This document shows positions 1 to 36,649 of a DNA stretch of 36,649 bases, one piece after another. The notes beneath the pieces were generated by a model, which saw only the letters and a list, made by a program, of their open reading frames with translations, was not told the origin of the DNA and did not search any database. Position 1 is the first letter of the stretch; the number at the start of each line of letters is the position of its first letter. The position numbers and the translations under genes are program-made. The stretch is from a virus, in IMG/VR virus record IMGVR_UViG_3300033148_002321, positions 1 through 36,649 of that record, one strand, 5' to 3'.

Positions 1-159
1 CCCGGTGCCCGACCGTGCAAGCCCAATTGGGCACGCTCGGTTCGCGACCAGTGTGCTGCGGCGGGCGTGCCGTTCTACCTCAAGGCCATGGAAATCGACG
101 GCAAGATGGTGAGCCTGCCGTACCTCGACGGCCGCCAGCATAAAGAGATGCCGACGTGA
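1..159 (+). CDS. 3' end of a Gp37/Gp68-family (DUF5131) phage protein, partial
   Basis: Frame 1 is open from the window edge to TGA at 157-159 and encodes the last 52 residues. The PGARPCKPNWARSVRDQC stretch followed by GVPFYLK matches my memory of the C-terminus of the phage Gp37/Gp68 (DUF5131) family, where a conserved G-A-R-P motif precedes W-x-R-x-x-R-D-Q-C and a VPF(F/Y)xK strand. The family is common in phages and has no settled function; radical-SAM relationships have been proposed. The start lies outside the window. The stop overlaps a GTG start for the next gene (GTGA), so the two are likely coupled. Family call is from motif recognition only. Confidence 0.75.
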   Translation, partial: PGARPCKPNWARSVRDQCAAAGVPFYLKAMEIDGKMVSLPYLDGRQHKEMPT

Positions 160-380
160 GATACTATAACAAATGGCTAGGCAAGCCAAAGGGGACGCCA
201 GAGAACACGGCAAACTGCATCGCCGAAATTCCGCCGGGTGCTTGGCGTGGGATATGTTCTCGTCAGTGTTCCAGAAAGCGACTCTACGGACCAGATGGAG
301 ACTATTGTAAGCAACACGCCAAGATGATTCATAATGGCCGTTATGTCCGTGTTCCTGAAGACGAGGAACCCCCACGATGA
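156..380 (+). CDS. small Cys/His-containing hypothetical protein
   Basis: A 74-residue protein starting at GTG 156, inside the stop of the preceding gene (GTGA), with AAAGAG upstream as a modest ribosome site. It ends in an ATGA overlap with the next gene. The central part has Cys residues at C-IAE, GIC, RQC and DYCKQH, spaced like a small zinc-binding finger (Cys...Cys...Cys...His). That could support nucleic-acid or protein binding, but no family is recognised. Its place in a chain of overlapping genes supports it being real. Confidence 0.65.
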   Translation: MRYYNKWLGKPKGTPENTANCIAEIPPGAWRGICSRQCSRKRLYGPDGDYCKQHAKMIHNGRYVRVPEDEEPPR

Positions 381-1117
381 AACGCCTATTCATTCCAGGC
401 GGCGGCGATGCGATTCGAGCGATCCTCGACGGGAGCAAAACGCAGTTCCGCGTGCCGGTGAAAAACCCCGAACTACTTGAGGGGCTGATGCTTGCGGGCG
501 AAGAGGGCGACCGGGCACCTTTCAAGCCCGGCGAGAAGCGCTGGGTACCGGAGGCGTGGTCGGAAAAGGCATGGAGCAAGGGGGACGCTCTGTTAGTGAA
601 TCGGCCCCATATCGACACGGGCATTGATTACTGCGGCGAGACACTGAAGATCGTCTATCGGGTTGATGGAGACCATGAGTATTTTCGTCCATGGAAACCG
701 TCCACGCAGATGCCCCGCCGATACAGCCGCATCACGGTCGAGATCATGGCCGTGCGGTGCGAGCGGGTGCGGGATATCAGCGCCGCCGACATTCAGGCAG
801 AGGGTATTCGGTTGGCTTGGTCGATCGAGTGGTGTGACGTGCGGACCCGTCGGTCGTCCCGCACTCCAGCAGGGGAGCTATATGGGCCGCAAGGTCGCAC
901 GGACGAAGAACGTGAGGCATTTTGCATGGCCAACAACCGCATTCCGTTTGTTGGGCGCTGGAACGCCCGCTACGCCAAGCGTGGCTACGGCTTCGATACG
1001 AACCCGCACGTCTGGATCGGCGAGTTCCGGCTGGTAACCGAAAACAAGGAGGGCGGATGTGAAAAAGAAAGCGAAGCAGAAAGCCGGCTGCCACAAGGGC
1101 GAGTCCGTGCTAGTTGA
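377..1117 (+). CDS. ASCH-domain-like phage protein
   Basis: A 246-residue protein. It opens with MKRLFIPGGGDAIRAILDGSKTQ, continues with PGEKRWVPEAW, then a PSTQMPRRYSRITVEI segment, RVRDISAADIQAEGI, and near the end KRGYGFDTNPHVWIGEFRLV. This order (a small-molecule or RNA-binding ASCH/PUA-like core with a W-x-P/MPR motif, the 'D-I-x-x-x-D-x-x-A-E-G' helix and a final W-V-x-x-F strand) is typical of a widespread phage family sometimes labelled morphogenetic protein or ASCH-like. Function in phages is not established. Start ATG 377 overlaps the previous stop and follows GAGGA. The last 20 or so residues overlap a separate small gene and are probably not part of the core fold. Confidence 0.75.
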   Translation: MKRLFIPGGGDAIRAILDGSKTQFRVPVKNPELLEGLMLAGEEGDRAPFKPGEKRWVPEAWSEKAWSKGDALLVNRPHIDTGIDYCGETLKIVYRVDGDHEYFRPWKPSTQMPRRYSRITVEIMAVRCERVRDISAADIQAEGIRLAWSIEWCDVRTRRSSRTPAGELYGPQGRTDEEREAFCMANNRIPFVGRWNARYAKRGYGFDTNPHVWIGEFRLVTENKEGGCEKESEAESRLPQGRVRAS

Positions 1118-1151
1118 CGTGACGTTCACGATACGGGAGCCGAGCGAATGA
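1059..1151 (+). CDS. small basic ORF (30 aa) overlapping the ASCH-like gene
   Basis: GTG at 1059 follows a textbook AAGGAGG with 6 bases between. It encodes 30 residues starting MKKKAKQKAGCHKGES, lysine-rich at the N-terminus, and ends at TGA 1149-1151 in an ATGA overlap with the gene starting at 1148. It lies in a different frame from the last 59 bases of the 377-1117 gene. The strong ribosome site plus the coupled stop argue for translation, perhaps mainly to couple the downstream gene. No family is recognised. Confidence 0.5.
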   Translation: MKKKAKQKAGCHKGESVLVDVTFTIREPSE

Positions 1152-1510
1152 CACTAGACCAACTCATTGCGGCACGGCCTAATAGCCTCACTGCGGAGCG
1201 CGCCAGGTCATTTCTTCCAAGCTACGACATCGACCCGGAATGGCAAGCGGCGCACGATATACGCGAGACACATGCGGAGCCCGGGACAGCCGGCAGGTTT
1301 CTTGAATTTTTGGGGATGCTTAGATGTACCTGGCCAGACGAGAAACCGACGGTCGACGAGGCTCGTTGGATTTTGGCCCTGTACGAAGAGGGGTCGCAAC
1401 GGTGGGTGGCGGCAATCGTGCTGCATGGCGACGGGAATCAGATATTCGGTTCCGATCTAATCACCGCAGCAACGAACGTGATGAAGGAAAGCGCGGGCGA
1501 TGACACCTGA
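1148..1510 (+). CDS. hypothetical protein (120 aa)
   Basis: Acidic, mostly helical-looking 120-residue protein. The start at 1148 sits in an ATGA overlap with the small ORF ending at 1151, and its end overlaps the next gene by 11 bases. The middle (TVDEARWILALYEEGSQRW) looks like an amphipathic helix. I recognise no family. The overlaps on both sides make it a member of the same operon as the methyltransferase genes downstream. Confidence 0.6.
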   Translation: MTLDQLIAARPNSLTAERARSFLPSYDIDPEWQAAHDIRETHAEPGTAGRFLEFLGMLRCTWPDEKPTVDEARWILALYEEGSQRWVAAIVLHGDGNQIFGSDLITAATNVMKESAGDDT

Positions 1511-1673
1511 CCCACTTCGATACCACCGACGGGCCTACACGCCGGAAGAGCTTGCCGAGTTGCTACGTCAATCCGAGCACTACAACGCAACGTCGTGGAT
1601 CGTGGAACGGTCGCAAGAGCCGATAGAACTACTGCCGGGCGTTGTTTGGCGAGGGGCTGAATTGAGGGACTGA
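1500..1673 (+). CDS. small hypothetical protein (57 aa)
   Basis: ATG at 1500 opens a 57-residue frame ending at TGA 1671-1673, which overlaps the ATG of the methyltransferase gene (TGATG). It overlaps the previous gene by 11 bases. The product begins MTPDPLRYHRRAYTPEELAE, with a possible helix at TPEELAELLRQSEHY. No clear ribosome site precedes the ATG, but a frame that exactly bridges two coupled genes is unlikely to be accidental. No family is recognised. Confidence 0.5.
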   Translation: MTPDPLRYHRRAYTPEELAELLRQSEHYNATSWIVERSQEPIELLPGVVWRGAELRD

Positions 1674-2446
1674 TGACCGAGCAACCGACGTGTTACCGAT
1701 GCAAGCAGCCGATGACGCCCCGTGGCGAGTGCGGGTGTGCGGACGGGATCTGCCTGGTGCATGGTGATTGCAGAAATGTGCTGCCGTTGTTGGAAGAGGG
1801 GAGCATGGAGGTTTTATTGACTGATCCCCCCTGGAAGGCGTCAGATGTCAGTCTGGTACGGGTGCAAGGTGGCGTAGCTCCATCATATTCGCCGTCGCTA
1901 AAATACGGAGATATCGGAACGTGGGACGCAACAGTTATTGCCCAGTGTCTTGCCGTACCTACCGGCGATTGTTTCATTCTCTCTGGATACAAGGAACTCG
2001 GGGAGACGCTGGGGCTTTGCGGCCAGGTTCGGGGAGTATTCGTTTGGCACAAACCGAACGGCGGTCGTTCGGTAGCTTACCCTACTGCCTTAGACACAGC
2101 GTTCATTGTGTGGACGGGCAAAAAGTCATCGCTGTATGGCTTTCAGCATTGGCGATCAGGGGTGTTTTCGATACCAGTGCCAAGTGCGGGGTGTATGCGG
2201 ACAGAGCGGATACTTGCACCTGGCAGCAAAAAAGCGGCACATCCAGCCCAGGGGCCGCTCCGGCTATATCGGGAACTCCTTAAACCATTCACTGATGCGC
2301 AAACGGTTGTCCTCGACCCGTTCGTCGGCTCGGGCACGACGTTGGTTGCTGCAAAACAACTAGGACGGAAAGCACTGGGAATAGAAATCGAATCCCGCTA
2401 TTGCGACATCGCAACAGAGCGCCTCAGGCAAGGCATGCTGTTTTAA
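1673..2446 (+). CDS. DNA methyltransferase, beta class (N6-adenine or N4-cytosine)
   Basis: A 257-residue methyltransferase that transfers a methyl group from S-adenosylmethionine to an exocyclic amino group in DNA. The catalytic motif DPPW is at residues ~51-54, and the SAM-binding motif DPFVGSGTT is near ~216-224, followed by AAKQLGRKALGIEIE. The order catalytic motif first, SAM motif last, defines the beta class. DPPW favours adenine, but N4-cytosine cannot be excluded. The N-terminus has four Cys (CYRCKQPM and CGCADGICL) that may form a small zinc ribbon. Length is usual for a stand-alone phage enzyme. No restriction partner is visible, so it is likely a protective orphan methylase. TGATG coupling upstream, TAATG downstream. 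Confidence 0.88.
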   Translation: MTEQPTCYRCKQPMTPRGECGCADGICLVHGDCRNVLPLLEEGSMEVLLTDPPWKASDVSLVRVQGGVAPSYSPSLKYGDIGTWDATVIAQCLAVPTGDCFILSGYKELGETLGLCGQVRGVFVWHKPNGGRSVAYPTALDTAFIVWTGKKSSLYGFQHWRSGVFSIPVPSAGCMRTERILAPGSKKAAHPAQGPLRLYRELLKPFTDAQTVVLDPFVGSGTTLVAAKQLGRKALGIEIESRYCDIATERLRQGMLF

Positions 2447-2465
2447 TGGCCAAGCAACGCGAACC
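2437..2465 (+). repeat. 29-bp direct repeat, left copy
   Basis: Covers the last codons of the beta-class methyltransferase and the ATG plus six codons that follow. It matches 26 of 29 bases with 3772-3800; both copies read L-F-stop then M-A-K-Q-R-E-P. The two copies flank the D12 methyltransferase and the small gene after it. Confidence 0.75.
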
Positions 2466-3528
2466 CGACGGGTGTGAAACATTAGCTGCAATTCGCTGCC
2501 CAACCCGATCTAATATGACCGACATCCCATTCACAATCACGAAACCCCCATTCCCCTGGTTCGGCGGTAAATCCCGAATCGCGGGCTTGGTGTGGAGCCG
2601 CTTCGGTGACGTGCGGAACTACGTTGAGCCATTCGCCGGCAGCCTTGCCGTCCTGCTCTATCGGCCCACGACGCCCGGCGTTGAGACGGTGAACGACCTG
2701 GACTGCTACCTCGCGAACTTCTGGCGAGCGCTACAGCGGGCACCGGAGGACGTGGCCACCTATGCGGATTGGCCGGTCGATGAATGCGACTTGCACGCTC
2801 GGCATAGGTGGCTCTTGGATCAAGCGGCGTTCCGCAAGCAGATGCACGCCGAGCCCGACTTCTTCGACGCGAAAATTGCCGGCTGGTGGGTGTGGGGGCA
2901 AAGCCAGTGGATCGGTAGCGGCTGGTGCCATAGCCGGTTCTACGCGGGCGGGGAGTGGCATCAACTTCCCCACCTCAGCGACTCGGGCAGGGGCGTACAC
3001 CGACCGTCGCATAAACTTCCCCACCTCGGCGACTCGGGCAGGGGCGTACACCGACCGTCGCATCAACTTCCCCACCTCGGCGACTCGGGCAGGAGCGAAC
3101 TCTACGAATACTTCGGCCTGCTGGCGGCCCGGTTGCGGCGGGTACGTGTCTGTTGCGGAGATTGGGCGCGAATCCTGGGGCCAACGCCGACGCGAAGCCA
3201 CGGAATGACGGGCGTGTTTTTGGACCCCCCATACGGGGATAGCCGCAGGGACGAACTCTACGCCACCGATAGCACGGAAGTCCACCTGGACGTTGCCCAG
3301 TGGGCGATCGAGCACGGCGAAGACAAGAGCCTGCGAATCGCCTTCTGCGGCTACGACGGCGAGGCCAAGATGCCCGAGTCGTGGGAGTGCGTGGTCTGGA
3401 AGGCGGTCGGCGGCTACGGCTCCCGATCTGACAAGCAGGGGCGGAAAAACGCGGGCCGGGAACGGGTCTGGTTCTCACCGCATTGTTTGAGGTCGGAGCG
3501 GCTACGGCAAGAGGTGCTATTCAAGTGA
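2446..3528 (+). CDS. DNA adenine methyltransferase, D12 class
   Basis: SAM-dependent N6-adenine methyltransferase of the D12 (Dam-like) class. PFPWFGGKSR at residues ~33-42 is the family's N-terminal SAM motif, YVEPFAGSLAV follows at ~62, and the catalytic GVFLDPPYGD lies near ~255-264. I place the start at ATG 2446 because it overlaps the previous stop (TAATG); ATG 2515 (MTDIPFTITKPPFPWF) is an alternative that would drop an odd 23-residue leader. Residues ~172-216 are three near-identical 17-residue repeats between the SAM and catalytic motifs, where the target-recognition region is expected. The C-terminus (ERLRQEVLFK) resembles that of the methylase upstream (ERLRQGMLF). Confidence 0.88.
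   Translation: MAKQREPDGCETLAAIRCPTRSNMTDIPFTITKPPFPWFGGKSRIAGLVWSRFGDVRNYVEPFAGSLAVLLYRPTTPGVETVNDLDCYLANFWRALQRAPEDVATYADWPVDECDLHARHRWLLDQAAFRKQMHAEPDFFDAKIAGWWVWGQSQWIGSGWCHSRFYAGGEWHQLPHLSDSGRGVHRPSHKLPHLGDSGRGVHRPSHQLPHLGDSGRSELYEYFGLLAARLRRVRVCCGDWARILGPTPTRSHGMTGVFLDPPYGDSRRDELYATDSTEVHLDVAQWAIEHGEDKSLRIAFCGYDGEAKMPESWECVVWKAVGGYGSRSDKQGRKNAGRERVWFSPHCLRSERLRQEVLFK
2959..3093 (+). repeat. 51-bp tandem repeat (2.6 copies) inside the D12 methyltransferase
   Basis: Units start at 2959, 3010 and 3061; the third is cut after 33 bases. Each unit is in frame and encodes a 17-residue module of the type H-x-L-P-H-L-x-D-S-G-R-G-V-H-R-P-S. The copies differ by only one or two bases, which indicates recent expansion or gene conversion. 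Confidence 0.93.
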
Positions 3529-3537
3529 ACGCCGACG

Positions 3538-3581
3538 GGCGGCCCGGTCGGTCTCTCCCTTTCCCGGCCGGGTCGCCTTTT
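3538..3581 (+). terminator. rho-independent terminator-like hairpin after the D12 gene
   Basis: GGCGGCCCGG (3538-3547) pairs with CCGGGTCGCC (3568-3577), ten pairs with one G-T, closing a 20-base loop that can fold further, followed directly by TTTT. It sits ten bases after the D12 stop and just before the next start at 3593. The long loop lowers confidence. Confidence 0.55.
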
Positions 3582-3592
3582 ATGGAGCAATG

Positions 3593-3781
3593 ATGGGCCT
3601 GATGAAGAAAATCGCCACCGCCCGGCAGTGGAACCCGACCCTCGTGGGCTCGGACCGCGACACGGTGGCCATGCGGCACATCTGGCGATACCTCAACCCA
3701 CGCCAGCCCGAACCCGTGGACACGGATGTAGTGAATGAGTTGCTTGACGAGGCGGCAGACGGGCAGGGGCGGCTGTTCTGA
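3593..3781 (+). CDS. small hypothetical protein (62 aa)
   Basis: ATG 3593 is preferred over ATG 3590 because GGAG at 3584-3587 is then 5 bases away. The product (MGLMKKIATARQWNPTLVG...) is mixed charge with an acidic C-terminal helix and ends in GQGRLF. Its stop overlaps the next start (TGATG). I recognise no family. It lies inside the segment bounded by the 29-bp direct repeats, so it may have arrived together with the D12 methylase. Confidence 0.55.
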   Translation: MGLMKKIATARQWNPTLVGSDRDTVAMRHIWRYLNPRQPEPVDTDVVNELLDEAADGQGRLF

Positions 3782-3800
3782 TGGCCAAACAACGCGAACC
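3772..3800 (+). repeat. 29-bp direct repeat, right copy
   Basis: Right-hand partner of 2437-2465, with three mismatches, two at the stop-codon region and one at a codon wobble position. It covers the end of the 3593 gene and the start of the 3781 gene. Confidence 0.75.
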
Positions 3801-3990
3801 AGTCGGCAAGTTTATCGGCGTCACCCGTGAGCTACGCACATTGCTCGACGCCGGGTGGGAGCCCGAGGAGTTGGCCGAGCGAATCGGCGAGATCATCGAC
3901 ACGATCACGGGTGACATCGAGCAGCAACGGGCCATGGCGAAGGACCCGCTGGCCCGGATGATGCGGAAGCGACGGAAAAATGCGGGTTGA
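3781..3990 (+). CDS. small charged hypothetical protein (69 aa)
   Basis: Starts with MAKQREPVGKFIGVTRELRT and continues as a helical, charged protein with a basic tail (MMRKRRKNAG). TGATG coupling to the previous gene supports the start. The same first seven residues occur ahead of the D12 methyltransferase, suggesting that gene begins with a displaced copy of this one's N-terminus. The stop codon at 3988-3990 lies within the -35 box of the promoter described at 3987. No family is recognised. Confidence 0.6.
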   Translation: MAKQREPVGKFIGVTRELRTLLDAGWEPEELAERIGEIIDTITGDIEQQRAMAKDPLARMMRKRRKNAG

Positions 3991-4015
3991 CAGATAGCCC
4001 CCCCTTGCGGATAAT
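3987..4015 (+). promoter_or_regulatory. near-consensus sigma70-type promoter
   Basis: TTGACA at 3987-3992 is a perfect -35 box, followed by exactly 17 bases and GATAAT at 4010-4015, five of six matches to TATAAT. Transcription would begin near 4022. It would drive the exported-protein/peptidase/packaging operon that begins at 4116, leaving a leader of about 95 bases. Confidence 0.72.
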
Positions 4016-4024
4016 CAGGTAGAC

Positions 4025-4111
4025 ATGGAGTCTGCCGATGTTCTGCTGTCTGATTTCCGCCGTGAATTCCGGGGTACTCTACCCCTCCCTTTCCCTATTC
4101 CATTGAGGTAG
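4025..4111 (+). CDS. possible leader peptide (28 aa)
   Basis: ATG 4025, with AGGT 6 bases upstream, opens a 28-codon frame (MESADVLLSDFRREFRGTLP...) ending at TAG 4109-4111, five bases before the next ATG. It lies almost at the predicted transcription start, so its ribosome site may be incomplete on the transcript. The frame spans a hairpin (4071-4085). It may be a leader peptide or mere chance; I recognise nothing in it. Confidence 0.25.
   Translation: MESADVLLSDFRREFRGTLPLPFPIPLR
4071..4085 (+). other. leader hairpin
   Basis: GGGGTA pairs with TACCCC around a three-base loop, followed by a pyrimidine-rich stretch, in the leader between the 3987 promoter and the 4116 gene. There is no T-run after it, so it is not a typical terminator; it could stabilise the message or modulate translation. 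Confidence 0.35.
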
Positions 4112-4115
4112 TCCG

Positions 4116-4649
4116 ATGAAGCGAATCTTTCTGTACGTTGCCTTGTTCGCCCTAGCGGCCGTGTGTGCTATGATTTGGGGGATTCAATCCCTGGCAGCCC
4201 AGGCCCCGACGCCAGTGGCCGAGCGGTGGAACGAGACCGGCCCCCAGCCGACGCCGGCCAGTCCGTTCGCGGCCCTGGGGCGATTCTCCCGTGCCGACCG
4301 CAAGATGGCCCGGGAGGTCATGCGAGACGCTGCCGATGCGATGGGCGAATCTCGCCGCGAATTCATGCGGGGGGTGATGACCGAGAAGGCCGCCGATTAC
4401 AAGGGTTCAACGCCGCATCTTGACGAGCTTGAGACATCGCTGGCCTTACATGATGACGCCCCGGGTTTCGACATTGACGAGTTTGCCCGCATCCTGGATA
4501 TGATAATCGAGTTCATCAAAAAGCTCATGGCCATATTCGGGATGTTCGCCCTCGACACGGCACCTGCCCTTGACGCTTCGGTGGTGGCGTTCGCTCCGGT
4601 TGACGTGCCGGCGGTCGCGGCGGTCCCTTTCCTGTCCACCGCAGCATAA
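4116..4649 (+). CDS. exported or membrane-anchored hypothetical protein
   Basis: A 177-residue protein. Residues 1-32 (MKRIFLYVALFALAAVCAMI... ending SLAAQA) form a signal peptide or single N-terminal membrane anchor. A Pro-rich linker follows, then a charged helical part (RADRKMAREVMRDAAD) and a hydrophobic C-terminal half with an amphipathic helix near IIEFIKKLMAIFGMF and an Ala/Val/Pro-rich tail. No family is recognised. GAGG lies 7-10 bases before ATG 4116. First gene of the operon expressed from the 3987 promoter and 12 bases upstream of another exported protein, so the pair may act in the envelope. Confidence 0.65.
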   Translation: MKRIFLYVALFALAAVCAMIWGIQSLAAQAPTPVAERWNETGPQPTPASPFAALGRFSRADRKMAREVMRDAADAMGESRREFMRGVMTEKAADYKGSTPHLDELETSLALHDDAPGFDIDEFARILDMIIEFIKKLMAIFGMFALDTAPALDASVVAFAPVDVPAVAAVPFLSTAA

Positions 4650-4661
4650 GGAGCAACGGCC

Positions 4662-5333
4662 ATGAAACGACTCATCTGGTTGTGGTTTCTGCTATTGTGG
4701 CTGCCAACGGTAGCATGGGGTCAGACGCTCGCGATCCAGGTCCCCGAGACCTCCCCTCCGTACACGCTCATCGACGCGGCAGCGACACCGGGGCACAACT
4801 CGTATCTCTGGAAAGTCACCCAGCCGGGCGGCCAGCGGTCACAGCAGATTCGGCGGACCGGCCCACACGGCAACGAGATTTGTTTCACGGGTCCGCCGGG
4901 GCGGTATCTGATCGAAGTGATAAGCACGTCGGGCGATTGCCAGTTGATGGAGGCGTACACGCATACGACGATTACCGGGGAGGGCCCCCAGCCGGACCCT
5001 TCGCCGGACCCGCCGCCGATCGAGGACGTGGCGGCGGTGGTGATAGTGAGGGAGTCGAGCACGCAGACGCCGGCGATAGCTCGGATGCTGCTGTCGATGG
5101 AGTGGCGGAAGTACCTCGATGGCCTGTCGATACCGTGGAAGATTCGGGACCCGGATGTAACCGACCAGACGGGCAGTGTACCGTCCGACCTGAAAGAACC
5201 GTTTCGGGCCGCGAAGCTGACGCAAGGCCCCGACGTGTGTTTTATTGGTTTAGATGGAGGCGTTAAATGCGTGCCGCTGCCGAACACGGCTGCCGCGTTG
5301 CTGGAGTTGCTGAAGGGGAGGGTGCCGCCATGA
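4662..5333 (+). CDS. secreted two-domain protein (Ig/PKD-like plus thioredoxin-like domain)
   Basis: A 223-residue protein with a clear signal peptide (LIWLWFLLLWLPTVAWG, cleavage before Q). Residues ~25-105 alternate short strands (PGHNSYLWKV, PPGRYLIEVIS) like a PKD or Ig-like beta-sandwich. A PDPSPDPPP linker follows. Residues ~125-223 (VVIVRESSTQTP..., IPWKIRDPDV, DVCFIGLDGG, then a C-terminal helix) have the beta-alpha-beta order of a thioredoxin-like fold but no CxxC. From memory, similar modules occur in Planctomycetota proteins and phages; this is the main host hint. AAGGAG lies 8 bases before the ATG. Role unknown; envelope interaction or superinfection interference are guesses. Confidence 0.65.
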   Translation: MKRLIWLWFLLLWLPTVAWGQTLAIQVPETSPPYTLIDAAATPGHNSYLWKVTQPGGQRSQQIRRTGPHGNEICFTGPPGRYLIEVISTSGDCQLMEAYTHTTITGEGPQPDPSPDPPPIEDVAAVVIVRESSTQTPAIARMLLSMEWRKYLDGLSIPWKIRDPDVTDQTGSVPSDLKEPFRAAKLTQGPDVCFIGLDGGVKCVPLPNTAAALLELLKGRVPP

Positions 5334-5500
5334 CGCTTCAGGCAATCGAGGCGGAATTGTACCGCCTTCAAGCCCACGTCTGTAACGGTCGATTGACGAT
5401 ACGCCAGGACGGCGCACGAGATCCCGGCGACCGCCCCTGCCATGGGTGTAACCGGGTTCTGGAGTTACAGGCGTTGCTGCGGGGAAAGGTCGGTGAGTGA
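5330..5500 (+). CDS. small Cys-containing hypothetical protein (56 aa)
   Basis: ATG 5330 overlaps the preceding stop (ATGA) and follows GGGGAGGG, so it is preferred over an upstream in-frame start. The 56 residues begin MTLQAIEAELYRLQAHVCNG and include Cys in HVCNG, RPCHGC, giving a possible C...C-x-x-C metal site, with flanking helices. This layout recalls short phage zinc proteins but no family is assigned. Confidence 0.55.
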   Translation: MTLQAIEAELYRLQAHVCNGRLTIRQDGARDPGDRPCHGCNRVLELQALLRGKVGE

Positions 5501-5770
5501 ATGACCGATGCCGACTTTCTGCGAGGGTTTGCTGATGCGGAACCGAGGCTAACAAGAGGGGATGCTGGCGCACTCCGGGAGATTGCCGAAAACATACAAC
5601 GTCTCCACGAACTGGCCGGCCGAGTTGTCGTTGCCTATCATGTTCGGCACCATGCCAGATTTAGTGGCAAGCACCTATACGAGGAGTGCCAAGAGCCGTT
5701 TTGTGTCGAAGCACGGGCACTCGGTTTGCCAAGTGATGAACTAGCCGAAGCTCAGGGAGGTGACAAATGA
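5501..5770 (+). CDS. hypothetical protein (89 aa)
   Basis: Begins directly after the previous stop. It encodes a helical protein (MTDADFLRGFADAEPRLTRG...) with two Cys in EECQEPFCVEA and ends in an ATGA overlap with the peptidase gene, whose strong ribosome site lies inside its last codons. No family recognised; position implies co-expression with the peptidase. Confidence 0.55.
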   Translation: MTDADFLRGFADAEPRLTRGDAGALREIAENIQRLHELAGRVVVAYHVRHHARFSGKHLYEECQEPFCVEARALGLPSDELAEAQGGDK

Positions 5771-6465
5771 GCGAACGCATGATGGGCTGCCTGCCACGCG
5801 AAGTTTCCGCGCCGGGCGATGGGATGTTCCCGATCTACGGCGAAGTGCCCCAGACGCCCCCGCTATTGAGTTGGGACGAAATCGAGGCGGCCGGTACGGA
5901 CTTGTCGGAACACTTTCGCTGGCACACGATCAATCAAAATCCGCAGAACTCTTGCTGCGCTGCCATGGGCTGTCATATCACAATGGGCATTCGCGAGATA
6001 CTTGGCGGACATAAGCGAGTCGTGCTCAGTCAAGCGAGTCTCTACGGCCCTGGCAACGGTGGCCGTGATGCTGGGATGCCGATTGACAGCTGCCTTAAGA
6101 TGCTCCAAACGCAAGGGGCCTGTACGGTCAGCGTAATCGACCAATACGATTGGAAGGGATTCTGGCGGGACAAGTGGCCGGATGGCTGGGAGCAAGAGGC
6201 AGCTTTTTTCAAGGCTCTGGAAGCGTTCGACTGTCCCACGTTGCAACACATGCAGAGTGCCGTTGCCTCTGGGTGGCCTGTAGGCTACGGGTGCAAAGGC
6301 CACGCCGTGGTGCGTATCGCAAGGCACAAGGATAAAAACTCGTGGGGCCCTGACTGGGGCGAACACGGCGACGGCATTGGGCAGTGGGCGACTGATCGGG
6401 AAATCGAACGGGATATTACCCGATACGGTGCCTGGGCGTTGCGCGTGGTGACCGACTCGACGTAA
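5767..6465 (+). CDS. papain-like (C1-type) cysteine peptidase
   Basis: A 232-residue protein with the ordered hallmarks of papain-fold peptidases: a glutamine then Cys in NQNPQNSCCAAMG (Cys63/64, nucleophile; papain has QGxCGSCW), GHAVV with His179, and KNSWGPDWG with Asn191. The Q-C-H-N order and the NSWG-x-x-WG signature are strong evidence. The residue after the likely nucleophile is Cys rather than Trp. No signal peptide or propeptide is seen, so it may act in the cytoplasm, on virion proteins, or reach the envelope with help. GGGAGGTGA precedes ATG 5767. It lies between exported proteins and the small terminase; roles in lysis, maturation or host takeover are all possible. Confidence 0.8.
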   Translation: MSERMMGCLPREVSAPGDGMFPIYGEVPQTPPLLSWDEIEAAGTDLSEHFRWHTINQNPQNSCCAAMGCHITMGIREILGGHKRVVLSQASLYGPGNGGRDAGMPIDSCLKMLQTQGACTVSVIDQYDWKGFWRDKWPDGWEQEAAFFKALEAFDCPTLQHMQSAVASGWPVGYGCKGHAVVRIARHKDKNSWGPDWGEHGDGIGQWATDREIERDITRYGAWALRVVTDST

Positions 6466-6473
6466 GGTGAACA

Positions 6474-6608
6474 GTGGACAAGACACGAGCGGAACGTGGG
6501 AGAACCACGCTGCCTCATGCGGAGTTGTTGAAGTTAGCAGACCGCCATTCTGCACCACAGGAGTGGTACGATGAGGACTTTGAACTGCCGACGGCGGGAG
6601 GTAAGTGA
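6474..6608 (+). CDS. small hypothetical protein (44 aa)
   Basis: GTG 6474 follows AAGGTGA with a short spacer and opens a 44-residue frame (MDKTRAERGRTTLPHAELLK...) whose TGA at 6606-6608 overlaps the next ATG. The sequence has a plausible helix followed by an acidic stretch (EWYDEDFELP). Too short for family recognition; exact coupling to its neighbour is the main support. Confidence 0.5.
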   Translation: MDKTRAERGRTTLPHAELLKLADRHSAPQEWYDEDFELPTAGGK

Positions 6609-6826
6609 TGGCACGAGACCGACAAAGGGTCGACCGGGTACGTGCCTCCGTTGACGAGGCGATGGATGAGTTGCAAGCCCTGGCCGCTGAGGGCAGACAG
6701 ACACTTGCCAAAGTCGAGCGAGAGATTATCGAGCCTATTGTTGCGGTGAAGAGGCGGATGGTCCAGCGGTTCCCGGTACTGGCGAAGCTAATTGACGACG
6801 AAACCGGAGGCCCGGGGAACACGTAA
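6608..6826 (+). CDS. small helical, coiled-coil-like protein (72 aa)
   Basis: GGGAGG at 6596-6601 is 6 bases from ATG 6608, which overlaps the previous stop (TGATG). Residues ~5-45 (RVDRVRASVDEAMDELQALA and on) are a heptad-like amphipathic helix. There is no membrane segment. Its position just before the terminase pair may be coincidental. Function unknown. Confidence 0.6.
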   Translation: MARDRQRVDRVRASVDEAMDELQALAAEGRQTLAKVEREIIEPIVAVKRRMVQRFPVLAKLIDDETGGPGNT

Positions 6827-6927
6827 TGGATCGTTTCTCCGCGGGGCCGCTAGTGGACAATGACTCTGACTGGCGGTCCCGTGGAGTGGAATACCTCATG
6901 CGGGGGCAGAAACCTAAAGGGCCTTAG
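6826..6927 (+). CDS. small ORF (33 aa)
   Basis: ATG 6826 overlaps the preceding stop (TAATG). The 33 residues start MDRFSAGPLVDNDSDWRSRG and end in a basic segment at TAG 6925-6927, nine bases before the small terminase ATG. No family; accepted only because of the coupled start. Confidence 0.4.
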   Translation: MDRFSAGPLVDNDSDWRSRGVEYLMRGQKPKGP

Positions 6928-6936
6928 GTGTGATAG

Positions 6937-7575
6937 ATGGTCAGGCGGCGAGTAGCGAAACGATTCGAGGTTGCCAAACGACGCCGGGCCATTGCCAAGG
7001 CATACGTCGAGGGGCGCTCGATGGTGGAGGTAGCACAAGAGTTGGAGGTGAGCTATCCCACTGTGATGCGAGACATCGCGGCCCTCAAGGCGGAAATGAA
7101 GGCCCGGACTACCGCAGATATGGAGGAAGCCCGAAGCAACCTACTGATTCAGATTCGGCACACACGCAACGAGGCATGGGCCGGTTGGCGTCGGAGTTGC
7201 GAAGACAAGGAAATTGAGTTTGCCGAGAAGACGACAGGTAGAGGGGATGATAGTTCACAAGAGAAGGCCAGCAAACGACGCGAGCGCCAAGCTGGGGACC
7301 CCAGCTTCCTCCGTACCGTCCTGGACAGTGTGGTCAAGGAGGCGGGCCTACGAGGACTTGAGCCAGCAAAGCAAACTGTCCTGACTGGACCCGGTGGCGG
7401 GCCGCTACGAGTGGCCCCCGGTGAACTACGATTGCAAGAGATGTCCGATGACGAGATTGATGCAGTTAGCTCCCGACTCATTCGACTCCTGCCGGCCGGA
7501 GGAAATGGCCAGGCTGGCGGTAACGGGGATACAGGAACTCAGGCGACGCCGGAAGGCACGGACGAATCTACTTGA
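6937..7575 (+). CDS. terS: terminase small subunit-like protein
   Basis: A 212-residue basic protein with an N-terminal helix-turn-helix: YVEGRSMVEVAQELEVSYPT then VMRDIAALKAE at residues ~23-55, as expected for the DNA-recognition domain of small terminases. A long charged helix follows (residues ~55-100), the usual oligomerisation region, then a Gly/Thr-rich tail. It is immediately upstream of, and overlaps, the large terminase gene. Its role would be recognition of the packaging start and stimulation of the motor. The call rests on HTH plus position. The ribosome site before ATG 6937 is weak. Confidence 0.72.
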   Translation: MVRRRVAKRFEVAKRRRAIAKAYVEGRSMVEVAQELEVSYPTVMRDIAALKAEMKARTTADMEEARSNLLIQIRHTRNEAWAGWRRSCEDKEIEFAEKTTGRGDDSSQEKASKRRERQAGDPSFLRTVLDSVVKEAGLRGLEPAKQTVLTGPGGGPLRVAPGELRLQEMSDDEIDAVSSRLIRLLPAGGNGQAGGNGDTGTQATPEGTDEST

Positions 7576-8986
7576 TTTTACGGGCTACACGTTCCCGGCC
7601 TATCACATCAACTGGCATCACCGCGTCCTATGCTCCTATTTAGATCGGTTCGTATCAGGTGACCTAGACCGGCTCATCATTAGCCTGCCGCCTCGTCACG
7701 GAAAGACGGAGCACGCCTCCCTTCGGTTGCCGGCATACATCCTCGGACGGAATCCCGACGCACAGATCATCGCCACGACGCATACCGCGTCAGGGGCCGC
7801 AAGGGTAAACCGCAAGTTGCAACGGATCATCGACTCACCGGCCTATCAGCGGTTGTTCCCTGGCACGCAATTATTCGGCCAGAATGTACGTACCGTGTCC
7901 CGCAGTGGTACGTGGCTTAAAAATAGCGAGACATTCGAGGTAGTTGGCCGTGGCGGCGTATACGAGAGTCGGGGCGTCGGCCAAGCCATTGCCGGCTACG
8001 GGGCCGATTACCTCATTATGGACGACGTGTTTCGCAAGATTCAGACCGCCTACTCGCCAACTGAGCGGCAGACCATAGACGACTGGTATCTAGGCGACGT
8101 ATTCCCCCGTCTTGAGCAAGGCGGCCGCATCTTGATGACGATGACTCGGTATCATCGTGACGACCTTATCGGCCGGCGGCTGTTGGAAGACGAGGCAGGC
8201 CGCTGGACCGTGGTCAACTTTGAAGCCGTCCGGACGGATGAGCCCAACGTCGATGATCCCCGACAGCCGGACGAGGCCCTGTGGCCATGGAAGAAGACAC
8301 GGAAAGACCTGGAGGAAATCCGCAACCAGGACCTAACCAAGTGGGCGGCGCTGTATCAGGGCAGGCCGCGACCCGAGGGCTCCCAAGAGTGGCCGGACGC
8401 ATACTTCGGGCCACACGTCTGGTTTGATGAGTGGCCGTCGGAGCGGCTGATTATGAGCCGTGTGGTTGCTTTGGATGCGTCCAAGGGTCGCGGTGACAAG
8501 ACGGGCGACTACTCAGCATTCATCAAGCTGGCATGGGTGGCTGGCGATCTATTATACGTTGACTGCGATATGGCGAACGACCGGAACCCGTCATCCATCG
8601 TAGAGGTAGGCTGCGAGATTCAGCGGCAGTTTCAACCCCAATACTTCGGCGTGGCCAAGGATTCGTTTGAGGAACTGTTCGAGCTGCTATTTGAGAAGCG
8701 GGCCAAGGAACTCGGGATGCACATGCCGACGTACACAGTCCATACTAACGGCGTGCCGAAGCCTGTACGAATACGTCGCTTGACAGAGTGGCTGTCCCGG
8801 GGCAAGTTGAGGTTCAAGGCGAACTCGCATGGGGCCCGTTTGTTGGTGGAGCAACTCAGGGATTTTCCCAACGCGGAACACGATGACGGGCCGGATGCCC
8901 TGGAAATGGCGACCCGGCTATTGACGGCGATGGCGCACGAACATTGGGACGATGGACTTGGGGACCGGCTGAACGTGTTGGAGTGA
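7505..8986 (+). CDS. terL: terminase large subunit (packaging ATPase and nuclease)
   Basis: The DNA-packaging motor protein, about 493 residues. The ATPase domain has Walker A PPRHGKTE near residues 62-69 and Walker B DYLIMDD near 168-174. The nuclease domain has ALDASKGRGDKTGDYS near 321-336 and DDGPDALEMA near 459-468, supplying acidic metal ligands. I choose ATG 7505, which follows GGAGG (spacer only 2 bases) and opens just before the family's ARTNLLDFTGYTFPAYHINW segment; starts back to 7394 are open but would deepen the overlap with the small terminase. Works with the portal to fill the prohead. Confidence 0.93.
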   Translation: MARLAVTGIQELRRRRKARTNLLDFTGYTFPAYHINWHHRVLCSYLDRFVSGDLDRLIISLPPRHGKTEHASLRLPAYILGRNPDAQIIATTHTASGAARVNRKLQRIIDSPAYQRLFPGTQLFGQNVRTVSRSGTWLKNSETFEVVGRGGVYESRGVGQAIAGYGADYLIMDDVFRKIQTAYSPTERQTIDDWYLGDVFPRLEQGGRILMTMTRYHRDDLIGRRLLEDEAGRWTVVNFEAVRTDEPNVDDPRQPDEALWPWKKTRKDLEEIRNQDLTKWAALYQGRPRPEGSQEWPDAYFGPHVWFDEWPSERLIMSRVVALDASKGRGDKTGDYSAFIKLAWVAGDLLYVDCDMANDRNPSSIVEVGCEIQRQFQPQYFGVAKDSFEELFELLFEKRAKELGMHMPTYTVHTNGVPKPVRIRRLTEWLSRGKLRFKANSHGARLLVEQLRDFPNAEHDDGPDALEMATRLLTAMAHEHWDDGLGDRLNVLE

Positions 8987-9006
8987 ACCAATGAAATGAC
9001 GTAAAC

Positions 9007-9061
9007 ACGCGGGCTAGCACGACGGTGCGAACGACGGTTTTCCGAGACCGCCTGCCCGCGT
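9007..9061. repeat. inverted repeat in the terminase-portal gap
   Basis: The 126 bases between the large terminase stop and the portal start have no convincing gene. ACGCGGGC (9007-9014) and GCCCGCGT (9054-9061) are perfect inverted copies separated by 39 bases, and the interior has a repeated CGACGG. No T-run follows, so it is not a normal terminator. It could fold as RNA or be a protein-binding site. Confidence 0.55.
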
Positions 9062-9112
9062 CGATGCTCGGATGGACGATGCGATCGGAGGCGTCCAACG
9101 TAAGGCAGTATT

Positions 9113-10780
9113 ATGGGAGACAACGGCCAGACACCGCCGCCTCCGGGCGTGTACTCATACGTGGCCGGCGGGATCATGCCGGCCGGTGATTACCCCCAGG
9201 CATTGCCAGCCCTCGATGAGGAACTGCGGCAAGCCGAAATCAACCTTATCAAGGAAGCTACCACGGCCTTGACGGGGAACTATGTCGATCCCGAGGATGC
9301 CCTGCGGGGTGCCGACGGGAGGAAATGGGATCTGCTTGGCGCGGCAGACCAAACGCTCAGTAGCGTGATTAGGACCGAGGCCCAGCTAACCGAGGTCCGC
9401 AACGAATGCCGGATGCTGGCAATCGGCAACCCGTATGCTATCAACGCCCATGAGAACCGGATCAACTACATCGTCGGTACGGGACACCAGTATCGCGTGG
9501 TGTCCAAAAAGCACGTCGAGGCGTCCGATGAGCAGGTGGCCAAGGTTCAGGCGGTGCTTGATGGTTTCACTGATGCGAACAGGTGGCAGCGTCGGCAGGC
9601 TGAGATTGTCCGTCGCAAGGATCGTGACGGGGAATGCTTCCTCCGGTTGTTTCCGCAAGCCGATGGTACCACAAGCGTACGGTTTGTCGAGCCGAAGCAA
9701 GTGGCATCGCCGAGAAGCCCCCATAACACGTCCCTTCGCATGGGCATCCAGTTTGACGCCGATGACGCGGAGATCCCGGTTGCCTACATCATCGACGGCG
9801 AATCGGTTGATGCGGCTGCGATCCAACACCGCAAGGCTAACGTCGATAGCAACGTGCCGCGCGGGCTGCCGCTATTCTATTCGGTGAAAAAGGAACTGGA
9901 GAAGATCGAGCGGATCGACCGTAATATGGCGGCGGTGACGGGAATCCAGTCGGCCATCGCGATTATCAAGCGGCACAAGAGTGGGACCCAGGCGGGCATC
10001 AAATCGAAGGCGACCGGGGACGCTGATGCGTCGGTTACCAACACACGGACAGGCAGCACGACGTATCACAAGCGGTTCGATCCGGGGACCATCTTGGATG
10101 CGTTACAGGATACCGAGTATGACTTCCCGAGTATGCGGGTCAAGCCGGATTCGTTTGTGCCGGTCTGCGAGCACCTTCTGCGGGGCGTGGCGAGTCGCCT
10201 GGTCCTGCCCGAGTTCATGCTCACCAGCAATGCCCGGAACAGTAACTACGCCAGTACGATGGTAGCGGAAGGCCCGGCCGTCAAACAGTTCGAGCGGATG
10301 CAAGGGGACCTGATCGAAGAGGATATAGAACTGTTGGACAAGGTGCTGGCCCACGCGGTGTCGGCTGGGCTGCTAGAGCAAGAGGCCGTAGACGCGACGA
10401 TGATTGCCGCGACGGCCCCGATGCTGGCCACCCGTGATCGGCTCAAGGAAGTTCAGGCCGACGAGGTACTCGTCCGCAACGGTGCAATGAGCGACCAGAC
10501 GATGGCCGAGCGGAGCGGGCTGGATTGGGATAACGAGCAGGAGCGGCTCGATCAGTCGGCCGACCGGCAGGACCCGTATGCGGGACAAGGTTTTAGTCCG
10601 GGCCAACTGCCTGGCGGCGACGGAGACAACGCCGAAGAGAGTATCCAGACTCGGGCCATGGCAAGCCTCCTGAAAGAGGTTCAGCGGGCGTGCGTGACGA
10701 TGGCCGGCATGGGGCAACGTATGACCGAGGCAATTCACCATGCGGACGGCACAACGTCAACGGTTAAGTTGGAGGACTGA
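9113..10780 (+). CDS. portal protein (lambda gpB-like)
   Basis: A 555-residue protein in the expected place after the large terminase. SNVPRGLPLFYSVKKELEKI, preceded by IQHRKANVDSN, matches the conserved core of lambda-type portals (R-G-x-P), and the flanking helical and C-terminal parts (ASRLVLPEFMLTSNARNSNY) fit the clip and wing regions. It forms the dodecameric ring at one capsid vertex through which DNA enters and leaves and to which the tail joins. AAGG lies upstream of ATG 9113. The C-terminal ~80 residues are acidic and Gln-rich. Confidence 0.9.
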   Translation: MGDNGQTPPPPGVYSYVAGGIMPAGDYPQALPALDEELRQAEINLIKEATTALTGNYVDPEDALRGADGRKWDLLGAADQTLSSVIRTEAQLTEVRNECRMLAIGNPYAINAHENRINYIVGTGHQYRVVSKKHVEASDEQVAKVQAVLDGFTDANRWQRRQAEIVRRKDRDGECFLRLFPQADGTTSVRFVEPKQVASPRSPHNTSLRMGIQFDADDAEIPVAYIIDGESVDAAAIQHRKANVDSNVPRGLPLFYSVKKELEKIERIDRNMAAVTGIQSAIAIIKRHKSGTQAGIKSKATGDADASVTNTRTGSTTYHKRFDPGTILDALQDTEYDFPSMRVKPDSFVPVCEHLLRGVASRLVLPEFMLTSNARNSNYASTMVAEGPAVKQFERMQGDLIEEDIELLDKVLAHAVSAGLLEQEAVDATMIAATAPMLATRDRLKEVQADEVLVRNGAMSDQTMAERSGLDWDNEQERLDQSADRQDPYAGQGFSPGQLPGGDGDNAEESIQTRAMASLLKEVQRACVTMAGMGQRMTEAIHHADGTTSTVKLED

Positions 10781-10781
10781 C

Positions 10782-11063
10782 ATGGGCTTGGTGATAGTGC
10801 AAGTTGCCGGCGCCGACGGCACAAAGCGGAATATCTCAGTTGACGAGATTAGCGTTGCCAACGTCTTGCCGTTGCACAAGGTTGCCCTCGGTGCGATCGG
10901 CGTGGATGACCGGCCGGTGTCATCTGCAAACCCGATGCCCGTGGGTGTCAGTGATACCGGCGGAGGTGGGCCAGTGTTTCGGCCGGATGAGATACGGCGA
11001 GACGAGCGGAAGAAACTGGACGTGGAAGTGCTGGCGTTGATGATGCTGGGGAACGCGAGGTAG
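10782..11063 (+). CDS. small virion-associated protein, hypothetical (93 aa)
   Basis: GGAGG six bases before ATG 10782 fixes the start. The protein begins with short strands (GLVIVQVAGADGTKRNISV), then KVALGAIGVDDRPVSSANPMPV, a pattern seen in small phage structural proteins ('K-x-x-x-G-x-x-G-...-N-P-x-P-V'), and ends in a charged helix. It follows the portal by one base and may be a head-vertex or accessory structural protein. Family assignment is tentative. Confidence 0.55.
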   Translation: MGLVIVQVAGADGTKRNISVDEISVANVLPLHKVALGAIGVDDRPVSSANPMPVGVSDTGGGGPVFRPDEIRRDERKKLDVEVLALMMLGNAR

Positions 11064-11065
11064 GC

Positions 11066-11578
11066 ATGGCAATCCGTGACCGTATCATCGACTTCCGCCG
11101 GGTGCCGGCCTCGTCGCTGGCTCCCCATCCAGAGAACTGGCGGACGCATCCCCCGGCCCAACGGGCGGCCATGCGGGCGGTACTCGAAGAGATCGGCTTC
11201 GCGGGTGCGGTGCTTGCAAGAGAGAACGGGGACGGGCAACTACAGATGATCGACGGCCACTTACGGCAAGACGAAATGGGCAACCAAGACGTGCCCGTGC
11301 TGGTGCTAGACGTGACGGCGGACGAGGCCCAGAAGCTGTTGGCGACGTTCGATCCACTGGGTGCCATGGCGGAGGCCGACGCGGAGCGGCTGGATGCCCT
11401 GCTATCCGAAGTCGGGGAGCAAGAGGCGGGGTTGCAAGCGTTGTTGGATTCGCTGGCGGCCCAGCATTCACTCGGCCCGTTGCCCGCCGATGCGGATGGA
11501 AAAGAGTTTGACGAATCGTGTGCGGATGATGTGAAGATGCAAACGTGCCCGAAGTGCAACCATGAATTCCCAATCTGA
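11066..11578 (+). CDS. ParB-like N-terminal domain protein with C-terminal zinc knuckle
   Basis: A 170-residue protein. Residues ~10-95 (VPASSLAPHPENWRTHPPAQ, then LQMIDGHLRQDE and VPVLVLDVTADEAQKL) match the ParB/Spo0J nuclease-like domain, in which a (D/E)GHxR motif binds nucleotide. In phages this domain is often attached to, or next to, DNA methyltransferases; here the adjacent C5 methyltransferase overlaps its last 17 bases. The end reads MQTCPKCNHEFPI, a Cys pair that could form half a zinc ribbon. No plasmid-partition context (no ParA). Likely DNA binding or methylase-associated. Confidence 0.78.
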   Translation: MAIRDRIIDFRRVPASSLAPHPENWRTHPPAQRAAMRAVLEEIGFAGAVLARENGDGQLQMIDGHLRQDEMGNQDVPVLVLDVTADEAQKLLATFDPLGAMAEADAERLDALLSEVGEQEAGLQALLDSLAAQHSLGPLPADADGKEFDESCADDVKMQTCPKCNHEFPI

Positions 11579-12548
11579 GTTCACAGTAATCTCAACGTTT
11601 AGCGGCTGCGGTGGTAGCTCACTGGGCTATCACCTTGCAGGCGGGAAGGTATTGCTCGCCGTCGAGTGGGATGATAATGCCGTCGAGACATACCGACTCA
11701 ACTTCCCCGATACGCCGATCTATCACGGGGACATCGGCAAGTTGTCCGTTGACGAATGCTGTGAGCAAGCGGGAGTCGAGCCGGGCGAGTTGGATATCCT
11801 CGACGGTTCGCCCCCTTGCCAAGGGTTCTCGACGGCGGGCAAGCGTGACTTCGGTGACGGTCGCAACCAACTATTCCGGGAGTTTGTCCGGCTACTTCGT
11901 GGCCTCCGTCCGAAGGTATTCGTAATGGAGAACGTGAGCGGGATGGTCAAGGGGAAAATGAAGCTGATCTTCGCTGAGTGCTTGCGGGAGTTGAAGGCGA
12001 GCGGGTACAAGGTCAAGGCCCGGTTGCTGAATGCGATGTACTTCAACGTGCCGCAGAGTCGGCAGCGGTTGATCTTCGTTGGGGTACGGGAGGATTTGGG
12101 GATTGAACCGGGGCATCCGAAGGGCCTCGGGCGGCTAGTTACAGTAGAACAGGCTATAGGCCATTGCCCGCTTGGTATACCAGGAGAACACAAACCGCAA
12201 GTAATTGATGCTTGGTATCGGTCTCAGCCAGGCCAATCACTCAGCAAAGCTATTCGCTTCGTAGGGTCCTTTCAGTCAGTACGCCTTGATCCACACCGAC
12301 CGAGTATGACGCAAACAAAGTGCCATCGCCACTGGCATTATGCTATCCCGAGACAATTGACGGATACCGAGGCCGGCCTCTTGTCAAGCTACCCTGAAGA
12401 TTATCAGTGGATTGGGAGCAAGCAGGACAAGACAGCACGTATCGGCAACAGCGTCCCCCCCAACTTCATGAAGTGCATCGCGGAATATATTCGAGACAAT
12501 ATCCTTGCGAAGATCGAGATCCCGACCCCGACGCTTTGCGAAACGTGA
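11562..12548 (+). CDS. dcm: C5 cytosine-specific DNA methyltransferase
   Basis: A 328-residue enzyme that methylates carbon 5 of cytosine using SAM. Conserved motifs appear in order: STFSGCGGSSLGY (motif I, ~10-22), GSPPCQGFS (motif IV with the catalytic Cys, ~82-90), FVMENVSG (VI, ~118-125), QSRQRLIFVG (VIII, ~164-173) and IGNSVPPNF (X, ~293-301). All key residues are intact, so it should be active. The target-recognition region between VIII and X is about 110 residues. No restriction enzyme is adjacent. Its placement between portal and head-protein genes is unusual. It overlaps the ParB-like gene by 17 bases and has no strong ribosome site of its own, consistent with coupling. Confidence 0.92.
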   Translation: MNSQSEFTVISTFSGCGGSSLGYHLAGGKVLLAVEWDDNAVETYRLNFPDTPIYHGDIGKLSVDECCEQAGVEPGELDILDGSPPCQGFSTAGKRDFGDGRNQLFREFVRLLRGLRPKVFVMENVSGMVKGKMKLIFAECLRELKASGYKVKARLLNAMYFNVPQSRQRLIFVGVREDLGIEPGHPKGLGRLVTVEQAIGHCPLGIPGEHKPQVIDAWYRSQPGQSLSKAIRFVGSFQSVRLDPHRPSMTQTKCHRHWHYAIPRQLTDTEAGLLSSYPEDYQWIGSKQDKTARIGNSVPPNFMKCIAEYIRDNILAKIEIPTPTLCET

Positions 12549-12574
12549 CAAACCCAACCCAAAGGAACCGAACG

Positions 12575-12919
12575 ATGAAACAGATGAGACGAGCGGTATG
12601 CGTAGTGATCCCCGAGTCGATGGAAGACGCCATCCGATCCAGTAGACTCCAGGGCGGTGCGGGCTTGACGATTGCCGGATGGGAGAACCCGGTTGGCCGA
12701 CACGGGCTACTCGTGCGGCTCGAAGGTGACTTGCCGGCGAAGTACGCCCCGGAAGTCGGCAAACTGATTGAGGTGGTGCCCCACGTTATCGCGAAGCAAC
12801 CGAACGGACTCTTGCGGTTGATGCCGGCCTTCCTAGCGCCGAAGCGCGAACCGAGTAAGCCAGCGGCAATGAAACCGAAGCCAGAGGCCCAACCATGCGA
12901 GGCGTCGTCACAGAAATGA
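12575..12919 (+). CDS. hypothetical protein (114 aa)
   Basis: AAAGGAA is 7 bases before ATG 12575, which excludes an upstream extension that would overlap the methyltransferase. The protein begins MKQMRRAVCVVIPESMEDAI, mixes strands and helices over ~80 residues (GLLVRLEGDLPAKYAPEVGK), and ends with a Lys/Pro/Glu-rich disordered tail. No family recognised. It belongs to the accessory insert between portal and MuF. Confidence 0.6.
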   Translation: MKQMRRAVCVVIPESMEDAIRSSRLQGGAGLTIAGWENPVGRHGLLVRLEGDLPAKYAPEVGKLIEVVPHVIAKQPNGLLRLMPAFLAPKREPSKPAAMKPKPEAQPCEASSQK

Positions 12920-13143
12920 CGGGCAGGCTGTTTGCTGGATTCATGGCCGGGCGGTATCGCTGGCCGCCCGACACTGAACCGACAGCGGTACTTGAGGAGG
13001 TCTGCCGTGACCGGGTATTGGTTCGGTTGGCTGGTGACGGGCTGCCGGATAGTGTGCTTGACGTGCCGGAGGGCGGTTGTTTTCCGTGGGGCAAACTGAG
13101 GTTGGATGACGAGGGGCAAGCGAGATTTGTAGGGCTGACGTGA
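12895..13143 (+). CDS. hypothetical protein (82 aa)
   Basis: Overlaps the previous gene by 25 bases if it starts at ATG 12895; ATG 12916, in an ATGA overlap with the previous stop, is an equally good start (75 aa). The sequence looks like a small beta-barrel (VLEEVCRDRVLVRLAGDG, then VLDVPEGGCFPWGKLRL). No family recognised. The stop overlaps the next start (TGATG). Confidence 0.55.
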   Translation: MRGVVTEMTGRLFAGFMAGRYRWPPDTEPTAVLEEVCRDRVLVRLAGDGLPDSVLDVPEGGCFPWGKLRLDDEGQARFVGLT

Positions 13144-13286
13144 TGGGTAGACGATCGTGGCGATGGGAGTGCTTCTTTCTCTCTGTGGGGATCGTGGCAG
13201 TCTGCGCGGTGGGCTTCGTTGCGGCGAATGCCGTCTCGGTTTGGGTAGCCATCCGCATTCTCCAGTCGATGGGGGTTGTGCCATGA
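13143..13286 (+). CDS. small single-pass membrane protein (47 aa)
   Basis: ATG 13143 overlaps the previous stop (TGATG) and the frame ends at TGA 13284-13286 in an ATGA overlap with the MuF gene. After a basic N-terminus (MGRRSWRWE) there is one hydrophobic span of about 25 residues (FFLSVGIVAVCAVGFVAANA and on). Such tiny membrane proteins in phages can be holin-like or superinfection factors, but its place among head genes gives no clear hint. It also shows that the long frame starting at 13157 should be trimmed to 13283. Confidence 0.55.
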   Translation: MGRRSWRWECFFLSVGIVAVCAVGFVAANAVSVWVAIRILQSMGVVP

Positions 13287-14842
13287 AGGCAGAGAAGCCC
13301 AGCGAGAAACTGAGGGCCCGACAGCAAGCCCGGCCGGCGAAGGAAGAGCGCGTCCTGCGCCGCGGGGACCGTGCTGTAGACGCTTGGCTGGCCTCGTATC
13401 GCGACGAGTTGGCCCGGCTTGCAATCAGGGGCATGCGGCTTCCACGGGCCGCAGTGCCCGCCCTGGACGATATTCTGCGGCGTATGGCGAATGACGGCTC
13501 GCTGCTAATGCACCAACTGCTCTCGGATATGTGGGGCTGGGCGTGGCCGAACGTCACGGGCGACTGGATTGCCTCGGTGCCGATGCGATATTGGGTAAGA
13601 CGGGTGACGCCGGTTGATCGGCTCGCCGTAGAAATCAACACTGCTACCGGACGGCAGAACGCCGTTTCGGCTGGCGTCGCCCTGCTAGAACAGTTGCCGC
13701 TGCCCAGTCCGATCGACGTGGAAATCGGCCTGCAACAAGTGATCGACGGCACGGCCAAGGGTGCGGAGGCTCGCGAGATTATCCGGCGTATCGAGTTCCC
13801 GAGCCCGACGCCACGGCAGGTTGAGCGGATTCTGTCGGCTACGAACGCGGAGGATGGCCTGTCTGCCATGCGGCGGATCAAGACGGTAATCAAGCCGGAC
13901 TTGCTGAAGGTCCGGCGGATGATGGTTGCGGCGTTCTCAGCACCGCAAGAGGAGTACGCATCGGCCGTACAAGGGCTATTTCCGCAGTTGCGGAGCGTGT
14001 TCGCCAAGTACCCTCGGGGGCCAGAGAAGGGCCCGTGGCAGACGATCAACTACAAAGCCCGGCGAATAGCCAGGACGGAGGGTCGGCGTGTTGCGGCCGC
14101 AGCTGCCGAAGAGGCGGCAGACCAGGTTGACGATCTAATCGGGGCGAAGATTATCAGGACTTCCGAGGATGCCAATGTCCGGGATGAGCACCGGGCCCGA
14201 TGGTGGCCGGCGAAGACGTACCGCAAAATCGGGCCGGGGCGGTATCAGGCGGCAGATGGGGAAATGTGGCCCGGGCCGGGACCCTGGGGACCGAACTGCC
14301 GGTGTACGTCAGAGGACGTACTTGACGATGAGCTGATTGCCGGCGGGGTTGTGCCGGATAAGCCGGATGAGTCATGGAGCAAGAAGGAAACAAAACAGAT
14401 CGATTGGGCCGTACAGCAAAGCTTGAGCCCTAAGGCGGTGGAAAAACTGGCAGCACAACTGAGACTTGATAGTGTCCGCAAGGCAGCCTTTTTTCGGCGA
14501 ATCGATAAGCTACAGTCCGCCAAGCGACATCAGGCCAAACTCGCACGCCTAAAAGGGCAAAAAGAATGGCAGGACTACGCGGCGAAATACAAATACCGCT
14601 TTGAAGGAAGGCACCGAGAAACCCTATCGCGGCTAGCAGACAAGATCGCATCTGATCCCGATTGGGAGGCTGAATTCACGCATGTCGGCAGTAGTTATTT
14701 TCGACATAAACCAACGGGAAAGCGGCTCCGAATTTCCGATCACCCGAGCGTGGGCTACCAGGGGCAACTAGCAGATATCAAGATTGACCCAAGGAACCTC
14801 GGTAAGGCTACCTCGGTGATAGCCGACAAGGTGGACCAATAG
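13283..14842 (+). CDS. MuF-like head morphogenesis protein with long C-terminal extension
   Basis: A 519-residue minor head protein. The MuF core is at residues ~250-342: ARRIARTEGRRVAAAAAEEA, DANVRDEHRARWW and GPWGPNCRCTSE, with the family's R-T-E, R-x-x-H and P-N-C-R-C motifs. Family members sit near the portal and may be ejected with DNA. Residues ~345-519 extend well past the usual end and are basic and helical (LKGQKEWQDYAAKYKYRFEG) with a terminal GSSYFRHKPTGKRLRISDHP segment. Some phage MuF proteins carry variable toxin-like domains here, but I cannot assign this one. Start ATG 13283 chosen for the ATGA overlap. Confidence 0.85.
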   Translation: MKAEKPSEKLRARQQARPAKEERVLRRGDRAVDAWLASYRDELARLAIRGMRLPRAAVPALDDILRRMANDGSLLMHQLLSDMWGWAWPNVTGDWIASVPMRYWVRRVTPVDRLAVEINTATGRQNAVSAGVALLEQLPLPSPIDVEIGLQQVIDGTAKGAEAREIIRRIEFPSPTPRQVERILSATNAEDGLSAMRRIKTVIKPDLLKVRRMMVAAFSAPQEEYASAVQGLFPQLRSVFAKYPRGPEKGPWQTINYKARRIARTEGRRVAAAAAEEAADQVDDLIGAKIIRTSEDANVRDEHRARWWPAKTYRKIGPGRYQAADGEMWPGPGPWGPNCRCTSEDVLDDELIAGGVVPDKPDESWSKKETKQIDWAVQQSLSPKAVEKLAAQLRLDSVRKAAFFRRIDKLQSAKRHQAKLARLKGQKEWQDYAAKYKYRFEGRHRETLSRLADKIASDPDWEAEFTHVGSSYFRHKPTGKRLRISDHPSVGYQGQLADIKIDPRNLGKATSVIADKVDQ

Positions 14843-14925
14843 GCACGGCACCCGATTCGAGCCGATAGACCCCCCCCGCCTGACGGGGCAACCACAGGAA
14901 ACCGCAAAAGACGGGTTGACGGCGA

Positions 14926-15114
14926 ATGAGCAATGGGGATAGATTAGAGAAGAATGGCACGACATTGCAGGTGGCCGTCCTGCTATTCACCCGGGCCGTG
15001 TCGGAAGCGTTGGAGGCTGGCAGCCGGGGAAGCGTGGCCGTTACGGTTCAGATCGGAAACGGGAGTATCACGAAACCAGAGCTACAGCGACGGGAGTTTC
15101 CACCGATAGACTGA
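14926..15114 (+). CDS. small hypothetical protein (62 aa)
   Basis: A 62-residue frame after an 83-base gap that contains a run of eight Cs and a short CCCCG/CGGGG hairpin but no gene. The product (MSNGDRLEKNGTTLQVAVLL...) has a helix and a final strand region. There is no convincing ribosome site. It lies just before a strong terminator and would be the last gene of the MuF transcript. No family. Confidence 0.45.
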   Translation: MSNGDRLEKNGTTLQVAVLLFTRAVSEALEAGSRGSVAVTVQIGNGSITKPELQRREFPPID

Positions 15115-15145
15115 CGACAATCTGACCGGACCACTTGAACGCACA

Positions 15146-15185
15146 AAGCCCGGCCCTGGTTTTCACCAGGAGCCGGGTTTTTATT
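15146..15185 (+). terminator. strong rho-independent terminator after the MuF unit
   Basis: AAGCCCGGCCCTGG pairs with CCAGGAGCCGGGTTT, eleven or more GC-rich pairs with one bulged A, around a short TTTTCA loop, followed by five Ts (15178-15182). The reverse complement also ends in TTT, so it may act on both strands, closing the minus-strand remnant described at 15181. Confidence 0.85.
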
Positions 15186-15330
15186 TGGCGTGAGCGGATT
15201 GGTGGCACTTACGGCAAAGCGGGACAACGTCGAATCGATTTCGTTTCAGACATTCGCCTAGTCCCGAGGATGATTGTGGTAGCCACATTGTACCGCATAG
15301 CCTGATTTAGGGGAAGAGGGCTTTTTTAGA
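15181..15330 (-). pseudogene. remnant of a small HNH/zinc-finger-like gene
   Basis: On the minus strand, a frame ending at 15181-15183 reads LGECLKRNRFDVVPLCRKCH then QSAHAK, which resembles the C-terminal zinc half of small HNH nucleases (V-P-L-C-x-x-C-H-x-x-x-H). Just upstream, in a frame offset by one base, lies YAVQCGYHNHPRD. A single-base frame change would join the two into one Cys/His-rich protein. The intact piece alone would be 35 residues from an ATG at 15288-15286, with no clear ribosome site. It is probably a decayed homing-type or mobile nuclease in the gap between the MuF and capsid units. Family call tentative. Confidence 0.35.
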
Positions 15331-15345
15331 CAGGAGGGATTGACG

Positions 15346-16851
15346 ATGGCAATCGCCACGCTCATTGAGGCAGTGATGAAAACTGAGGACGGGGCAAGCT
15401 ACCCGGCGGCAGCATTCGCCTTCGTGCCGGACCCAGCAAAGCCGAGCGGCTGGAAGCTGCGGCTCTGGGAATCACCCGAGAAGAAGGTCACGGCCCGGCA
15501 AGTCGGCTTGGCCGTTGCAGCGATGGGCAAGGGCTTCCGCGGCCAGAAAGTGGCTATTCCTCCCGACGCCATCAAGGCCGTTAAGGCGAAGGTGCGGGCA
15601 GCGTGGAAAAAGGCGAACCCCGGCAAGTCGGCAGACCAGGTTCCCGATTCGATTCGAGAGGATGCCAGCAGTGACGGCACGGAAATGCTTACTGAGTTTG
15701 TCAATTCTCATGGTGTCCAGTTGGGCGTCAACCGAGAATCGGGCGTGATTGCCGGCGTCAAGCTACTGGGCACCGAATCGAAAAACGGCCGGACGTATCC
15801 GAAGCAAGTTATCGCAGAGGCGGTGGCGAAGTACGACGGGGCAAACGTCTTCGTCAACCATCCGCCGGTCGGCAAGGAAAACGGTCCGCGGGATTACCGC
15901 GACCGTCTGGGTGTGATTCGCAATCCGGTAGTTGGCAACGGCTCGGACGGGCTGTTCGGCGATTTCCATTTCAACCCAAAACACGCTCTTGCTGAGCAGG
16001 TCACATGGGACGCTGAACACGCTCCGGAAAATGTCGGGTTCTCTCACGTCATTCAGGGCAAGACGGTCTGTCGGAACGGCGCGACGGTTGTCGAGGAAAT
16101 CACGCGGGTTGTCAGCGTCGATCTTGTCACCAGCCCAGCCACGACGCGGAGCATGTTTGAGGGTGACGTGGCGGATGCGATCGCCTCGGACGAGCGGGAG
16201 GAGAAGCTGCGGCTGGTCAACCACACGGCGAACAACCTCATCTGGGACGCAATGAATGACGATGACCTAACGCTCGCGGCGAAGAAGTCGCGGGTGATAA
16301 CCATTTTGAACGACTGGGAAAGCGAACTCGGCGATATGGAGACCGAGAGCTTACAACGCAAGTCTCACGAGAAAGGAGACAAAATGCTTGACTGGGATCA
16401 AGTAACGGAGGCGGATGTGCAAGATCATCTGCCGGCCATTGTTCGGTCGATCGGCGAACAGGCGGTGACCGAGCACGTCAACTCCGAGGAAGCGAAGACC
16501 GCAGAGGCAAAGCGGGCTGCTGAACTCAAGACGTTGATGGAAGAGAAAGAGACGTTGGCCAAAAAGGTTGACGCATTCGAGGCGAAGGAAGCCCTCGAAA
16601 CGAGGCGGGCTGAGATCGCCTCCGAATTGGCCGAAGCCAAGATGCCCGAGGAGTTGGCGACCGATGTTTTTAAGGGAACGCTCTTGGAAGCAAAAGACGC
16701 CGATGCCCGCAAGGCATTGATTAAAGATCGCATGACGCTCGCCTCAGGGCAAGCGGCTAAGGCTGCCAAGCCGAAGTGCCGGCCTCAGCACGAGGCCGAC
16801 GGCGCCCCCGCGGTTGACAGCAAGGCCCTCATGGAACGCATCTGCGTTTAG
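15346..16851 (+). CDS. prohead protease fused to scaffold
   Basis: A 501-residue protein. Residues ~10-85 (FAFVPDPAKPSGWKLRLWES, then VAAMGKGFRGQKVAIP) form a DUF6582-like N-terminal domain. Residues ~115-290 are the protease: VNRESGVIAGVKLLGTESKN, VFVNHPP, RLGVIRNPV, and NVGFSHVIQG, where His and Ser are plausible catalytic residues. Residues ~370-490 are a Glu/Lys/Ala coiled coil typical of a scaffold. The protein would direct procapsid assembly and then digest the scaffold. A strong AGGAGGG precedes ATG 15346. An internal start at 16384 likely yields free scaffold. Confidence 0.83.
   Translation: MAIATLIEAVMKTEDGASYPAAAFAFVPDPAKPSGWKLRLWESPEKKVTARQVGLAVAAMGKGFRGQKVAIPPDAIKAVKAKVRAAWKKANPGKSADQVPDSIREDASSDGTEMLTEFVNSHGVQLGVNRESGVIAGVKLLGTESKNGRTYPKQVIAEAVAKYDGANVFVNHPPVGKENGPRDYRDRLGVIRNPVVGNGSDGLFGDFHFNPKHALAEQVTWDAEHAPENVGFSHVIQGKTVCRNGATVVEEITRVVSVDLVTSPATTRSMFEGDVADAIASDEREEKLRLVNHTANNLIWDAMNDDDLTLAAKKSRVITILNDWESELGDMETESLQRKSHEKGDKMLDWDQVTEADVQDHLPAIVRSIGEQAVTEHVNSEEAKTAEAKRAAELKTLMEEKETLAKKVDAFEAKEALETRRAEIASELAEAKMPEELATDVFKGTLLEAKDADARKALIKDRMTLASGQAAKAAKPKCRPQHEADGAPAVDSKALMERICV
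16372..16386 (+). promoter_or_regulatory. internal ribosome site and start for a nested scaffold protein
   Basis: AAAGGAG at 16372-16378 is five bases from an in-frame ATG at 16384 inside the protease-scaffold gene. Initiation there would produce the last 155 residues (MLDWDQVTEADVQDHLPAIV...), exactly the coiled-coil scaffold region. This mirrors lambda, where the scaffold Nu3 is translated from within the protease gene C. Confidence 0.72.
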
Positions 16852-16866
16852 AAAGGAGCGAGTTCC

Positions 16867-17376
16867 ATGGCAGACGTACAACGATGGCGTGCCGGAGCGC
16901 CCCACAAAAGGAACTTCGATGTTGACGCCGCACAAGAGATCGAGATCGGCGACCTGGTCTATTCCGCCGACTATGATCCCGCGACGCAGGGAAGCGGAGA
17001 CGACATCCGCCCGGCCGACCAACTGAGTTATGTCGGACTCTCCCAGTCGCAAGAGAATTTCGTCAACTCCTTTGCCGGAGTGGCCGCCCAGAAGCACCGT
17101 GCTAGCACGGACACGAACGACGTAGTTGTCAATACCAGAGGGGTACATGAGTTTATCTGTGCCTCCGCGACGTGGGAAGTCGGCGACCTTGTCGGTGTTG
17201 ACGACAACGCCGGCGGGACGGCCCTGGAGAATCAGACGGTCATTTCCGTGACCGATGCTTCCCGGGCGATCGGGCGGTGTGCCAAACGCGAGGCAACTGC
17301 GGTAACCAAGGTTCTCGTGGACATCGTCGGTACGGTGTCGCACGGTGGGCCGCAACAGGGCCAGGCATCAGCCTAG
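16867..17376 (+). CDS. capsid decoration/cement-like protein
   Basis: A 169-residue, beta-rich protein between scaffold and major capsid genes, the usual place for head decoration proteins. It alternates short strands (IEIGDLVYSADYDP, VGDLVGVDDNAGGTALENQT, then SRAIGRCAKREATAVTKV), a pattern found in DUF2190-like capsid cement proteins, which bind the capsid surface and stabilise it. AAAGGAG precedes ATG 16867. Assignment by position and strand pattern, not a clear motif. Confidence 0.65.
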   Translation: MADVQRWRAGAPHKRNFDVDAAQEIEIGDLVYSADYDPATQGSGDDIRPADQLSYVGLSQSQENFVNSFAGVAAQKHRASTDTNDVVVNTRGVHEFICASATWEVGDLVGVDDNAGGTALENQTVISVTDASRAIGRCAKREATAVTKVLVDIVGTVSHGGPQQGQASA

Positions 17377-17394
17377 CCAGAAAGGAGGCACAGC

Positions 17395-18594
17395 ATGCGT
17401 GCGATCAACTACCATGCTCTCAAGCGCGAGTTTGATACTTACCCGAAAGAAACGCTCCGGTACCTTGCCGAAGCGATCGAAAGTGGGCAGGCAAAGCCGG
17501 AGGAGTTCAGTCTCCGGGAACTTGCCGAGGTCACGCTGGGCGAAGCCTATGTGAGATCAATGGACCCGCGGCGGGTCGCAGGCATCGTCGAAGAAGTGAG
17601 TGCCGTCGATTCAACGGCGTTTGCTGACATCACCGGGCAGCTTGTTATCTCCGCCGTTCGCGAGAAGTACGAAGACGAAGAGTTCGTACTGTCCAAAGCC
17701 GTGCGGACGATTCCGACCCGGCTGGACGGCGAGAAGATTCCCGGCATCGGCAAGATCGACGGCGATGTTACGGAAGTGCCGGAGGCAACTCCGTACCAGA
17801 CCCTTGGCATGGGCCAAGACTGGATTACCACGCCTTCCACCACCAAACGCGGCAGTCTCATCGCTGTCACCAAGGAGGCGATTTTCTTCGACCGGACCAA
17901 TCTGATTCTCGACCGCGCGGGAGCGATCGGGGAAAAGCTCGGCCTGGACAAGGAAATCCGCATCATCGACACGATGGCGGGCGTGACGAACAACCACAAC
18001 TGGCGCGGCACGGCGTATGATACTTACTCGGTTGACGGGTCGGCATCATTGATCGGCAGCGGTTCGCCGATCACAGGTCTAACCAACGCCTTGGCGAGCA
18101 ATGCGTTGGCCGACCAAACAGACGTGGACAAGGCAGAGCAACTCTTCGCAGATATCCTTGACCCGGACACTAGCCAACCGATTGTCATCAACCCCAAGCA
18201 TGTACTGGTCACGCCGGCCTATGGTCTGGCGGCGAACCAGGTCATCAAGGGTGACGAGGTTCGGGTACTTCCGTCGAGCGGAACCGTGACGATGGTACAC
18301 GGCAATATGTACCGAGACAGGTACACGATCTTCGTGTCGCGTCAATGGTACCGGCGAATCATCGCCGGTACCAGTTTGACGGGCGCCAATGCCAAGTCCG
18401 CATGGTTGCTTGGGGACTTTGAAAAAGCGTTCGCCTACATGCAGAACTGGCCCATTACCGTCACGCAAGAGCCTGCTGGATCACCGGCGGAGTTTGAGCA
18501 AGACATTGTGGTGCGGTTCAAGGCATCGGAACGTGGCGTCGCCGCGGTGATGGACCCACGGTATGTCGTGCTGAACTACATTACGTATGCGTAG
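17395..18594 (+). CDS. major capsid protein (HK97-like fold)
   Basis: A 399-residue protein with a strong AAAGGAGG ribosome site, as expected for the most abundant virion protein, located after scaffold and decoration genes and before a strong terminator. The N-terminal ~50 residues are a charged helix. The core includes RTIPTRLDGEKIPGIGKIDG (E-loop-like), GSLIAVTKEAIFFDRTNLIL (the spine helix region), and late strands ending GVAAVMDPRYVVLNYITY. It would form the icosahedral shell. The order of elements and gene context make the call firm even without a database hit. Confidence 0.85.
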   Translation: MRAINYHALKREFDTYPKETLRYLAEAIESGQAKPEEFSLRELAEVTLGEAYVRSMDPRRVAGIVEEVSAVDSTAFADITGQLVISAVREKYEDEEFVLSKAVRTIPTRLDGEKIPGIGKIDGDVTEVPEATPYQTLGMGQDWITTPSTTKRGSLIAVTKEAIFFDRTNLILDRAGAIGEKLGLDKEIRIIDTMAGVTNNHNWRGTAYDTYSVDGSASLIGSGSPITGLTNALASNALADQTDVDKAEQLFADILDPDTSQPIVINPKHVLVTPAYGLAANQVIKGDEVRVLPSSGTVTMVHGNMYRDRYTIFVSRQWYRRIIAGTSLTGANAKSAWLLGDFEKAFAYMQNWPITVTQEPAGSPAEFEQDIVVRFKASERGVAAVMDPRYVVLNYITYA

Positions 18595-18620
18595 TCCTCT
18601 CCGTCGGGAGTTGGTTCCTG

Positions 18621-18659
18621 GGGCCGGTCGGTTAGGCTACTGGCCGACCGGGCCCTTTT
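18621..18659 (+). terminator. strong rho-independent terminator after the major capsid gene
   Basis: GGGCCGGTCGG (18621-18631) pairs with CCGACCGGGCCC (18644-18655), eleven GC-rich pairs with one bulge, a 12-base loop, then TTTT. It starts 27 bases after the capsid stop and separates head genes from the membrane/fibre genes. Confidence 0.85.
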
Positions 18660-18677
18660 CAGTGTGGAGGGCACGCC

Positions 18678-18926
18678 GTGGACGCATCGTCTTGGATTGC
18701 CATCGTAGGCATTGCGGTAGTCCTAATCATCGCAGCCGCCGGGGGCTTTGCTGCACTGTATTTGCGGCTCGGTGGGCTAGGCATGATAGTCAAGGCGGTA
18801 TCAGAGACGGCAATCCCTGAACTGAAAACCGAAGTCCGAGAAATTCGGACCAACGATTTACACAACCTGAGCGAGAAATTAGAGAAGGAAGGAGATAGGC
18901 CGTGGATGCAGCCACCGCAAGCGTAG
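18678..18926 (+). CDS. small membrane protein with coiled-coil tail
   Basis: GTG 18678 follows GGAGGG by 7 bases. The 82 residues comprise a transmembrane span (residues ~6-30, IAIVGIAVVLIIAAAGGFAA) and a charged helix (ELKTEVREIRTNDLHNLSEK). The layout resembles small holins or inner-membrane spanins, but neither is demonstrable. It overlaps a second small membrane protein gene by 25 bases, so the pair may act together, possibly in lysis. Confidence 0.6.
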   Translation: MDASSWIAIVGIAVVLIIAAAGGFAALYLRLGGLGMIVKAVSETAIPELKTEVREIRTNDLHNLSEKLEKEGDRPWMQPPQA

Positions 18927-19141
18927 CCGTTGCCGGACTCGCCACTGTCGCGGTAGCGGTCATCAAGTTTGTTCCGACGAGGCAACCGAAGAGTCGTCAC
19001 GGGAGCAACGGCGTTGCCTACTGCGATAAGATCGGTCCAGTCGAAGGGGCGATCGACACGCTGCGGGCACTTTCCGAGGAGAGGCAGCAAGAGATCGTCC
19101 GGCGGCTAGAACGGATCGAACAGAAACTAGATAACAGGTGA
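18902..19141 (+). CDS. small membrane protein with C-terminal coiled coil
   Basis: GTG 18902 is preceded by AAGGAG. The 79-residue product has a hydrophobic N-terminus (ASVAVAGLATVAVAVIKFV, one span) and a heptad-like C-terminal helix (EERQQEIVRRLERIEQKL). It overlaps the previous membrane-protein gene. The two resemble paired holin-like or Rz-like components, but no lysozyme gene is next to them. Function inferred only from topology. Confidence 0.6.
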   Translation: MDAATASVAVAGLATVAVAVIKFVPTRQPKSRHGSNGVAYCDKIGPVEGAIDTLRALSEERQQEIVRRLERIEQKLDNR

Positions 19142-19144
19142 ACC

Positions 19145-19966
19145 ATGACGACCGATTACCTACTTACGTATCCCGAGCAAATTACAATCCGCAACGCGGA
19201 GCTGTGGGTTCGGCTTTGTCGTGCCGTCTGGATTCGCCAGGTCGAGTTGGTCCACTGTTTCGAGTGGGGCACGTTCGCGCCTGACGAAGAAGTGTATCCC
19301 GGCGGCTGGGACGAGATAGCGAGCGTGATTCAGTACCTTCAGGATGCGGGTATCGGCGTGGGTGCGAACGTCTACTCGGTGGCGATTCCGCCAGAAGACA
19401 TTACCGAAATCAGCACGTATTACGGCCCGGCAGCCCTCATCCCCGAGACGCCGGCTGTTGTGCCAACGACGATCGAGGGGCTGCGGCAGATCGTCAATAA
19501 CCTGGTCGCCATGACGGAACGTCTCAATCTGAATCGTATTCATCTTGACGCCATTGCTTGGGGGCGGCGGGTAACGATAGACGGGGAGACGCTTCCGACT
19601 AGTTTCACCCGGGAAGTGTACGAACGACTGGACGGCAAGGTCGGACTCACCAGCGCGATGCCCGGGTTCGACACACACCAATATATGTGTCTGCACCCCG
19701 TACTCGACAACAAGACCGACCCGTGTTCCGCGAAGAGTGTTGCCGATCAAATCGCTTTGTTCCTTCCGGAGATTCGACCGTCCCTGGGTTGGCGACATTT
19801 CGATCTAATTACAGACACCGAAGAACTCGGTTACCTACTCGACAAGGCGGTGGAACACGGGGCGGCAATCGGCTGGCAGGGATTGTTCCCCGGCGTGTCG
19901 CTGGACGATCGACGGGTACAGATGATTGCGATGAGTAACCTCCGCAAACTGTTAGGGGGGGTTTGA
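19145..19966 (+). CDS. TIM-barrel-like, possible glycoside hydrolase
   Basis: A 273-residue protein with alternating strands and helices: VELVHCFEWGTFAP, YLQDAGIGVGANVYSV, LNRIHLDAIAW, VGLTSAMPGFDTHQYM and a final helix pair. 'A-G-I-x-V-G-x-x-x-Y-x' followed by 'I-x-L-D-x-I-x-W' is the type of pattern seen in glycosidase TIM barrels, with the Asp in HLDAIAW and Glu/Asp nearby as candidate catalytic residues. No signal peptide. It directly precedes beta-helix and fibre genes, so it may be a virion-associated glycan-degrading enzyme. Family not recognised. Confidence 0.5.
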   Translation: MTTDYLLTYPEQITIRNAELWVRLCRAVWIRQVELVHCFEWGTFAPDEEVYPGGWDEIASVIQYLQDAGIGVGANVYSVAIPPEDITEISTYYGPAALIPETPAVVPTTIEGLRQIVNNLVAMTERLNLNRIHLDAIAWGRRVTIDGETLPTSFTREVYERLDGKVGLTSAMPGFDTHQYMCLHPVLDNKTDPCSAKSVADQIALFLPEIRPSLGWRHFDLITDTEELGYLLDKAVEHGAAIGWQGLFPGVSLDDRRVQMIAMSNLRKLLGGV

Positions 19967-19968
19967 CT

Positions 19969-20988
19969 GTGGGAACGCTGTACGCCAAAGCCGACGGGCC
20001 ACACGGCAATGAATCCGGCGATAGCTTCACGAATGCTTTCGGTCCGACCGAATTGTACAACCACATCGAAGACACGGCCGCGGCTGGCGACCTGTACTAC
20101 GTGCTGACCGGGACTTACGAACTCACCGAAGACATCGACGCCAGCGGAAACGACGGCACGGGCACCAATCCTATCCGGATCATCGGCGTGTCGGACGAAA
20201 GCGAGACATGGGCAACCGGAGACGATCGGCCGCTATTCGACCTCTTGGCGAGGCCGTTTCTACTCGGTGATTACTGGCAGAGTATCAACCTCCGCCACAC
20301 TGGGTCGCACTTGGACGGCTGGAAGACCGGAACCTACGCTCACATCCAGAATTGCTCCGGCAAGACGACCGGCGGTTCCGGACATAGTGTGTACGAATTG
20401 GGCGACCGCTCTAACGTCTACAACAGCGAGGCACAAGGCGGATCAACGGGCATCGGTTTCAAGTTTACCAACTACGGATTCGCTCAAGGTTGTTACGCGC
20501 ATGATTTAGAACAGGGCATTTCCTTCTTATTTCAAGGCGTTGCAGACCATTGCATCGTAGCTACGACTATCCAAGGGGGGATCAGAACGGCGGCCTATTC
20601 CCACCGAATTATCAACTGTACGTTTTACAACAACACGGTTGGTTTCTATGGCAGTGCCGGCGACAACATGCTCTTCATGCTAAATTGCCTGTTTGACGCC
20701 AACACGACCGGGGCCCAAGCGTCCGGGAGCCACGGAACGGACTTCCTTGACTACAACAACTTCTCCGACACCAACGGCACGCCGGTGTCGAATCTGACCC
20801 GGGGACCAAACACGACCAGTCACGACGCGGACTTTGTTGCTGCGGCTAGCGGAGACTTCCGGCTGAAAGCCGGGTCGGCCTGCCGGCGCGGAGGCAAGCC
20901 GTTGACGCTGGGCGTGGGCGGCAAGACGATTCCCATGTATCAGGGAGCGTACCCGAACTACGGAGCCTTGAAGAAGAGGGTAAGGTAA
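19969..20988 (+). CDS. right-handed beta-helix (pectin-lyase-like) tail spike candidate
   Basis: GTG 19969 is 7 bases from a G-rich ribosome site, better than TTG 19963. The 339-residue protein opens GTLYAKADGPHGNESGDSFT, typical of parallel beta-helix proteins, and then has short regular rungs (GFKFTNYGFAQGCYAHD, DHCIVATTIQGG, SHRIINCTFYNNTVGFYG, FMLNCLFDANTTG). Such phage proteins are often spikes that bind or cut polysaccharide. No catalytic residues can be assigned. It is overlapped by the long fibre gene (TAATG). Confidence 0.75.
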   Translation: MGTLYAKADGPHGNESGDSFTNAFGPTELYNHIEDTAAAGDLYYVLTGTYELTEDIDASGNDGTGTNPIRIIGVSDESETWATGDDRPLFDLLARPFLLGDYWQSINLRHTGSHLDGWKTGTYAHIQNCSGKTTGGSGHSVYELGDRSNVYNSEAQGGSTGIGFKFTNYGFAQGCYAHDLEQGISFLFQGVADHCIVATTIQGGIRTAAYSHRIINCTFYNNTVGFYGSAGDNMLFMLNCLFDANTTGAQASGSHGTDFLDYNNFSDTNGTPVSNLTRGPNTTSHDADFVAAASGDFRLKAGSACRRGGKPLTLGVGGKTIPMYQGAYPNYGALKKRVR

Positions 20989-23612
20989 TGCCGAAGTATC
21001 TGGGAGACTTCCGCGAAGATGCCACTATCCGTGTCTACTTCACTACGGTGGATGCTCTCGGTGAGCCGGTGGCACCCTCGTCGGCCTTCGAGGCGGCCGA
21101 TGTGAAAATCTACAAGAACGGGTCGGATGCACAGAAGACGGCCACCGACGGCCTGACGATGACCAGCCCCTTCGACAGCTTGACGGGCTTGCACCTGCTG
21201 ACCATCGACACCTCGAACGACACGAACGACGCCGGCTTTTGGGTCGCGAATGCCGATTACACCGTGGTGCTCGACCCGGATGAAACCGTAGACGCTGCTT
21301 CGGTCCGCGAGATCATCGCAGAATTCTCGATTGAAAACCGCTCATCGAACCTCTTATCCGCCGATTCCTTCGTGCTGGTTGCCCAGGCCGCGACCGATAC
21401 GGCGCGTGGTACGGCATTGGGCGAGGCTCTTACCACGGCCAAGGCCCTGACGCCATCGGCAACGAATCACGTTACGGTCCGTGTTCCCAGCGGCCGATAC
21501 CTGCTAACCTCCACGCTGGATTGGGATACGGCATACATCAACCTTGAGGCGGTTGACGTCCAGACACCGGCCCCACGGAGCTACAACGATCACGACCGAG
21601 AGGACGGCACCACCTCACTCGACGAGTACCGGCCGACCGCCGTGCAAATCTACTGCTCCACGAACAACGTCACCACGTTTGAGCAATCGGCGGACAATTG
21701 CCGGTTTCGGGGAATAACCTTTGCTCAATTGTCGGGCGATGCCGCGAACGACGGCGTTCATGCCTTTTATTGTTCCGTCGATAATGACGGCTCGGTCTAT
21801 GAGGACTGCTGTGCCTTCCACCTATCCCCGAATTACGTCGATGGTGAACTACGGATGCCGTGGGCGTTTGTAAAGAACGTCGCGGGAGTATGGCGGCGAT
21901 GCGTCGGCAATGCGTGTTCATGGCGATGCGGGTATCACGCTACCGACGAGGTACAGTTCCGGGCCACGATGGAAGACATTTACGCCGGGGCGTATTCGGT
22001 CATCGGCGATTCCCGATCCGGTGACACGGGGACAAAGCACGCCACGGGTGCTCGACTTATCGGAGTCAAGTGCGTCGGCCAGTATACGAAGGCCGGCATC
22101 CCGTATGGCTCCGGTTTCGCGTGCTTTGCCGGTTGCAACGATTTTGGGATGGACATCGACTCGGACTGCTACCTCGATGATTGCGAAGCGGGTGAGAGGA
22201 GCTACGCCCTGGGCAGCGAGTTCGCAGCCGAAGCCCACCGGCTAATCGGTGGTGATTACTGCGTGGCTTCCACGGTCAATGATACCTATGCCGGCGATTG
22301 CAGCGGCAAAGTGTACGACTCGACCTTCGGCGCGGCTTCCTGTGGAGGCAGAAACGGCAGTATGGACAATGGCAAACTCACGGGCACGCTCCGGAACGTC
22401 ACCTCCCTCGATCCTAACGGCGTTGCCGGATCGTGGAGAATTGAAGGCGCGACGATCGACGGTTGTTTACTGGGCACCAATTTTGCTTATGGCATTACGT
22501 TGCTGGATTCGCTTAGCAGGATCACGGATTCAACGATTCTGGTACTGGAGGGTTACGATACTTCAGTCCCAATCCACGCGGCATCGGCCAAGAGCGTTTG
22601 TGCATCCCACAATCGCTACAACAACAAGGCATTCTTCCCGACAGGACTCCATGCAAACGTCACGAATATAGGGACCGGACCAGTAGATGCGCACGTAACA
22701 CAGATTAGTGGCGATGCCGATGCGGCCGACAACTTGGAGGCAATCCTTGATGGAACGGGCGGAACCGGCTTGACGATCAACAGTCTGATTATCAACGGCA
22801 ACGCAGCCGGCGGGGTAGTGGACATCGACAATGCTGGCGGTCCCGGCGTCAAAGTGGACGGCTCCACGTTCGGGCTCGACATCGACGGCGCGACGGCGGG
22901 GATGCAGGTATCGGGTGGCACAACGGGCATCGGCCTGGACATTGACGGCGGGTCAAGCTCGGGTGTTGCAATTGCCGTTGATTCAATCGACGCCACCGCG
23001 GCTATCGACATAAACAATGCCAGTGGCTCGGGTATCTCGGTCACCAGCACAATTGCCGGCATGTTGCTGCAAGGGACCGTCGCTGGTCTTTATTGTTCTG
23101 GTGGAAACTACGGCTTCCTGCTTGACGGTAGCACGTCGGATATACGATTGGCGGGTACGGGTACGATCACCACAAGTACCGCCGATGTAATCCAAACTTC
23201 CGTGGCCGCAGCGCTGAATACCGCAGTGCCGGATAGCCCGACGGCCGACAGCATCAACGAGCGAGTGAAGGCGATTGACGTACTGACCGAGGCTTCCGGG
23301 GACGGGGACTTGGCTGCGATCAAAAACGATTTGCCGGTTAGGCCAACGAAGAACACGGCGCTGGCTAACTTCATGTTTCTAATGGTGGCGTCCTCGGATC
23401 ACGTCACGGCGACGGCGGGGCTTACGGTGACTGCCCGGCGGTCGATCGACGGGGCGGCATTCGGATCATGTGCGAATGCCGTGGTGGAGGTCAGTAACGG
23501 GATATACAAGATCGACTTGGCTGCTGCCGATCTAAACGGCGACGTAATCACGCTACGATTCACAGCCGATACGGCAGATGACAGGCTCATAACTATCGTA
23601 ACGCAACCATGA
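20988..23612 (+). CDS. long tail fibre/spike protein with beta-helix
   Basis: An 874-residue protein. Residues 1-110 (KYLGDFREDATIRVYFTTVD, ending AEFSIENR) match a fibre N-terminal module I have seen in many phage genomes, likely the virion anchor. The middle (~140-560) is Cys-containing beta-helix. Residues ~600-720 contain four degenerate rungs of the form D-I-D-x-A/G...G-V/I-x-V. Residues ~780-874 (TKNTALANFMFLMVASSDHV, then DLNGDVITLRFTADTADDR) form a second conserved beta-domain that also recurs in phage fibres. Likely host recognition. Confidence 0.82.
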   Translation: MPKYLGDFREDATIRVYFTTVDALGEPVAPSSAFEAADVKIYKNGSDAQKTATDGLTMTSPFDSLTGLHLLTIDTSNDTNDAGFWVANADYTVVLDPDETVDAASVREIIAEFSIENRSSNLLSADSFVLVAQAATDTARGTALGEALTTAKALTPSATNHVTVRVPSGRYLLTSTLDWDTAYINLEAVDVQTPAPRSYNDHDREDGTTSLDEYRPTAVQIYCSTNNVTTFEQSADNCRFRGITFAQLSGDAANDGVHAFYCSVDNDGSVYEDCCAFHLSPNYVDGELRMPWAFVKNVAGVWRRCVGNACSWRCGYHATDEVQFRATMEDIYAGAYSVIGDSRSGDTGTKHATGARLIGVKCVGQYTKAGIPYGSGFACFAGCNDFGMDIDSDCYLDDCEAGERSYALGSEFAAEAHRLIGGDYCVASTVNDTYAGDCSGKVYDSTFGAASCGGRNGSMDNGKLTGTLRNVTSLDPNGVAGSWRIEGATIDGCLLGTNFAYGITLLDSLSRITDSTILVLEGYDTSVPIHAASAKSVCASHNRYNNKAFFPTGLHANVTNIGTGPVDAHVTQISGDADAADNLEAILDGTGGTGLTINSLIINGNAAGGVVDIDNAGGPGVKVDGSTFGLDIDGATAGMQVSGGTTGIGLDIDGGSSSGVAIAVDSIDATAAIDINNASGSGISVTSTIAGMLLQGTVAGLYCSGGNYGFLLDGSTSDIRLAGTGTITTSTADVIQTSVAAALNTAVPDSPTADSINERVKAIDVLTEASGDGDLAAIKNDLPVRPTKNTALANFMFLMVASSDHVTATAGLTVTARRSIDGAAFGSCANAVVEVSNGIYKIDLAAADLNGDVITLRFTADTADDRLITIVTQP

Positions 23613-23800
23613 TTATCGACTGGATAAATACGCCTTACGCGGCGATCCGAACTCACGTTGTCGGCCCCGTCTGGAATTGGTTGGCCCGCGAAACGATTGT
23701 AGGTCCGTACTACGTGGATGCCCAAGATACGTTCCAAGCCGGGGCGACTGCCTCGGAAGCCTTTTCAGCCGGGTCGGTAGCAGGAGACGCAAGTGGCTGA
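23609..23800 (+). CDS. small fibre-associated protein with AGA-type repeats
   Basis: A 63-residue protein coupled to the fibre gene by an ATGA overlap. After a Trp-rich N-terminus (WNWLARETIVGPYYV), the C-terminus has short repeats of the form A-G-A/S-x-A-S/G-E/D-A (AGATASEAFSAGSVAGDASG). Similar short repeats occur in fibre-adjacent phage proteins. Probably a small virion component; function unknown. Confidence 0.55.
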   Translation: MIIDWINTPYAAIRTHVVGPVWNWLARETIVGPYYVDAQDTFQAGATASEAFSAGSVAGDASG

Positions 23801-24188
23801 TGCACTAGATCACTTTACGATCGTACACAAGAACGCTACGAAAACATTCATGGCCCGTGTTCTCGACTGGGATGGGTCGGTAATTGCTCAAGTTGACATT
23901 TCCACGGTCACCTATGCGATCTACGTGCTGACCGACCAGGCACCGGATACCCGAACGGCGGTGACGGGACACGCCGGTTCGCTGACCGTATCGGACGTGA
24001 TATTTAACACACTACAGACTGACGACCGTTGGACCGAGGACGACACGGGCTACAACTTCCGGCACACGCCGATCATATCGGCCAACGAAGCATTCGCAAC
24101 GGCCGGAAAGAACTACCTGGTTGAGTACATACTGACGCCCGTGACGGGGCAGAAGATCCTGATCCGATTCAGACCGGAGGCTATCTAG
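23793..24188 (+). CDS. fibre-region structural protein (131 aa)
   Basis: GTG 23793 follows AGGAG. The sequence is beta-rich: TYAIYVLTDQAPDTRTAVTG, then TLQTDDRWTEDDTGYNFRHT and NYLVEYILTPVTGQKILIRF. From memory this pattern recurs beside fibre genes in many phage genomes. Likely a small virion component interacting with the fibre. No enzymatic motif. Confidence 0.6.
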   Translation: MADALDHFTIVHKNATKTFMARVLDWDGSVIAQVDISTVTYAIYVLTDQAPDTRTAVTGHAGSLTVSDVIFNTLQTDDRWTEDDTGYNFRHTPIISANEAFATAGKNYLVEYILTPVTGQKILIRFRPEAI

Positions 24189-24190
24189 CC

Positions 24191-24442
24191 ATGCCGACAG
24201 CAGCCGACGTAACATCGCTCAAGGAATCGTACTCACGGATCGTTGCCTTGATTGCGGACATCACGGCGAACCCGAAGCCATCGTACATCATCGACGGCCA
24301 GAATGTTCAATGGTCGGCATACCTAACCAACTTGCGGCAGAGTCTTGTAGAGCTGCGGAAGGAAATCGAGGCGGCTACGAAAGAGACTTCCGGCCCTGTG
24401 GAATTCGCATCCTACGGCTACACGACGGCCCCGGCAGACTAA
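24191..24442 (+). CDS. small structural protein (83 aa)
   Basis: GGAGG upstream of ATG 24191. The 83 residues are two helices with a central turn (PSYIIDGQNVQWSAYLTNLR then VELRKEIEAA) and a C-terminal VEFASYGYTTAP. The 'I-D-G-Q-x-V-x-W-x-x-Y-L' motif is one I have seen in small phage virion proteins next to the preceding gene's family. Role unknown. Confidence 0.6.
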   Translation: MPTAADVTSLKESYSRIVALIADITANPKPSYIIDGQNVQWSAYLTNLRQSLVELRKEIEAATKETSGPVEFASYGYTTAPAD

Positions 24443-24454
24443 GGATTGATCGAC

Positions 24455-25108
24455 GTGACTTTGACATTTGACCCGACTACTGATTTTGAGGACGTATGCG
24501 ATGGCCTGGAGGCCGTCATGCTGAAACGTCGCGGTTCGGACGATACGGCGATTACAAGTGCACTGCAGCGGGCAGTCGCCACGTCCGAGGCGGAGGCGTC
24601 GGACGGACGCTATCTGACGGGCGATGTTCGTTGGCACGTACCCTTCGCGGAGGTGGCGATCCGTCCGACGCCCGGCGACGATATCGTAGACGCTGCCGAA
24701 ACGTACTGGAAAATCATTGACGTTCGCGAGGATACACTGACTCGCCGCTGGCGTCTGGTGTGCCGCGACTTGTCGGTAGCGTTTGGGCTGGATGATACGA
24801 TCCAGATCGAGCAGACGACGATCACGACGGGCGACGGCGGGGCCGCACAGGACGCATGGAAGACGTTGCTGACCGGCGTCCGGGCACGCATCCAGGGCGT
24901 CACCTATCGAGCAGAGAACAGGCAGGGGCAACGGCGGACGGATGGAGACTACACGATCTATATGGCGGCCGACTTGCCACGCGACCAGAACGATGAGTTG
25001 CATACCTTGCGGGTTGTCGACAAGCGGGGAATTCAGTATCGGATTGATGCGTACCGTTCGATGGAACGGATCGGCGAGTTGGCCGAACTGGAATGCAAGA
25101 GGTGGTAG
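24455..25108 (+). CDS. head-tail joining protein candidate (217 aa)
   Basis: I place the start at GTG 24455, nine bases from AAGGA; TTG 24446 is too close. The protein has a helical N-terminus (EDVCDGLEAVMLKRRGSDDT), then strands of the head-closure type (GDVRWHVPFAEVAIRPTPGD, YWKIIDVREDTLTRRWRLVC). The second half adds a domain of ~90 residues with similar strands. Position before a gp10-like gene supports a stopper or neck role. Family not certain. Confidence 0.6.
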   Translation: MTLTFDPTTDFEDVCDGLEAVMLKRRGSDDTAITSALQRAVATSEAEASDGRYLTGDVRWHVPFAEVAIRPTPGDDIVDAAETYWKIIDVREDTLTRRWRLVCRDLSVAFGLDDTIQIEQTTITTGDGGAAQDAWKTLLTGVRARIQGVTYRAENRQGQRRTDGDYTIYMAADLPRDQNDELHTLRVVDKRGIQYRIDAYRSMERIGELAELECKRW

Positions 25109-25109
25109 T

Positions 25110-25760
25110 ATGGCGGTAAAGATCAAGTGGAACGGACAGCAGTTCAAGGGTTGGGTGGATAAAAAGATCCACGCATTTCTTCGGGCTGCTGGTAAGGCTC
25201 ACTTGATTGAGTGCAAGAAGGCGGTCAATGTCGCGAACACGGGGCAACGGATCAAGCTGAAGAGCCGGCGGACCGAGCAATCGGTTGCGAAGGCAACGCG
25301 AAAGAAGCGGCTGGAAGGAATCTCGGGCAAGGCCGAACTGACGCGGCGTGGACGTGTCGGCAAACTACGCGGCACCTACGGCCGTCGCAAGGCTGGTAGC
25401 CGGGTGCCGATCTACATTCCCGGCGTCGGTTGGCGGCTATCGAAACGGCGACGCAAGCGAACGCTAACCCAGAGTCAACACCAGATAACGGTCTACCCGA
25501 ATTCCTCCAAGCCCGGCCAGTCGGTTCGGAAGCGGACTGGGGTAGGTCGCGACCATGTTGTCGGCGGCTACAGCCGGCAGCAGAAGGCGTGGCGAACAGG
25601 CTATGGACGCGGAGCCCGATACATGGCAATGCACGAAGGTGGGATCAACTACCCGCGGGGCGGGCGTCAAAAGCGGCCTACCGTTGTGCCGGTGTTTAGG
25701 CGGAATCAGGAAATGATTCTCAGGGTCGGACGTAATACGGCAGACAGGGTACCCCAATGA
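25110..25760 (+). CDS. HK97 gp10-like head-tail/minor tail protein
   Basis: ATG 25110, one base after the previous stop and preceded by AGGTGG, gives 216 residues. The N-terminal helix (LRAAGKAHLIECKKAVNVAN), the ITVYPNSSKPGQSVRKRTG segment, and MAMHEGGINYPRGGRQKRP near the end match the gp10-like family that helps close the neck and attach the tail. Residues ~50-120 are an unusually basic insertion (TRKKRLEGISGKAELTRRGR, SKRRRKRTL). Coupled by ATGA to the tail terminator. Confidence 0.75.
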   Translation: MAVKIKWNGQQFKGWVDKKIHAFLRAAGKAHLIECKKAVNVANTGQRIKLKSRRTEQSVAKATRKKRLEGISGKAELTRRGRVGKLRGTYGRRKAGSRVPIYIPGVGWRLSKRRRKRTLTQSQHQITVYPNSSKPGQSVRKRTGVGRDHVVGGYSRQQKAWRTGYGRGARYMAMHEGGINYPRGGRQKRPTVVPVFRRNQEMILRVGRNTADRVPQ

Positions 25761-26206
25761 ATCTCGGTCAAGCGATCATCGCACGGTGGGCGTCGGACAG
25801 CACGCTAAATGGCTTGCTGGCGTCTACGCGAGTGATGGTTCATCGGCACGAAGAAGAAGAGCCGGCCCGTCCGTATGCCGTGCTGGTTGTCGGTGGCGGG
25901 GACGCTGGGCTGCGGCTGAACGGCGGTGCCGGGATACGGGGTACGGCGGCGGTGATAACCATTGTGTGCGACAAGGAAACGGGGGACACGTCCGACACCT
26001 ACGGCGGCAACGGATACGACCAATGTAAGGCGATCGCGGAGGCCGTGCAACGGGCGTTTGATAACCAGACGTGGGACCTGTCCGGAAACGACCGCGTGTT
26101 ACTTTGCCGGACAGCTACACCAACAGAAGACCTAGACGAAGACAGCGGGCAGTGGATGTTCTCGATTACCCTCGACACTGATGTTTACACGGCGAGTGGA
26201 GTCTAA
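25757..26206 (+). CDS. tail completion/terminator-like protein
   Basis: A 149-residue protein with the expected alpha-beta layout: N-terminal helix (NLGQAIIARWASDSTLNGLL), a strand pair (RPYAVLVVGGGDAG), another strand (AVITIVCDKETGD), a helix (QCKAIAEAVQRAFDNQ) and a last strand (WMFSITLDTDVYT). This resembles DUF3168/lambda gpU-type proteins that cap the tail tube. It sits between gp10-like and tube genes, as usual. Confidence 0.68.
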   Translation: MNLGQAIIARWASDSTLNGLLASTRVMVHRHEEEEPARPYAVLVVGGGDAGLRLNGGAGIRGTAAVITIVCDKETGDTSDTYGGNGYDQCKAIAEAVQRAFDNQTWDLSGNDRVLLCRTATPTEDLDEDSGQWMFSITLDTDVYTASGV

Positions 26207-26209
26207 GCG

Positions 26210-26743
26210 ATGGCAGATACATTCAAGGCACAGATTCAAGCCAGCTTCGGATGGGAATGGAAGGCGGCCAACGACAACCCGGCCGACAACCATCGCATCT
26301 ATTACGCCGAAACGTTGACCGATGGAGCGGATGAACACGAGGGCGAAGCCATCTGGTGGGAAGAGGGAACCGAGTTGAGTGAAGGCGCTACCCGTACACT
26401 CGACTTGACGGCGTTGACGCGGACCATCTTCGGTGACACGCTCACCACCACGCTCGTCAGACTCAAGGGCATCTTGATTATCGTCACCAGTGAGGATGGG
26501 CAGTTGCTTGTCGGCGGGGCGGCTGCCAACGAGTTCTACTATTGCTTCGGTGCATCTGGCGACAGGGTGTATTGCCCGGCCGATAGCGTTCTCTGCCTGA
26601 CGGCCAGACGATGCGGATGGATGGTCGACGCCTCACACAAGAACCTGAAGCTCGCCGCACTAGATGGCGACGTTACCTATTCGATTGCAATTCTCGGCAC
26701 GCTAAGTGCGTGCATGGGGAGCTGCTCGACCAGCAGCTTTTAA
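26210..26743 (+). CDS. virion protein, tail/fibre-associated (177 aa)
   Basis: GGAG precedes ATG 26210. It is beta-rich and contains SEGATRTLDLTALTRTIFGD, VRLKGILIIVTS, LLVGGAAANEFYYCFGA and TYSIAILGT. I recall this order from hypothetical phage virion proteins of unknown role. The stop overlaps a hairpin (26720-26741). Placement just before the tail tube gene suggests a tail component. Confidence 0.6.
   Translation: MADTFKAQIQASFGWEWKAANDNPADNHRIYYAETLTDGADEHEGEAIWWEEGTELSEGATRTLDLTALTRTIFGDTLTTTLVRLKGILIIVTSEDGQLLVGGAAANEFYYCFGASGDRVYCPADSVLCLTARRCGWMVDASHKNLKLAALDGDVTYSIAILGTLSACMGSCSTSSF
26720..26741 (+). terminator. weak terminator or attenuator hairpin before the tail tube gene
   Basis: AGCTGCT pairs perfectly with AGCAGCT around CGACC, followed by TTT and the TAA stop of the 26210 gene. 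The seven-pair stem is short, so it may lower readthrough or protect the 3' end rather than fully terminate. The very strong AAAGGAGG of the tail tube gene begins about ten bases later. Confidence 0.4.
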
Positions 26744-26766
26744 CCACGACAAAGGAGGTTACTGCC

Positions 26767-27141
26767 ATGGCAGTTATCAACGCTGCATTCGGCACAATGA
26801 CAATCGACGATGTGGAGGTGTTGGAAATTACCAACATCGAAGCGAACGTCTACGCGGCCGCAGACGAGTATCACACAAACAACACGAGCGGTGGGACGAA
26901 ATCCACGATGGGCGTCAAACGACACGACGGCTCATTTCAGATTGCGGATCACCCGAGCGTTGACGAAGGGGACGCGGTGACTATTCAGGCCGACACCGGG
27001 CAGGACGTATGGGTCCTGCCGGTGCGCATCACTCAGATCGCAGCCCCCATTCCGATCGGCGACGGCGGCACGATGATCTATACTGTGAGCTTTGCCCCGA
27101 ACGGAGTGGCCGTCAAGGCACTCGCATCCGATTCAGTGTAG
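26767..27141 (+). CDS. major tail tube protein candidate
   Basis: ATG 26767 with an excellent AAAGGAGG, as expected for an abundant protein. The 124-residue product is beta-rich (AVINAAFGTMTIDDVEVLEI, KRHDGSFQIADHPS, GTMIYTVSFAPNGVAVK) and lies directly before the G/GT chaperone genes and tape measure gene, the canonical location of the tail tube subunit. No specific motif; identification by position, expression signal and fold pattern. Confidence 0.68.
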   Translation: MAVINAAFGTMTIDDVEVLEITNIEANVYAAADEYHTNNTSGGTKSTMGVKRHDGSFQIADHPSVDEGDAVTIQADTGQDVWVLPVRITQIAAPIPIGDGGTMIYTVSFAPNGVAVKALASDSV

Positions 27142-27150
27142 GGAGATCCG

Positions 27151-27693
27151 ATGCCAACCTTGCGTGAGCTATTCGCACTCGATGAGACGATCACGATTGC
27201 CGGGGTCGAGTACCACTTGACGCAACTCCGCGGCCGCGACCAGGGCATGATCGATGAGCGGATCAAGCGTGGACGACGCGATCCGGCGGCTGCGGTGCGC
27301 GAACTTGCGTCATTGATGACGCCCGACGAGCGGAAGCACTACTTTGACCAGGTGATCGACCAGGCGTGGTGTACGCAAGAGCCGACGGTCCGCGAGCGGG
27401 CGGAGTTTCAGGAGACATTCGTTGGCATGGCGTTCTGCTTTTGGTTGTCGTTACGCCGCCACCATCCGGACGTGACCGAAGACGAGGCGGCCGACCTTCT
27501 GTCCGAGTTCGGGATTGAGTCGATGCAAGAGATGATCGACAAGGTTAAGGCCCGTTATCCGGATGCGACGGATGAACAGATATTGGAGGCGGCCGGGGGC
27601 GTGGAGACGGGGGCGATGAAGGAAATCATCGACCGCATGTCCGGGCTGCCGGTGGGAAATGGGCCTCCCCCGGCGGACGAGCCGGGGACATAG
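27151..27693 (+). CDS. tail assembly chaperone (gpG-like)
   Basis: A 180-residue helical protein (MPTLRELFALDETITIAGVE..., with RDQGMIDERIKRGRRD and FCFWLSLRRHH). It lies between the tail tube and tape measure genes, the place of the lambda G chaperone, which coats the tape measure and recruits tube subunits. GGGAG precedes ATG 27151. Near its end is a GGGAAAT slippery site, and the frame that continues after a -1 shift is open through 27902. This entry is the unshifted product. Confidence 0.78.
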   Translation: MPTLRELFALDETITIAGVEYHLTQLRGRDQGMIDERIKRGRRDPAAAVRELASLMTPDERKHYFDQVIDQAWCTQEPTVRERAEFQETFVGMAFCFWLSLRRHHPDVTEDEAADLLSEFGIESMQEMIDKVKARYPDATDEQILEAAGGVETGAMKEIIDRMSGLPVGNGPPPADEPGT

Positions 27694-27902
27694 ACCAGCC
27701 CATCGCATGGCAGATGATGGTTCACGCACTTGTCGAGAAGGGTCACGACTATGAAACGATTGCAAGCTGGACGGTTGCGCAGATGCTATGGGCATTGACG
27801 AAACAAGTAATGAACGTCGGCGAAGCTGCAAAGTACAAGGCCATGATTGAGCGAAAGAAACAGGCGTGGATGGAGCGGGAGCTAGAACGCTATGGCGGCT
27901 AA
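27151..27902 (+). CDS. tail assembly chaperone fusion (gpGT-like) made by -1 frameshift
   Basis: If ribosomes slip back one base at 27654-27660, translation leaves the gpG frame after Asn170, reads Trp-Ala-Ser, and continues through AWQMMVHALVEKGHDYETIA and WALTKQVMNVGEAAKY to TAA at 27900-27902. The fusion is about 250 residues, of which 80 come from the -1 frame. The T part has no start with a ribosome site of its own, as in other phages. The stop overlaps the tape measure start by 11 bases. Lambda uses GGGAAAG in the same place. Frameshift efficiency cannot be judged from sequence. Confidence 0.8.
27654..27660 (+). promoter_or_regulatory. slippery heptamer for -1 programmed frameshift
   Basis: GGGAAAT sits in the gpG frame as G-GGA-AAT, a perfect X-XXY-YYZ site. 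Ten codons of the unshifted frame remain before its stop. The -1 frame is open on both sides of the site. Confidence 0.82.
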
Positions 27903-29781
27903 CTCGTTTGCATTGGCGGAAGCCTACCTCGAAATTAAGGAACGTGGTGCCAGCAAGGCCGATGCCACCATAGGGAAACTCCGTAAGCAGACCGAGATGC
28001 TGCAAGAGGGGTTCAACCGGGCTGCCGTACATGCCCGGCGTCTATTCGTTGTCGGTGCGGTTGCTGCCGCCGGGTTCGTTCACGCAGCCGCAAATGCGGA
28101 AGAGGTTACCAGTAAGTTCAATGCGGTATTCAAGGACCAGACGGTTGCCGCCCGTAAATGGTCGGACGATTTCGCGAAGTCGCTCAATCGCTCCCGGTTC
28201 TCGGTTGAACGGTACATGTCTTCTTTTCAGGACACATTCGTGCCGATGGGCTTTGCCCGAACGGAGGCCACCGAGCTATCCAAGCAGCTTACCCGGTTGA
28301 CGCTTGACTTATCGTCATTCAATAACGTGGATGCGGGCGAGGCCGCACAACTTCTGACATCGGCACTAGTTGGCAACCATGAGGCGGTACGACGGTTCGG
28401 TGTCATCATCACAGAAGCGACACTGGAGCAAGAGTTGTTCCGTATGGGCATCAAGGGAGGCACTCGCGCAGCCAGTGAACTACAAAAGGTGCAAGCCCGA
28501 CTGAACCTCGTGATGCAGATGACAACGGATGCCCAGGGTGATGCTGCCCGCACTGCCAACTCCACGGCCAACCAGATCAAGGCGTTGAGGGATCAGTTTT
28601 TCGATATGTCCGTGGAGGTAGGTAATTCGCTTATCCCCGTGGCAAAGCAACTGCTGCCGGTACTAATGGATTGGGCAAAGTGGGTAGGGAAGATTGCACA
28701 AGAGTACAGCGACAGCATTCCAACGATCACCAAGTGGACGGCTGGAATCACGGCGTCACTGGTTGTAATCCCACAAGCTGCCAAGGCGGTCCGCGGTTTG
28801 GCGGCGGCCATGGAGTTATTGGGCGTCGCAACGAAGGGCGCGACGATTGCATTCATGGGCAAGGCGGGCCTGGTTATTGCCCTCGGTTGGGCTGCTTTCA
28901 CGATCGGGAAAGAAATCGGGAAAGCGCTCGCGGACCTCGTATATGGCGAGAAGGAGGCGACGAAGGCCGCCAAGGAATTCAACGCTGCCCTGCTCGCACA
29001 AAAGAACCGGGCCGAACGGGTAGCGGCTGCGTTAGAGAAGGCGAAGGCACACGGAGCGAAGTTCACGGCAATGGCGGAGAAGGGCAAGGGTTTGATTAAG
29101 CCCAAGGCTGAGGAGCCGAAGTTTGAGAAGAAGGAGACGGCAGAGGCATCGCGTATACTGGGTCGACTCGTTGCACGCGAGGAACAGTTACGGGAGCGGG
29201 CGGGGGCTGCCGGAAGAGCATTTACGGAAGGCAGAGTATCAAAGGAAACCGCATTGGCAGCGAGTGCCGAGTGGCAGGCTGCCAAGGCCGCGGCGGATGA
29301 TCTCGGAAAAGCTATCGCCGATGCGCAGACTGAGTGGATGAGCGCCGTGCGGCAAGAGGAAGAGAAGGCACGGCGGAAGCGGCGAGAAGAGCTAGACAAG
29401 GAGGGTGAATCGTTGCGGCTGGCGGTACGGAAGCCGATGGAAGAGTTTCAGGACCGGCTCAATCGGCTCAAGCTATTGCTCGCAGAGGGCGCCATTACGC
29501 AAGAGACGTTCAACCGTGCAGAGGCATTGGCCAAGGCGAAGATGAAGGGGCCGGTGCAAGCGGCGGCGGCGGCCGATCCCCGCAGCTTCCCTGGCATGGC
29601 AAACCTCGGGTTCTCTGCCGTCCAATCTCACGTCCAGTCGATCGTCGATCAGCAACGCCGCAAGATGGAAGAGGCTGCAACCAAGACGGCGAAGAACACG
29701 GCCGGCATAGAGAAGGCAACCATCGGGATGCTGGGCGTGATGACTTCCGGAACGATGAAAGTGCAAGCGGGGTACGTGTGA
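27892..29781 (+). CDS. tail tape measure protein
   Basis: A 629-residue, mostly helical protein after the chaperone pair. The N-terminal third has the family's VTSKFNAVFKDQ...LSSFNNVDAGEAAQLLTSAL and VGNHEAVRRFGVIITEATLE. Hydrophobic segments at ~285-345 (ITASLVVIPQAAKAVRGL, AGLVIALGWAAFTIGKEI) may insert into the host membrane on injection. The C-terminal part is Ala/Glu/Lys coiled coil. At about 1.5 angstrom per residue its length predicts a tail near 90-100 nm (rule of thumb). The start overlaps the GT frame. Confidence 0.88.
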   Translation: MAANSFALAEAYLEIKERGASKADATIGKLRKQTEMLQEGFNRAAVHARRLFVVGAVAAAGFVHAAANAEEVTSKFNAVFKDQTVAARKWSDDFAKSLNRSRFSVERYMSSFQDTFVPMGFARTEATELSKQLTRLTLDLSSFNNVDAGEAAQLLTSALVGNHEAVRRFGVIITEATLEQELFRMGIKGGTRAASELQKVQARLNLVMQMTTDAQGDAARTANSTANQIKALRDQFFDMSVEVGNSLIPVAKQLLPVLMDWAKWVGKIAQEYSDSIPTITKWTAGITASLVVIPQAAKAVRGLAAAMELLGVATKGATIAFMGKAGLVIALGWAAFTIGKEIGKALADLVYGEKEATKAAKEFNAALLAQKNRAERVAAALEKAKAHGAKFTAMAEKGKGLIKPKAEEPKFEKKETAEASRILGRLVAREEQLRERAGAAGRAFTEGRVSKETALAASAEWQAAKAAADDLGKAIADAQTEWMSAVRQEEEKARRKRREELDKEGESLRLAVRKPMEEFQDRLNRLKLLLAEGAITQETFNRAEALAKAKMKGPVQAAAAADPRSFPGMANLGFSAVQSHVQSIVDQQRRKMEEAATKTAKNTAGIEKATIGMLGVMTSGTMKVQAGYV

Positions 29782-30701
29782 TGACCGTTGTATTTCAAGA
29801 GCTGGAAGGGTCGCCGACCGAGACGTTCAATTCAGACGGCATTGTCTGCAAGCGCACGTTCCTGGTGAACTGGGCCGACCGCTACGAGTTCCTGAAGGAA
29901 CTACTCGGCACGGGTGGCACATTCGGCACCGGGGCGGTGAAGCATTATCCCGATCTCGATAAGGTGCTGGCCGTCGCCGTGACGTTTGAGGCGCACGGCT
30001 CCGATGTGATCGCACAAGAGTTGACTGACGTTCAGGATGATTTACAGGGCTACGCTACCTACGCGAAGGCAACGGTTGACTATAAGGATTTCGTCGGGCC
30101 GTCACCTGAGAGCGGGACGTGGGGCGAATACCGGCAAGACTTCGGCGGCGAATACATCACGCTCCCCGATGGGTTCGTGCGGTGGGAATCAGACGAGAGC
30201 ATTCCCGTACCCGAAGATGCCATGCCGACTGCCCGGGTGCCGATTATCGAACATCACCTAACGTGGCACCGGGTGGTAACACCGCCATGGGCGCAAATCC
30301 GGAAAACGATCGGGTGCGTGAATCTGAACGTACTTGGAGCGGATCAATTCCCCGGCGACCCCGAGGAGTGGAACAAGTTCGGGCTGGTCGGTGCGAATGC
30401 GGAGACCGTGCTATTCGAGGGATGCACGGCGAGCAAGGAGTTCACGGTCCTGGATGACTTGCTGAACCCGCAGAATTTTTGGCAGCTTGGCTATCACTTT
30501 CGCGAGAAGGAAGCCCGGATATTCATGTATATCCCGGGCGTGGGCGAAGACGATACGCACATCGGATGGAACCATGTATTTCGATCACTACCGTTCGGTG
30601 ATCCGGGATGGGACAAGCTCGTCGACGGCGTGGGATCGTACATGTACAAAAAGGCGTCGTTCACCGGGCTCTTCCAATTCATTTCGCAACCGGACGAGTA
30701 A
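29781..30701 (+). CDS. distal tail protein candidate (306 aa)
   Basis: ATG 29781 overlaps the tape measure stop (TGATG). The protein begins VVFQELEGSPTETFNSDGIV with later GSDVIAQELTDVQDD and VGEDDTHIGWNHVFRSLPFG. It lies where distal tail or baseplate hub proteins are found. The sequence is Trp- and Asp-rich, beta-type, without an enzymatic motif. I do not recognise the family. Confidence 0.62.
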   Translation: MTVVFQELEGSPTETFNSDGIVCKRTFLVNWADRYEFLKELLGTGGTFGTGAVKHYPDLDKVLAVAVTFEAHGSDVIAQELTDVQDDLQGYATYAKATVDYKDFVGPSPESGTWGEYRQDFGGEYITLPDGFVRWESDESIPVPEDAMPTARVPIIEHHLTWHRVVTPPWAQIRKTIGCVNLNVLGADQFPGDPEEWNKFGLVGANAETVLFEGCTASKEFTVLDDLLNPQNFWQLGYHFREKEARIFMYIPGVGEDDTHIGWNHVFRSLPFGDPGWDKLVDGVGSYMYKKASFTGLFQFISQPDE

Positions 30702-30705
30702 CACA

Positions 30706-31689
30706 ATGCTTGAGCGAGTTGAACGAGGCGAGTTTCCATCGGCCGCCAAGACGAATGCCCGAATCGACCTGGCCAATCGTATTGTGACGCCTGGGGCCGC
30801 GCAAGAGGCCCAATATGGAGAGGGTGGCACGACGTTCAGCGGGCCGCCGAAGACGTTGATGCACCTTTTCGTTCTCGTCAATGAGATATGGTATCCGGAC
30901 GAGCCTGGCGCGCCGACGCCACCGGACCTCGATAGCCAGCCTGACTGTCCTTATACAATCGGGGCACAGAGGGTATTCCTTGATAGGACCATCAACGAGT
31001 ATACCGAGGAGGAGATCTCGAAGGATTACGTACTCTACCTCCCGACCTACTGGAAAGACCATCAGCAAGATATCGTCAATGATGAATTGCCGGATGGTGC
31101 CGGGGCCTTGGCTATACTCGCGCCCAAGCCATATGGGATCGGCGACCGTGTTGTAGGATACTTTGACGAGGAGGCAACACGCTGGAATATCATCTGCCGG
31201 CCAAAAGATATCATGCGGATCGAGTGCGGACCCTACGATTACGTGCCGGGATCCGCAAGTGTCATTGCGGAACTTCTGGACTATCCGAACAATCCCTATG
31301 CCACGATCTACGTCCCCGCGAATCAGCAGACGGGAATCGCTCGTCATGGCCAAGGGGATCAGAATCCAGCCGCCGGCACGCAAGGCTACGCGGTCTACAG
31401 CCCGGAGCGGTTGCGATGGGAATTGCTATGCTGGTCTGAGTTGCTTTGCATGGCGGCAAAAGTCAGTGAGTCGGGAGGCATCGCTAGAGGCAACCTCGGC
31501 GACGTTGTTATCTGGTGGGTGGATTGGGATAACCGCACGGGCCCCTTGATTTCCAGCGGGATTACGGTCTCTGCCCGAAACTGGAACGGCCCGACGGCGA
31601 CTGACGGGTGGAACGTGAACATCTACTATGACCGCACGCAACAGCAGGCCCTCATTATCACGTTCGACCAGAACGACGTGAACCCGTGA
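30706..31689 (+). CDS. tail tip/baseplate protein candidate (327 aa)
   Basis: I use ATG 30706, five bases after the previous stop; the longer frame back to 30487 lies in the middle of the preceding gene. It reads MLERVERGEFPSAAKTNARI, KTLMHLFVLVNEIWYPDEPG, then YLPTYWKDHQQDIVNDELPD, and ends in a beta-rich domain (GDVVIWWVDWDNRTGPLI). Last gene of the tail unit. No family recognised; position suggests tail tip. Confidence 0.6.
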   Translation: MLERVERGEFPSAAKTNARIDLANRIVTPGAAQEAQYGEGGTTFSGPPKTLMHLFVLVNEIWYPDEPGAPTPPDLDSQPDCPYTIGAQRVFLDRTINEYTEEEISKDYVLYLPTYWKDHQQDIVNDELPDGAGALAILAPKPYGIGDRVVGYFDEEATRWNIICRPKDIMRIECGPYDYVPGSASVIAELLDYPNNPYATIYVPANQQTGIARHGQGDQNPAAGTQGYAVYSPERLRWELLCWSELLCMAAKVSESGGIARGNLGDVVIWWVDWDNRTGPLISSGITVSARNWNGPTATDGWNVNIYYDRTQQQALIITFDQNDVNP

Positions 31690-31696
31690 CGTGGGC

Positions 31697-31725
31697 TTGA
31701 CAGCCCCTCCGGGCCGTTATAGAAT
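31697..31725 (+). promoter_or_regulatory. near-consensus sigma70-type promoter for the glycosyltransferase cluster
   Basis: TTGACA at 31697-31702, exactly 17 bases, then TAGAAT at 31720-31725 (five of six matches; an overlapping TATAGA is one base short). Predicted start near 31732, only about a dozen bases before the ATG at 31745, with AAGGA between. Same -35 box and spacing as the 3987 promoter. Confidence 0.72.
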
Positions 31726-31744
31726 CTGAGCAAGGAACCAACAA

Positions 31745-32782
31745 ATGGACACGGTATTCGTCTTCGGCTACCCCCGTAGCATCGGGGGTGCCAATGTGGA
31801 GTTGTGGTCCACGCTCCGCCTCTGGCGACGTTATGGCCTCTCTGTGACGTGTGTCCCCACGCGAGAATACGAGCCTGACTGGCGTGATCGGCTTGACGGA
31901 ATCGGGGTCCGGACGCTGGAAATCGAACCGGATCAGCTTGCCGATGCCACCGAACTGCAGGGGGCCGTAGTCTTCGGATCGTGCAATCATTATCTGATTG
32001 AGTACGCCCCGATTCTCCGCCGGCTCGGCTGTAAGCTCGTGTGGCAAAATTGCATGGGATGGATTCTGCCGCAAGCCCGTCTTGACCACCACGCGAACGG
32101 CTGCTTTGACCGCTACGTATTCCATTGCCGGTATCAGGCCGACCAGCTCACCCCGCAGTTGAAGAAATGGGGCTACACGGATCGGCAAGGGTTCGTCATC
32201 CCCGGGGCATTCGAGCCGTCTGATTTCGCGTTCAACCCATTGCCCCACCTGCAAGACGAGATGTTCATGGTCGGCCGGATCAGCCGGGCGGCGGAGGACA
32301 AGTTCACCACCGAACTCTGGCGGCAGTATATGCAAGTGCCCCACGTAGTAGGTGCCGAGATTCTCGGTTGGCGACGTGAGTTGCAATGGCGGTGCGGCCC
32401 GATGCCCGCATGGGCACACGGTTACGAACCGGGTAGCATGACTCCGCAAGCATTGCTCGCCTCACTCCATTGCTACTGTCCTGGCTATGGTGCTCCGTCG
32501 GCCGAGAACTGGCCCCGTGTCGGCCTGGAGGCGATGGCTGCCGGCGTGCCCTTGGTTGTCGAGAACCGTGGCGGCTGGCCTGAGATGGTAGACAACGGCC
32601 GCACGGGCTACGTGTGCCGCAACCACTGGGAAATGTCGTACCGGATTGGGCACCTCGCGTACAATGAAGACATGCGGCTGGCGATGGCGCAAGAGGCACG
32701 GGCAGACGTGGAACAACGGCTGGCCTGCCCGGATCGTATCTGGGCGGGGTGGAAACGAGTGTTTGATAGTTTGGAGCCATAG
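31745..32782 (+). CDS. glycosyltransferase, GT-B fold (GT1/GT4-like)
   Basis: A 345-residue enzyme that would transfer a sugar from an activated donor to an unknown acceptor. The N-terminal domain starts DTVFVFGYPRSIGGANVELW (Rossmann-like strand and Gly loop). The C-terminal domain has the donor-binding signature ENWPRVGLEAMAAGVPLV and GGWPEMVDNGRTGYV at ~253-290, typical of GT-B families. No membrane segment. It is the first gene after the 31697 promoter and the first of a cluster containing two other glycosyltransferases and three methyltransferases. Confidence 0.85.
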   Translation: MDTVFVFGYPRSIGGANVELWSTLRLWRRYGLSVTCVPTREYEPDWRDRLDGIGVRTLEIEPDQLADATELQGAVVFGSCNHYLIEYAPILRRLGCKLVWQNCMGWILPQARLDHHANGCFDRYVFHCRYQADQLTPQLKKWGYTDRQGFVIPGAFEPSDFAFNPLPHLQDEMFMVGRISRAAEDKFTTELWRQYMQVPHVVGAEILGWRRELQWRCGPMPAWAHGYEPGSMTPQALLASLHCYCPGYGAPSAENWPRVGLEAMAAGVPLVVENRGGWPEMVDNGRTGYVCRNHWEMSYRIGHLAYNEDMRLAMAQEARADVEQRLACPDRIWAGWKRVFDSLEP

Positions 32783-32784
32783 CC

Positions 32785-33003
32785 ATGACCATGTACCCAA
32801 CGGCAGAAGACGCGGCGACGCTGCGAGACATTGCCGACAATGTTGAAAGCATGGCAAACAGGTTGTGGTTGCTGAGTCAAGGCAGTGGAGTCGAGCAAGG
32901 GCCACCGAATAGTTACGCCATCGCCCTACGCCGTATCGCAGGCAAAATCGAAGACGCCGATACAACACGCGGCGTGGAAACGATTGTGGAGAGACAGCAA
33001 TGA
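32785..33003 (+). CDS. small helical hypothetical protein (72 aa)
   Basis: ATG 32785, two bases after the glycosyltransferase stop with GGAG upstream. Two predicted helices (TAEDAATLRDIADNVESMAN and YAIALRRIAGKIEDADT) separated by a Gly-rich turn. It overlaps the next gene (ATGA). No family. It may be an adaptor for the modification enzymes, but nothing shows this. Confidence 0.55.
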   Translation: MTMYPTAEDAATLRDIADNVESMANRLWLLSQGSGVEQGPPNSYAIALRRIAGKIEDADTTRGVETIVERQQ

Positions 33004-33608
33004 GCGGACTCGATACACTACGCGAACGCTATCCCTGGCCAGCCGAACGGCCCGAGGGCTTGCCCGGCTGTATGGGCTGGTGTGCCGGCGAGAACCGTTC
33101 GGCATTCACGTCGCTGCTGAATGCCGAAACGCAAGTGGTACTTGAGCTTGGTTCCTTCGAGGGTCTATCATCGGGCTTGCTTTGCGAGGCGGCACCGAAC
33201 GCAACGATCCTTTGCGTCGACCACTGGAAGGGCAGCGCGGAGCACCACAAGCGTCCGCATTGGAACGAACGCTTGGCGAAGCTCTATGACAGCTTCCTAA
33301 TGCATCTCTGGGAGCACCGTGACCGTGTGGTGCCGATGCGAACGAGCACGCTAGAAGGGATGCGTGAGATATCTGCACTCGGGATCAAGCCTGACCTTGT
33401 ATACGTTGATGCTTCGCATGATGAGGAGAGCGTATTTCAGGACACGACAACCGCTCTCCAGCTCTTTCGTGAATCTATCATCATTGGTGACGACTGGACG
33501 AAGCAGAGTGTGCGAATGGGGGCCGTGCGTGCAGCGTGCAGGTGTTCGTATTTCAAGGTATTCGGCTGCTGTTGCTGGCATATTCCAGTAGAGGGGAGGA
33601 AGTATTGA
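33000..33608 (+). CDS. class I SAM methyltransferase (Methyltransf_24-like)
   Basis: A 202-residue protein with the class I SAM fold: VVLELGSFEGLSSGL at ~46-60 (motif I), LCVDHWKG at ~72 (motif II), DLVYVDASHDEESVFQD at ~130 (motif IV region) and SIIIGDDWT. The E-x-G-x-x-x-G-x-S...V-D-x-S-H pattern is typical of Methyltransf_24 enzymes, which often act on glycans or secondary metabolites. The C-terminus is Cys-rich (ACRCSYFKVFGCCCWHI), unusual for the family. ATGA coupling upstream; its stop overlaps a TTG start downstream. Confidence 0.75.
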   Translation: MSGLDTLRERYPWPAERPEGLPGCMGWCAGENRSAFTSLLNAETQVVLELGSFEGLSSGLLCEAAPNATILCVDHWKGSAEHHKRPHWNERLAKLYDSFLMHLWEHRDRVVPMRTSTLEGMREISALGIKPDLVYVDASHDEESVFQDTTTALQLFRESIIIGDDWTKQSVRMGAVRAACRCSYFKVFGCCCWHIPVEGRKY

Positions 33609-34636
33609 AAGTTCTCTTCCTCCACAATCACCCGCTCTTCCCCGGCCCGATCCTGCGGAGTATCGCGGCCCTGCGAGAGCACAACATCGAATTGCGGACC
33701 GAGAAAGCGGCTTGGATGCAAGACGTTCGCATTCACCGGGAATGGGACTACGATGTGCTACTGTTGCAAGAGCCGCCGATTGACGAGCGGTTTGTGACGT
33801 GCGGCCGTCCAGTGATCTTAATGGAGCGGGTAGACGGTGCCCAACTACGAATGTGCCGTCGCTACCTCTGTCGGGTTGCTGGCGTCATCAAGGGCTATGT
33901 ATTCAAGGATCGCTGGCAGTACAACCGCGTGAATGACAGGGCTCATATCGCACTACTCCACAAGGCCGGCGTCAAGTGCGAGGCCCCGTTGTACCGGGCA
34001 CCGCTGCCGCGACCGCAACTATCAATGCCCCAGTTGCAGACGTTGCACGTCGGCTACGGATTTGGAGCCCTTGACCACTTGGAGCCATGCGTCAAGGCTA
34101 ACGTAGACTTCGACACCGCACGGCCAATCGACGTGTGCTATGCCGGGACGGTCGAGTATCTTGACCCGGATGGCAAGACGACTGAGGTAGACACGCACCG
34201 CAAACTGGCATTGAAGGCGGTAGACGAGTGGGGCCGCCGGGGTCGTGTCATAGCAAGTCCCGGCCGGCAGATTCCCGGACCGGAGTACCGGCAACGGTTG
34301 CTCGAAAGCAAGGTCGCCCTTTGTCCGTGGGGGTGGGGTGAAGCGACCTACCGCGAATACGAGGCGATGGCGCTGGGCACCGTGGTCATCAAGCCGGCCA
34401 CGCCGCATGTCGATTGCTGGCCGCAGATTTACAAGCCGGGCGAGTTGTACGTTCCGTGTATGCCGGACTTCTCGGACGCCCCTGACGTGATCGAACACGT
34501 CCTGGATTCGTGGGACGATTACCGGGCAACGCGGGAACGGGCTCGCAAGTTGATCGTGGATGCCTGGCAGCCGGCGGCGATTGCCGGCTGGATGGCGTCG
34601 CGGATCTATACTATCATGGGTGGCGACATCGAATGA
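33605..34636 (+). CDS. glycosyltransferase, GT-B fold (CgeB/Glyco_trans_1_2-like)
   Basis: I choose TTG 33605, which overlaps the preceding stop and follows GGGGAGG, giving KVLFLHNHPLFPGPILRSIA as a canonical first strand. The 343-residue protein ends with ESKVALCPWGWGEATYREYE, AMALGTVVIKPATPHVDCWP and IYKPGELYVPCMPDFSD, a pattern of the Glyco_trans_1_2 family. It likely transfers a sugar to an unknown acceptor. It is coupled on both sides (TTGA, ATGA) to methyltransferases. Confidence 0.78.
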   Translation: MKVLFLHNHPLFPGPILRSIAALREHNIELRTEKAAWMQDVRIHREWDYDVLLLQEPPIDERFVTCGRPVILMERVDGAQLRMCRRYLCRVAGVIKGYVFKDRWQYNRVNDRAHIALLHKAGVKCEAPLYRAPLPRPQLSMPQLQTLHVGYGFGALDHLEPCVKANVDFDTARPIDVCYAGTVEYLDPDGKTTEVDTHRKLALKAVDEWGRRGRVIASPGRQIPGPEYRQRLLESKVALCPWGWGEATYREYEAMALGTVVIKPATPHVDCWPQIYKPGELYVPCMPDFSDAPDVIEHVLDSWDDYRATRERARKLIVDAWQPAAIAGWMASRIYTIMGGDIE

Positions 34637-35214
34637 TCGGCAACGTTTGGAAATGTGACGCGGCGTGGTACGCCGAACGACGCCGGCTACATCCGGAGCT
34701 ATGGGCATTCGTCAAGCGGTTCATCGCAGAGCATTGCATCCAAAGCGTTCTGGAAGTCGGCGGCGGTGATGCCCGTGTCGCAACGATAGTGAAACGATAC
34801 ATTGGCGTAGAACGCAACGCCCATTGTGTCGAGTCATGGCCGCCGCATGCAATACCAGTAATCGGTGACTGGTGCCAACTAACCGAAATTGAAAAGTTGA
34901 ATGGCCGTTTTGACCTGGTGCTCGCCCTTGCCGTCGCAGAGCATTGTCCCAGTATAGAAGCGTGTTTGGAGCCGGCCTTGCTTGCTGGCCCGCGTTTCAT
35001 CGTCGCCTCATTCTTTCGGGGCCTCGACCGCGATTGCGACACGATCAACCTGGTAGAGTCGGTTGATTCCGAATGGAGTGAGGCCGGCGGGCAATACTAT
35101 GACAACGCCTACAGCCGGGCAGGGCTTGCTCTGTGGCTGGAGTCGGCAGGACTTGCCGACCGTTCCCGAGTTGAGACCCACGGCACCGATGCGGTACTGG
35201 TGATTGAACTATGA
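34633..35214 (+). CDS. class I SAM methyltransferase (193 aa)
   Basis: ATG 34633 overlaps the preceding stop (ATGA), excluding a longer frame. Motif I is SVLEVGGGDARVATI near ~38-52, the acidic strand IGVERN is at ~57, and FDLVLALAVAEHCPSIEACL near ~95-114 corresponds to motif IV to V. A compact Methyltransf_11-like enzyme without a DNA-type catalytic motif, so the target is probably a sugar, lipid or protein. It is coupled by ATGA to another methyltransferase. Confidence 0.75.
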   Translation: MIGNVWKCDAAWYAERRRLHPELWAFVKRFIAEHCIQSVLEVGGGDARVATIVKRYIGVERNAHCVESWPPHAIPVIGDWCQLTEIEKLNGRFDLVLALAVAEHCPSIEACLEPALLAGPRFIVASFFRGLDRDCDTINLVESVDSEWSEAGGQYYDNAYSRAGLALWLESAGLADRSRVETHGTDAVLVIEL

Positions 35215-35873
35215 TTTCACCCGAACAGGAACACGCTCTCGCTTCGCTTTGGTACGATCACCAACACGATCCCATGGCAAAGTTTTGCAACCACGTCCAG
35301 CACTGGGACGACGAGGCCCGGAAGATTGCGAAGGGGCTCGGCCTGGACACTGGCCCGCCGCAGAGGATCGTCGATCTCGGCTGCGGGTTCGGCTACTTCA
35401 TTCGCATCTGCCGTGAATGGGGACACAACGCGATCGGGGTCGACAGGCCGAACCCATTGATCGACAATGCGACGACGGTGCTTGAAGTGCCTTGCGTGCT
35501 ACACGAGATCCATGAATATGAACCGTTGCCGGAGTCGATCTGCGACTGCGACTTAGTGACCACGTTCGGCGTGAACTTTCGTCTTGGGGGACGATCCGCA
35601 TACTGGCACACGCTGGAGTATGACTACCTACTCGCCGGTATAATGTGCCGGCTGGTGGCTGGTGGTAGTTGGATACTCCGACCAAATCAGACTACTGAGC
35701 CGGGCTCAATAGCTAACTTGCTAGATCCTGAATGGTGGGGTAGGGTGTGCGACGGGGCGTATCCCATCCAGGTGAATAACGGCCAAGTGACCATCACAAA
35801 CACAAGGGACCAAACCAATGGCAACGATCGACGTGTGCATACCGACGTGGCCGAACCATCCAAAACGGCTTGA
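35211..35873 (+). CDS. class I SAM methyltransferase (220 aa)
   Basis: Motif I RIVDLGCGFGYFIRI near ~52-66, then AIGVDRPNP at ~76, and DCDLVTTFGVNFRLGG near ~112-127 where the acceptor-side motif lies. It ends in a Gln/Asn-rich tail that overlaps the next gene by 56 bases. No DNA methylase NPPY/DPPY motif is present. Third non-DNA-type methyltransferase in the cluster; likely substrate is a glycan or small molecule, by context only. Confidence 0.75.
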   Translation: MISPEQEHALASLWYDHQHDPMAKFCNHVQHWDDEARKIAKGLGLDTGPPQRIVDLGCGFGYFIRICREWGHNAIGVDRPNPLIDNATTVLEVPCVLHEIHEYEPLPESICDCDLVTTFGVNFRLGGRSAYWHTLEYDYLLAGIMCRLVAGGSWILRPNQTTEPGSIANLLDPEWWGRVCDGAYPIQVNNGQVTITNTRDQTNGNDRRVHTDVAEPSKTA

Positions 35874-36513
35874 CTACCTACGGCAGATTGTCGAGGCGGT
35901 GGAGGGCAAGCTGGAGGCAACGGGGCATGAGCTACGGCTGTACTGCTCATCGGAAACGGAAACCGACCCCAAGGCAACGTGGCACGCGGCGGAGTTAGCG
36001 GCGTTGTGTGCCGAGCATTCCATCCCGCTCAACTGGCGCGGCATCCCGGCGAATACGGGCGGCAACATGAACGCCTCGATGGAAATGGGCACGGGTGAGT
36101 ATATCTTCCTGCAGCAAGACGACTGGCGACTTGAATATCCACTGGACCTTGCGGCCGGCGTGGCGTTGATGGAAGCCCACCCCGAGGTTGACATGGTCCG
36201 CTACAACTACCCGCTGGGACCGACCATGATGCCGACGTTCACGCCGGGGCCGAACGGCTGGCAGAGGATCGACGTGCGAGGCCGCTGGCCATACGGTGAC
36301 GACCCGCACTTGCGGCGTCGTTCGTTCATGGACCGATGGGGATGGTACTACGACGGCGGCCTACACGGCACGGCATCAGCGAACTTAATGCAAAAGCTCG
36401 TCAAGGGAAACGCTTTCATTGTGGCGACGGACATGCCATACTTTCAACACATCGGGTATGCGTCGGCCGTGCTTGGCGACGTGCGGGCTGGACAGGCCCG
36501 GAGGTACGAATGA
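35818..36513 (+). CDS. glycosyltransferase, GT-A fold (family 2-like)
   Basis: A 231-residue protein starting ATIDVCIPTWPNHPKRLDYL, the first strand of a GT-A fold, with NTGGNMNASMEMGTGEYIFL and QQDDW near ~98-103, where DDW provides the metal-binding DxD-like motif. Shorter than typical GT2 enzymes (250-330 aa). No membrane helices. AGGGA lies before ATG 35818. It complements two GT-B enzymes in the cluster, suggesting assembly of a short oligosaccharide or several independent transfers. Confidence 0.75.
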   Translation: MATIDVCIPTWPNHPKRLDYLRQIVEAVEGKLEATGHELRLYCSSETETDPKATWHAAELAALCAEHSIPLNWRGIPANTGGNMNASMEMGTGEYIFLQQDDWRLEYPLDLAAGVALMEAHPEVDMVRYNYPLGPTMMPTFTPGPNGWQRIDVRGRWPYGDDPHLRRRSFMDRWGWYYDGGLHGTASANLMQKLVKGNAFIVATDMPYFQHIGYASAVLGDVRAGQARRYE

Positions 36514-36649
36514 TGAGCGAGCTAGGGCAACGCATCGCCGCACAAGCAGAGCAGTCCTTGCCACGGTTCCGAGAGCGTGTCCTGCCGATCGACTGGTGCC
36601 CGCGTGGGATCTTGACGAGCGAAGGGTTCGCGTTCTGTACGATGTGCGA
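36510..36649 (+). CDS. 5' end of an unidentified gene, partial
   Basis: ATG 36510 overlaps the preceding stop (ATGATG; ATG 36513 also possible). 46 codons are visible before the window ends: MMSELGQRIAAQAEQSLPRF, then a Cys-containing segment (PIDWCPRGILTSEGFAFCTM). The visible part is an amphipathic helix followed by strand-like sequence; there is too little to name a family. Translational coupling suggests it belongs to the glycosyltransferase/methyltransferase cluster. Confidence 0.6.
   Translation, partial: MMSELGQRIAAQAEQSLPRFRERVLPIDWCPRGILTSEGFAFCTMC

Follow-up and report, generated by a model that had tools for sequence, protein, structure and literature searches.

Gene order at the tail locus and the slippery site

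The window, by which we mean the whole stretch of DNA analysed here (IMG/VR virus record IMGVR_UViG_3300033148_002321, 36,649 nt), carries two overlapping reading frames between a probable major tail protein and a tail tape measure protein, the second frame being in -1 with respect to the first. The lambda designations G and T are used for this pair. Genes for a terminase-like protein (a weak match), a portal protein of the lambda family, a capsid protein and a tail-completion-like protein are found further upstream, and two glycosyltransferase-like ORFs (31745-32782 and 33536-34636) lie downstream of the tail genes. The only close homologue of the G/T pair that we found is on a second contig, IMGVR_UViG_3300033155_000884 (L004 in the following), which was reached via the tape measure protein. 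The features of the locus are:

26767-27141, + strand: probable major tail protein (weak matches to phrog_365, tail protein, and phrog_2491, major tail protein; homologue in the same place in L004)
27151-27693, + strand: G-like tail assembly chaperone ORF in the zero frame, 180 aa (good Shine-Dalgarno sequence; position; homology to L004)
27654-27660, + strand: slippery heptamer G_GGA_AAT in the phase of G, aligned with an in-phase GGGAAAC of L004
27660-27902, + strand: T-like extension in the -1 frame, 80 aa from the shift onwards, WASPGGRAGDIDQPIAW...ERYGG (open; homologous to the -1 frame of L004)
27661-27667, + strand: 7-nt spacer from heptamer to hairpin (equal length in L004)
27668-27687, + strand: putative stimulatory hairpin of seven G-C pairs, CCCCGGC / GGACGA loop / GCCGGGG (fold and conservation in L004)
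27714-27902, + strand: 62-aa ORF, liable to be listed by gene callers as a gene of its own (no Shine-Dalgarno sequence; begins downstream of the motif G..PI.W)
27892-29781, + strand: 629-aa tail tape measure protein (phrog_1535, tail length tape measure, at E = 2e-20; annotated tape measure proteins also matched in tblastn)

The G ORF follows the probable major tail protein and precedes the tape measure, and the locus is thus the one occupied by G and T in lambda. Weak PHROG matches were obtained for G (7947 and 2115, 'tail protein'), no significant PHROG match for T by itself, and no Pfam match above the curated cut-off, the Phage_TAC families included, for either. AlphaFold models were poor for G (pLDDT 54) and fair for T (pLDDT 78), and fold searches with them returned no match.

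An earlier note, made from the letters of this DNA, had read the pair as a lambda-type G/GT frameshift with GGGAAAT at 27654-27660, read as G-GGA-AAT ten codons ahead of the G stop. Coordinates and phase are correct: the codons at the site are GTG (27652), GGA (27655) and AAT (27658), and ten sense codons separate the heptamer from the TAG at 27691. As the note had also stated, the -1 reading from the heptamer (GGG AAA TGG GCC ...) is open up to 27902, where its stop is at 27900-27902, and Asn170 and Trp171 are the junction residues. The one point to be amended is the end of this frame, which was said to fall just before the tape measure start; it overlaps the tape measure, whose ATG is at 27892, by 11 nt.

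Taken by itself the heptamer is only moderately improbable. With codons drawn at the window's own usage in a synonymous-codon null, the final 30 codons of G contain an in-phase XXXYYYN in 6% of draws and GGGAAAN in 5%; an open -1 frame of 82 codons has a p of about 0.03 given the base composition. GGGAAAN occurs 13 times on the + strand of the window, three times in slippery phase within likely genes, and of these only the copy at 27654 leads from its gene into a downstream frame for which a homologue is known. It is the comparison with relatives that lifts the heptamer far beyond chance.

Two further slippery-phase sites were noted in the window. A GGGAAAC in ORF 35818-36513 opens a -1 frame of 81 codons that runs to the end of the record (36405-36649); this is probably a chance occurrence, as it has no support from a family and is cut off by the end of the sequence. 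In ORF 4116-4649 a CCCTTTC stands 18 nt ahead of the stop and is followed by a long open -1 frame (4625-5266), which is probably incidental because the overlapping ORF 4662-5333 has good start signals, namely a signal-peptide-like start and a good Shine-Dalgarno sequence.

The relative L004 and the downstream hairpin

Besides G and T, L004 and the window have in common the tape measure, the probable major tail protein and, at 46% identity, the second gene upstream of G. The G proteins (window and L004:4251-4862) are 32% identical over their whole length (BLASTP, E = 4e-28), and the two -1 frames are 31% identical (BLASTP, E = 2e-7). An in-phase G_GGA_AAC (GGGAAAC) at 4754-4760 of L004 is aligned with the window heptamer at the motif SGLPxGN, and the -1 frame of L004 likewise overlaps the start of its tape measure. 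The earlier note had proposed conservation of the heptamer and of the frame junction in homologues as a check, and L004, with GGGAAAC at the same codons followed by a homologous -1 frame, bears it out. Direct searches of phage records and viral contigs with G and T yielded no relative, and further searches for close relatives of the pair gave the L004 contig again or nothing.

A hairpin overlooked in the earlier note is present in both the window and this nearest relative. It spans positions +8 to +27 after the heptamer in the window, where the 32-nt segment that contains it has a minimum free energy of -17.4 kcal/mol (z = -3.3), and a stem equally strong in that range is found at about 0.9% of window positions. 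L004 has an 8-bp stem, GCCCGCCG-GAGA-CGGCGGGC, over the identical +8 to +27 span (z = -4.3). Two of the seven pairs shared by these two sequences, on which the conservation of the hairpin rests, have undergone compensatory double changes from the window to L004 (+8/+27 from C-G to G-C, +13/+22 from G-C to C-G). Note that the fold of the 80 nt after the heptamer is unremarkable (z = -1.1), because the hairpin is diluted in the longer segment; the signal is significant in the segment of 32 to 40 nt. The hairpin likely has a stimulatory role in frameshifting.

Loci with related tape measures

The tape measure search produced 80 viral loci, of which 50 were left after the removal of redundancy. 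In 33 of these 50 an in-phase GGGAAAN or AAAAAAN, located in the last 100 nt of an upstream ORF, links this ORF with a -1 frame whose end is no more than 45 nt away from the tape measure start; among 286 other ORFs of these loci, taken as controls, a single one passed a looser criterion. L004 itself was scored as a miss in this count solely because the scan covered the last 100 nt before the G stop and the L004 heptamer is 102-108 nt away from it. GGGAAAC is the commonest heptamer, with 15 of the 33 loci. When 15 of the -1 frames were scanned against Pfam, 13 matched PF09550 (Phage_TAC_6), a tail assembly chaperone family. As profile comparison of the G and T proteins of the window and L004 with this group gave no significant result, and homology is thus not detectable, the 13 of 15 support the arrangement and not the protein family.

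Conservation of the hairpin throughout the group was considered and rejected, the mean z over 36 sequences being -0.4. The heptamer arrangement, too, is not universal among viruses with related tape measures: two loci (L002 and L003) have separate G and T genes that overlap by ATGA, and the heptamer is absent.

Several individual loci deserve mention. CCCTTTN heptamers stand in slippery phase ahead of the tape measure in L018, L008 and L035. In Methanoculleus virus L4768 (L086, NC_074642.1) an in-phase A_AAA_AAC at 2017-2023, at the end of gp22, connects this gene with a -1 frame, KKPVIEAGRIIAHLCSVYGWTPDYCLDRLSWPQVLM..., which extends as far as the tape measure. Since gp23 as annotated begins well inside this frame, the start assigned to T in this archaeal virus is probably wrong. 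The same match is found in Blf4, whose paper nowhere uses the word 'frameshift'. In Tetraselmis viridis virus S20 (L087, NC_020840.1) an in-phase C_CCC_CCG at 1854-1860 lies near the end of TVGG_00036 and the next gene is in the -1 frame, which makes it a candidate for an unusual slippery site of a G/GT frameshift.

Interpretation and known systems

The question of how T is expressed can be addressed through its N-terminus. If T were an independent small gene (27714-27902) with its own ATG, perhaps translated by reinitiation after the G stop, the heptamer would be incidental; tandem ATGs at 27714 and 27717, only 21 nt downstream of that stop, and the separate overlapping genes of L002 and L003 are in line with such an arrangement. 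The ATG at 27714, however, is not preceded by a Shine-Dalgarno sequence, its best duplex with the anti-Shine-Dalgarno sequence reaching -0.9 kcal/mol, as compared to about -4 to -8 for most genes of the window and a median of -3.0 kcal/mol for random 17-mers, in agreement with the earlier note, which had found no good ribosome site here. Moreover, this ATG corresponds to residue 19 of T, and the residues common to the window and L004 (P4, G6, G9, P14, I15 and W17, including the conserved motif G..PI.W) begin upstream of it, as does the first helix predicted in the AlphaFold model of T, which starts at residue 17. In the T frame of L004 no ATG, GTG or TTG precedes residue 55, so that no complete T could arise there from a common start codon of its own, and the in-phase heptamer is conserved in both viruses. 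Initiation at 27714, which the earlier note had named as an outcome that would speak against its reading, is thus disfavoured, and we consider a separate T gene improbable; ORF 27714-27902 most likely represents no more than the C-terminal portion of T.

Where two homologous frames lie one base apart, causes other than ribosomal slippage can always be invoked, namely slippage during transcription, an error of sequencing or a recent mutation by which one gene was split. Against this stands the identical split at the same codons in L004, an independent virus at 32% identity. Transcriptional slippage usually requires a long homopolymer run, and GGGAAA does not provide one, while a heptamer followed by a spaced hairpin is a signature of ribosomal frameshifting. 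We regard these origins of the frame change as highly improbable, more so than a separate T gene.

The best account of the locus is that an uncultivated tailed phage expresses its G/T tail assembly chaperone genes through a -1 programmed ribosomal frameshift of the lambda type, a reading to which we assign a probability of roughly 0.93. It is strongly supported, among other things by the L004 heptamer, by the homology of both G and T and by the lack of an early T start in L004. Most ribosomes would read G through to its stop and yield the putative chaperone of 180 aa. In a minority of them, holding tRNA-Gly on GGA and tRNA-Asn on AAT, a slip back by one base onto GGG AAA would occur, probably aided by the GC hairpin seven bases downstream, and translation would go on in the -1 frame to give a G-T fusion some 250 aa long. 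If lambda is a guide, the G part may bind the tape measure protein while the major tail protein may be recruited by the T part, and the ratio of G to GT would then matter for tail assembly.

In lambda the -1 frameshift of G/GT is a textbook case (Levin 1993; Xu 2004, 2013, 2014; reviewed in PMC5009743): frameshifting is low-level, the resulting 30:1 ratio of gpG to gpGT is crucial for tail assembly, and the tape measure is bound by the G part and the major tail subunit by the T part (PMC5009743). The comparison with lambda is one of layout and signal. G and T of the window were without a match in any phage record searched. Both systems have G and T between the major tail protein and the tape measure, shift in the -1 direction at a GGGAAAN heptamer near the end of G and have a T frame that reaches the tape measure start. 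The lambda heptamer, however, ends in G, with AAG (Lys) as the A-site codon, and that of the window ends in T, with AAT (Asn); the GC hairpin 7 nt downstream is a further difference of the window. G_GGA_AAG is highly shift-prone in E. coli (PMC5009743), and for G_GGA_AAT we found no published efficiency.

An Asn A-site codon is also found in two of the g-t frameshifts of the haloarchaeal tailed viruses HCTV-1, -2 and -5 (PMC5009743), which differ from the window in their archaeal hosts and in the use of AAC rather than AAT. The Phage_TAC_6 (PF09550) -1 frame chaperones of environmental viruses among L014-L083 share with the window the extension upstream of a related tape measure and a similar layout of the T domain, but these domains are not detectably homologous to that of the window in profile comparison and a hairpin after the heptamer is mostly absent. 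The chances are evenly balanced that the window and L004 represent a small lineage of tailed viruses with a strongly hairpin-stimulated G/GT frameshift and a fixed 7-nt spacer, an arrangement that would support slippage at a heptamer with an Asn codon in the A-site, while most viruses with related tape measures have no clear structure downstream of the heptamer.

The case fits a known class of frameshifts, with the AAT A-site codon and the hairpin as its distinctive points, and is ordinary in kind; the program PRFect reported 2397 joined tail assembly chaperone genes among 3679 SEA-PHAGES genomes (PMC10885494). The underlying biology has been known since the work on lambda. What the present analysis provides is a corrected annotation for a gene that would be split or overlooked by gene callers, and the addition of a G/GT pair without a match in phage records that was located through its frameshift signal, the same signal being common in uncultivated viruses with related tape measures.
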